37,046 bases of DNA from a virus: positions 1 to 37,046 of IMG/VR virus record IMGVR_UViG_3300008448_000275; one strand, written 5' to 3'. The position numbers were made by a program, and so were the translations under genes. This document shows, one piece after another, positions 1 through 37,046 of this stretch. Positions within the stretch are counted from its first letter, which is position 1, and each line of letters opens with the position of its first letter. Below the pieces are notes generated by a model, which was given only the letters and a program-made list of their open reading frames with translations, did not search any database and was not told the DNA's origin.

Positions 1-113
1 ACTGGGCAAACGCTGCGACCACTGGCGAAGGGGCAAACGCTGCGACCACTGGCGACTGGGCAAACGCTGCGACCACTGGCGACTGGGCAAACGCTGCGAC
101 CACTGGAAAACAT
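1..113 (+). repeat. 27-bp tandem repeat array, left part
   Basis: After five bases of a truncated unit, full units start at 6, 33, 60 and 87; the last one diverges in its final two codons (AAACAT). It is the same array as at 36823-37046, interrupted only by the contig break. Confidence 0.97.
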
Positions 114-302
114 GCCGTAGCCGCCGCCCTTGGAATTGAAGCCAAAGCCAAAGCATCCGAAGGCGGCGCAATCGTGCTGGTGCATCGCACCGATAGTGGA
201 GATTTGCTCCACATCCGCGCAAGCAAAGTTGGCGAAAACGGAATCAAACCCGATGTTTGGTACTCGCTGGATGAGTCTGGCGCATTTGTGGAGGTGGAGT
301 GA
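1..302 (+). CDS. Phage repeat protein, C-terminal part (start lies at 36541)
   Basis: In the frame with codons beginning at position 3, the first 113 bases encode the last units of the ANAATTG-x-x repeat, then a C-terminal domain of about 60 residues. This domain includes the segment GGAIVLVHRTDSGDLL and the motif VGENGIKPDVWY, typical of phage proteins of the DUF7666 type. The stop is TGA at 300-302, overlapping by one base the ATG of the next gene. Joining window end to window start directly would put this part out of frame with the N-terminal part. At least 14 bases, plus any number of whole 27-bp units, are needed to join them. The gene is intact in principle but its repeat number is undetermined. 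Confidence 0.85.
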   Translation, partial: WANAATTGEGANAATTGDWANAATTGDWANAATTGKHAVAAALGIEAKAKASEGGAIVLVHRTDSGDLLHIRASKVGENGIKPDVWYSLDESGAFVEVE

Positions 303-670
303 TGCACTTAGACGCAATCGAACACGCCGACGAGATTGGCGCAATGCAAGACAGCTTGCTAGCTCGGCAGATCAAGGCTGAGAAACAGGCAGAAAGCGAA
401 ATCCGCGAACTGCTCACAAAGACAGTGCGCAAGGTTGACCCGAAGCGCTTAAGCCTGCCCTTCCCAATCGTGCGCAATGGTGGATTGGTCATCGCTGCTC
501 TGGATATGGATGAAGCCATTGCAGACACGGTTAGCTCAGGCAAGCCGCTAGACGCGCTTTTGGCTGTGTTTGCGAATAGCGAATGCCCACACGTTGCTGC
601 TCTGCGTGAAGCTGTAGCGGCTGATTACATCCGCAGAAATGCGGCAGAGATTGGAGAGGCAACCACATGA
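302..670 (+). CDS. Hypothetical phage protein (122 aa)
   Basis: I do not recognise a family. The start ATG at 302 overlaps the stop of the repeat protein by one base (TGATG), indicating translational coupling, and the end overlaps the next gene in an ATGA. The first ~45 residues are charged and predicted helical (AEKQAESEIRELL). A short hydrophobic-rich middle follows (IVRNGGLVIAALDMDEA), then a helical C-terminus. There is no signal peptide or membrane segment. It is part of a tightly packed early operon, so it is likely a real accessory early gene. Confidence 0.75.
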   Translation: MHLDAIEHADEIGAMQDSLLARQIKAEKQAESEIRELLTKTVRKVDPKRLSLPFPIVRNGGLVIAALDMDEAIADTVSSGKPLDALLAVFANSECPHVAALREAVAADYIRRNAAEIGEATT

Positions 671-855
671 GCAAGCACACACCAGCCACTCCAACGCAGT
701 GCGATGGAAGTTGCGAACACCACGAAGGCGAGGTTGTCTCTGTGTCCGTTCAAGGATGGGGCAACTTCAAATATTGCAGCGCTGCGATTGCAGAAGACCG
801 CAAGCGCGGATTGGTAGTGACGGAAGTTGAAAAGGCAGAAGGACAGCAGCAATGA
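667..855 (+). CDS. Small hypothetical phage protein (62 aa)
   Basis: This short ORF overlaps the preceding gene by an ATGA and the following gene by another ATGA. It encodes a 62-residue polar protein with CDGSCEHHEG near the N-terminus and a later YCSAAI. The Cys/His content (C-x3-C-x-H-H) could bind a metal, but there is no complete finger. I do not recognise the family. The coupled position between two other small genes supports expression. Confidence 0.65.
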   Translation: MSKHTPATPTQCDGSCEHHEGEVVSVSVQGWGNFKYCSAAIAEDRKRGLVVTEVEKAEGQQQ

Positions 856-1124
856 ACACCCTAACCAACTGGCTCCTAGCCATCCCCCTTGCCTTCCTTC
901 TGGGTGCCTTGGGCATTGCCTTGGACGGTGAAGACCGACGCGACGAGATGCGGGTGTTCACCGAACTGGACACAGCCCAGAAGCAAAGCGCCGCCCTCAT
1001 GCGCCGCGAGATTGCAGGCCGTGCAGTCTGCAAAGAGCGCCACGGCGAAGCAGATGCACGGTGGGACGACGAGGGAAACCTGATCTGCCGCCCTCGCAAA
1101 TTTAAGGAGGTAGCCGCGCTATGA
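852..1124 (+). CDS. Small membrane-anchored hypothetical protein (90 aa)
   Basis: The protein begins with a hydrophobic segment (residues ~6-25, LLAIPLAFLLGALGIAL). A charged, helical, presumably cytoplasmic or periplasmic tail follows, with two Cys residues (about 58 and 78). No lipobox is visible. Both ends overlap their neighbours by ATGA (667-855 upstream, 1121-1342 downstream), so it is in a coupled operon. The adjacent gene also encodes a membrane protein, so the two may act together. The family is not recognised. Confidence 0.65.
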   Translation: MNTLTNWLLAIPLAFLLGALGIALDGEDRRDEMRVFTELDTAQKQSAALMRREIAGRAVCKERHGEADARWDDEGNLICRPRKFKEVAAL

Positions 1125-1342
1125 GCTGGTTTCCTTTCATCGTTTGCATGGTGCTGGTTGTGGCTCTTTTCTCCGGCAAGTTCATCCGGCACGGGGATGG
1201 GCCGCTACTCAGTGACGAAGAGATAGACCGCGCAGGGCTTCATGCCTTCTATCGCGAAATGCTTTTTCTGATTCTTGGCCTCGTTATCGGGGCCTGCCTT
1301 TTTGCCCTGTTTGCGGGGTATGCCGCTTATTCAACTTATTGA
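1121..1342 (+). CDS. Small membrane protein with two transmembrane segments (73 aa)
   Basis: Two hydrophobic stretches are visible: residues ~3-19 and ~49-68 (LILGLVIGACLFALFAGYAA). A charged loop of about 25 residues (HGDGPLLSDEEIDRAG) lies between them. The start overlaps the previous stop by ATGA. It sits directly before recT but is unlikely to be part of the recombination machinery. Small double-spanning proteins in early operons often have exclusion or membrane-modifying roles; that is speculation here. Confidence 0.6.
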   Translation: MSWFPFIVCMVLVVALFSGKFIRHGDGPLLSDEEIDRAGLHAFYREMLFLILGLVIGACLFALFAGYAAYSTY

Positions 1343-1351
1343 AAGATCACC

Positions 1352-2461
1352 ATGAGCAACGACATTGCCCTACTCTCTGAAGCAGTCTATGCACTGCGGG
1401 AAAACTTCACCACTGTCGCTGTAGACCGTGGCGTCAACTTCGACAAGGAAGCCGGTTTTGCCCTCCAAATCCTGAGTTCTAGCGACTTCATGATGAAGGC
1501 GGCAATGAACAACCGCGCATCTGTTGAAAACGCCGTCACCAACATTGCAGCTATCGGCATCAGCCTGAACCCCGCCAAGAAGCAGGCGTATTTGGTGGTG
1601 CGCAAAGGTGTTGTGTGCCTGGACATTAGCTACATGGGCCTGATTGACCTTGCCGTAGGCGCGGGGGCCATCCTTTGGGCACAGGCGAACATTGTCCGCA
1701 AGCACGACAACTTCATTGTTAACGGCTTCGACAAGCCTCCGACCCACGGCCACGACCCCTTTGCAGGCGCTGACGCCCGAGGGCCAATCGTTGGGGCCTA
1801 TGTGGTGGTCAAAACGCCTGACGGTGAGTACCTGACGCACACAATGGACATTGACAGCATCTATTCCATCCGTGACCGCTCCGAGGCTTGGAAGGCTGGG
1901 CAAAAAGGGCCTTGGCGCTCTGACGAAGGCGAAATGATTAAGAAGACGGTGGTTAAACAGGCCTACAAATATTGGCCCAAAACCGCCAAGTCTGAGCGCC
2001 TTGACCAAGCGATTCACCACCTCAACACCGAAGGCGGCGAAGGTCTGGAGTCGATCACCAACACCGGCTCCAAGTTCAATGCGACTGACTTGCAAAAGTG
2101 GATTGAACAGGCCAACAACGCCCGCAACGATGTTGACTTGTCCACCATCTGGACAAAGGGTCTGGCCGAAATCAAGCCATCGAAGGACATGGAAGCCTAC
2201 AACCGCTTCAAAGAAGCCGTGGTGACTCGCGGCGCTTACCTGAAGGCCAACGCCCCCACCGATGTGACGCCGAAGGCCAAACCGGCGCAGCAACAAGCGC
2301 CCAAGACCTTCGACCAAGTTATGTCAATGCTGGTCAACGCCAAAACCCTCGACCAGCTTTATGAAGCGGGCAATCTGCTTGAGGGAATCGCAGACCCCCA
2401 AGAGCGCGGCATTTTGTCGGGCAAGTTTGAAGAGCTGATACCCATTCTGGAGGCCGCATGA
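1352..2461 (+). CDS. recT: RecT family single-strand annealing protein
   Basis: The 369-residue protein has the RecT-family core in its first ~230 residues. Recognisable segments include the N-terminal helix region, AAIGISLNPAKKQAYLVVR (about 68-86) and DISYMGLIDLAV. The segments AYVVVKTPDGEY and MIKKTVVKQAYKYWPKT follow. RecT/Bet-type proteins anneal complementary single strands and pair with a 5'-3' exonuclease; the next gene is exactly such a partner, overlapping by ATGA. The C-terminal ~120 residues are a low-complexity linker plus a short helical tail. The initiation region (ACTTATTGAAAG six bases before ATG) is shared exactly with the gene at 3222. Confidence 0.93.
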   Translation: MSNDIALLSEAVYALRENFTTVAVDRGVNFDKEAGFALQILSSSDFMMKAAMNNRASVENAVTNIAAIGISLNPAKKQAYLVVRKGVVCLDISYMGLIDLAVGAGAILWAQANIVRKHDNFIVNGFDKPPTHGHDPFAGADARGPIVGAYVVVKTPDGEYLTHTMDIDSIYSIRDRSEAWKAGQKGPWRSDEGEMIKKTVVKQAYKYWPKTAKSERLDQAIHHLNTEGGEGLESITNTGSKFNATDLQKWIEQANNARNDVDLSTIWTKGLAEIKPSKDMEAYNRFKEAVVTRGAYLKANAPTDVTPKAKPAQQQAPKTFDQVMSMLVNAKTLDQLYEAGNLLEGIADPQERGILSGKFEELIPILEAA

Positions 2462-3171
2462 TCTACAGCACCGCACCCCAAGGAAGTGAAATCTGGCACG
2501 AACTGCGCAGGGGCCGCATTACCGGCTCCAAGTTCAAGGCGGCGCGGGACTTCACCAAGACCGGCAAGCCCTCCGCAAAGCGCACCCTCTACGCCTATGA
2601 CGTGGCGCGTGAGCGGTTTGGCGGCAAGGTGGAGGGCAACTACCAGACCTACGCCATGAAGTCGGGCCAAGAGCAGGAGCCATTTGCCCGCCAAGCCTAC
2701 GAAACCACCACCGGCCACATCGTCCACGAAGTCGGGTTTGCAATGACCGAGTGCGGCATGTTCGGCCTAAGCCCCGACGGTGCGGTCCACACCGACCCAG
2801 AGGGGCCAGGGGGCGTAGAAATCAAGACGATGTTTGGCAGTGAAAACCTGTTCAGCACCGTGATTGAAGAGGATTACAGCGAGTACATCGACCAGTGTTT
2901 GGGGTACATGCTGTTTCTCGATTGGCAGTGGGTTGACCTGTGCCTCTGGTCGCCTGACCTTGAAGAGAAGGGCTTAGGGCTGGTGATTCACCGAATCCAC
3001 CGCAAAGACAACCTAGAAGCAATCGCCAAGCTGAAGGCCGATCTAGACGCCTTTGCCTCCTTGGTGCGCGAGTACGAGTCCGCACTGAAGAAGAAAGCCG
3101 CCGCCAATGTGGTTGCCCTGTCTACCCACATCAGCGAAGTGTCCGAGCAGTTTGACGCTGTATCGGCGTAA
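2458..3171 (+). CDS. YqaJ-type (lambda-exonuclease-like) recombination exonuclease
   Basis: The 237-residue protein carries the PD-(D/E)XK nuclease signature of the YqaJ / lambda exonuclease family. ITGSKFKAA lies at 21-29, a conserved Glu-containing helix GQEQEPFARQAY at 70-81, SPDG (catalytic Asp) at 105-108, and EIK (121-123) as the E-x-K pair. Such enzymes degrade 5' strands of duplex DNA to make 3' overhangs for RecT. The ATGA overlap with recT indicates coupled production in a 1:1-type module. A GC-rich hairpin lies just after its stop. Confidence 0.92.
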   Translation: MIYSTAPQGSEIWHELRRGRITGSKFKAARDFTKTGKPSAKRTLYAYDVARERFGGKVEGNYQTYAMKSGQEQEPFARQAYETTTGHIVHEVGFAMTECGMFGLSPDGAVHTDPEGPGGVEIKTMFGSENLFSTVIEEDYSEYIDQCLGYMLFLDWQWVDLCLWSPDLEEKGLGLVIHRIHRKDNLEAIAKLKADLDAFASLVREYESALKKKAAANVVALSTHISEVSEQFDAVSA

Positions 3172-3178
3172 CGCATTC

Positions 3179-3203
3179 GGGGCGGCTATCCGCTGGCCGC
3201 CCC
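3179..3203. other. Perfect GC hairpin after the exonuclease gene
   Basis: GGGGCGGC (3179-3186) and GCCGCCCC (3196-3203) form an 8-bp stem with a 9-base loop, starting eight bases after the exonuclease stop. There is no T-run, so it is not a standard intrinsic terminator. It may stabilise the upstream mRNA's 3' end or be a weak attenuator. Confidence 0.5.
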
Positions 3204-3221
3204 ACTTATTGAAAGCAGAGC

Positions 3222-3626
3222 ATGACTCAATACCTCATTGCCCACATCGGCCACACCCATGGCTATCACGACCACATTACGTGGTGGAACCCGAACAGCA
3301 AGGGCTATACGGTTTGCATCGACAAGGCTGGGCTGTACGACGAAGAAGAAGCGCGGAGCATTTGCAAATACGGCCAATGCATCGCAGTGACCAAGGAAGT
3401 TACGCAGCCACTGGCCCGCACAACGCCCTACTACCGGCGCAGCGATGGAACGTTGAACAAGCTGTATGACGGCGGGCCGCATAGCGTTGTACCCAACTCT
3501 TTACAGGATTGGAAGGTGCTACTGGCAAGCCGCCTCAATGGATGCGGCAAGGCCGACAAGCCTACACCAATCACCGCAGCCAAGGCGCGGGCCATCTACC
3601 TGACGCCCGAAGCCTTGGCCGCATGA
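3222..3626 (+). CDS. Hypothetical phage protein (134 aa)
   Basis: This protein has an N-terminal segment rich in aromatic and His residues ([17 protein letters not shown]) and [14 protein letters not shown] near residue 40. The family is not recognised by name, though proteins of this style recur beside phage recombination modules. The initiation region repeats that of recT: ACTTATTGAAAG ends six bases before the ATG in both. The stop overlaps the next ATG (ATGA). Confidence 0.7.
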
Positions 3627-3790
3627 AACCCCTCCCCGAGCGGGAAATGCTGCGCCACACAGCCCGCGTGTTTCTGACTGAAGCACGTAGGCGCAAGGGT
3701 TCGGAGTTCTCCGCAACCCTATACCGATGGGCCTGTAACGCCCGCACCAAATCACACAAACGCCCTGTTAAGCAGGGCGAACTTTTTTAG
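3623..3790 (+). CDS. Small basic hypothetical protein (55 aa)
   Basis: The start at 3623 was chosen because it gives an ATGA overlap with the upstream gene; a longer frame exists upstream but lies inside that gene. The product is rich in Arg/Lys ([34 protein letters not shown]) and predicted helical, so it may bind nucleic acid. The ending GELF resembles tails of small phage proteins encoded near recombination genes. No family is recognised. Confidence 0.6.
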
Positions 3791-3797
3791 GACTCCC

Positions 3798-4682
3798 ATG
3801 TTTAAAAACCTGATTCTGTATCGCGTGACAAAAGACCCCATGGTGCTGGCTGACTTCTCCGCCTATGCATTCGAGCCTTGCGGCGCTCATCAAGAAAAGT
3901 CAATCGGCTGGGTGCCGCCCCGAAGCCAAGAGTTCGGCGCACTGGTGGAAACCATTGGCGGCCACAAGCTAATGAAGCTGATGACGGAAACCAAAACAGT
4001 ACCGGCATCCGTAGTCAAGCGCGGTGTCGATGCTCTGGCCGCAGAGATTGAGAAATCCACCGGGCGCAAGCCAGGGAAGAAAGAGCGCCGGGAAATGGCC
4101 GACGAGGTGCGGCAAAACTGCTTGCCCTATGCATTTACCAAGCAATCGGCCACCCTGATCTGGGTGGATACCCAATCCGGTCTACTGGCGGTGGATGCAT
4201 CGAGCCAACCCAAGGCAGACGACGCTATCACCATGCTGCTGAAGGCATACGAAGGGCTGGAGCTGCAACTTCTGAACCCGCAGACAAGCCCAGCGGCGGC
4301 AATGGCCTATTGGCTGACCGAGCAGGAAGCGCCCGAAGACTTCTCGATTGACCGCGAGTGCGAACTGAAAGCCAGCGACGAGAGCAAAGCAGTCGTGAAG
4401 TACGGCCGCCACCCGCTCGACATCGAGGAAGTCGCCCAGCACATCCGCGCCGGGAAGATGCCGACCAAGCTGGCGCTGACGTGGAATGACCGGGTTTCGT
4501 TTGTTCTGACCGAAGGCCTACAGATCAAGAAGCTTGCGATCTTGAATGTGGTGTTTGAAGACCACTACGGCGGCAATAGCCCCGATGCAGATCACTTCGA
4601 CGCAGACATGGCCATCACTACCGGCGAACTGTCCAAGATGATTCCGGCGCTGATTGAGGCGCTGGGCGGGGAGGTTGTATGA
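3798..4682 (+). CDS. rdgC: RdgC-like recombination-associated protein
   Basis: The 294-residue product matches the RdgC family in length (E. coli RdgC is about 303 aa) and in segments such as MFKNLILYRVT at the start, ALVETIGGHKLMKLM, and KSTGRKPGKKERREMADEV. LPYAFTKQSATLIWVD and AMAYWLTEQEAPEDFSIDREC also fit. RdgC forms a ring-shaped dimer that binds duplex DNA and restrains RecA. Here it sits in a phage recombination operon after recT and the exonuclease, so it may protect phage ends or shift recombination from RecA to RecT. The TTTTTTAGG stretch just before its start closes the previous gene. The stop overlaps the next start (ATGA). Confidence 0.92.
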   Translation: MFKNLILYRVTKDPMVLADFSAYAFEPCGAHQEKSIGWVPPRSQEFGALVETIGGHKLMKLMTETKTVPASVVKRGVDALAAEIEKSTGRKPGKKERREMADEVRQNCLPYAFTKQSATLIWVDTQSGLLAVDASSQPKADDAITMLLKAYEGLELQLLNPQTSPAAAMAYWLTEQEAPEDFSIDRECELKASDESKAVVKYGRHPLDIEEVAQHIRAGKMPTKLALTWNDRVSFVLTEGLQIKKLAILNVVFEDHYGGNSPDADHFDADMAITTGELSKMIPALIEALGGEVV

Positions 4683-5074
4683 CACCGTTTCAAAAACTCA
4701 AACACCTCGTTTTGCTCAAGCAGCAAGTGTGGGAACCTGAATTCCTGCAAGGCGTGGAAATCACCGCCGACAACGTGGACGCGCTCTACGAGGAACACAG
4801 CCAAGACTGGAAGCTGCAAGACGCAAAGAACGAAGTGCGATGCAGTGGCACCAAGACCGGCCTTAAAGCGCCCTACTCACGCCACTACGAAGTTGACGCT
4901 GTAGCAGCCAAGTACGTTGACGGCTCTTGGATTGGCTGGGCGTATTGGTACGGCGGCGGAAAGCACGGTGAGCCAGAGGCTATCGACTGGATGGAAGACG
5001 CCTACGCGGTGAACTGCACCGAGGAAGAAAAGGTGGTTGTGGTTCGCACGTTCACGGCACCAGAAGCCGCATGA
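4679..5074 (+). CDS. Hypothetical phage protein (131 aa)
   Basis: This acidic protein has a central Trp/Tyr/Gly-rich stretch (WIGWAYWYGGGKHGEPEAIDW, about 80-100) that looks like a compact beta fold. It has an ATGA overlap at both ends. I know proteins of this appearance from many proteobacterial phages, but no function. It is part of the coupled early operon. Confidence 0.7.
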   Translation: MTPFQKLKHLVLLKQQVWEPEFLQGVEITADNVDALYEEHSQDWKLQDAKNEVRCSGTKTGLKAPYSRHYEVDAVAAKYVDGSWIGWAYWYGGGKHGEPEAIDWMEDAYAVNCTEEEKVVVVRTFTAPEAA

Positions 5075-5358
5075 CCCCCGCCCAAATGGAAGCCGCCTGC
5101 CTAGCTGCCATTCCCGGCGGCCGCGGCGTCACCCTCTCCACCCCCAAGGGCCAAAAGATGCCCCACGGGTTCCCACGGGGCGAACTACTGAGCGAAAACA
5201 CCCAATGGGTAAATCGCTCCTACAAGCCGGAGAAGGTGCTTCGCTGGCTGCGAGAAAACTTATTGATTGAAGCGGTTTCTGATACCGCGCCATCGAGGAC
5301 ACACACATGCACTACATCAACTGGACAAAAGGCAAGAAGCGCAAGCTGCGCGAACTGA
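5071..5358 (+). CDS. Hypothetical phage protein (95 aa)
   Basis: Starts in an ATGA overlap with the previous gene. The conserved-looking part is residues 1-70: PKGQKMPHGFPRGELL followed by SYKPEKVLRWLREN, a pattern seen in phage proteins of unknown function. The last ~17 codons overlap the next gene in another frame, and the tail they encode is low-complexity (THTCTTSTGQKARS), probably without a function of its own. Confidence 0.6.
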   Translation: MTPAQMEAACLAAIPGGRGVTLSTPKGQKMPHGFPRGELLSENTQWVNRSYKPEKVLRWLRENLLIEAVSDTAPSRTHTCTTSTGQKARSASCAN

Positions 5359-5981
5359 TCGAAGGCGGCACAAGCTACAACCAAGCGGCCAAAGTAATGA
5401 AAATTTCACCCAGCACAGTCTTCACCAAATGCGCGGAGCTGGGAATCCACAAGCCGAAGGAGCCGACAGGAACAGAGCGCATTTTGCTGGTCTGCGGCAC
5501 ACCAAACGGGCTTGATTCGCGTGAGATTTCCATGGCTGCTCACTTGGGCAAGCAGCGAGTAAACGCCATCCTCCGCGATCTGATGAACGCCGGAAAGATT
5601 CACTGCGCAGGCAAGCACAACTTCAATCGCTACTTTGTGAGCAAGGAGGCCGCAGACGCCTACGACTTGAAGGCCGAGCAGGAAGAGCTAGACCGCAAGG
5701 CGGCTAAGAAGCTGGCAAAGATCGTGCAAAAGCGCGAGCGGGACCGGCTGCACATGCAACGAATCCGCGCAACACGGAAAGCGCGAGAGCAAGAGGCGAA
5801 AGCAGCGATTGCACCCCCGAAGCCTTTGCTTGTGACACCGCCACCAGTGGTTGAGATTGTGGGAGGGGTGAAGGTCACGCGCTACCAGACGCCGCCCAAT
5901 CTTTTCGACTTCACCCCGCCTGCCGGTTGGCGAGGGCAGTTTGTGAGCGAGTGGAAAGAACTCACAGGAGCCAGGGCATGA
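5307..5981 (+). CDS. HTH DNA-binding protein with basic coiled-coil (224 aa)
   Basis: Residues ~7-45 (GKKRKLRELIEGGTSYNQAAKVMKIS, split by a turn) look like a homeodomain-like helix-turn-helix. Residues ~50-110 (ILLVCGTPNGLDSREISMA onward) look like a winged-helix repeat ending in a beta-wing (GKHNFNRYFVS). A long Lys/Arg/Glu-rich helix follows (about 118-165), then a proline-rich tail. It is probably a sequence-specific DNA-binding accessory protein; the target is unknown. GAGGA precedes the ATG. The start overlaps the upstream gene by 52 bases and the end overlaps a tiny ORF by ATGA. Confidence 0.72.
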   Translation: MHYINWTKGKKRKLRELIEGGTSYNQAAKVMKISPSTVFTKCAELGIHKPKEPTGTERILLVCGTPNGLDSREISMAAHLGKQRVNAILRDLMNAGKIHCAGKHNFNRYFVSKEAADAYDLKAEQEELDRKAAKKLAKIVQKRERDRLHMQRIRATRKAREQEAKAAIAPPKPLLVTPPPVVEIVGGVKVTRYQTPPNLFDFTPPAGWRGQFVSEWKELTGARA

Positions 5982-6037
5982 ACTGGTGGCCCGTAACTGA
6001 CGAAGACAAAACGCCCATTGGGCCGCAAGACATATGA
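5978..6037 (+). CDS. Possible 19-residue ORF linking two genes
   Basis: MNWWPVTDEDKTPIGPQDI is encoded in the gap between two larger genes. Its ATG overlaps the preceding stop (ATGA) and its stop overlaps an ATG at 6034 (ATGA). This pattern matches the coupling style of the operon and suggests that it is translated, perhaps only to carry ribosomes across the gap. Too short for family recognition. Confidence 0.35.
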   Translation: MNWWPVTDEDKTPIGPQDI

Positions 6038-6063
6038 CCACTCTACACACGGAGGGAAGCCAA

Positions 6064-6522
6064 ATGACCGACTACAAAAGCACAATTGCAGAACTGCACT
6101 ACTTGGCAGATTGGGCGAAGCATCACTTGGACAAGGCGAAGATTGCCAATGACGCCGCAGGCGCTATTGAGGCGCTTCAAAAAGAAGTCAGCACGTTAGA
6201 CGTGTTACTTGAAGAATGCAAGATGGACTGGTCTGGTGATGTGACGCAGCTAAAGGCTGAACACAAGCGAGAGGTCGAGGCGCTGCAAGCAGAGAACGAG
6301 CGGCTGAAGGCTGATCGCGAGAGAGATGCTTTCCGTCTTGTTTGGGCCATGAATTGGATGCGTATGAGCGTCCACGATCACGGCTTTACAAAACACGTTT
6401 TGGAGCGTGGAGGCACGGCAGATTACTCCGACTGTGCGACATACATCGACAAATGCACAACCGCTACCCAAGAAGCCGATCACGGAATCCACGCAAAGGG
6501 AGGCCAGCATGAAGATGCCTGA
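6064..6522 (+). CDS. Coiled-coil hypothetical phage protein (152 aa)
   Basis: I prefer the ATG at 6064 because AGGGAAG stands in the right place before it; an in-frame ATG at 6034, coupled to the tiny upstream ORF, would add ten residues. Residues ~30-90 are a heptad-rich Glu/Lys helix (EALQKEVSTLDVLLEECK and KAEHKREVEALQAENERLKA). The C-terminus contains Cys residues (DCATYIDKC). Early phage operons often carry such Ea22-type coiled-coil proteins. No function is known to me. Confidence 0.65.
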   Translation: MTDYKSTIAELHYLADWAKHHLDKAKIANDAAGAIEALQKEVSTLDVLLEECKMDWSGDVTQLKAEHKREVEALQAENERLKADRERDAFRLVWAMNWMRMSVHDHGFTKHVLERGGTADYSDCATYIDKCTTATQEADHGIHAKGGQHEDA

Positions 6523-6745
6523 GCCGTTCACCCACTACCGCAACTACGACGAACAGGTGCAGCCTTTCGCTGATGAAAACACGGTGCCACTCTACGACAA
6601 GCAAGCCCTGATCGACTTGCTGGAGGCTGCTGCGGTGGAGTGCGATCAAGAGCGTGCAGCGCACCTAATGTTTAAAAACTATCAGGCCGCAATGGCGCTT
6701 GCAGACGTTGCTGATTCAATCCGATCTATGAAGGAAAAGCTATGA
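6509..6745 (+). CDS. Small hypothetical phage protein (78 aa)
   Basis: GGGAGGCC precedes the ATG at 6509 and the ORF overlaps the previous one by 14 bases. The polar protein begins MKMPEPFTHYRNYDEQVQPF, followed by a helical segment DKQALIDLLEAAAVECDQ and a helical C-terminus. The stop overlaps the next start (ATGA). The mid-segment YDKQALIDLLEAA is a common element of small phage accessory proteins. Confidence 0.6.
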   Translation: MKMPEPFTHYRNYDEQVQPFADENTVPLYDKQALIDLLEAAAVECDQERAAHLMFKNYQAAMALADVADSIRSMKEKL

Positions 6746-7401
6746 CCACCAAAGACGTATTGGCACTGGCTGCAAATGAATTTCACCTTGTTGAAATTGG
6801 TCAGCGGGGCAATGGCTTGCATGCGCAGACTGTTAAAGCCATCACCGCCATCACCGCCATCAAGCAAGCTATCACACCAGAAACCGGAAACGCTGCCACT
6901 CCCGAGGCGTCGGCTATCACAGCGGGAAACGGACACGCGCCCTACTCAAACTGCCGCTTTCGCATCTGCGATCTGCCCGGCCAGTGCAAGGGCGAGGGCA
7001 AATGCCATCATCCAGCGGTACAGCAAGCGCAAGAGCCGGTGGCGATTGCCAAAGACTGCACATTTCAAGCAACAGTCGGCTCTATCGGAATAGTCGTAGG
7101 AGGGCCAGCACCCAAGCAAGCGGAGCCAGCTATCAAGGAATCCTTGACAGTTCAATGGCAGCCTATTGAATCAGCGCCGAAGGATGGAACGGTGATTGAT
7201 TTGTGGCACGAAGAATTTGGGCGATACCCCGATTGCTATTGGGGCCTACCAGCTCACACATGCGGGGAAATGGGCTCGCTGTGCGACTCGGATGTTCATT
7301 CGATGGATGAAGGCTGGGTGGATACCTTCAATGAAATCCAATTCCCTGCCAACCAATACACCCACTGGATGAAACTGCCAACTCCACCGGAGGCGGCATG
7401 A
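6742..7401 (+). CDS. DUF551-type phage accessory protein (219 aa)
   Basis: The C-terminal ~80 residues begin with WQPIESAPKDGT and end with YTHWMKLPTPPEA, the hallmark of the DUF551 domain found in many phage accessory proteins of unknown function. A Cys-rich segment in the middle (CRFRICDLPGQCKGEGKCHH, about 71-90) has four Cys plus His residues and could bind zinc. The N-terminal part has a short AITAITAI repeat. Coupled by ATGA on both sides. Confidence 0.75.
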   Translation: MTTKDVLALAANEFHLVEIGQRGNGLHAQTVKAITAITAIKQAITPETGNAATPEASAITAGNGHAPYSNCRFRICDLPGQCKGEGKCHHPAVQQAQEPVAIAKDCTFQATVGSIGIVVGGPAPKQAEPAIKESLTVQWQPIESAPKDGTVIDLWHEEFGRYPDCYWGLPAHTCGEMGSLCDSDVHSMDEGWVDTFNEIQFPANQYTHWMKLPTPPEAA

Positions 7402-7685
7402 CCCGAGATGAAATCATCAGCACAGCTAAATCGGCTGGATTCCGCGCAAGCGTAGGCAGGACGGACAAGGAAGGCAACTACCACCCCAACCGAAACGCCA
7501 TCTTTTCATCAGTGCCTATTGAGTGGGTTGAGCGCTTTGCGGAGCTTGTAGCCGCACATGAGCGGGAGGCCTGCGCGAAGGTTGTGCATGACTACGCCGA
7601 ATCAATTTACCTATTCCAAAACGAAAGCCAGCTTATCGAAGCGGAAAAGCGAATCCGCGCACGGGCAAAGGAGCAGACACCATGA
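7398..7685 (+). CDS. Hypothetical phage protein (95 aa)
   Basis: A type of short early protein common in proteobacterial phages: MTRDEIISTAKSAGF at the start, then a middle VEWVERF-like helix (IEWVERFAELVAAHEREACA) and a helical C-terminus ending RIRARAKEQTP. ATGA overlaps link it to both neighbours. Function unknown. Confidence 0.7.
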   Translation: MTRDEIISTAKSAGFRASVGRTDKEGNYHPNRNAIFSSVPIEWVERFAELVAAHEREACAKVVHDYAESIYLFQNESQLIEAEKRIRARAKEQTP

Positions 7686-7843
7686 GCGACGGCGGAAAGG
7701 GTTCGGCACCAAGGCCGACAAATCACGAAGCATTCAGCAAAGCCTTTGAGCGCATCTTCGGCAAGAAGCCAAGCGATGAACAGCAGAAGGCATACGAGCA
7801 GCAACAAGGAGAGAGCAATGGCAATGTTTCTCAACTCCGATGA
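7682..7843 (+). CDS. Small phage protein (53 aa)
   Basis: Begins MSDGGKGSAPRPTNHEAFSK and continues AFERIFGKKPSDEQQ. A KGSxPRP start followed by a W/F-x-x-IFGKK segment recurs in small phage proteins encoded near integrase or replication genes; the function is unknown. The start overlaps the upstream stop by ATGA and the end overlaps the next gene by 26 bases. Confidence 0.65.
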   Translation: MSDGGKGSAPRPTNHEAFSKAFERIFGKKPSDEQQKAYEQQQGESNGNVSQLR

Positions 7844-8048
7844 CATTGAAGAACTGACCGGCATTCGCCAGGGCAAAGCAGGAAAAACCCGCTTTGAGCT
7901 GCAAATCGCCGCGCTCAAGAAAATGAAAGTCCCCCACTACGTCAACGCAGCGGGTCGGCCAGTGGTCGCCCGCGCAGTGATCGAGGGCGGTGGGCAGCAC
8001 ATAGAAATGCGGCAATCAACTTGGGAGCCGCGATTAGTAGGAGCCTGA
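7818..8048 (+). CDS. DUF4224 protein, possible excisionase-type partner of integrase
   Basis: The 76-residue protein has the DUF4224 pattern: FLNSDDIEELTGIRQGKAGK at the N-terminus, then FELQIAALKKMKVPHY and VNAAGRPVVAR. The fold suggested is a small winged helix. GGAGAGAG precedes the ATG. It ends one base before the integrase start, the classic location of an excisionase or directionality factor. This function is inferred from position; DUF4224 is not proven as Xis. Confidence 0.75.
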   Translation: MAMFLNSDDIEELTGIRQGKAGKTRFELQIAALKKMKVPHYVNAAGRPVVARAVIEGGGQHIEMRQSTWEPRLVGA

Positions 8049-8049
8049 C

Positions 8050-9060
8050 ATGCAAGGATTTCGCGCACGGGTTCAAAAGTCGGGGAAAACTTACTACTAC
8101 TTCGACACGGGCGGCAAACCACGGCGCGAGCTACCACTCGGGCCTGATTACGTCCTTGCCGTCAAGAAGTGGGCAGACCTGACCAGCGAACTCCACAAGG
8201 GGGAGGATGTTTCCACCTTCATAGAACTGGCAGACCGATACGAGCGGGAGGTGTTGCCAACCAAGGCCAAGAGCACCCAAGCAACCCAGCGCGGCGACAT
8301 AAAGATGCTTCGCGCATTCTTCGGCAACCCATCCCCTGCCCCGCTGAACCAGATAAAGCCTCGGCACATTCACTTGCTGCTCGAGCACCACAAGAAGACG
8401 CCCACCACGGCAAACCGGCTCAAGCGGGTTTTCAGCCACATGTTCAACATGGCGAGGGCTTGGGGCTACACCGAGAACGAAAACCCCGTGAAGGGCGTCG
8501 AAGGCTTCACGCTCGAGAAGCGAGAGGTCTACATAGACGACAAGGTTTTCCACGCAGTCTATGAGGTCGGAAGCCAGCCGCTCAGGGATGCAATGGACTT
8601 GGCCTACCTCACCGGCCAGCGCCCGAGCGACACCCTGCGCATGGATGACCGCCTTCTAGTGGATGGCATTCTTCTAATCAAGCAAGGTAAGACAGGCGCA
8701 CGGCTGCGAATCAAGATCGAGGGCAAGTTAGCCGAGGTACTCGAGCGAATCGCCAAGCGCAAGGATGGGCACAAATTGCACTGCTCGAGCCTGACGGTCA
8801 ACCAGCACGGCAAGCCAATGACCAAGCAGACGCTGCGCAAGGCGTTTGAAAAGGCTCGAGACAAGGCGGCGAAAGATCACCCAGAAATGGCGGCTGAAAT
8901 AAAGGCCATGTGGTTCTACGACCTCCGCGCCAAAGCAGCCGACGACACCGCAGAGACGAGGGGCGAACAGGCCGCATCCGATCTGCTTGGGCATGACAGC
9001 GTAACCACCACCCAACAGCACTATTTGAGGCGTGGGCGGCTTGTCAGCCCCACAAAGTGA
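8050..9060 (+). CDS. int: Tyrosine site-specific recombinase (phage integrase)
   Basis: The 336-residue protein has an N-terminal arm-binding region (about 1-50), a core-binding SAM-like domain (about 53-150) and a catalytic domain. Active-site residues are visible: Arg191 in TGQRPSD, Lys214 in KQGKTGA, Arg293 in YDLRAKAA, His315 in LLGH, and nucleophile Tyr325 in QQHYLR. The usual His of box II (H-x-L-R) is Tyr290 here, a substitution tolerated in some integrases. An attP-like tRNA fragment lies 130 bases downstream. It is the last gene of the PL operon. Confidence 0.95.
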   Translation: MQGFRARVQKSGKTYYYFDTGGKPRRELPLGPDYVLAVKKWADLTSELHKGEDVSTFIELADRYEREVLPTKAKSTQATQRGDIKMLRAFFGNPSPAPLNQIKPRHIHLLLEHHKKTPTTANRLKRVFSHMFNMARAWGYTENENPVKGVEGFTLEKREVYIDDKVFHAVYEVGSQPLRDAMDLAYLTGQRPSDTLRMDDRLLVDGILLIKQGKTGARLRIKIEGKLAEVLERIAKRKDGHKLHCSSLTVNQHGKPMTKQTLRKAFEKARDKAAKDHPEMAAEIKAMWFYDLRAKAADDTAETRGEQAASDLLGHDSVTTTQQHYLRRGRLVSPTK

Positions 9061-9067
9061 CGGATTA

Positions 9068-9143
9068 CCGCTCCGCAGGCGTACACTGCACAACGAATCC
9101 AATGGGTTTGAATGCTGATTGAATGTACAGTTTTGCGGAGCGG
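9068..9143. repeat. Inverted repeat, possible integrase arm-type sites
   Basis: CCGCTCCGCA at 9068-9077 is repeated as its reverse complement TGCGGAGCGG at 9134-9143. A third copy, CGCTCCGCA, lies at 9277-9285 on the other side of the tRNA-like core. Sites flanking a core on both sides in this way fit arm-type binding sites for the integrase N-terminal domain. That role is inferred only. Confidence 0.45.
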
Positions 9144-9183
9144 AAAACGCCGCGCAAGGCCCATGCCTATTGGGTTTTCTAAA

Positions 9184-9226
9184 CACCTTAGAAGGCTGTT
9201 GCTCTATCCGACTGAGCTACGGGCAC
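9184..9226 (-). other. attP: attP core carrying the 5' half of a tRNA-Arg(UCU) gene
   Basis: On the minus strand the bases from 9226 down read as a tRNA 5' half. It has acceptor strand GTGCCCG, TA, D arm GCTC...GAGC, anticodon stem ACAGC and loop CTTCTAA (anticodon TCT, Arg), then GGTGT, which almost pairs with the stem. After that the homology ends: there is no T arm or CCA. A tRNA fragment beside int is the usual hallmark of an attachment site. It is odd that the 5' half, not the 3' half, is carried, which puts the crossover at or near the anticodon loop. Confidence 0.72.
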
Positions 9227-9256
9227 ACGCTTAAACATTGGCTTTCTTGCTATCAT

Positions 9257-9294
9257 TTTTGAATGTGCTTGCGGTGCGCTCCGCAAATTCAAAA
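9257..9294. other. Extended hairpin downstream of attP
   Basis: TTTTGAA (9257-9263) plus TTGCGG (9269-9274) pair with CCGCAA (9281-9286) plus TTCAAAA (9288-9294) around the loop TGCGCT. It could be a terminator for int read-through or part of the attP architecture; it contains the third CGCTCCGCA copy. Confidence 0.4.
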
Positions 9295-9435
9295 CTGAAA
9301 TCTATCCAACTTCTGATTATATAGGCCACCCTTCGCCGCTACACCCACCTAAAACCCGCCGATGTGGTTAGCAGGTTGGAGAAGGTTTAGGCGGTAGGCT
9401 TGAATTTGAATCCCTGCGCGGGAGATTGCATCCAG

Positions 9436-9523
9436 AAAGGATGTCCAGAAATTGGACACCCTTTAAGACTGAGTGATATGGGAATATCCCGCATCACTTC
9501 ATTTGTGAGGAAATCCCACAAAT
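9436..9523 (-). terminator. Cluster of three hairpins ending the late transcript
   Basis: Three inverted repeats follow one another. The first pairs 9436-9446 with 9454-9464 (11 bp; its one mismatch becomes G-U when read as minus-strand RNA). The second pairs AGTGAT..GGGA with TCCC..ATCACT (9472-9498). The third pairs ATTTGTG with CACAAAT (9501-9523). They lie between the convergent int and phosphoesterase genes and directly after the last minus-strand late gene. The better pairing on the minus strand suggests that they stop or stabilise the late mRNA. There is no long U-tract. Confidence 0.5.
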
Positions 9524-9545
9524 AGCCGAGCGGTATAACGACTTG

Positions 9546-10763
9546 TTAGACCGTGTAAACGGCGCTTGTCTTTTCTTGCTTCGGGTGTGCGTTTCCGAGC
9601 TTTTCGCGTATCTCATCAATCGGCAAGACGCGCCGCCCAATATCCCCATATTTTTTAGAGCGAAGCACTACGGTGATGCTCTTGCGGCTGCGGTAGCCAG
9701 CCTCATGCGCCCATTTGTCATTTGCTGCTAAGTGGTTCCAACTCTCAATAATCACACTCGGATGCTCTTTGCTGACAAAGTGGTGATGCACATGCCCAAT
9801 GTCTATGTAGTGGTGATCTGTCTCCCCGAAGTCCTTGCGGTAATCAGAAGTCATGACGCCGATCAATCGAGCCGGTGGGCATTTGTCGGAGTGGTGAACC
9901 ATCACCAGCGTTTTGCCCATGCGGTAGGGGATAAACACTGAATCGTTGTTCAGGACGTTGACGCGCCCCGTATGGCCGTAGGCAACGCGCAGTAGTTCGG
10001 CCATCCAGAAATCATTGATTCGGGAGTGGTTGCCCTGGTTCACGATCACATCCACAAACTTCGCTTTTTCCGAAACCTTTTCCACGATAAACCGCATCAC
10101 CTTGGAATAGACACGCAGCATCTTTGGGTGGCGTCCGTCTGCATCTAGCGCATGGTGAGAGGCGGCAGTCGTTGCGGACAGGTTGTCGTAATGGGTAGCG
10201 TCTCCCAAGTCATTGATAACGATGCGCTCACATGGCGGCATTTCGTCAATCAGCATGGAGATAGCGCCGCACAGTTCGCGCTCGGCAATCTTCAAATCGA
10301 AGTTTTCGTTTGTCTCGGCGGCATGGGCCAACATGCCTATATGCGCGTCTCCGATCTGAATCCACGGAATCACATCGCTCTGAAAGTCCAGCGGAGCCGG
10401 TGCAATATTGATAGGGCCAACACCTTCAATGAAGTCGGAGATTGCCTCCCGCATCATCTCCGCCTGTCTCTCAGCGTCTGCCGATGACTTCACCCACTGG
10501 CCTACCGCTTTCCCTTCGTTGTTGTAGTAGGTCGAAACGCCTTTGACCTTGAAGCCGTCAGGCACGGTATGAACCATGTCATGCTCTGGGCTGTAGCCTT
10601 GCAGCGCCGCTTTCTTGCGGAGGCTTTTCAGTCCGTCCGTGATCGTGCCCTTTGCACAGCCGAGAGCCTTTGCAGCTTTCCGAATCGTGCCGTGCTGCTC
10701 CAGTGCCTCCAGATACTCAAGCTGTCGAACAGTGGCAAATTGAGTCAGGTCTTGGTAGTTCAT
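9546..10763 (-). CDS. HTH-fused metallophosphoesterase
   Basis: The start ATG at 10763 overlaps the upstream stop by ATGA and is preferred over a GTG at 10793. Residues ~10-45 form a helix-turn-helix (RQLEYLEALEQHGTIRKAAK). The rest is a calcineurin-like phosphoesterase with the metal-binding motifs in order: GDAHIG (D-x-H), LGDATHYDN (GD), NQGNHSR (GNH), VMVHHSD (H) and DIGHVHHHF (G-H-x-H). It resembles Mre11/SbcD-type nucleases in this core. Such HTH-phosphoesterase proteins occur in phages near lysis or packaging genes; a role in DNA processing is plausible but unproven. It is the last gene of the late operon. Confidence 0.85.
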   Translation of the reverse strand: MNYQDLTQFATVRQLEYLEALEQHGTIRKAAKALGCAKGTITDGLKSLRKKAALQGYSPEHDMVHTVPDGFKVKGVSTYYNNEGKAVGQWVKSSADAERQAEMMREAISDFIEGVGPINIAPAPLDFQSDVIPWIQIGDAHIGMLAHAAETNENFDLKIAERELCGAISMLIDEMPPCERIVINDLGDATHYDNLSATTAASHHALDADGRHPKMLRVYSKVMRFIVEKVSEKAKFVDVIVNQGNHSRINDFWMAELLRVAYGHTGRVNVLNNDSVFIPYRMGKTLVMVHHSDKCPPARLIGVMTSDYRKDFGETDHHYIDIGHVHHHFVSKEHPSVIIESWNHLAANDKWAHEAGYRSRKSITVVLRSKKYGDIGRRVLPIDEIREKLGNAHPKQEKTSAVYTV

Positions 10764-10942
10764 GCGGACAACACCGGTTTGAAGTAGTAGCACTCATGAC
10801 CATCTAGCTCGGTGGTCACTCCGCGCACTACATATTCATCTTCGATACGGGGAGGCATGGCCCAGCAGGTCACGCCCTCGTCAGTGGCTTGGCATAAGCG
10901 GCACTCTTTGCACGTAGCGCTGTAAATCGGGATGGCTTTCAT
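10760..10942 (-). CDS. Small Cys-rich hypothetical protein (60 aa)
   Basis: The protein has five Cys: CKECRLC near residue 11, one in VTCWAM, and one in HECYYFKP. The C-x2-C-x2-C spacing with later Cys/His suggests a possible metal-binding knuckle. It overlaps Rz by ATGA upstream and the phosphoesterase by ATGA downstream. I do not recognise the family. Confidence 0.65.
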   Translation of the reverse strand: MKAIPIYSATCKECRLCQATDEGVTCWAMPPRIEDEYVVRGVTTELDGHECYYFKPVLSA

Positions 10943-11415
10943 TTGTCCCCCCCAATCGCTGTGATGAACGCCTGAAGCCCTACGACCTTTGCTTCCAATC
11001 GGTCAGCCTCTTGGCCCAAGAGGACAAGAGTTCGCGCACAATTTCCGAGTAGCTCTTGCTCAAGTCCTCCGGTTCCATTAGCTCCGGTGGTGCTGGCGGG
11101 GTCTTTACTGGCTCCACCGTTGGCAATTTCGAACTGGCGCAGGCTGTCATTAAGCTGCACAGCAGTAGCATCGTGAGCCGCTTTTTCATTTCTGTAGTCA
11201 TTGCTTACCTTTCGTACTTTGTCATTCAGGTCTTGCTCTTTCTTTCGCGCTTGCAATGCGGCTGCTATCTTTTCGTTAGCAACCTGCACCCGTTCTGCGT
11301 TCCATGCGGCCTGCACTGTTTTGCCGCCTTCTGTGTAGGCTTTCCAGTGCGTACCCGCCAAAAAAACAGCGACTACAAGAGCCGCCCACAATCGCCAGTT
11401 CAGGAACCAATACAT
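10939..11415 (-). CDS. Rz: Inner-membrane spanin subunit (Rz-like)
   Basis: The 158-residue protein has one N-terminal transmembrane segment (about 8-24, LWAALVVAVFLAGTHW). A long periplasmic helical region follows (about 30-100, EKIAAALQARKKEQDLNDKV), as in i-spanins. The gene contains an out-of-frame lipoprotein ORF (Rz1), the diagnostic arrangement for spanins. Spanins fuse inner and outer membranes in the last step of lysis. The start overlaps the endolysin end by 16 bases. Confidence 0.88.
   Translation of the reverse strand: MYWFLNWRLWAALVVAVFLAGTHWKAYTEGGKTVQAAWNAERVQVANEKIAAALQARKKEQDLNDKVRKVSNDYRNEKAAHDATAVQLNDSLRQFEIANGGASKDPASTTGANGTGGLEQELLGNCARTLVLLGQEADRLEAKVVGLQAFITAIGGDK
10980..11201 (-). 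CDS. Rz1: Outer-membrane spanin lipoprotein (Rz1-like), embedded in Rz
   Basis: The ORF lies entirely inside Rz in another frame. Residues 5-21 form a lipoprotein signal (MKKRLTMLLLCSLMTAC) with the lipidated Cys at 21. A proline-rich segment typical of Rz1 follows (PTVEPVKTPPAPPELMEP). AAAGG precedes the ATG with normal spacing. The product would be a short outer-membrane lipoprotein pairing with Rz across the periplasm. Confidence 0.87.
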   Translation of the reverse strand: MTTEMKKRLTMLLLCSLMTACASSKLPTVEPVKTPPAPPELMEPEDLSKSYSEIVRELLSSWAKRLTDWKQRS

Positions 11416-11867
11416 GTGCGGTACTCCTTTTCTCTGCGTGTCGTTAAGCCTTTGAGGGGTTCGCCCTTGAACTTGTCCCAGCGAAGAATCTGCTTGCAGG
11501 CTTCGGGGTACTCCTCTTGATTTAGTAGCTTGACCAGCTGAGAGCCGCAGAAAGCACCGGAGCCGATGTTGTAGGCAAGGGATGTGTAGGCGTCGTACTC
11601 ATGCTGATAGAGCGGAACCTTGACGCATCGTTTGATTGCGCCCTCAAACTTAGACACATCCGAAAGCGCCCGAGCAAGTGCCTTTTGTGGCGTGGTCTTG
11701 TCGCCCAGCTTCACGCCTTCAGTCGTGCCAAATCCGAGCGTTGGGACGTCACCCTTCACGGGAATGATTGCCTTCTCGGAATAGCCTTCGTCCATGACGA
11801 TGCCGACAAGTCCCGCAGCACTCAGGACTAGAGCAGCAATGCCCGTGCGTTTCAGCGCTTGAACCAC
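11400..11867 (-). CDS. SAR endolysin (muramidase)
   Basis: I choose the GTG at 11867, preceded by GAAGG; a GTG at 11891 would add eight residues. Residues ~9-25 (GIAALVLSAAGLVGIVM) are a weakly hydrophobic Gly/Ala-rich signal-anchor-release segment. The lysozyme catalytic region follows at once, with Glu27 in DEGYS, Asp40 in VKGDVPTLG and Thr48/49 in GFGTT, the E-D-T arrangement of phage 24 lysozymes. NIGSGAFCGS and the C-terminal EPLKGLTTRREKE are also typical. SAR endolysins are exported without a holin pore and activated when released from the membrane. It overlaps the holin by 16 bases. Confidence 0.9.
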   Translation of the reverse strand: MVQALKRTGIAALVLSAAGLVGIVMDEGYSEKAIIPVKGDVPTLGFGTTEGVKLGDKTTPQKALARALSDVSKFEGAIKRCVKVPLYQHEYDAYTSLAYNIGSGAFCGSQLVKLLNQEEYPEACKQILRWDKFKGEPLKGLTTRREKEYRTCIGS

Positions 11868-12025
11868 GGCTTCACCTTCTTGTAAAGCCACTCACCAATC
11901 AGAAGCAGCGTGTAGATGGCCGCGCAGAATGAGGCTAGATCACCCCATGACTTCATGCCGAAAGCAGCGCCCCAAGCGGTTGCGATCTTGACCAGTGGAA
12001 GGGCTACCGTGTGTTCTTCGTTCAT
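11852..12025 (-). CDS. Holin-like small membrane protein (57 aa)
   Basis: A 57-residue protein starts at ATG 12025, directly upstream of the endolysin. Two short hydrophobic stretches are visible (LPLVKIATAWGAAFGM, and SFCAAIYTLLLIGEW). A basic C-terminus, LYKKVKPWFKR, follows, a common holin or pinholin ending. Its start overlaps the end of the tailspike gene by four bases and its end overlaps the SAR endolysin. Paired with a SAR endolysin, a pinholin that depolarises the membrane is the expected partner. The family was not identified further. Confidence 0.78.
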   Translation of the reverse strand: MNEEHTVALPLVKIATAWGAAFGMKSWGDLASFCAAIYTLLLIGEWLYKKVKPWFKR

Positions 12026-13779
12026 GCGATTCTCACAATGTTCCAGTCAACAGTTGCCCCCGCACCAGAGTTCTGGAAGGCTTGAACTGTCAGCCCGCTT
12101 GTGCTTAGGTTCAACGGCTGAGCGGACTGCCTGAGAATGGTCACGACAGACGAAGTTGCCTGCGTGTTGATTAGCCCGACCGTCTGCCAGTTGTTAGCGT
12201 TGCCAGAAACAATGCTGATCGTGATGATGTATGTCCCGAACGGCACTTCGGGCAGTGTCGTAAGGGCAGTTGTCACTGTGTTGGGTACGGCTGCGGTGCC
12301 GTCCTTTGAATAGAATTTCCCACTCAGTAGCTTTAAGTCGCCCGAGGTGTTATTGAGCATGTATGGCGAAACGAAACGTCCGCCGCCCTGCAACTCTGTC
12401 CAGGCAAACGCACCCGACTGCGTGAAATTTGTGGCGCGAATCAAGAGCGCTGATGCGCCTGCGCTGCCACTGACGATTACGTTATTCCCGGCAGCAGTGC
12501 AACCATCTATCGTTATCTTGGACTTAGCAGCCAACTCGATGTGGCACGTATATGTCGGTTCAAAACCACTAAACTGACAGTTACGCAATGTCGCTTCGCA
12601 CCAGTAGCTAGACGTGGAATTGAGATACAAGTCGGCGGTCGTATTCCGCTCAAACCAGCAAGTATCAAACGTCATATTGAACGCTTGCACTGCATTGGGA
12701 ACTGGGTCGGCAAACACTGCGGTGCCGCACTCTTGGAAAACCGTGGTTGCTACATACAAGGCGTTTATGCCTTGAGTCACGATACCTTGCGACAACGTGC
12801 TGAAGTCGCAATCTATGATTGATGCCACATAGCTGTAGGTGGACATAGATGCGGTGCCCGCATACAGAAGACCTATGCCAACAATCCCGCTAAATACGCA
12901 CCCGTGCAAAGAAAGCCCATAGGCGTTGTCATTAACAACACATCCAACGCTTACTGTTGAATCAAAGAAATAACAGTCTTCAATTACGGTGTTGCACGCG
13001 CCGTTGTTGTGAATGAATCTGCTGGGGCTGATAGCGCCATCTGTAAAATAAATCCCACTGACCTTAGCCTTGAACTGCATAAAAGAGGGGCTGCACAAAA
13101 GCTCAAGCCCGGTGCCTGCATGGTTCACAATAAACCGGGTGTTTTGACCTTCGCCCTCCATCGCAAAGCCGCGCGTTGTAGGGTCGTTATTGATGTTGAT
13201 TCCAACCGAGGAATTGAGCAAATACTTGCCGGCAGGCCAGTACAGCTTTCGGCCAGCCGCTTTACAGGCACTCATCGCCACCTGTACTGGGGTAGAAACG
13301 TCTAATGTCCCGGCGCCAGAAACCACAGCGGCAATTTGTGCGGGAGTAAAGAATCTAAAACCGCTTACACGCTCTTCATTAACCTGCGCCTGTGTTGTTA
13401 CGACTGCGCCGGTTCCTGCGGGGGTGAAGCCAATCAAGGCCGCGCCGCCATTCCCCGATAAATCGTTAGTAATGTCCCAAACAGGGTCAGCCCTGCGAGT
13501 CCACACCGTAGACCCGTCTGCACGTTTTAACGACAGGTCGTAACTGCCTCCAGACAGATACAGCGGGGCCGATAGCTCACCCCGAGCGTTTAAGGCGATG
13601 TATTGACCGCCTAGCCCGTCGCTGGTGTAGGTGTGGGGGATGGTTCCGGCGTGATCCGTGTACGCTGTTTTGTGCGTAGTGGTGCCGAAGGTGTATGTAT
13701 AGAGCCTGCCGCCTATGAGGGGGTCGCCCAAATCGGTGAAGGCTTGGAGATTAAACTCTCCTGAGAGGGAAGCGGACAT
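12022..13779 (-). CDS. Tailspike protein with N-terminal virion-binding domain and beta-helix
   Basis: The 585-residue protein starts with a module common to podovirus tailspikes (FTDLGDPLIGGRLYTYTFGT, then TYTSDGLGGQYIALN; about 10-75). This module attaches the spike to the virion. Residues ~160-470 have the pattern of a right-handed parallel beta-helix (KLYWPAGKYLL, RFIHNNGACNTVIEDCYFF, and repeated short strands with Asn/Ser turns), as in P22 gp9-type endoglycosidase or lyase spikes. The C-terminal ~100 residues are a beta-rich trimerisation or receptor region. It would bind and cut host surface polysaccharide. Next to the ejection genes, as in P22. Confidence 0.85.
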   Translation of the reverse strand: MSASLSGEFNLQAFTDLGDPLIGGRLYTYTFGTTTHKTAYTDHAGTIPHTYTSDGLGGQYIALNARGELSAPLYLSGGSYDLSLKRADGSTVWTRRADPVWDITNDLSGNGGAALIGFTPAGTGAVVTTQAQVNEERVSGFRFFTPAQIAAVVSGAGTLDVSTPVQVAMSACKAAGRKLYWPAGKYLLNSSVGININNDPTTRGFAMEGEGQNTRFIVNHAGTGLELLCSPSFMQFKAKVSGIYFTDGAISPSRFIHNNGACNTVIEDCYFFDSTVSVGCVVNDNAYGLSLHGCVFSGIVGIGLLYAGTASMSTYSYVASIIDCDFSTLSQGIVTQGINALYVATTVFQECGTAVFADPVPNAVQAFNMTFDTCWFERNTTADLYLNSTSSYWCEATLRNCQFSGFEPTYTCHIELAAKSKITIDGCTAAGNNVIVSGSAGASALLIRATNFTQSGAFAWTELQGGGRFVSPYMLNNTSGDLKLLSGKFYSKDGTAAVPNTVTTALTTLPEVPFGTYIITISIVSGNANNWQTVGLINTQATSSVVTILRQSAQPLNLSTSGLTVQAFQNSGAGATVDWNIVRIA

Positions 13780-13810
13780 TTGTACTCCAGCGCTATCACA
13801 GCGTTAAGGG

Positions 13811-13839
13811 TTGCGAGAATTTTATTTAGTCTTTACATT
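13811..13839 (+). promoter_or_regulatory. Possible + strand promoter in the late region
   Basis: TTGCGA (13811-13816), a 17-base spacer and TACATT (13834-13839) resemble a sigma-70 promoter pointing against the late operon. The predicted start point falls at about 13846, exactly on the ATG of a 26-residue ORF. Match is moderate, so this is tentative. Confidence 0.35.
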
Positions 13840-13845
13840 TGGCGT

Positions 13846-13926
13846 ATGGAATTCACCGACTACATGATTTGGAAAGTCGTCCTAATTGCTGGGGCGGCCT
13901 TCCTGTATCGACTTATTTTTGGTTAG
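13846..13926 (+). CDS. Possible antisense 26-residue membrane peptide
   Basis: Between the tailspike start and the end of the gp16-like gene, the plus strand encodes a 26-residue peptide. It has a charged N-terminus (MEFTDYMIWK) followed by a hydrophobic helix (VVLIAGAAFLYRLIFG). There is no Shine-Dalgarno, but a promoter-like sequence places the ATG at the transcription start. It is the only plausible plus-strand gene in the 9.5-34 kb block. It overlaps the last 14 bases of the gp16-like gene. The short length makes chance possible. Confidence 0.4.
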   Translation: MEFTDYMIWKVVLIAGAAFLYRLIFG

Positions 13927-15661
13927 CCGCCAACACGGAACCAGTTGCAAGCAATGCCGCCAGTTTGTTGCGGTCAATTTGTGGAACGTTTTTTGCGCCA
14001 ATAGCCTGCGTCAGCTTGTTAGAAACTGCGCCGCCAGCTCTTGAAACTCCACGGCTTGCAGAGCCTAGGCCGTAGGCCAATTCACCAATCAAACGAGGGG
14101 ATGCAAACGGGAGTGCCGCTAAAGTAGTGCCGCCCGTAGGAATTGCCGCCATCAATGCGCCGCCACTTGTAGCGGCTTGCAATCCCCTGGGTGTCCAAGA
14201 GGACATAGCCTGACCCGCTACGGCTGGCAGGATGTCTGCGCCGTTATCTTCCAAAGTTTTTGCCAAGCCCAAGCGGTTGCCAAAGTTGGTATTTACGTTG
14301 TTGCGCATCAGGCTTTGCAGCTTGCGCATGGACGTATCAGCCGCCGCCTTGTTACCCAAAGACAGGGCGCGTTCAACCTCTGCCAGCGTTTCACTGGCTT
14401 GGCTGTAATCCTTCATCACCTTTGAGTACGTCGGAGCTTGCGCAGTAATTTCACCCTTTACGGCGTTGTAAGCACTGTCCGCAGCTTTACGCGCAGCCGT
14501 GCCAAATTCCGTAGTGTCTCGAATGTCGCTGATTGCCTGCTTCAGAGCGTCCAAACCTTCGGGAGTGTGAAACTCTGCGGGGTCTAGGCCCTTCCATTGA
14601 TTAACCAAGCCGGAGATTTCATCCACTACGCCTGCCGAGTTCTTGTTAATCACTTGGCCTTTGTAGTTGCCCATTGATTGCAAAGACGCAACAGCCTTGT
14701 CAATAGGCGCAAAGTCAATAATCGTTTTGTCAGAGGTTACGCCAGCCATGCCAGCCTTGTACTGGTCTGATCGAACCTTGCGCATCTCACCAAGAGCAGC
14801 CTTGGCGCTATCCAATACATCAGTCATCGGAACATTGCCGCGCATGTTGTCCAAGAATGTAGACGCGCCATCTTTACCGGCTTTGTAAGCAGTACGCACG
14901 GACTCTGCACCGGCTCCGGTAGTAACTCCCAATGTGTTTTTGGCTGCACCTGAACTAACATCCCTTATCAGTTTTCCCGTAGCGCCTGCCACCTTCACCG
15001 CCACCGGCAAAGCGCCGCCAATCAGTGCGCCAGTACCGGCATCGCGAGGGTCAACCATGCCAGCAGAAACCGCGCCATTAACAGCACCACCACCAACACG
15101 AAGCGCCGCATTAGTTAGGGCGTTCTGAGTAGCACCAGAGCCAAGAGACAAGCCGCCGCTTTGAATGGCTGGAGCCGCCTTGGTCATCAGATTTGCAACC
15201 GCTGGAGCAGCCTTCGCCACCATCGGGGCCGCACGAACCAGACCATTCGCCACCGCACCACCAGCACCCGCAGTGCCTGCAATCTCGCCTGTCAGCTTAC
15301 CGCCCTTGTACATCAGGGAATCGGTTTCTGCGCCCAACGAAGAAAGGCCAGCGTCCATCCCTGCGCGACGGTCTTGCCCGACAACATCAAAGCCGCCAAT
15401 GGTTACGGGCTTGCCACCATTCAACGCACGGGCCGCAGCATCAACCGGAGCAAGCAAAGTCGCACCGATAGAGCCAGCGCCGCGCACCAAGCCCGCCGCA
15501 AGGTTTCCAGCGCCTTGCTTAATACTTTGGCTGGTTGTGGGAGGAGGATTGAGCTGGCTTGTGTCATACCCATTGCGCTCAAGTCGAGCAACCAAGTCGG
15601 CTTTTGTGATGTTGTCCGGCACTCCCTGAATAACCGTGCCGTCAGGTAGTTTGACGTCCAT
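13913..15661 (-). CDS. DNA ejection (injection) protein, P22 gp16-like by position
   Basis: The 582-residue protein begins with a short DGTVIQGVPDNITKADL-type domain that is common in phage ejection proteins. Gly/Ala-rich amphipathic segments follow (about 45-250, such as GAGNLAAGLVRGAGSIGATL), then a long helical part to about 480. P22 gp16 (609 aa) forms part of the injected tunnel with gp7 and gp20. This gene is last of three genes in that order (7-20-16), and its length fits. Sequence similarity to gp16 itself is not obvious to me, so the assignment rests on order, length and composition. Confidence 0.72.
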   Translation of the reverse strand: MDVKLPDGTVIQGVPDNITKADLVARLERNGYDTSQLNPPPTTSQSIKQGAGNLAAGLVRGAGSIGATLLAPVDAAARALNGGKPVTIGGFDVVGQDRRAGMDAGLSSLGAETDSLMYKGGKLTGEIAGTAGAGGAVANGLVRAAPMVAKAAPAVANLMTKAAPAIQSGGLSLGSGATQNALTNAALRVGGGAVNGAVSAGMVDPRDAGTGALIGGALPVAVKVAGATGKLIRDVSSGAAKNTLGVTTGAGAESVRTAYKAGKDGASTFLDNMRGNVPMTDVLDSAKAALGEMRKVRSDQYKAGMAGVTSDKTIIDFAPIDKAVASLQSMGNYKGQVINKNSAGVVDEISGLVNQWKGLDPAEFHTPEGLDALKQAISDIRDTTEFGTAARKAADSAYNAVKGEITAQAPTYSKVMKDYSQASETLAEVERALSLGNKAAADTSMRKLQSLMRNNVNTNFGNRLGLAKTLEDNGADILPAVAGQAMSSWTPRGLQAATSGGALMAAIPTGGTTLAALPFASPRLIGELAYGLGSASRGVSRAGGAVSNKLTQAIGAKNVPQIDRNKLAALLATGSVLAANQK

Positions 15662-17013
15662 TATTTCAAATCTCCAAAGTTCACTGTTTTGCCACCAGAC
15701 CCGCCAGCCTTGCCGCCGTTAAGGGCTGCGGGTTGGTTTTGATAACCATCCACATTCAAAGGCTCTTGGTTGTAGTTGGCGCGGATACCGTCTACATCCA
15801 TCTTGCGGAGCTGCACCGCCCGATCATTCAAGCGCTTGATTTCACCCAAACGCTGCTTAACCAAAGCCGTGTCGTTGATGTTCTGAAATAGCTCATTCCA
15901 TGCGCGCTGGGCGTCACCATCGGTCTGCACACCCTTATTGAGTCGCAGGGAGTCGTTCCGCAATTTCTCAAGGTTGGTGCGGAAGGAGGCCATATTCCGG
16001 CTTTCTTCGGTACTCATGCCCACTGCGTTACGGGCGCTGCTGATTGCGTTGCTCACGGGGCCAAACGAAAGTTTTTTTTCTGCGATTTGCGACTCAATAG
16101 CGCCAAGGTCGGCATTGATTGCGCTTGCCGTGCCGATTGCATCAAGGCTCTCTTGCTGCATCTTCAGGGCAGTCGCTGGCATAGGCTTTGGGTTTACCCG
16201 CTGGTCTGCGGTTCTCGCCGCCCGTGCGCCCGTCATGTTCTGTCCGCGCATCTGTACGCCGCGATTCTTTGCACCTTCTGAGCGTGTGCGCTCATCCGTC
16301 ATCACGGCTTCAGGGCTGGCCTGCAATTGCACCGGAGCCGCGCCGATTTGCTTGCCAAATGTCGGGCTGTTCGGGTTGTTGTCTACGAAATACTTTTGCT
16401 GGCCGGTGTTTACTTCGGTCGGCTTGGCTGTTCCCTGCTCTATCAATTGTTGCGGCGTAAGCAGGCTTCTCAGGTGCCCAAGCTGCCATTGTCCAAACTG
16501 CACCGCATCGCGGGGGATGGCTTGCGCAAGCTGGTCGCCTTGCTCTGGCGTGACCTCTCCGCTCTGAACTTTGGCTTGCAGGTCGGCTATTGCTTCGTCA
16601 GGCGTCTTGAATGTAGCCATGCGGGTAGCCGCTGCTGCGCGTTTTTCCTGCTCTAGCTTGAACTTTGCCGCCGATGTCTGAGCCTCCGCGCTGCCGGTCT
16701 GGGCTTTGTTCTTCGCAATCTCTGCCGCCGTCTTTTCAGCGCCTTGGATGCTCGCTTGAATGGCCTGCGCCTGCTTGTACAAGCCCTTAGCGTTCAGCGC
16801 TTTGGCAAGTGCGTTTTGGTCGCCTGCTGCCTCCATAGTGGCCGTGCGCAGTGTCTGGCCGTCCGCAAAGTCTTGCTGGGCCTGTTGCGCCTGCATACGA
16901 CCCGCTGCAAGCTTTAGCGCGTTGCTTTCCTCTTGGTCCATATCGGCACGGTAAGCCGCCACCGATTTAACGGGCTGTAGGTACTGTCCAAAAATCCCTG
17001 CATCTGCTGCCAT
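15661..17013 (-). CDS. DNA ejection protein, P22 gp20-like by position
   Basis: The 450-residue protein is dominated by Ala/Gln-rich coiled coil in its first half (MQAQQAQQDFADGQTL onward, residues ~30-150). It has the segment GMSTEESRNMASFRTNLEKL and ends with a Gly-rich low-complexity tail. P22 gp20 is 471 residues and likewise helical. The gene abuts the gp16-like gene (overlapping by one base) and lies after the gp7-like gene. The product is expected to leave the virion with the DNA and help cross the envelope. Confidence 0.75.
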   Translation of the reverse strand: MAADAGIFGQYLQPVKSVAAYRADMDQEESNALKLAAGRMQAQQAQQDFADGQTLRTATMEAAGDQNALAKALNAKGLYKQAQAIQASIQGAEKTAAEIAKNKAQTGSAEAQTSAAKFKLEQEKRAAAATRMATFKTPDEAIADLQAKVQSGEVTPEQGDQLAQAIPRDAVQFGQWQLGHLRSLLTPQQLIEQGTAKPTEVNTGQQKYFVDNNPNSPTFGKQIGAAPVQLQASPEAVMTDERTRSEGAKNRGVQMRGQNMTGARAARTADQRVNPKPMPATALKMQQESLDAIGTASAINADLGAIESQIAEKKLSFGPVSNAISSARNAVGMSTEESRNMASFRTNLEKLRNDSLRLNKGVQTDGDAQRAWNELFQNINDTALVKQRLGEIKRLNDRAVQLRKMDVDGIRANYNQEPLNVDGYQNQPAALNGGKAGGSGGKTVNFGDLK

Positions 17014-17652
17014 TTAGTAACCTCCGCCTGCTGTGCTTGGGGTCGCCCATTTCTGACCGACTGCCCCTAATTGGTTGATAGCGCTGCCCCAAATGTTTCC
17101 TTGGGCCATCGTTGCGGCTGCGCTTGCGTTGCCTTGGGCGGTAATCAGACCAGCATTTGCACCAGCCGCAGACGCACCAGCCGCCGCCGTGCTACCCGTA
17201 GCAGATTGACCAACGCCAGCCAGAGCAGCCAGACGGTTTAGGCGGTCTTGTTTGCGCTGATAGGCCGCGCCGTAGCCTGTAGTAGCGTAGTCCGTGCCGT
17301 AGCGTGAAGCTGCCTTCAATGCCGCGCCAGATACGCGCCCACCCGCTGCCGAGGCTTTGCGGTCTAGCGCTGTTTGACCTTGATTCAGGCCGAACTGATA
17401 GCCGGGGTCGCTCATTACTTCAGCCGCTGTCGGCTGCTTGTTCATTTCCGATTGAAGCTGCCCCAGAGCAGTGACACCCGCCGCACGATAGGGGGCATAG
17501 TCTGCGCGGGTTGTGTCGTACTGCCGAGCATTCTCAGCAACGCCTCGATCTGTTGCGCCTGCTTGTGAACTTGCCGCACCCGACGCGGAGTCGGATTGCA
17601 TGCTTGCGCCAACTAACGTCGCGCCTGCGACCGCCACTATTCCCCATGACAT
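17014..17652 (-). CDS. DNA ejection protein, P22 gp7-like by position
   Basis: The 212-residue protein starts with a short hydrophobic segment (IVAVAGATLVGASM), then a Ser/Ala/Gly-rich stretch. The middle includes DPGYQFGLNQGQTALDRKAS and GYGAAYQRKQDRLNRLAALA. The C-terminus is Ala/Gly-rich. Such DPGYxFGLxQG...A..GG.. proteins are found in many podoviruses as DNA transfer proteins. Length (P22 gp7: 229) and order support this. Directly followed by the gp20-like gene. Confidence 0.78.
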   Translation of the reverse strand: MSWGIVAVAGATLVGASMQSDSASGAASSQAGATDRGVAENARQYDTTRADYAPYRAAGVTALGQLQSEMNKQPTAAEVMSDPGYQFGLNQGQTALDRKASAAGGRVSGAALKAASRYGTDYATTGYGAAYQRKQDRLNRLAALAGVGQSATGSTAAAGASAAGANAGLITAQGNASAAATMAQGNIWGSAINQLGAVGQKWATPSTAGGGY

Positions 17653-17653
17653 A

Positions 17654-18100
17654 TCAATCCCCCTTCAGTAGGTTGCAAGCAAGCTGCTTGTTATCCGAGC
17701 CGCCCAGCAGCTCTGATGCCTTGGACTCTGTGAAAATCTCTGTGAGCTTGTCCGTGTCTCGCTCATCAGTCGGATTGGGGGCAAAGTTTGTCCACCGCGA
17801 ATCCTCGATTGCATAAACCGCGTTCTTCATTCCCGCATGGCAAGTGAACACCTCACCGGCTGCAACTTCCTTGCTGCCTTCATCCGTCATCACGCGAAGC
17901 CGCCCCATCGAAACAATCACTAGATGCTCCGTTTTGTGGACAGCACCGACCACGGTTGTGCCTGCGGGAATAGTGATTTCTCGGGCGTACAGTCCGGGCG
18001 CGAAGTAGTGCCGAACAGGGCAATCCACTTGCGGCAAACTGAGCATTGATTGCTCTAGCTTGTCTGCTTTTACTCGCAGTGATTGCTGCAAGTCAGTCAT
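17654..18100 (-). CDS. Cupin-fold protein in the tail cluster (148 aa)
   Basis: Start at the ATG 18100, next to the end of the previous gene. The central ~90 residues have cupin features: APGLYAREITIPAGTTVVGA, then HKTEHLVIVSMGRLRV, then EVAAGEVFTCHAGMKNAVYA, with an E-x-H-like element and a late His. A helical tail follows. Single-domain cupin proteins occur in podovirus late operons, where they may be virion proteins or modifying enzymes; none of this can be decided from sequence. An enzymatic role is possible, since two of the metal-ligand positions are present. Confidence 0.7.
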   Translation of the reverse strand: MTDLQQSLRVKADKLEQSMLSLPQVDCPVRHYFAPGLYAREITIPAGTTVVGAVHKTEHLVIVSMGRLRVMTDEGSKEVAAGEVFTCHAGMKNAVYAIEDSRWTNFAPNPTDERDTDKLTEIFTESKASELLGGSDNKQLACNLLKGD

Positions 18101-18432
18101 TAGCTCACCTCGCGGCCAGAAGCGCGAATGACCACCGCCGATGCTGTATCCGCTAAGACGCTGATAGAGCCGCCTACCTCTAGAGCGTGGCCGCACACCT
18201 CGGGAAAGTTGTATGTCTCACCGGCTGCAATGGTCTTGGACGCAATCGCATTGGAAGCACCAGCCGTGCCGCTTTGGGGGACTAGCTTTACAGTGACCAC
18301 CACCGCAGCCGCTGTGCCGTTGTAGCCGCTGAACTTATCAATAATGGTCTTGACGCCGCCAGCCGTGTAAACGGTGGTTTCTGCGTTGGGCGCGTACTGC
18401 GCAGTGAAGAGGGGGCGAATAGAAACGCTCAT
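18100..18432 (-). CDS. Hypothetical virion-associated protein (110 aa)
   Basis: The start at ATG 18432 overlaps the preceding stop (ATGA). The sequence is almost all beta-strand with Thr/Val/Ala alternation (AAAVVVTVKLVPQSGTAG, SISVLADTASAVVIRASGR), like a small jelly-roll or decoration domain. Such proteins appear between head-completion and ejection genes in related podoviruses. Function unknown; a structural role is inferred. Confidence 0.68.
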   Translation of the reverse strand: MSVSIRPLFTAQYAPNAETTVYTAGGVKTIIDKFSGYNGTAAAVVVTVKLVPQSGTAGASNAIASKTIAAGETYNFPEVCGHALEVGGSISVLADTASAVVIRASGREVS

Positions 18433-18815
18433 ACATTGTTCCCTTGTTGTAGTCCTTGAATCTCGCTTTGCAGGCTGTCTACTGCAGCGCGAATGGATGA
18501 AAGCTCTCCGCAAGCCTGATCGTTTTGAAACTTCGTTAGCTCATCCACTCGCGCCCGTAGCTCGTTAATCTCTGCGGCCATGCCTAGCACGGTCCACAGG
18601 TCGTAAACCGCTGATTTCGTTTCTTCTACGCCTGCATCCTCGAAGGAGGAAATAGAGGCGTCGGTAGTACTGGGGCCTGTCACACCGCCTGCGCGCTCGT
18701 TCAGCACAGACAGATAACGCGCCCATTCCATATCTATCAAAACGGGGACTTTCTGCCCGTTGACCATTGCCCACCCCAAGGGGATTCGGGCCTGTGGGCT
18801 AGTCAGTGCCCTCAT
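18429..18815 (-). CDS. Coiled-coil virion protein, candidate tail-needle analogue (128 aa)
   Basis: The N-terminal ~50 residues are compact (IPLGWAMVNGQKVPVLIDME). From about residue 80 there is a long heptad helix (INELRARVDELTKFQND, then ELSSIRAAVDSLQSEIQGL). The P22 tail needle gp26 follows gp10 and is a trimeric coiled coil, but it is longer (233 aa) and this protein has no clear similarity. Position directly after the gp10-like gene is the main argument. Overlaps both neighbours by 4 bases. Confidence 0.6.
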   Translation of the reverse strand: MRALTSPQARIPLGWAMVNGQKVPVLIDMEWARYLSVLNERAGGVTGPSTTDASISSFEDAGVEETKSAVYDLWTVLGMAAEINELRARVDELTKFQNDQACGELSSIRAAVDSLQSEIQGLQQGNNV

Positions 18816-20176
18816 GTGTCAATCACCGCGCCATGTATCGCAAACGGCACATCATCAGAGCATCGAATGCGAAACACTCGGTTGAACGAAGTGCCTAAGC
18901 CATTCCAGCGAATGCGCTGCATCCACCGGCCCACAGCACCCAGACTGCGCAGCAATTTAGGCCCGAATGTCACGCCGCCGTCATTGCTGATTTCTAGCGT
19001 CACGACGCCGCCGTAACCGGTTTTCATGGAGAGTTCCAGCCCGTAAAATCTGATGGGTTCCATCGTGGCTTGCTTCAGGTGGGGCCATGTGCGCTCACGC
19101 ACCAGCGGACGCCCTGCCAAGTTGTTGACAGACGAATCAAGCCGAACCAGCTTGCCAAACACATCACCGGCAAAGTGCTCGCCAGCAAAGGAGGTCACAA
19201 AGCCAGAGCGCAGAGGCTTCCAGCCGTTTTCCCACTCTGCGCGTTCGTGCCATTGCTGCATGGCTGCATCAAACACCCAAGTGGTTTCGAGTCCAGGTGC
19301 ATTGATGGCGACAAACTCATGGCCCTCGATCTGATACGTCCACATCGTCGCCTTGGAAATGTCGGTGCTACGCTTCAGCGCTTCCTCTACTGCCATCGTA
19401 GAAACGCGCTGGGGTTGGTTTCCCTGCGCCATGTAAACAATTCCGGTCCCGCGATCTGTCTTGCCAATCCAAAACAGCGTATCGGCGGCATTGATGGCTG
19501 CGCGTTTGCCCACGCAACCTACATCCAGCGTATAGGAGTTGTAGCGGACAAATGGAAAATCAACGTCTCCGCTGTTTATCCAAATCTCTGTCGTCAGTTC
19601 GCCAAAGAGCCACAATTGCCGGTGACTCACCCGATGGGTCACGATGTTGTCAGGCGAAGCGTCAGCACTAGAGAAATCAAGTGCATCAAATGACTTACCG
19701 TCGTCTATGCCGCTTAGGTAGAACTGATCTGTTTCTGGGTCTACGAACACAAAATATCCGTCTAGCTCTTGCACATCGTCGGAGCCGCGCCATCCTGCGG
19801 ACCTTACAAGCGTCAAAACGCCAGCCGAGAAAATGTAAAGATTGGAGCCATCCACAATAGCAAGCTGTGTGGAGTTGTGCGCCATACCGACAAATCCGGT
19901 AGCCGTGGTCAAGGAGCCGCGCTCAATAGCCACGCCAGAGGCCGAAACCTCATAGAGCTTGCTACCAGCCACAACGAACCAGCGCCCGTTAACGTTGCGT
20001 GAACCTCGGATTTCTGCATCAAGGTCGGCAATCTGTACTTCGCCCGGCGTTGCAGCCATCTGCCATGCATCACCGTCTGTTTTTTTGGGGTAGCAGTTCA
20101 CCGCAGACTGAACGCCTGCTTTCTTGTCGGCCAAGTGGTAGCTTGGACCCACGCATTGAACATAGCCCGATTTCAT
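18812..20176 (-). CDS. Packaged DNA stabilisation protein, P22 gp10-like
   Basis: The 454-residue protein matches P22 gp10 in length (472) and in its beta-propeller-like pattern. Recognisable parts are the N-terminal CYPKKTDGDAWQMAATPG and repeated VAGSKLYEVSASG-type strands. RQLWLFGELTTEIWINSGD and NGLGTSFNRVFRIRCSDD near the C-terminus also fit. In P22, gp10 forms the tail hub below gp4 and carries the tailspikes and needle. Overlaps the gp4-like gene by 4 bases. Confidence 0.85.
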   Translation of the reverse strand: MKSGYVQCVGPSYHLADKKAGVQSAVNCYPKKTDGDAWQMAATPGEVQIADLDAEIRGSRNVNGRWFVVAGSKLYEVSASGVAIERGSLTTATGFVGMAHNSTQLAIVDGSNLYIFSAGVLTLVRSAGWRGSDDVQELDGYFVFVDPETDQFYLSGIDDGKSFDALDFSSADASPDNIVTHRVSHRQLWLFGELTTEIWINSGDVDFPFVRYNSYTLDVGCVGKRAAINAADTLFWIGKTDRGTGIVYMAQGNQPQRVSTMAVEEALKRSTDISKATMWTYQIEGHEFVAINAPGLETTWVFDAAMQQWHERAEWENGWKPLRSGFVTSFAGEHFAGDVFGKLVRLDSSVNNLAGRPLVRERTWPHLKQATMEPIRFYGLELSMKTGYGGVVTLEISNDGGVTFGPKLLRSLGAVGRWMQRIRWNGLGTSFNRVFRIRCSDDVPFAIHGAVIDT

Positions 20177-20823
20177 CCGAAGAACCCTGCGGGGCCAGAG
20201 CAGCCGCTGCGAGTGAATGAATCGACATTCACGATGGCGGGTTTGTACTGGCTGATGTTGCCCATCAATGCGCGCTCTGCCCTGTCTAGCTCGACGGGGA
20301 TGCGCCCAATCACTACAGGGGCGATACGCACCGCCAGAGCAGCACCCAGCGCGGACTTGTAGCCTGCGGGGGCGTAATACTCGGTTGACTCATCGACAAA
20401 CGTAGCCACGGTGCCGCGAGTCTGAATTTTGATCGTTTGGCCGCTAGGTACAGGCCAGAGAAAAACCTTGTCTGCGCCATCCTGCGCCCACACTTCAGGC
20501 CGTCCTGTCGTGTTGGGTGCGTACAGTTCGTTGAACTGCTGCATGGTGATAGGGTCCATTGGGATGTTGTCGGCCGTAGCGCTCACAATCTCCGCGCCCA
20601 CCGGCACAGAGGCCCAGGCACCCGCGCCCAAAGTGATATGGCCGCTTTGTGGGTTGCTGGTCAGGGTACTCAGGAACAAATGAACGCTTTTTCCTGCGAG
20701 TTCATCCACCAGCAGATTCAAGCGCCGCATACCTAGCGCCACATCATCAGCGCTCAGGACTTCGCCGGGGCTGAGGCGGTTGCAACGCTCAAAGGCGTCG
20801 TTGATGATCTCGATGGCTTTCAT
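20173..20823 (-). CDS. Head-completion / tail accessory factor, P22 gp4-like
   Basis: The 216-residue protein starts MKAIEIINDAFERCNRLSPGE, followed by RRLNLLVDELAGKSVHLF. It also has PMDPITMQQFNELYAPNTTG and YAPAGYKSALGAALAVRIAP, which together make the gp4 helical bundle pattern. In P22 gp4 (166 aa) binds the portal and closes the filled head. The extra ~50 residues here are mainly in the middle beta-containing part. It lies directly before gp10, as in P22. Confidence 0.85.
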   Translation of the reverse strand: MKAIEIINDAFERCNRLSPGEVLSADDVALGMRRLNLLVDELAGKSVHLFLSTLTSNPQSGHITLGAGAWASVPVGAEIVSATADNIPMDPITMQQFNELYAPNTTGRPEVWAQDGADKVFLWPVPSGQTIKIQTRGTVATFVDESTEYYAPAGYKSALGAALAVRIAPVVIGRIPVELDRAERALMGNISQYKPAIVNVDSFTRSGCSGPAGFFG

Positions 20824-21045
20824 TTATGCCTTGTCGATTTCGCTTTGCAGTCGTGCAGCCGACCAGCGTTTATCAACCTTGATGCCTTTGGACTCAGCCA
20901 GGGCAACCAGATCAACTTCTTCGGCTTCACCCTCAACGATGGGGGTTAGCGATGCGTGGGGGTGCTTGTCGTGCTCTTCCTTGCTGTCCACCACAAAAGA
21001 ACCGTCTTTCGTGAAAAGCCAGCGGGGGTATTCTTGGTATTCCAT
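20824..21045 (-). CDS. Small protein with SAP/HeH-like C-terminus (73 aa)
   Basis: The N-terminus is YPRWLFTKDGSFVVDSKEE; the C-terminal ~30 residues (VDLVALAESKGIKVDKRW, then SAARLQSEIDKA) fit a small HeH or SAP-like helical motif seen in short phage head-region proteins. It lies between coat and gp4, separated from coat by an intrinsic terminator, so it may be made at lower level than coat. Exact role unknown. Confidence 0.7.
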   Translation of the reverse strand: MEYQEYPRWLFTKDGSFVVDSKEEHDKHPHASLTPIVEGEAEEVDLVALAESKGIKVDKRWSAARLQSEIDKA

Positions 21046-21058
21046 TGCTCACCTAGTT

Positions 21059-21089
21059 AAAAAAAGTGGGCCAGCCGAAACCGGCCCAC
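21059..21089 (-). terminator. Intrinsic terminator after the coat gene
   Basis: Read on the minus strand: GTGGGCC (21089-21083), a 10-base loop, GGCCCAC (21072-21066), then seven T (21065-21059). It is a textbook intrinsic terminator located 26 bases after the coat stop, inside the late operon. It would lower expression of downstream genes relative to coat unless antiterminated. Confidence 0.88.
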
Positions 21090-21114
21090 AAGACTCACCA
21101 CCAAGGAGAAACGT

Positions 21115-22326
21115 TTACTCGGTTACACGAGCGCCGTGGTCAGGGCGGACGGTCACTTGACCATAGAGCACGTCGATACGGGTGTTTTCCACATCGGTCT
21201 GGCCGTTGCCAAAGGTCATCACGCGAATGCTGAACTCTGGGGTGCTGTAGGTGTAACCCTCGCACGATGCCAAGACTGGCAAGGGTACGAAGGCAGCAGC
21301 CACGGCGTTTTTGTGGAACGCCAAGTTTTGACGGTAGGCCGTAGAAGCTGCGCCGCTCATGGTGCAGGGTGCGCTGTTTGCAGGCGAAGCATTCACGGTG
21401 CCGATCACGCTGGAAGTGGTGGGGGTGATGGGCGGGTAAATGCCAATCGAACCAGTCGTGCCGGAGGCTGTGAAGTCAGCAGTAACCACGAAGCTGCGCA
21501 GGTTAGCCGCAGGATGGGCCGCGCCGGTAATCGGGTGAACGCTGCGAGTCGCCGCAATCGTAAACACGGTGCCCTTCAAGATCGTTTGACCCGAAGTCAA
21601 GCCGCCGATGTTCAAAGTAGAGCCGGTTTGACCTGCGCCGTTAACAGTCCAGCCGGTAGCCGTGCCGTTGGTGTGAACTGGCAGAGATTGGTTCTCAAAG
21701 AACTTGAATCCCTGTGTGTCACCCATTGCGCCGGTGGTGTACTGGTCGCCCACATCAGGACGGAACAGAGCGCGGTCAGCAGCCACCATCGAAGAGTTAA
21801 CGTCGCTGGAAACCAAGGACACGCGGTCGCCCATCGGAGCCATGAAGCGGTTCAAAGCACCCCGAGCCGTGGCGAATGGAGCCACAGTGGAAGGTATGGT
21901 GCCGGGAGTGCCGTAGACGTTAGCAAACGTGGAATAGGCGGTTGCCATCATGTCGGCTTCGACAGTAGACACCAGCGATTGCACCGCAGGACGCAGCCAA
22001 GTTTCGCGGAAGTCTGCAACGTCCATAACCTTCTGCACAGCGGTAAAGGTAACGGGAACGTGGCGTTGCTTGTCAACGGTCAGAGATACGGATGTCTCCA
22101 CGTTGTCAGGAGCCGCGCCGCCGCCTGCGAAGTTGCTACCGGAGTAGGTAACAGGCACAGGAGGGATTTTGATCTTGACGGTAGAACCGGACTTGTAGCC
22201 GGCTGTTTCCTTGCCCACATCGACTTCACGGTTGCGGTTCAGGTTCTTGATGAAGTTGCCTTCTTCCATGAAGATTTTTGCAGCTTCGCGGGCCACCATT
22301 TGGTGGGTAAGGGTCGTATTTGCCAT
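21115..22326 (-). CDS. Major capsid (coat) protein, P22 gp5-like
   Basis: The 403-residue protein begins MANTTLTHQMVAREAAKIFM and contains GSTVKIKIPPVPVTYSG, TWLRPAVQSLVSTVEADMM and LVSSDVNSSMVAADRALF. These are characteristic of P22-type HK97-fold coats. A segment of about 110 residues (roughly 240-350: TLNIGGLTSGQTILKGTVF through GTTGSIGIYPPI) corresponds to the inserted I-domain region. GGAG lies eight bases before the ATG. It follows the scaffold gene and is followed by a terminator. Confidence 0.92.
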   Translation of the reverse strand: MANTTLTHQMVAREAAKIFMEEGNFIKNLNRNREVDVGKETAGYKSGSTVKIKIPPVPVTYSGSNFAGGGAAPDNVETSVSLTVDKQRHVPVTFTAVQKVMDVADFRETWLRPAVQSLVSTVEADMMATAYSTFANVYGTPGTIPSTVAPFATARGALNRFMAPMGDRVSLVSSDVNSSMVAADRALFRPDVGDQYTTGAMGDTQGFKFFENQSLPVHTNGTATGWTVNGAGQTGSTLNIGGLTSGQTILKGTVFTIAATRSVHPITGAAHPAANLRSFVVTADFTASGTTGSIGIYPPITPTTSSVIGTVNASPANSAPCTMSGAASTAYRQNLAFHKNAVAAAFVPLPVLASCEGYTYSTPEFSIRVMTFGNGQTDVENTRIDVLYGQVTVRPDHGARVTE

Positions 22327-22371
22327 GTTTTAGCTCCAGCGTCTCTCGACGTTTAAAAGTGTTTAAAAAAT

Positions 22372-23181
22372 TCAGCGCTTGTTGCGTTTCGCCTCTTGGT
22401 GCTTTGCCCATTGAACGTCGGTCATCTTCGATTCATCAGGTTCGGCATTCACGCCACCACCACGGATTGACTCCAGCGGAGCGGGAACTTTCGAGGCACG
22501 GGGTTTCGACTTCTGCGACTCTGCGGACAATTGCAATTCAAGTTTGGCGATTGCTCGGCCTGCTTGTACTGCGCCCATCTTGCTGATTCGCTCTGCCTCA
22601 TCCACGTTGTCAGGGTCTGCGAGCCATTCAATGACTTTGGCTGGTTCGTCGGCTTCAAAGACTGCTTCAATGGCTGGCTTGGGCCTACCGCTACGGTCTG
22701 TGAGTCCTCCAAAGGCCTCATCCAAATCAGATGAAACTTCGTCAAATCGCTCTTTCCCCCACGTTTTCTCAAGCGACGTAATAACACCCTGTCGGCGCTC
22801 ACTTTCGGCCTTTTCGCTTTGAATAGTCGGTGCGAGCTTTTGGGCTTCAGCTTTGACCAATTCGGCAATTTGGGCCTTTGTCAGCGTCAGAGGTTCGCTG
22901 TCGTCTGTCGTGTCTTGATTGTTGGGATTTTTTACGCCTCGGGTCAACTGTTCCCGAAGCAATGCAGCCTCTGCGCGAGCTTCTTCACGTTGTCGCGTCT
23001 TACGATCAAGGCCGCGCCGCAAACGCTCAATTTCGCGCTGCTCTGGCGTCTTTTCTGCCTTCTGCTCTTTCTGTTCTTCCTCTGTGCCAGCTTCGACCTC
23101 TGCTCCGTCAACTTGATTTGTCTCGGGGTCAGGGCTTGCCGCTGGTTCGTTGTTGGCAATGCTCAGTTCTTCAGTGGACAC
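22372..23181 (-). CDS. Scaffolding protein, P22 gp8-like
   Basis: I choose the GTG at 23181, with TAGGAG at the right spacing; the longer frame starting at 23211 adds ten unlikely residues. The 269-residue product is highly charged and helical (EAEVEAGTEEEQKEQKAEKT-like acidic region, then RRGLDRKTRQREEARAEAAL). It has a KAESERRQGVITSLEKTWG segment, and the C-terminus is a basic helix (MTDVQWAKHQEAKRNKR). In P22 this C-terminal helix-turn-helix binds the coat. Between portal and coat genes, as in P22 (gp8: 303 aa). Confidence 0.88.
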   Translation of the reverse strand: MSTEELSIANNEPAASPDPETNQVDGAEVEAGTEEEQKEQKAEKTPEQREIERLRRGLDRKTRQREEARAEAALLREQLTRGVKNPNNQDTTDDSEPLTLTKAQIAELVKAEAQKLAPTIQSEKAESERRQGVITSLEKTWGKERFDEVSSDLDEAFGGLTDRSGRPKPAIEAVFEADEPAKVIEWLADPDNVDEAERISKMGAVQAGRAIAKLELQLSAESQKSKPRASKVPAPLESIRGGGVNAEPDESKMTDVQWAKHQEAKRNKR

Positions 23182-23273
23182 AAATGCTCCTAAGTCTTTG
23201 CACTCTCTCAAGTCACCAGAGAGGGCAGCGGCGCTTTACAGCGGACGCGGTTAGCAGGGTGATCTGCGTGGAA

Positions 23274-23294
23274 TCCCCGTGCTGAGGGGATTAG
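23274..23294. other. Stem-loop at the end of the SGNH hydrolase gene
   Basis: AATCCCC and GGGGATT pair (7 bp) around the loop GTGCTGA, overlapping the hydrolase stop. No T-run follows on either strand, so termination is uncertain; mRNA processing or stabilisation is possible. It separates the hydrolase from the scaffold gene. Confidence 0.4.
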
Positions 23295-24784
23295 GCGATT
23301 GCCGCCACATCAATCACAGCGGCATAGGCTGCTGCCATTGCCGCCGTACCTGCGGGGCTTGGGTGGATTCCATCGGCGTCCAACATCGTTGCAGCGTTGG
23401 CGGCAGTGATAACGGTTTCCAAGTCCACGCAGGCAAGGTTATGACGCGCTGCCGTCGCACGCACCACCGCATTGATGGCCGACATGTTGGCGTTGTTGCC
23501 TGGAATCGAGGACTCGTAGAAACCGCACACCAGAACGGGCGTGGTATTGACTGCGAAACAGTCCGCAATAAATTGCTCAAGCAAGAGCTTGGCACGCGCA
23601 ACCGTGGGCGTGGTGTTGCGGGAATATGCGCGGATAAAGCAGACTGTTGGAATCCCTGCGCCTGATTGCAGCAAGCGACGCGCACGCTTGAAATAGTAGT
23701 CAGGCCGGTCTCCAGACTTACCAAAATTCATCGGACTGACAACAACCGATGGGTTGGCCGCTTGGAGCAAGGCTGCTGCACGCTTCACAGGACCGAGCGA
23801 AATGGGAGAATCTTTCAGGCCCATCACAATCGAGTCGCCAAACTCAGCGATTGAGATGGCGGGAGCGTCAGAGAAAATGAACTCAACGGCAGCGAATGGC
23901 GAGGTTTGAGGAATGGTCTGCCCTGCTCCGTTGAAGCTACTGCCAGTAGTGCCCCCTGCTGTTGTAACGTAGTCACCCGAGCGGAAACGCGTCTGCCATG
24001 CATATGCGCTTGTGCCGTCCTCGGTAACGCCGTTGCCCACCGTCCCTGTGTTAGTGCTTGCGGAGTAGGCGCGGAGCAAAACGCAAGGGCTATCGGCTGG
24101 GCTATCGGTACGCGCCAGAGCGTCAATCGGGATAATGTCAGACCAGTAGCGGGGTACGCCAGTGGCGTCTAAGTCTGCGCCGGTAGCTGCGGGAATAGAC
24201 AATGTGGACGCCTGCCCGCTATTGAACGTGCCGACAGTAAAAGTGCTACCAACTGGCGCGTGGGATGCGTCATAAGTCTGGGTTGCAGCCGCTGCAATTC
24301 CGTCAATCGTTACCGCGCTGGCCACGATGGCGTCAAACGCAACACGCACACCGATTGCTCGCGCCGGGATCTTCATCAAGAGCGACCATGTGTAGCCGCC
24401 AAAGGTCGTTTGCGCTTGATTGTTGGCAACCCACCCGAAGCCAGCCCGCGCAGAGCGGCGGCGTGTAATTCCCACCTTTTGGCTGATGTTGGCAGCGCCG
24501 TTGGTGAGGGCAATCCCCCCGGTGAAAAGATTGGTTTTCACCTCCGCAAACACAGCACCATCGTAAGAAGGCGAACCAGACAGCGCCCGAAACGTCACCA
24601 CCGTGCCATCAATCAGCGGCCCAATGTCCACCGCTTCATTCAGCACAAGCCGAGAGCCGCTAGAGCCGCCCGGACCTTCCCACTCGACCATCATTCGGTC
24701 ACCCGCAGCGCAGGTAACGGGCACTGATTGCCCCGGTGTTGTAATCGTGAGGGTTGCTACTGATGGCGCGACAAGTGTAGGCAT
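23291..24784 (-). CDS. Virion protein with C-terminal SGNH hydrolase domain
   Basis: The 497-residue protein has a beta-rich N-terminal part (about 1-300; Thr/Gly/Val alternating) and a C-terminal SGNH/GDSL hydrolase domain (about 305-497). The catalytic Ser318 is in EFGDSI. FGKSGDRP (354-361) corresponds to the block II Gly. DADGIHPS (469-476) holds Asp471 and His474. SGNH enzymes are esterases; phage examples deacetylate surface polysaccharides. A virion-bound esterase would complement the tailspike. Its place between portal and scaffold is unlike P22, so it looks inserted. The start overlaps the portal stop by one base. Confidence 0.82.
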   Translation of the reverse strand: MPTLVAPSVATLTITTPGQSVPVTCAAGDRMMVEWEGPGGSSGSRLVLNEAVDIGPLIDGTVVTFRALSGSPSYDGAVFAEVKTNLFTGGIALTNGAANISQKVGITRRRSARAGFGWVANNQAQTTFGGYTWSLLMKIPARAIGVRVAFDAIVASAVTIDGIAAAATQTYDASHAPVGSTFTVGTFNSGQASTLSIPAATGADLDATGVPRYWSDIIPIDALARTDSPADSPCVLLRAYSASTNTGTVGNGVTEDGTSAYAWQTRFRSGDYVTTAGGTTGSSFNGAGQTIPQTSPFAAVEFIFSDAPAISIAEFGDSIVMGLKDSPISLGPVKRAAALLQAANPSVVVSPMNFGKSGDRPDYYFKRARRLLQSGAGIPTVCFIRAYSRNTTPTVARAKLLLEQFIADCFAVNTTPVLVCGFYESSIPGNNANMSAINAVVRATAARHNLACVDLETVITAANAATMLDADGIHPSPAGTAAMAAAYAAVIDVAAIA

Positions 24785-26946
24785 TACATCATTCCTTCAT
24801 TGGGTTCTGTGGGTTCGATTGCCTGCTCCATTTGTGGCTCGGCAATGTCGGGAAACTGCATAGGCTCGGGCTGCTCCATCGGCAAACCGCCCTGCCATGC
24901 TTCGGGGTCTTGCGGCATAGGTTGTTCGTCACCTAGCGGCTGTTCGCTGGTCAGCATCTTGTTAATCAAGTCGCCCACTACAGCCTCTATCTGGTCCACG
25001 TTTGCGCCGGTTACCTTCAGGCGATCTGTTTCAGCCTTGAACCAGTCAATTTCCAGCGCGTCTTCTTTCACCTTTGCAGTGCGCTCTGCTTCGTTGGCGC
25101 GTTGCTCGGCTTCGTCTGCGTCTTGTTGGGCTTCGTTGGCAAGCTGCACAGCCTCTTGCAGCGCTGCCTGTAGCTGTTTGACCTGTTGGGCCAATGCTGC
25201 GGGGTCTGGTGCGTCCTCGTGGCCTTCGGGCTGCAAAATAGCCTTGACCGGAGCCGGTGCCATTGCTGCCATAGCCTGCGCGAACTTATCGGAGCCGGGG
25301 AAATCCAGTGTCTGCGCCCAAAACGGTGCAACAGTCGGAGCCAGCTCAGGATTTCCGCGCATGATTTCGCCAAACGCTGCATTTGTCTGTGTGCGCTGTG
25401 TGCTGTAGCTTGCGCCAACGACCACACGAACGGAGTATTTGCCGACGTTCGGGTTAATCGTCACGCCTTCAGGGGAGCGGTTAAACGATTCCTTTTGGTC
25501 GGGGTCGTATGTCACCCGACCCGCAGAGCCATCCACACCAATAATGGGCTGGCTGCGTCGTGTGTCGCTCAGTCGTGCGTCCATCTGCATCACGATAGAG
25601 CCGACATGCCCAAGACTTGCGGCCATGTGCGCGGGGAAGTGCGCGGTACTGGCTTCGCCCTGCTGCTTGCGTGATTCGATAGCTACGCCGCTTGTCTCGT
25701 TGCTGGCTGCGCCCAAATTTGCTTGGTACATGCCAATAGACGCTTGAATGTCACGCAAGGCACTCTCTGCGCCTGATGCGTGGTCAACCAGCGAAGAACC
25801 CACTTTGACAAGCGTAGGCGCTTGAATCGGGCCAAGGTCGTCCATGTCCTTGTAGGGCAAGAAGGCACGGCGCTCTACGTGAGCCTTGTCCCACAGTTCT
25901 TCAATGCCAGAGACTGCGCGAGTAGATGCCAGCAACTGCGCACCTGGCATCATCAATTCGGATTTGTGGTAGTTGTAAGCCTGCTGTGCAGACCGTGCGC
26001 GGCGAGGGATGCCGCAATACTTCATACGGCCATCAGCGAAACCTACATATCCGTAAACCGGCACGATGCCGATAGCGTCTGCTTGGTACTCGGAATCTTC
26101 CAGAATGTCAGCGCCACTCATGCGCCGCCACTTCACAACCTGCGTTTTGTCGCTGTAGTTGCGCAGATATTCGAGTTGGTAGCCTGCCTCTTTGCAAGCT
26201 GCCCAGTAGTCATCCTCCGTGTCGCTGGCTTCTTGCCCATCAGCGCCCACATAAACGATCATGTTGCGGGTGGTCTGCTCTTTAAACCACTGCTCTGCCA
26301 CCAAAACAGACTTGCGGTCTGTGTCGTAGCGTTGCGAGTCCAAAGCGCCAAAATCTACCGCCTCCTTGTTCTTCCATCGCTGCTTGAACGATGAAATGGA
26401 CATGCTGGACATGATGAAACCCCAGTCAGCGTCTGAGCCGTCAGTCTCTACAGACCAGCTATCAAACACCACCTTTAGCGGGTCAGGCTCGGAGCCAATG
26501 CGGGGTTCTTGCCAGCCTAGAGCGCGATCTACATAGACAGGACGCACGACAAGATAGCCAACCCCTGTACGGGCTGCGCTTGTCAATGCTCGGGCGTAGT
26601 GCTGGCTGGCCTTGGAAGCGTGTTCGATGTGACGAAAACGCCCGTCGATCTGCTCTGCGGCCTTCTTATCAGCGCCACCAGCTACAGGGATAGCGTGAAT
26701 CGCGGGTGGCTGCTTTTCGACTTGCCCCGCCACGTTTGCGACGTATTGCCCTGTCTGATCGTTCACCAAACATGGGCGCTTGCCTCCGGGGTCGTTTTCG
26801 CGCTGTAGGCGAACCTTCTCGTCCCATTGCTGCGGGTCTGACGGGTCACTAAAGGCTAAATCCTCCTCGATCTGGACGCGCTGCTCCCTTTGGGCGTCCA
26901 AACCATCTTGATAAAGCTTTTGCGCTTCAATGAGCGCGTCAGACAT
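24784..26946 (-). CDS. Portal protein, P22 gp1-like
   Basis: The 720-residue protein equals P22 gp1 in length (725). It has the family's N-terminal helix-rich start (MSDALIEAQKLYQDGLDAQ, EEDLAFSDPSDPQQWDEKVR, RPCLVNDQTGQYVANVAGQV). The ARTGVGYLVVRPVY and PLKVVFDSWSVETDGSDADW segments follow. A long Gln/Glu-rich helix lies at about 580-650 (barrel region). It forms the dodecameric DNA channel at the packaging vertex. Confidence 0.93.
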   Translation of the reverse strand: MSDALIEAQKLYQDGLDAQREQRVQIEEDLAFSDPSDPQQWDEKVRLQRENDPGGKRPCLVNDQTGQYVANVAGQVEKQPPAIHAIPVAGGADKKAAEQIDGRFRHIEHASKASQHYARALTSAARTGVGYLVVRPVYVDRALGWQEPRIGSEPDPLKVVFDSWSVETDGSDADWGFIMSSMSISSFKQRWKNKEAVDFGALDSQRYDTDRKSVLVAEQWFKEQTTRNMIVYVGADGQEASDTEDDYWAACKEAGYQLEYLRNYSDKTQVVKWRRMSGADILEDSEYQADAIGIVPVYGYVGFADGRMKYCGIPRRARSAQQAYNYHKSELMMPGAQLLASTRAVSGIEELWDKAHVERRAFLPYKDMDDLGPIQAPTLVKVGSSLVDHASGAESALRDIQASIGMYQANLGAASNETSGVAIESRKQQGEASTAHFPAHMAASLGHVGSIVMQMDARLSDTRRSQPIIGVDGSAGRVTYDPDQKESFNRSPEGVTINPNVGKYSVRVVVGASYSTQRTQTNAAFGEIMRGNPELAPTVAPFWAQTLDFPGSDKFAQAMAAMAPAPVKAILQPEGHEDAPDPAALAQQVKQLQAALQEAVQLANEAQQDADEAEQRANEAERTAKVKEDALEIDWFKAETDRLKVTGANVDQIEAVVGDLINKMLTSEQPLGDEQPMPQDPEAWQGGLPMEQPEPMQFPDIAEPQMEQAIEPTEPNEGMM

Positions 26947-27012
26947 TGAAAACTTTCATCGGGCGTTATCCAACGTTGCGATGACGGAGAGAGTAAGGGT
27001 TTTTTACAGTTT

Positions 27013-28233
27013 CTAGATAGCCCTCCCCTGCGCTGCTGATTTGGTGTAGTCGTGTTGCGGCATGGCCTTGCCTGCGCGTCGTGCGCCTTCACACGCATAA
27101 CGGAGCGCATCTATCAAGTGGTTGTCCTTGTCAGCCAGCATTGGCATCACTTCGCCGGTTAGCGGGTCGGTCTTGTAGCTGTAAAGCGTCAGTTCATCAA
27201 TCAAGTGCTGGCAGCGTGGGTGAATCACCATGTCGAAGCTTTTCAGGAACTCGACGCCCTCCTCCAAACTCTTAGCGCCCTTGATTGCCGAGCGAATCTT
27301 AGGGAAGCCGTTGCGCTGCATGTGGCTGATCGTCTCAGGCCGTGCGGAGTCGGCAACAATCGGCCACTTCTCGGACTCGGGAACGCTCATAAACAGGTCT
27401 GGCAGATTGACAATCTCGCAGCCCACTTGCCACGCTTCGTAATCCACGTACAGGCGGTTGCCCTCGATAGAGCAGCGAACGAGCGTCGAAGGGTCTACAG
27501 AAAAACCCCAATCAGCACCCAGCCGGTAAACCGTGCCTGCGGGTCGCTCAAACTCCTCAATCGACCAGTTGCGAAACACTCGCGCTTCACTGTTGCGCCG
27601 GTACTCACCTAGCCAAACGTGCGCGTACTTCTCGGGGTCGCGCCGCTTGTCGAACTCCATTTCCTCCCGTAGCTCATCAGGTAACCACGGGTTATCCATG
27701 TAGTTCGCCTGGACAACAACCGCGCCAGTGGGCAATGTCTCACCCCTTAGCAGCACATCAATGGGGTCGGTTGCTAAATCTGGGTTCCATCCAAACCAAA
27801 GCTGAGAGCCGGGCTTGCGAATCGTCGGGCGAAGCATGGTTAGGCTCTTGTCGCTGGCGTTCTGCGCTTCTTCAAACCAAGCGCGGTCAAAGCCCTCAAG
27901 AGACTTGATCGACTCGCTAGTGTGGTTCTGCATCCCTTCAAAGATCGTCACGCCTCCACGCTTGGAGAATATGCGCCGGTCCTGAATCTCAAAGTACGCG
28001 CCTGCGTTGAACTTCTCAATCTTGCTTTCCAGCAGCTTCTTGACGGAGAACTCTAGAGACTTCAGCGTTTCGCGCAGACACACACAATCCAGCTTTTGGC
28101 TGATGTTTTCCTCTAGCCACAGTTCCCCAAAGAAGTGCGACTTACCCGAACCGCGCCCACCGTGCGCCCCTTTGTATCGAGCAGGCGCAAGTAGTGGCTC
28201 AAAGACTGCGGGTGTGTCTAGCTCTAGCTTCAT
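27013..28233 (-). CDS. terL: Terminase large subunit (PBSX/Terminase_3 type)
   Basis: The 406-residue protein has Walker A GGRGSGKS at 25-32, the Walker B-like RAWFEEAQ, and a C-terminal RNase H-like nuclease with DWGFSVDPSTL (first Asp), VADSARPE and ADKDNHLIDALRYA. This is the PBSX-type TerL pattern, shorter than P22 gp2 (499 aa), so packaging genes and head genes have different relatives. It cuts and pumps DNA through the portal. The start overlaps the upstream gene by 4 bases. Confidence 0.93.
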   Translation of the reverse strand: MKLELDTPAVFEPLLAPARYKGAHGGRGSGKSHFFGELWLEENISQKLDCVCLRETLKSLEFSVKKLLESKIEKFNAGAYFEIQDRRIFSKRGGVTIFEGMQNHTSESIKSLEGFDRAWFEEAQNASDKSLTMLRPTIRKPGSQLWFGWNPDLATDPIDVLLRGETLPTGAVVVQANYMDNPWLPDELREEMEFDKRRDPEKYAHVWLGEYRRNSEARVFRNWSIEEFERPAGTVYRLGADWGFSVDPSTLVRCSIEGNRLYVDYEAWQVGCEIVNLPDLFMSVPESEKWPIVADSARPETISHMQRNGFPKIRSAIKGAKSLEEGVEFLKSFDMVIHPRCQHLIDELTLYSYKTDPLTGEVMPMLADKDNHLIDALRYACEGARRAGKAMPQHDYTKSAAQGRAI

Positions 28234-28547
28234 GGCTTCACAATCCGGCGTTCGATGACCGTAATAAGTTCACCCGCTATCTTTATGTCCTGCGGCTGCG
28301 TAGGCTTGCCATAAGCCCTCTCAATGATCGACTGCGCAGCACTTAGGCGCGTCTGTTCCTTCTCGCCGTTCTGCATGATGTCGAGAATCACGTTCAGCGC
28401 ATCCGGCGTCTTTTCCTTGCAAGCGGCTATCAAATCAAGCTCTTGCGGCGTCTGCTTAGGCCTGCCCCGTGGGTTGCCGGACTTACCAGCGACAAAGCCG
28501 TTTGCAGGCGGCGGCTTCTTACGATTTTTTTCTTTGTTAGCAATCAT
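28230..28547 (-). CDS. DUF5681-type putative terminase small subunit
   Basis: The ATG at 28547 overlaps the previous stop (ATGA); an ATG two codons upstream is also possible. The basic N-terminus contains GKSGNPRGRPK, a DUF5681 hallmark. A helical part follows (ALNVILDIMQNGEKEQTRLS, AAQSIIERAYGKPTQ). Such proteins are encoded just before TerL in many phages and are taken as TerS. Its gene may contain the packaging initiation (pac) site; I could not locate one. Confidence 0.8.
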   Translation of the reverse strand: MIANKEKNRKKPPPANGFVAGKSGNPRGRPKQTPQELDLIAACKEKTPDALNVILDIMQNGEKEQTRLSAAQSIIERAYGKPTQPQDIKIAGELITVIERRIVKP

Positions 28548-28783
28548 TCCCATTTAACCTTCCCATGTGCTGCCAATGAACTCTCTACCTTGTCCCTGTA
28601 GTAATCGGCCAAGTGCTTAAAACCGGCCTTCTTTGCCCAGTACCAATCCCTCATCCTTATCCTGTTCGCATCCTCCCGACTCATGCACTTGAAGTTGGGC
28701 ATTTCAAAGATAGGCGGTTTTTGCATTTCCTCGGTGCGGTAGAGGATTGCAAACGCGCCTAATGGTCGGTTGAACTGCTGCAT
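28544..28783 (-). CDS. Hypothetical phage protein (79 aa)
   Basis: AAGGGG precedes the ATG at 28783. The protein has FEMPNFKCMSREDANRIRMR and WYWAKKAGFKHLADYYRDKV segments, basic and aromatic. It resembles no family I can name. It lies between the gene after ninG and the terminase genes, so it may belong to the packaging module. Confidence 0.65.
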   Translation of the reverse strand: MQQFNRPLGAFAILYRTEEMQKPPIFEMPNFKCMSREDANRIRMRDWYWAKKAGFKHLADYYRDKVESSLAAHGKVKWE

Positions 28784-28836
28784 GTCTTGCCCCTTGTATG
28801 TGTGGTGATTGATGCGGGTGTATGGGCGGGGGTGGT

Positions 28837-29304
28837 CTAAGCGGCGATAGCGTCACGCTGTACCGTGTGATTCAGGATGTCCCCGCACAGGGCGTTGGCC
28901 TCCTTCCAAGCGTCAATGAAGTCCTCGGTCTTGAGTTCTGGGCGCTCTTGCATAGCCTCAGCCACGGCTACATCAAGGGCTGGCGCGTACTTGGCGTCCC
29001 AGCGGTAGCCGTTATCTGTGCAGAGCCAAAGCACCGTGCGCAATGCACCGTGCAACTTGCGAACCCATACCGATTCGTGCCCGAACTGACGCGCACCGGC
29101 TTCGCAAGGTGTGCCGATCACCACAGCGAGGCAGGCCAGTAACTCGGTGGCGTCCGCTCCATCGTCTTGAGAAAACAGCTTGATTCGCAGGCTCAGGCCT
29201 TGGCTGTTGAACTCGCGGGCGGCGCGGCGGCGAGCTTGCGCGTCTTCCTTGGCGGCTTTCTTCTTTTCGGCCAGCTTGCGTTGGTAGAGGGTGGGCTTGG
29301 TCAT
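28837..29304 (-). CDS. Hypothetical protein in the Q-gene position (155 aa)
   Basis: The ATG at 29304 overlaps the NinG stop (ATGA). The N-terminal ~30 residues are a basic helix (YQRKLAEKKKAAKEDAQARR). The rest is helical with scattered Cys and Trp (LACLAVVIGTPCEAGARQFG, LRTVLWLCTDNGYRWDAKY). In lambdoid phages the late antiterminator Q is encoded here, after ninG and before late genes. Nothing in the sequence proves this function; no zinc finger is visible. Confidence 0.62.
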   Translation of the reverse strand: MTKPTLYQRKLAEKKKAAKEDAQARRRAAREFNSQGLSLRIKLFSQDDGADATELLACLAVVIGTPCEAGARQFGHESVWVRKLHGALRTVLWLCTDNGYRWDAKYAPALDVAVAEAMQERPELKTEDFIDAWKEANALCGDILNHTVQRDAIAA

Positions 29305-29888
29305 TGGGTGAGTTCTTTCAGCTTTTGGCGGTATGTCTGTGTGATCTGGGTTAGCTCTTCGCGCTGCCACTTGTGGGGTGTGTTGTTGCACTCCAGCGCC
29401 TCCACAGCCTCCAGCCCAATGCGGGCAATAAGGCCAATGCGATAGTCCACAGCACGGCCTGCACCCCAGCGGTTGCAAACCTTGCGCTGGGCGTGAGCGT
29501 TGTCCTCATGAAATCGAAGATGGGCCGCACTTCCTGTTGACCTGTAGTGCCCGCAGTCATACGCGCCACCCACTTCTCCTGCTCCCAGCGGTTGACCGCA
29601 GCAAATACAAGGCTTGCCAGCGTCCCGCGCACGGATGTATGAATTGAATGCAATTTGTGCCTCTTTGATGTAGTCGGGGATTCGTTTGAGCGCTTCCTTG
29701 CGGCGCTTTGTCTCTGCCCTCTCCACCTTCGCAGCGGCTCGGGCTTTCTTGATTTCCTCGCGCTCACGCTTGGCCTTTTGGGCGATTGCCCACAGCTCCA
29801 CGCATTCCAGATGCACGATCTGACTGGGGCGCTCTGCGTCTAGGCGCTTTTTGCAATGGGCACAGCGGGAACGGTTGCCGAAGGTCAT
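29301..29888 (-). CDS. ninG: Recombination protein NinG (Rap)
   Basis: The 195-residue protein has an N-terminal Cys pair (CAHC at 9-12) and a long charged helix. The NinG core includes QIAFNSYIRARDAGKPCICC, YDCGHYRSTGSAAHLRFHED and NAHAQRKVCNRWGAG. NinG/Rap is a structure-specific endonuclease that aids phage recombination by resolving branched DNA. ATGA overlaps with ninB and with the next gene confirm the lambda-like nin order. Confidence 0.93.
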   Translation of the reverse strand: MTFGNRSRCAHCKKRLDAERPSQIVHLECVELWAIAQKAKREREEIKKARAAAKVERAETKRRKEALKRIPDYIKEAQIAFNSYIRARDAGKPCICCGQPLGAGEVGGAYDCGHYRSTGSAAHLRFHEDNAHAQRKVCNRWGAGRAVDYRIGLIARIGLEAVEALECNNTPHKWQREELTQITQTYRQKLKELTQ

Positions 29889-30334
29889 GCCGCCATCCTC
29901 CCCACAGGCTCAGACCAGCGAACACCACGCTCTGCGCCAAAGGCATACAGGTATTCAATGAACTGAGAGGCCTGCGCCACACTGAAATTGCGGGTCAACA
30001 CCTCGACCTGCACGATTCGCATTCCATCCAGCGAGGGCAGCAAAGTGCCACCAGTGGGGAACGGGTCGGGCTTGCCTTGACCCTTGGCTTCTTCGCGCAG
30101 GATGAAAACCATCGCTTCGACCAACAGGCGCTTCCAGCTTTCGGCCTTCAGCTTCTTCTGGTGGTAGTCGCACTGCTTGGCTATGTCTCCGATCATTGCG
30201 TGGTACTTTTCCTCCTGCTCCCGCTTCTTGGTAGGTTCGGAGATTTGCACCATGCAGCCTTCAGGCGCGGACTGCACTGCGCGCGCGGCATTGGCTCGGG
30301 CCATGTCGTGAGCCAGGATGAATGTTGCTTTCAT
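29885..30334 (-). CDS. ninB: NinB-like recombination mediator
   Basis: The 149-residue protein fits the NinB (lambda Orf) family: KKREQEEKYHAMIGDIAKQC, ESWKRLLVEAMVFILREE, then TRNFSVAQASQFIEYLYAFG and the end GVRWSEP. NinB binds single-strand DNA and helps load recombinase. It lies directly before ninG (ATGA), as in lambda. Start ATG at 30334 overlaps the previous stop. Confidence 0.9.
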   Translation of the reverse strand: MKATFILAHDMARANAARAVQSAPEGCMVQISEPTKKREQEEKYHAMIGDIAKQCDYHQKKLKAESWKRLLVEAMVFILREEAKGQGKPDPFPTGGTLLPSLDGMRIVQVEVLTRNFSVAQASQFIEYLYAFGAERGVRWSEPVGRMAA

Positions 30335-30483
30335 ACCTTCCCACCCTTAGCCAGCCAGTCGCGGTAAGCGGACTCCGGCGAAGAACCGAAGCCCACCTGA
30401 AGGCCCTCGATTCCGCAGCTCCACCATTCGTAGTCATGGCCGCAGTCGCCCCAGCTCATTAGCAGTTTGATTCTTGGTTTCAT
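30331..30483 (-). CDS. Small hypothetical phage protein (50 aa)
   Basis: I choose the ATG at 30483 because GAGGA stands five bases upstream; a longer frame to 30534 overlaps the previous gene. The product, starting MKPRIKLLMSWGDCGHDYEW, is acidic and aromatic-rich, with SAYRDWLAKGGK near its end. Function unknown; it is coupled to ninB by ATGA. Confidence 0.6.
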   Translation of the reverse strand: MKPRIKLLMSWGDCGHDYEWWSCGIEGLQVGFGSSPESAYRDWLAKGGKV

Positions 30484-30517
30484 GCTGTCCTCACAAAGTC
30501 CGTGACTTTTCCGTAAC

Positions 30518-30712
30518 TCAAGGGCGCTTTTCATTGGCCTTCTCCGTTACCTTTGCCGTAAGCCCGTAGAGCATTCCGGCCCCGTTTTCCTCGTACCAGC
30601 TCGCCGCCCATATGGCGTACTCCTTCCCCGCCTTGGCGATGAGCCACAGGCAGTGCCGGTAAATCTTTTGTTTGAATTGCTGGTCGCATGGGGCGGCTTC
30701 AGATGACGGCAT
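30518..30712 (-). CDS. Small hypothetical phage protein (64 aa)
   Basis: The start at 30712 overlaps the upstream gene by 14 bases; the longer frame upstream lies inside that gene and is unlikely to be used. The product has CDQQFKQKIYRHCLWLIAKA, then EYAIWAASWYEENGAGMLYG, then a basic end. Probably helical; family not recognised. Confidence 0.55.
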   Translation of the reverse strand: MPSSEAAPCDQQFKQKIYRHCLWLIAKAGKEYAIWAASWYEENGAGMLYGLTAKVTEKANEKRP

Positions 30713-30926
30713 GCAGCTTGAAAGGCTCACGCTCGCGCAACTTGGCGCGGTGGTTCTCTGCCATCGAAAGGCAAGCGTCCTGAGTGCCCACCATGACAAT
30801 CCGGTAATCAATCGGGCTGTTTGCCAACAGCGCCTTTTGCGCAGCCGCCAGAGCATCGGCCAGCGGTTGCACATGGAAGTTGTTGGTCTTGTGTGACCAC
30901 TCCAAAACGTACTGCGTTGTTTTCAT
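30699..30926 (-). CDS. Hypothetical phage protein (75 aa)
   Basis: Start at ATG 30926, just after the helicase stop. The protein starts MKTTQYVLEWSHKTNNFHVQ, followed by PLADALAAAQKALLANSPID and YRIVMVGTQDACLSMAENHR. The alternation of beta strand and helix suggests a small alpha/beta fold. Family unknown. Confidence 0.6.
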   Translation of the reverse strand: MKTTQYVLEWSHKTNNFHVQPLADALAAAQKALLANSPIDYRIVMVGTQDACLSMAENHRAKLREREPFKLHAVI

Positions 30927-30934
30927 GTCGGGCC

Positions 30935-31912
30935 TCATTCGTAGCGGTGTGGATAGGGGTTGTAGAAACACATGTTTGGCGAGTCTTTCTCGCCCACGAA
31001 TTGCCATGAATCGCGGTTGAACCAGAGGAAAATCAAAGGCTCACCGTCTGCGTCGCCGTCATAGTTGCGCTGCTTGAAAACGCGCACGGTTGCGTCTGGT
31101 TCGTCCTTTTTGGTGGACTTGCCTTCTTTGGCTTCAAGCTCTTTGGCCTTGTTGCGCCATACGCCGATCAAGTTGTCGGGCTGGTCAGCAATAGAGCCGG
31201 AGCCTTTGAAGTCGGACTTGTCCAGCGGGTCGGTTTCTTTGTTGCCCTTGCGCATGTGGTGGACTAGATGCACATGGCAGTCGTAATCCTTGGCAATGGC
31301 TGTCATCTCGTCTACAAAGGCCTTTTGCCCGTTGTAGTCATCCTCGGCTCTGACGCACTTCGCCAGGTTGTCGATGAAGATGTGCTTGATGCCTAGCTCT
31401 TTGGCGCAGTAACGAGCCATCCCGACAACCAAGTCCGCATCAGTCGTGCCTTGCTGGTCATACAGCCACAAGCGGCCATCGCTCCAGTCGCCAAACTCGT
31501 CATAAAGCTGGTCGAGTGCGGCCAGTCCGTCAGACCCTTGAAACTCGGGAGAAAACGGGTTCATACCGTTGTACATACGGGTCATGCGCTCAAGGGTTTT
31601 CATGGGCTTCATCTCAAACGAAGCAATCGCAACCTTTTCGCCTTGACCCATCAAAGACAAGGCAACTTGACTGGTCACCAAGCTCTTGCCGTGACCGTTG
31701 ACGCCGCCCCAAATCGTGACTTCGCCATAGCGGAAGTCGAAACCATCACGCACTTTTTCCCAAGGCAAATGAATCCGGCGCTCGGTGTGCTTTGTGCGCA
31801 GGCGTTGCTTCATGTCGCCAATCCACACACGGGCCTTCTTCACCTTCGCTTTTGCGTCCGTCTCCTTCAGGTACGCGGCGAAATCAATATCGTCTGGCAG
31901 CAGTTCAGCCAT
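30935..31912 (-). CDS. DnaB-like replicative helicase (RecA-fold ATPase)
   Basis: Start at ATG 31912 (CGGAG seven bases upstream). The 325-residue product lacks the DnaB N-terminal domain and begins with a short linker. The RecA-like domain has Walker A GVNGHGKS at 70-77, a FEMKP segment (about 99-103) typical of DnaB helicases, and Walker B HIFIDN (Asp181). LVHHMRKG (H/Q motif) and a GSGSIADQPDNLIG stretch follow. It would unwind DNA at the phage origin; the O-like gene is two genes upstream. The gene overlaps the previous one by 8 bases. Confidence 0.88.
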   Translation of the reverse strand: MAELLPDDIDFAAYLKETDAKAKVKKARVWIGDMKQRLRTKHTERRIHLPWEKVRDGFDFRYGEVTIWGGVNGHGKSLVTSQVALSLMGQGEKVAIASFEMKPMKTLERMTRMYNGMNPFSPEFQGSDGLAALDQLYDEFGDWSDGRLWLYDQQGTTDADLVVGMARYCAKELGIKHIFIDNLAKCVRAEDDYNGQKAFVDEMTAIAKDYDCHVHLVHHMRKGNKETDPLDKSDFKGSGSIADQPDNLIGVWRNKAKELEAKEGKSTKKDEPDATVRVFKQRNYDGDADGEPLIFLWFNRDSWQFVGEKDSPNMCFYNPYPHRYE

Positions 31913-32276
31913 TTGTCGCTCCGTCGAAAAATTCAATCCATTGGGGTGTTGTGTCGCGGCGGTCTTCATGCGCATGGCAACCCACCACCTTTGCAGCGCC
32001 TGCGCCCTTGCAGGCCTCAAACATGGCCTTGGCTCGGCTTTCTGTGCTACCCGACACGAAGACCACCAGACCCACCAGAAACCGCAAATCCAGCGAACCA
32101 ATCGAGTCCTTGGCTTCGACTGCAATGCAGGGGGTGTGCGGCTGCATAAGCTGGCCGGTAAGCGTCACTGGCGCGTGCCAGTCGCGTGAAAGTGGCGTCA
32201 CTTCGTCGGTCACGTAAACCGATGCGGGTTTGCGGCCAGCGGTGCGCATGGCGATCAATGGGGCGTGGCCGATCAT
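31905..32276 (-). CDS. Hypothetical protein between O-like and helicase genes (123 aa)
   Basis: Starts at ATG 32276, overlapping the O-like stop by one base, and ends inside the helicase start. The sequence is mainly alpha/beta: KPASVYVTDEVTPLSRDWHA, then a hydrophobic stretch LRFLVGLVVFVSGSTESRA, then a C-terminal CHAHEDRRDT. Position between the initiator and helicase genes suggests a role in replication, perhaps as a loader partner, but there is no motif to prove it. Confidence 0.62.
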   Translation of the reverse strand: MIGHAPLIAMRTAGRKPASVYVTDEVTPLSRDWHAPVTLTGQLMQPHTPCIAVEAKDSIGSLDLRFLVGLVVFVSGSTESRAKAMFEACKGAGAAKVVGCHAHEDRRDTTPQWIEFFDGATNG

Positions 32277-32974
32277 CAGAAGCCCCCCGCAAATGCGCTG
32301 CTGCTTGGCGCGGTGGATGGCTGCTCGTCTTCCCAGCGGCGTTGATTCAGGTACGTGGATGGATTGGGGATGAACTGCCCGCCGTCCTTTTGCCAATCGG
32401 TGCTTTGTGAGCGCGTGGCAAGGTCAGCCAAGATCGTCACCAGTTCACCGGCTTTAACCTTCGCGGCTTTCCATGCCTTCAGTGCAGCAGGCTTACCAAC
32501 CTTTTTCGGGTATGCGGAGTAAAAAGAATCGAAATCCACCGCGCTCGCGGTGTGTATTTCTTTATCTGTATCTGTATCTTTATCTGGAGTTTGTTTGCGT
32601 TCGGTTGCGTTCGGTGTGCGTTCATTCTTGGCTTTTTGGGCCTCGCGCCATGCTTTTGCACGTTCTGCACTACCGTCTTCACGCGAAACCTGCCTAGATT
32701 CCCACCCTTTGAGCCTGTCACCGTCCAAAACTCGGGACTGCATTGCATCAATGATTGCAGTGACTTGTTCGGTTTCTAGGTCTAGTGCGCTCGCAACATC
32801 TTCACAGTTGAACGATTGCGTTCTGCCGCGTTCGGTTGCGTTCGATGCACATACGAGCAAGTGATTGAACACTGCAATCACATCACCAATGCGCTGCCCG
32901 CTTACCTTGGAAATGGTGCGCCACTTAGGGTCTGTTGGCATGTCGTGCCAAAGCCGGAGCCATTGATTAGCCAT
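32276..32974 (-). CDS. Replication initiator, lambda O / DnaT-like
   Basis: The 232-residue protein has a DNA-binding N-terminal part (WLRLWHDMPTDPKWRTISKV, then a winged-helix region to ~90). A charged linker holds PNATERKQTPDKDTDTDKEI. The C-terminal helicase-loading type segment is FDSFYSAYPKKVGKPAALKA followed by FIPNPSTYLNQRRWEDE. This organisation is that of phage O-type initiators that recruit a DnaB-like helicase. Direct repeats inside the gene (32563-32624 and 32816-32845) probably are the origin, as in lambda. The start overlaps the previous stop by one base. Confidence 0.85.
   Translation of the reverse strand: MANQWLRLWHDMPTDPKWRTISKVSGQRIGDVIAVFNHLLVCASNATERGRTQSFNCEDVASALDLETEQVTAIIDAMQSRVLDGDRLKGWESRQVSREDGSAERAKAWREAQKAKNERTPNATERKQTPDKDTDTDKEIHTASAVDFDSFYSAYPKKVGKPAALKAWKAAKVKAGELVTILADLATRSQSTDWQKDGGQFIPNPSTYLNQRRWEDEQPSTAPSSSAFAGGF
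32563..32624. repeat. Probable replication origin: hexamer repeats and iteron cluster 1
   Basis: Four tandem hexamers TATCTG/TATCTT (32563-32586) form an AT-rich stretch. Two perfect tandem TTGCGTTCGG copies (32595-32604, 32605-32614) follow, then a related TGTGCGTTCA (32615-32624). The 10-base period is not a multiple of three, so the protein does not dictate it. Inside an O-like gene this layout recalls lambda ori (iterons beside an AT-rich block). Confidence 0.6.
32816..32845. repeat. Iteron cluster 2 inside the O-like gene
   Basis: Three tandem 10-base units: TTGCGTTCTG, CCGCGTTCGG, TTGCGTTCGA. They match the consensus of cluster 1, about 220 bases away, and are read in different codon phases. 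One helical turn per unit would place initiator molecules on one DNA face. Confidence 0.6.
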
Positions 32975-33264
32975 TACAGAAGCACCCCCTGCACCGCTGG
33001 CAACTTCACAGGCGCAACAGTGCGGCCAGAAACGTTGCAGGCGCGTTTTTCGGCCAGCTCCAAGAGGCCAGCCTTGCGCAGTTCATTGCAGCGTGCGCTC
33101 GTCACATTTATGGGCAGGCCAGTGATACCAACAAGCTCTTGCAGGGAGTAATCAAAGCCAGGACGCACAGCAGCCAGAATCTGAGCCTGACGCGCAGACA
33201 CCGTGCCGTCTTGTGTGATGGCGTGGAATGTGCGGATAGAGGTTTGAGCGACTTGGGTGCGCAT
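32974..33264 (-). CDS. Small winged-helix DNA-binding protein (96 aa)
   Basis: Residues ~20-75 (SARQAQILAAVRPGFDYSL, then QELVGITGLPINVTSARCNE, then LRKAGLLELAEKRACNVSGR) fit a MarR-like winged helix with recognition helix and beta-wing. It lies just upstream of the O-like gene, where replication accessory DNA-binding proteins are often encoded. It starts with TAATG overlapping the previous stop by one base. Confidence 0.75.
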   Translation of the reverse strand: MRTQVAQTSIRTFHAITQDGTVSARQAQILAAVRPGFDYSLQELVGITGLPINVTSARCNELRKAGLLELAEKRACNVSGRTVAPVKLPAVQGVLL

Positions 33265-33431
33265 TACCGGCCTCCCCTGCGAATCTGATCTGCACGAATG
33301 CCAGCGTTTGGGGTAGACCGTGCAAGATCGCTGAAGCGGTTTACACGGGTAGCGTCTTTGCGGGCCTGTGCTTCGGACTTGGTGCGGCCAAGGTTGATTC
33401 CTTTGGCGGGTGCTGTGAATGCGTTGCTCAT
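33264..33431 (-). CDS. Small basic hypothetical protein (55 aa)
   Basis: Start ATG 33431, two bases after the end of the CII-like gene; the stop overlaps the next ATG by one base (TAATG). The product begins MSNAFTAPAKGINLGRTKSE and is strongly basic (KDATRVNRFSDLARS, IRADQIRRGGR). Probably unstructured alone; it may bind nucleic acid. No family recognised. Confidence 0.6.
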   Translation of the reverse strand: MSNAFTAPAKGINLGRTKSEAQARKDATRVNRFSDLARSTPNAGIRADQIRRGGR

Positions 33432-33433
33432 GG

Positions 33434-33805
33434 TTAAGCGGCCTTTTTCAATGCCAACAGTTGCTGCTCCAGTTCGCGGATTTGCGCGTCCTTGGACTTG
33501 TCAACCAGATCGCAATTCAGTCGGTAGGCTTCAAACTGAGCGGGGGCGCGGTTGCCACACAAGGCCATCAAGTCCAAGCGCTTGTTGCTTGGAAAGTTGC
33601 CACGGCCTTTACGCAAACGGGAGAAATGGCCCTTGTCGATTCCCAAGGCTTCGCGGATTGCTTCGTCGCTCAGGTTGGACAGATTCATGCAGAGATTCAG
33701 GGCGGCAAGTTCATCCTTGCAATGCTTGATTAGCTCGGCAGGCACATCCTCTGGGCGGCGCATTTCTGCCATCAAAGGCATCTCACGTTGCGAATAGTTG
33801 CTCAT
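33434..33805 (-). CDS. CII-like transcription regulator (123 aa)
   Basis: The ATG at 33805 was chosen: it lies at the end of a tandem 10-base repeat and just downstream of cro. Residues ~45-75 form a helix-turn-helix (SDEAIREALGIDKGHFSRLR). The C-terminal ~30 residues are a leucine-zipper-like helix (IRELEQQLLALKKAA), which suggests oligomerisation as in CII. Second gene of the PR operon, the same place as lambda cII. Similarity is one of pattern, not close sequence. Confidence 0.7.
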   Translation of the reverse strand: MSNYSQREMPLMAEMRRPEDVPAELIKHCKDELAALNLCMNLSNLSDEAIREALGIDKGHFSRLRKGRGNFPSNKRLDLMALCGNRAPAQFEAYRLNCDLVDKSKDAQIRELEQQLLALKKAA

Positions 33806-33825
33806 GGTTGACTCCGGTTGACTTC
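33806..33825. promoter_or_regulatory. Tandem 10-bp repeat before the CII-like gene
   Basis: GGTTGACTCC and GGTTGACTTC lie side by side, giving TTGA-N6-TTGA, close to the TTGC-N6-TTGC pattern bound by lambda CII. The repeat covers the ribosome binding region of the CII-like gene. Autoregulation by this protein is an inference. Confidence 0.35.
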
Positions 33826-33866
33826 GGTTTTTTCCAAAAAAAAGGGACAGTTGAGGCATGAACAAA

Positions 33867-34121
33867 TCACGCCTTAGCTGTCTCCTTCTTGTGTTTCTTG
33901 GCCAACTCGGGCCAGACAATCTGCCAATCAGCAGGGCACAGGCTTTGGCGCGTAACACGGCGCTTGCTGTGCTTTTCGAGTGCAGCGGCCAACTTGTGGT
34001 CGCAGGGTTTGCACCCGTAACTGACGTTTTTGATGTGGCCGAGCGAGAAACCGCACTTGGCAGCAAGCGTGTTGCGCTCTGCTTCGCTCAGCTCGGAGAG
34101 ATAGGTTTTAAGTTCTTCCAT
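33867..34121 (-). CDS. cro: YdaS/Cro-like early repressor (84 aa)
   Basis: The protein begins MEELKTYLSELSEAERNTLA and has a helix-turn-helix at about 17-50 (LAAKCGFSLGHIKNVSYG, then KLAAALEKHSK), as in YdaS-type Cro proteins. It is the first gene of the right operon and is divergent from the cI-like gene. Only six bases separate the -10 box of PR from the ATG, so the mRNA is predicted to be leaderless and there is no Shine-Dalgarno. It should lower PR/PL and cI expression during the lytic cycle. Confidence 0.82.
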   Translation of the reverse strand: MEELKTYLSELSEAERNTLAAKCGFSLGHIKNVSYGCKPCDHKLAAALEKHSKRRVTRQSLCPADWQIVWPELAKKHKKETAKA

Positions 34122-34127
34122 GCCCGC

Positions 34128-34156
34128 ATTACATCAAATAGTGTGCTGCGTGTCAA
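34128..34156 (-). promoter_or_regulatory. PR promoter with operators for cro / early-right operon
   Basis: On the minus strand: TTGACA (34156-34151), exactly 17 bases, TGTAAT (34133-34128). It is a near-consensus sigma-70 promoter. Operator B overlaps the -35 and operator A overlaps the -10. The predicted start is the A of the cro ATG. Confidence 0.88.
34131..34144. promoter_or_regulatory. Operator A (O_R)
   Basis: ACATCAAATAGTGT, identical to the operator at 36013-36026, and covering the -10 of PR. Weakly palindromic (ACAYY...RTGT ends). Target of the cI-like or Cro-like protein by position. Confidence 0.75.
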
Positions 34157-34169
34157 CACCATTTGATGT
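34156..34169. promoter_or_regulatory. Operator B (O_R)
   Basis: ACACCATTTGATGT, the reverse complement of ACATCAAATGGTGT, centred 25 bases from operator A. It touches the -35 of PR. The same spacing is found at PL. Confidence 0.75.
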
Positions 34170-34192
34170 ATTTGAGGATGTAAAACCGCGCT

Positions 34193-34585
34193 ATGGCAAA
34201 AACTCAAGACCCAAACACCGAATTGCGGCGCGCGGCATTCCGCGCTTACTGCGAATCAAAGGGCTGGAAAAACGATGATGGAACGTGGGCGAGTGTTGAA
34301 ATTGGCAAGCACTTCGATAGGAAGTCCAACCAGATCAACAACATTCTGTACGGGCATGGCTCGTTCGGCCCTACAGTGGCAAGTGCCCTCGCATCGTATG
34401 CAGGCCTAAGTGAAGGCTACTTCGAGCCAGGCGGGGCTTCTGGTGGTTTGTCGCCGGTCGCCTATGAGCTGGGTCGGACCTTCGACAACTTTGGCTTTGA
34501 TGACGAGGACGGAACCGAGAACGCTGCGTTCAATGCAGCAGTAGCTGCGCTGGTTAAATTTTTGCCACCGCGCTCTGCCAGCTAA
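34193..34585 (+). CDS. cI: CI-like repressor, HTH domain only (no S24 peptidase)
   Basis: The 130-residue protein has a helix-turn-helix at about 30-65 (WASVEIGKHFDRKSNQINNI, then GSFGPTVASALASYAGLSEG), of lambda-repressor style. The C-terminal ~55 residues are acidic (FDNFGFDDEDGTENAAFNAA). There is no S24 Ser-Lys autoproteolysis domain and no Ala-Gly cleavage site region of the usual kind, so RecA-stimulated self-cleavage is not expected. It is divergent from cro across the operators. No good Shine-Dalgarno lies close to the ATG; a weak PRM could make a leaderless mRNA. Confidence 0.78.
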   Translation: MAKTQDPNTELRRAAFRAYCESKGWKNDDGTWASVEIGKHFDRKSNQINNILYGHGSFGPTVASALASYAGLSEGYFEPGGASGGLSPVAYELGRTFDNFGFDDEDGTENAAFNAAVAALVKFLPPRSAS

Positions 34586-34733
34586 GCATCTGCGCAGTTG
34601 TGGGGAAGATGATGTACCGCCGCTTCTCTTTTTCAAGCTCTGACACTCTCAGAGTCAAAGCCTCCGGCTGCATTGCTTCTTGTGAAAGCGCAACAGTCTC
34701 CCCCTTCTCCATCTTGTATACATTAAATTGCAT
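34554..34733 (-). CDS. SOS-controlled small protein convergent to cI (59 aa), candidate antirepressor
   Basis: The start ATG is at 34733 with AGAGGG five bases upstream. The 59-residue product begins MQFNVYKMEKGETVALSQEA. It has a heptad-like helix (ALTLRVSELEKEKRRY) and ends with a hydrophobic IIFPTTAQMLSWQSAVAKI. A perfect CTGT-N8-ACAG LexA-type box (34749-34764) overlaps its -10 region (TATAAA). The gene is convergent with cI and overlaps its 3' end by 32 bases. The family is not recognised. By analogy with LexA-controlled antirepressors (Tum of phage 186, Ant of Gifsy phages) it may inactivate the repressor; that function is inference. Confidence 0.72.
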   Translation of the reverse strand: MQFNVYKMEKGETVALSQEAMQPEALTLRVSELEKEKRRYIIFPTTAQMLSWQSAVAKI

Positions 34734-34748
34734 TTTTCCCTCTTGATG

Positions 34749-34764
34749 CTGTGTATTTATACAG
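34749..34764. promoter_or_regulatory. LexA-type SOS box 1
   Basis: CTGTGTATTTATACAG reads CTGT-N8-ACAG; the flanking G and C extend the symmetry. It sits 15 bases upstream of the ATG of the 59-residue gene and covers its TATAAA -10 element, so LexA binding would shut the gene off. Confidence 0.85.
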
Positions 34765-34796
34765 CCTTTGAGGGGTGCCGTGTTGTCTCTTTGGTT
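34764..34796 (-). repeat. Upstream element copy 1 (shared with 35942-35969)
   Basis: Minus-strand element with core AGAGACAAC-x-CG and ending AGGC, located just upstream of LexA box 1. A copy lies the same distance (about 31 bases) from the start codon of the lipoprotein gene at 35512-35910. It is likely a shared promoter region derived by duplication. Confidence 0.5.
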
Positions 34797-34989
34797 CCAT
34801 TTTGAAAATCACAAAAATCGTTTCGACGTCTATCGTTTTGAATAAATGCTGTAAGCAAACACAGTAGAAGTGTTACAAAATTTACAAATAAGGGTAATCC
34901 CCCAAACGGGTGAATTTGACCGAAAGGACAACTAACTAGAGCTGTAAAGGCCGGTGTCGCTGGATTAACCAACTTATAGGGACTAGGAA
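34765..34989. other. Intergenic region between the SOS gene and first lipoprotein
   Basis: About 225 bases without a convincing ORF. It holds LexA box 2, AT-rich promoter-like stretches (TTTTGAATAAAT at 34836-34847; TTACAA...TAATCC around 34873-34900), and the leader of the lipoprotein gene. No terminator is seen. Confidence 0.6.
34849..34864. promoter_or_regulatory. LexA-type SOS box 2
   Basis: CTGTAAGCAAACACAG also reads CTGT-N8-ACAG; its start is exactly 100 bases from the start of box 1. Its centre is less AT-rich, so binding may be weaker. It could control the lipoprotein gene at 34990 (+) or act with box 1. Confidence 0.6.
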
Positions 34990-35460
34990 ATGAAATTTTT
35001 AACAACAGTGGCCGCGCTTGGCCTGTCAGCAGTCGTATCCGGCTGCGCAACCGTAGACACCAACGCCCAAAAAGAACTGGTGCAAGTTCACGACTTTGCC
35101 GGTAAAACAAAGGCGCAGATATGCGGCGCGGCCCGTGACTGGGTGGCGCTCAACTTCAAGGATTCAAAGGCGGTGGTCGAGGTCTATGACTTGGAGCGCG
35201 GCAAGCTGATCGGCAAGGGCAATATGACCCTTATGGGATTCGCTGGCACTCCGCAGCGCATTGGATTTACCATGACAGCAGATTGCAAGGATGGAAAATT
35301 CCGGTCGGCTTGGGGCGACTTTACGGGGAGCTATCAAGGCAACACCTACCCACTCAGGGAGGATTCTATGAATAAGCTGCTGTCTAGCTCGATCGCGGAA
35401 GCCAAGCGGATGGACGCAAGCATGACCGCCTACATCGCAAGCGGGGCGAAGGACTTTTAA
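34990..35460 (+). CDS. Outer-membrane or inner-membrane lipoprotein (156 aa)
   Basis: Residues 1-19 are a lipoprotein signal (MKFLTTVAALGLSAVVSGC) with lipobox VSGC, Cys19 being lipidated. The mature part (DFAGKTKAQICGAARDWVAL, VYDLERGKLIGKGNMTLMG, FTMTADCKDGKFRSAWGDFT) has the look of a DUF4468 / TBP-like fold domain. TATAGGGACTAGGAA precedes the ATG. It lies between cI and PL, where lysogeny-expressed genes such as rex lie in lambda; it may serve in superinfection exclusion or change the host surface. An intrinsic terminator follows. Confidence 0.8.
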   Translation: MKFLTTVAALGLSAVVSGCATVDTNAQKELVQVHDFAGKTKAQICGAARDWVALNFKDSKAVVEVYDLERGKLIGKGNMTLMGFAGTPQRIGFTMTADCKDGKFRSAWGDFTGSYQGNTYPLREDSMNKLLSSSIAEAKRMDASMTAYIASGAKDF

Positions 35461-35479
35461 GAAAGCCCCGCCCAAATAC

Positions 35480-35504
35480 AAGCCCTCCCCGAGAGGGCTT
35501 TTTT
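35480..35504 (+). terminator. Intrinsic terminator after the lipoprotein gene
   Basis: AAGCCCTC (35480-35487), loop CCCGA, GAGGGCTT (35493-35500), then TTTT. Eight-base stem followed by a T-run, 20 bases after the stop of the plus-strand lipoprotein gene. It also separates it from the convergent minus-strand gene. Confidence 0.9.
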
Positions 35505-35511
35505 ACGCCCG

Positions 35512-35910
35512 TTACTTCACCGCGCCTGGCTCTGCGCTTTCCATTGCAGCCGGTGCCGCGCCGCTTCTTGTGCCGGTCCCGCTTGTCGAGTAGGTAATTT
35601 TCTCAAGCACGCCATTCGCGCCGATTTGGTACATCGCCATCGACATGGTGTAGTCAGCCCCGCCAGCAAATGCGCCAACTATCGGGATGAACGTTGCGCC
35701 CTTGACTTGGTATTGCATGCCGCTGTAGCTGATGAACTTCATGCCGCTGGCAATGGATACCGATGTGGGTTTGCCCAGCTTGGCAATGATTTGAGCCTCG
35801 GTAGTCTCACCCTCCTTGAATTGAAGCGCTGCCGCCTCGCTCACCTGTGTGCCTGATGCTGCACACCCGCCCAAAAGTGCTGCCGCCAGCAACGTGATTG
35901 CAATTTTCAT
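35512..35910 (-). CDS. SmpA/BamE-like lipoprotein (132 aa)
   Basis: Residues 1-16 form a lipoprotein signal (MKIAITLLAAALLGGC) with Cys16 lipidated. The mature start FKEGETTEAQIIAKLGKPTS is the conserved helix-turn of SmpA/OmlA (BamE-like) domains. KFISYSGMQYQVKG is the following strand, and a Gly-rich segment with hydrophobic stretch (FIPIVGAFAGGADYTM) comes next. AGGGG precedes the ATG. Likely expressed in the lysogen; a phage lipoprotein of BamE fold could alter outer-membrane receptors or assembly, but this is inference. Confidence 0.8.
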   Translation of the reverse strand: MKIAITLLAAALLGGCAASGTQVSEAAALQFKEGETTEAQIIAKLGKPTSVSIASGMKFISYSGMQYQVKGATFIPIVGAFAGGADYTMSMAMYQIGANGVLEKITYSTSGTGTRSGAAPAAMESAEPGAVK

Positions 35911-35941
35911 TTTCTAGCCCCTGTTATTGACCCTGTAGTTT

Positions 35942-35969
35942 GCCTCATGGGGCGCGTTGTCTCTGGGTT
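35942..35969 (-). repeat. Upstream element copy 2
   Basis: Minus-strand element matching 34764-34796 (AGAGACAAC-x-CG ... AGGC), 31-32 bases from the start codon of the BamE-like lipoprotein. The LexA box is not conserved in this copy. Confidence 0.5.
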
Positions 35970-36012
35970 GCGAATTGCGGGTTTCTACCTAGAAAAAAAT
36001 TTATTCAAAATT

Positions 36013-36026
36013 ACATCAAATAGTGT
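36013..36026. promoter_or_regulatory. Operator C (O_L)
   Basis: ACATCAAATAGTGT, identical to operator A of the right operator. It overlaps the -35 of PL. Confidence 0.75.
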
Positions 36027-36054
36027 TGACAAGAAATACACCGTTTGATGTAAT
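36026..36054 (+). promoter_or_regulatory. PL promoter of the early-left operon
   Basis: TTGACA (36026-36031), 17 bases, TGTAAT (36049-36054): same hexamers and same spacer length as PR. Operators C and D overlap the -35 and -10. The predicted start is the A of an ATG at 36061. Confidence 0.9.
36038..36051. promoter_or_regulatory. Operator D (O_L)
   Basis: ACACCGTTTGATGT, reverse complement ACATCAAACGGTGT; its centre is 25 bases from operator C, the same spacing as at PR. Overlaps the -10 of PL. Confidence 0.75.
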
Positions 36055-36060
36055 ACATCC

Positions 36061-36135
36061 ATGCCGCAAACAAAGCGGAGCAGCAAAGGGCAAGCCCCAA
36101 CGCAAGCAGCTACCACGGCTGGAAACATGGAATAG
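36061..36135 (+). CDS. Possible leaderless 24-residue basic peptide
   Basis: The ATG falls at the predicted +1 of PL, six bases after the -10, exactly as for cro. The peptide (MPQTKRSSKGQAPTQAATTA plus GNME) is basic at its N-terminus. It could be a short N-like RNA-binding peptide or merely a relic of the duplicated PR-cro start. A second frame over the same leader also encodes an Arg/Lys-rich stretch (KGKPQRKQLPRLE) but has no ATG near its start. Confidence 0.35.
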   Translation: MPQTKRSSKGQAPTQAATTAGNME

Positions 36136-36242
36136 GTCTGGAGACAGACAGAGCGCCCTAGCGATGGCGACACCCTTTCGCAAGAGAGGGAAAGCACAAG
36201 CGCCGTGACAGGGGGTTTGTGTTTTTAACCAAGGAGAGAGAA

Positions 36243-36464
36243 ATGCTCAGTTCAAAGACAAATTTTGCAACCCTCATTGCAGCCGCAGCAGTTGCCAGCA
36301 TGGGCATGGACCCGCGAGTCGCATCACACGGAACCGGAATCAGCGTGAAGAAGGCTGCCAAGCGCTACCCGCAGATGGTCGTGAGCAAGCCGGAAGAAAT
36401 CGCGGCATGGAATCGCCAAGTGCAGACGCGCCAAGTGTTGCGACACGAAGCCCGACACGCTTAA
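36243..36464 (+). CDS. Hypothetical protein, first larger gene of the PL operon (73 aa)
   Basis: AAGGAGAG precedes the ATG at 36243 with good spacing. The N-terminus MLSSKTNFATLIAAAAVASM is Ala-rich and mildly hydrophobic. A Lys/Arg-rich C-terminal part follows (SVKKAAKRYPQMVVSKPEEI, then WNRQVQTRQVLRHEARHA). It could bind nucleic acid. Its position before a strong terminator recalls N (antiterminator) genes in lambdoid phages, but there is no Arg-rich motif at its N-terminus. Family unknown. Confidence 0.62.
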   Translation: MLSSKTNFATLIAAAAVASMGMDPRVASHGTGISVKKAAKRYPQMVVSKPEEIAAWNRQVQTRQVLRHEARHA

Positions 36465-36497
36465 CCCCCTCCCCGCCCTTCCCCAAGGGCAAATACC

Positions 36498-36527
36498 AAA
36501 GGCTCCACATCGGGGCCTTTTGTTTTT
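36498..36527 (+). terminator. Strong terminator inside the early-left operon
   Basis: AAAGGCTCC (36498-36506) pairs with GGGGCCTTT (36512-36520), one T-G pair, loop ACATC, followed by TGTTTTT. It stands between the 73-residue gene and the repeat protein, in the place of lambda tL1. Downstream genes (recT, rdgC, int) would need antitermination or another promoter. Confidence 0.85.
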
Positions 36528-36540
36528 CAAGGAGCAACGA

Positions 36541-37046
36541 ATGACACAACCAGCAATCACAAACAACCTTCAGATCACAAAAGAGCGCGTTAAAGAGTGG
36601 GAAGCATGCGCCAGTGGATACCGCTGGTTTCTAGAGAAATTTCCTCAAGGCGGCGAGTTCGCTGAGGTCTACACGGCCCTACAAGCTGACAAACGTTACG
36701 ACGATTCGGGCTGGCTGTCTGACAAGGTGTTTGCCGAGCTTGATACCCCATTCTCGGTGCGTCAAACCGTGCTGATTAGCGGCGCAGATACAGCCAAGAT
36801 TGAAAAGTCTGTGGCTGATGGCGCAAACGCTGCGACCACTGGCGACTGGGCAAACGCTGCGACCACTGGCGAAGGGGCAAACGCTGCGACCACTGGCTAC
36901 AGGGCAAACGCTGCGACCACTGGCTACAGGGCAAACGCTGCGACCACTGGCAACTGGGCAAACGCTGCGACCACTGGCGAAGGGGCAAACGCTGCGACCA
37001 CTGGCGACTGGGCAAACGCTGCGACCACTGGCGAAGGGGCAAACGC
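36541..37046 (+). CDS. Phage repeat protein, N-terminal part (runs off the window; continues at 1-302)
   Basis: The reading frame starts at an ATG preceded by AAGGAG with good spacing and stays open to the window end. The first ~94 residues are a non-repetitive N-terminal domain. From 36823 the frame enters tandem 9-residue repeats ANAATTG-x-x, where the last two residues are DW, EG, YR or NW. The C-terminal part lies at 1-302. Phage proteins with 9-residue TTG/NTG-type repeats followed by a compact VGxNGIKxDxWY domain (I recall it as DUF7666) are common, but their function is unknown to me. It is the second recognisable gene of the PL operon and sits just after a terminator. The repeats suggest a solenoid; that is inference. 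Confidence 0.85.
   Translation, partial: MTQPAITNNLQITKERVKEWEACASGYRWFLEKFPQGGEFAEVYTALQADKRYDDSGWLSDKVFAELDTPFSVRQTVLISGADTAKIEKSVADGANAATTGDWANAATTGEGANAATTGYRANAATTGYRANAATTGNWANAATTGEGANAATTGDWANAATTGEGAN
36823..37046 (+). repeat. 27-bp tandem repeat array, right part
   Basis: Eight full 27-bp units begin at 36823, 36850, 36877, 36904, 36931, 36958, 36985 and 37012, with a partial ninth at 37039. Twenty-one bases of each unit are invariant (GCAAACGCTGCGACCACTGGC plus or minus the edge base) and only the last two codons vary: GACTGG, GAAGGG, TACAGG, AACTGG. The array is in frame and encodes the 9-residue protein repeat. Confidence 0.97.

Follow-up and report, generated by a model that had tools for sequence, protein, structure and literature searches.

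A candidate LexA-controlled antirepressor gene convergent on a peptidase-less cI-like repressor in a lambda-like phage immunity region

Organization of the immunity region

The window (the whole stretch of viral DNA analyzed here, 37,046 nucleotides, IMG/VR record IMGVR_UViG_3300008448_000275) carries a cI-like repressor gene, a divergent cro-like gene, and a small open reading frame (ORF) that converges on cI. A matching locus occurs in two more viral contigs, L001 and L002, whose sequences do not differ from each other in that region. The repressor, its early genes, and the proposed control sites are as follows (position in the window, strand where one applies):

33434..33805 (-), cII-position helix-turn-helix (HTH) protein of the early right operon (phrog_4441, HTH DNA-binding protein, E 0.001)
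33867..34121 (-), Cro-like HTH protein, 84 aa (phrog_35, transcriptional repressor, E 7e-8; weak YdaS match)
34128..34156 (-), PR-like promoter for cro, TTGACA-N17-TGTAAT, within the operator; same in L002
34131..34170, OR-like inverted operator pair between cI and cro (0 expected in shuffles)
34193..34585 (+), CI-like repressor, 130 aa, lacking the S24 peptidase; transcribed away from cro, with the operator in between
36013..36052, OL-like second copy of the operator pair (0 expected in shuffles)
36026..36054 (+), PL-like promoter, TTGACA-N17-TGTAAT, facing the right end of the record; same in L002

Both operator pairs have the inverted form ACATCAAATAGTGT-N11-ACACCATTTGATGTA, and each overlaps its promoter, which points to cro in the first case and to the other early operon in the second. 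The genes on the cro side encode Cro, the cII-position HTH protein, O/P-like replication proteins, NinB, and NinG, and those on the opposite side encode RecT, an exonuclease, RdgC, Xis (excisionase), and Int (integrase). Gene content and sites together make this a lambda-like immunity region, in which two operator pairs cover early promoters. As in lambda (OL-rex-cI-OR-cro), two operator regions with early promoters flank the immunity module, and the gene content is similar; unlike in lambda, the repressor has no S24 domain, and the rex position is taken by lipoprotein genes and the gene predicted here to be under LexA control. The closest RdgC relatives among plasmid records are from Acidovorax and Variovorax, making a Burkholderiales host a reasonable inference.

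The rex position holds two lipoprotein-like genes (34990-35460 and 35512-35910), which resemble, respectively, DUF4468 proteins (phrog_4002) and phrog_3135, the latter with a weak match to the Cor superinfection-exclusion protein. L001 has another lipoprotein-like gene in the first of these two slots. Cro begins about 7 bases past the PR -10 (34121-34135), and a short basic frame (MPQTKRSSKG...) begins at 36061, about 7 bases past the PL -10 (36049-36063), with a similar frame in L002 at 7944; given these start positions, both the PR and PL messages may be leaderless. In L002, a homolog of window positions 302-654 directly follows a repeat-rich gene placed like the repeats at the right end of the window, and from this gene order the window looks circularly permuted and broken within repeats (36540-37046 joined to 1-670).

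The CI-like protein is 82% identical between the window and L001 and has a weak match to a transcriptional-regulator family (phrog_5736, E 0.07); its AlphaFold model (pLDDT 46) is too poor for use. The first-pass annotation described a 130-aa repressor without an S24 domain, and indeed no S24 peptidase was found in CI, which thus differs from self-cleaving lambda-type CI, or anywhere else in the record. The full records of L001, L002, and the related phage L021 (described below) also lack S24. Further, the window record has no gene for Peptidase_M78 (PF06114), as would be found with an ImmA-type protease, and the DinI domain (PF06183) is absent from the small protein and the whole record, placing the small protein outside the Tum/DinI family. 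The repressor therefore has no visible means of self-cleavage. A comparison of S24 with LexA boxes across 43 records was set aside because many of these records are fragments.

The small convergent gene and its predicted LexA sites

On the far side of cI lies the small ORF with its upstream elements:

34554..34733 (-), 59-aa ORF, proposed LexA-controlled antirepressor (conserved length and overlap, dN/dS about 0.12, no significant family match)
34554..34585, 32 bases shared by cI and the small ORF at their 3' ends (32 bases in L001, 26 in L021)
34738..34743 (-), AGAGGG, ribosome-binding site of the small ORF
34749..34764 (-), proximal LexA box (box 1), CTGTATAAATACACAG, a perfect CTGT-N8-ACAG that holds the TATAAA -10 of the small ORF; perfect also in L001 and L021
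34849..34864, distal LexA box (box 2), CTGTAAGCAAACACAG, a perfect CTGT-N8-ACAG exactly 100 bases from the proximal box

These coordinates bear out the layout given in the first-pass annotation: a 59-aa ORF pointing at cI and overlapping its 3' end by 32 bases, a ribosome site (34743-34738), a TATAAA (34761-34756) inside a perfect box (34764-34749), and a second box 100 bases away. In the direction of the ORF, the order is box 2 (34864-34849), box 1, AGAGGG, and the ATG at 34733, 15 bases past box 1; no good -35 is visible.

The annotation had also proposed looking for the ORF and box beside cI in related prophages, and both the small ORF and the proximal box are kept next to cI. The L001 ORF matches that of the window in length, start, stop, overlap, and distance from box 1 to the ATG (15 bases), with 68% amino acid identity. 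Outside the overlap, differences fall 12/6/24 across the three codon positions (dN 0.21, dS 1.72, dN/dS about 0.12). When the substitutions between the window and L001 were relocated at random in 20,000 trials, a stop was created in 69% of them, and the 34 of 49 residues conserved in the actual pair exceeded both the mean (22.7) and the maximum (31) of this null. By these comparisons the small ORF is a real gene under purifying selection: its length, start, stop, and overlap persist in a second phage lineage, with a low dN/dS.

The protein itself has no detected relatives beyond this group. Searches of Pfam, PHROGs, and NCBIfam returned insignificant matches only, and no relative was found in phage or plasmid collections. 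A tblastn search of 50,697 phage records, a collection that may lack Gifsy, gave no match at E<=1; two viral scans and one genome scan recovered at most L001/L002, and the back-translated core RRYI(I/V)FPT recovered nothing. An AlphaFold model (pLDDT 75.5) has two strands and two helices, and a fold search with it gave no match below E 0.7. A DinI-like order of these elements was considered and rejected, as DinI was not found. An Rfam search of the region had no matches.

The two boxes are the only perfect CTGT-N8-ACAG sites in the 37-kb record. This motif has been reported in most beta- and gamma-proteobacteria (PMC3323433); judged by base count, a 37-kb sequence should contain about 0.5 site of the bare 8-base pattern, and on the pattern alone two perfect sites are weak evidence. 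With a 20-bp LexA matrix built from E. coli sites, the motif of the host LexA being presumed, box 1 scores 19.7 bits and box 2 17.3 bits, within the 13.6-26.1 range of known sites. Under a Markov null, 0.007 sites of at least 17 bits are expected per window, and a close pair appeared in none of 300 simulated windows; the two strong predicted LexA sites are far beyond chance. The distal box has one mismatch to CTGT-N8-ACAG in each of L001 and L021, where it scores 18.3 and 16.7 bits, respectively.

The 100-base spacing between boxes and the 15-base gap from box 1 to the ATG are alike in the window, L001, and L021, and the constant spacing suggests a constraint on the distance itself. Between the boxes, the three phages differ by small indels, and the distance stays at exactly 100. 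Two other features were seen in the window: a third LexA-like site (9113-9132; 15.5 bits, one mismatch) just downstream of the integrase gene, and a 25-codon frame, MEPKRQH...AI (34730-34804, -), which spans the LexA box, is free of indels between the window and L001, and has no visible ribosome site. This frame is probably a by-product of constraint on the DNA.

Joint exchange of the small gene and the repressor in a related phage

Among 69 loci that share the replication protein and were scanned for LexA sites, L021 was singled out. It has the same upstream DNA, with its two boxes (24.0 bits for box 1, 16.7 for box 2) again separated by exactly 100 bases, followed by a different ORF of 55 aa (2006-2173) with a GGAGGG and a 15-base gap from box 1. 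This ORF converges on, and overlaps by 26 bases, a different repressor of 121 aa (2148-2513, -), which has only weak HTH matches. The operator also differs (TATCGAAACGATAGA, in two copies, at 341 and 2562). The segment common to the three phages is:

34734..34935, conserved promoter island of the window, L001, and L021, with different flanks on both sides (78% identity to L021, BLASTN)

Between L001 and L021 (1805-2001) the island is 88% identical; homology ends 5 bases before the small ORF and restarts inside cro (2758). In a three-way alignment, invariant columns make up 71% of the island up to box 1 vs. 30% of the ORF. Given these break points, the small ORF, cI, the operator, and the start of cro were exchanged as a single block, with the LexA promoter kept. 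Such a joint exchange favors a dedicated antirepressor, because a cognate pair predicts it and a generic SOS gene does not; its weight is limited, as the exchange was seen once and overlapping genes would in any case tend to travel together. When homology between the 55-aa and 59-aa proteins was tested, their similarity was not significant, so a shared role rests on position. Both small proteins read as soluble, not strongly acidic, and without a membrane segment. The isoelectric points of small protein and CI are 8.1/5.1 in one pair and 4.9/9.2 in the other, and the opposite predicted charges within pairs (n=2) are suggestive only.

The island (34785-34953, -; L001 6571-6757; L021 1804-1990) has additional invariant blocks beyond the LexA boxes, GATTTTTGTGATTTT..AAATGGAACCAAA and GGTCAAATTC..TGGGGGATTACC, and the gene modules on both of its sides differ among the window, L001, and L021. 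Matches to the island pattern in L076, L077, and L079 are attributable to chance, as they fall inside long coding genes of unrelated phages. LexA-like boxes occur in other related phages (regions L083-L085), in which the arrangement is absent; one of these (L083 2153-2168, in the record of L007; core CTGTATGCTCATACAG) directly precedes a 107-aa GTG-start ORF near lysis genes and far from the replication region.

Proposed induction mechanism and alternatives

The logic of a LexA-controlled antirepressor is already known. The Gifsy repressors GtgR/GfoR/GfhR (136 aa) do not undergo cleavage, and the small LexA-controlled antirepressors GftA/GfoA/GfhA bind them (Lemire et al., 2011, PMC3121763). 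The phage described here resembles these prophages in its short repressor without a cleavage domain (130 aa vs. 136 aa) and in its induction logic, with a small protein under LexA control that is direct in Gifsy and predicted here. The Gifsy gene is part of a dinI-antirepressor-irsA unit located outside the immunity region, whereas the window gene lies inside that region, flanked by cI and the OL-like operator, and runs toward cI with an overlap; there is no dinI in the window record, and no sequence relation was detected. Tum of coliphage 186 and AntC of N15 are also LexA-controlled antirepressors, as is proposed here, although Tum has 146 aa and a DinI-like second half (PMC3121763), and the present protein has 59 aa and no similarity to DinI. 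In the transcription factor-smORF modules of Silpe et al. (2023, PMC10432266), a tiny protein without homologs likewise sits beside a regulator, and CI inactivation by the smORF product, proposed here, was demonstrated. In those modules a phage transcription factor activates the divergent smORF independently of SOS, whereas the switch here is predicted to be host LexA and the small gene converges on cI; no transcription factor gene is divergent from the small ORF, and that side holds the DUF4468 relative.

We consider it likely that the SOS signal reaches the peptidase-less CI via a separate LexA-controlled antirepressor rather than via self-cleavage. In a lysogen, host LexA on the proximal box would cover the -10 of the small gene and keep it off, while CI would occupy OR and OL. 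Upon DNA damage, LexA would be cleaved and the 59-aa protein produced; the protein would bind its cognate CI and remove it from the operators, allowing PR and PL to fire, and convergent transcription across the 3' end of cI may reinforce this. LexA binding, binding of the small protein to CI and its outcome, and the dependence of induction on the gene are what we infer. For SOS derepression and CI inactivation the reading leans on analogy with the Gifsy prophages, and it is the best explanation of the locus. The SOS-antirepressor interpretation made in the first-pass annotation is supported at the level of sequence, by conservation of the ORF and box beside cI, by the missing peptidase, and by the replacement of ORF and cI together in L021.

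The small protein could instead be SOS-induced with another target (RecA or LexA activity, cell division, or host physiology), and merely be a neighbor of cI. Many phage SOS genes act in this way, including the DinI encoded beside the Gifsy antirepressor (PMC3121763), and the absence of a fold match for the small protein is compatible with such a role. This alternative is unlikely, since the ORF was swapped with cI while the promoter was kept, and a protein with a host target need not change with immunity type; moreover, the protein has no DinI match and no membrane segment, and a repressor without a peptidase needs another induction route.

A still less probable explanation is that the ORF is incidental and that CI levels drop when the LexA promoter drives antisense or convergent transcription into cI. 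The convergent, overlapping layout in three phages would suit this explanation, as would the result of a simple scan, in which no intrinsic terminator was seen between the small ORF and cI. However, the protein is under purifying selection, its start, Shine-Dalgarno sequence, and overlap are conserved, a second, different ORF occupies the same place in L021, and CI already present would need to be diluted. Given the selection on the protein, antisense transcription would not be the whole mechanism, although it could have a helper role. Finally, it is very improbable that the small protein stabilizes lysogeny or damps induction, as do 434 Hex, whose ORF overlaps the repressor gene and which prevents repressor cleavage (PMC3564112), and GIL01 gp7, which strengthens LexA binding (PMC4551915), because the window CI lacks a cleavage domain that would need protection and expression of the small gene is expected only when LexA falls.

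Relative to the known systems, the antirepressor reading adds a site inside the immunity region, a tail-to-tail overlap with cI, a double LexA site at fixed spacing, a 59-aa protein without a detected relative, and joint exchange with cI; this arrangement was not described in the available portions of the papers found by literature search. More tentatively, the repressor and its dedicated antirepressor might form a single exchangeable immunity cassette, a matched pair locked by the overlap, passed between phages and placed behind a fixed two-site LexA island, in which the repressor would be the target of the small protein and of antisense transcription alike. For many phage repressors, short length precludes self-cleavage, and the way the corresponding prophages sense DNA damage is mostly obscure. 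Unannotated antirepressors could be sought with a simple rule drawn from this locus, namely a peptidase-less cI whose end is overlapped by a small ORF, with a LexA box 15 bases ahead of that ORF, and the matched exchange yields natural pairs for the study of antirepressor specificity.
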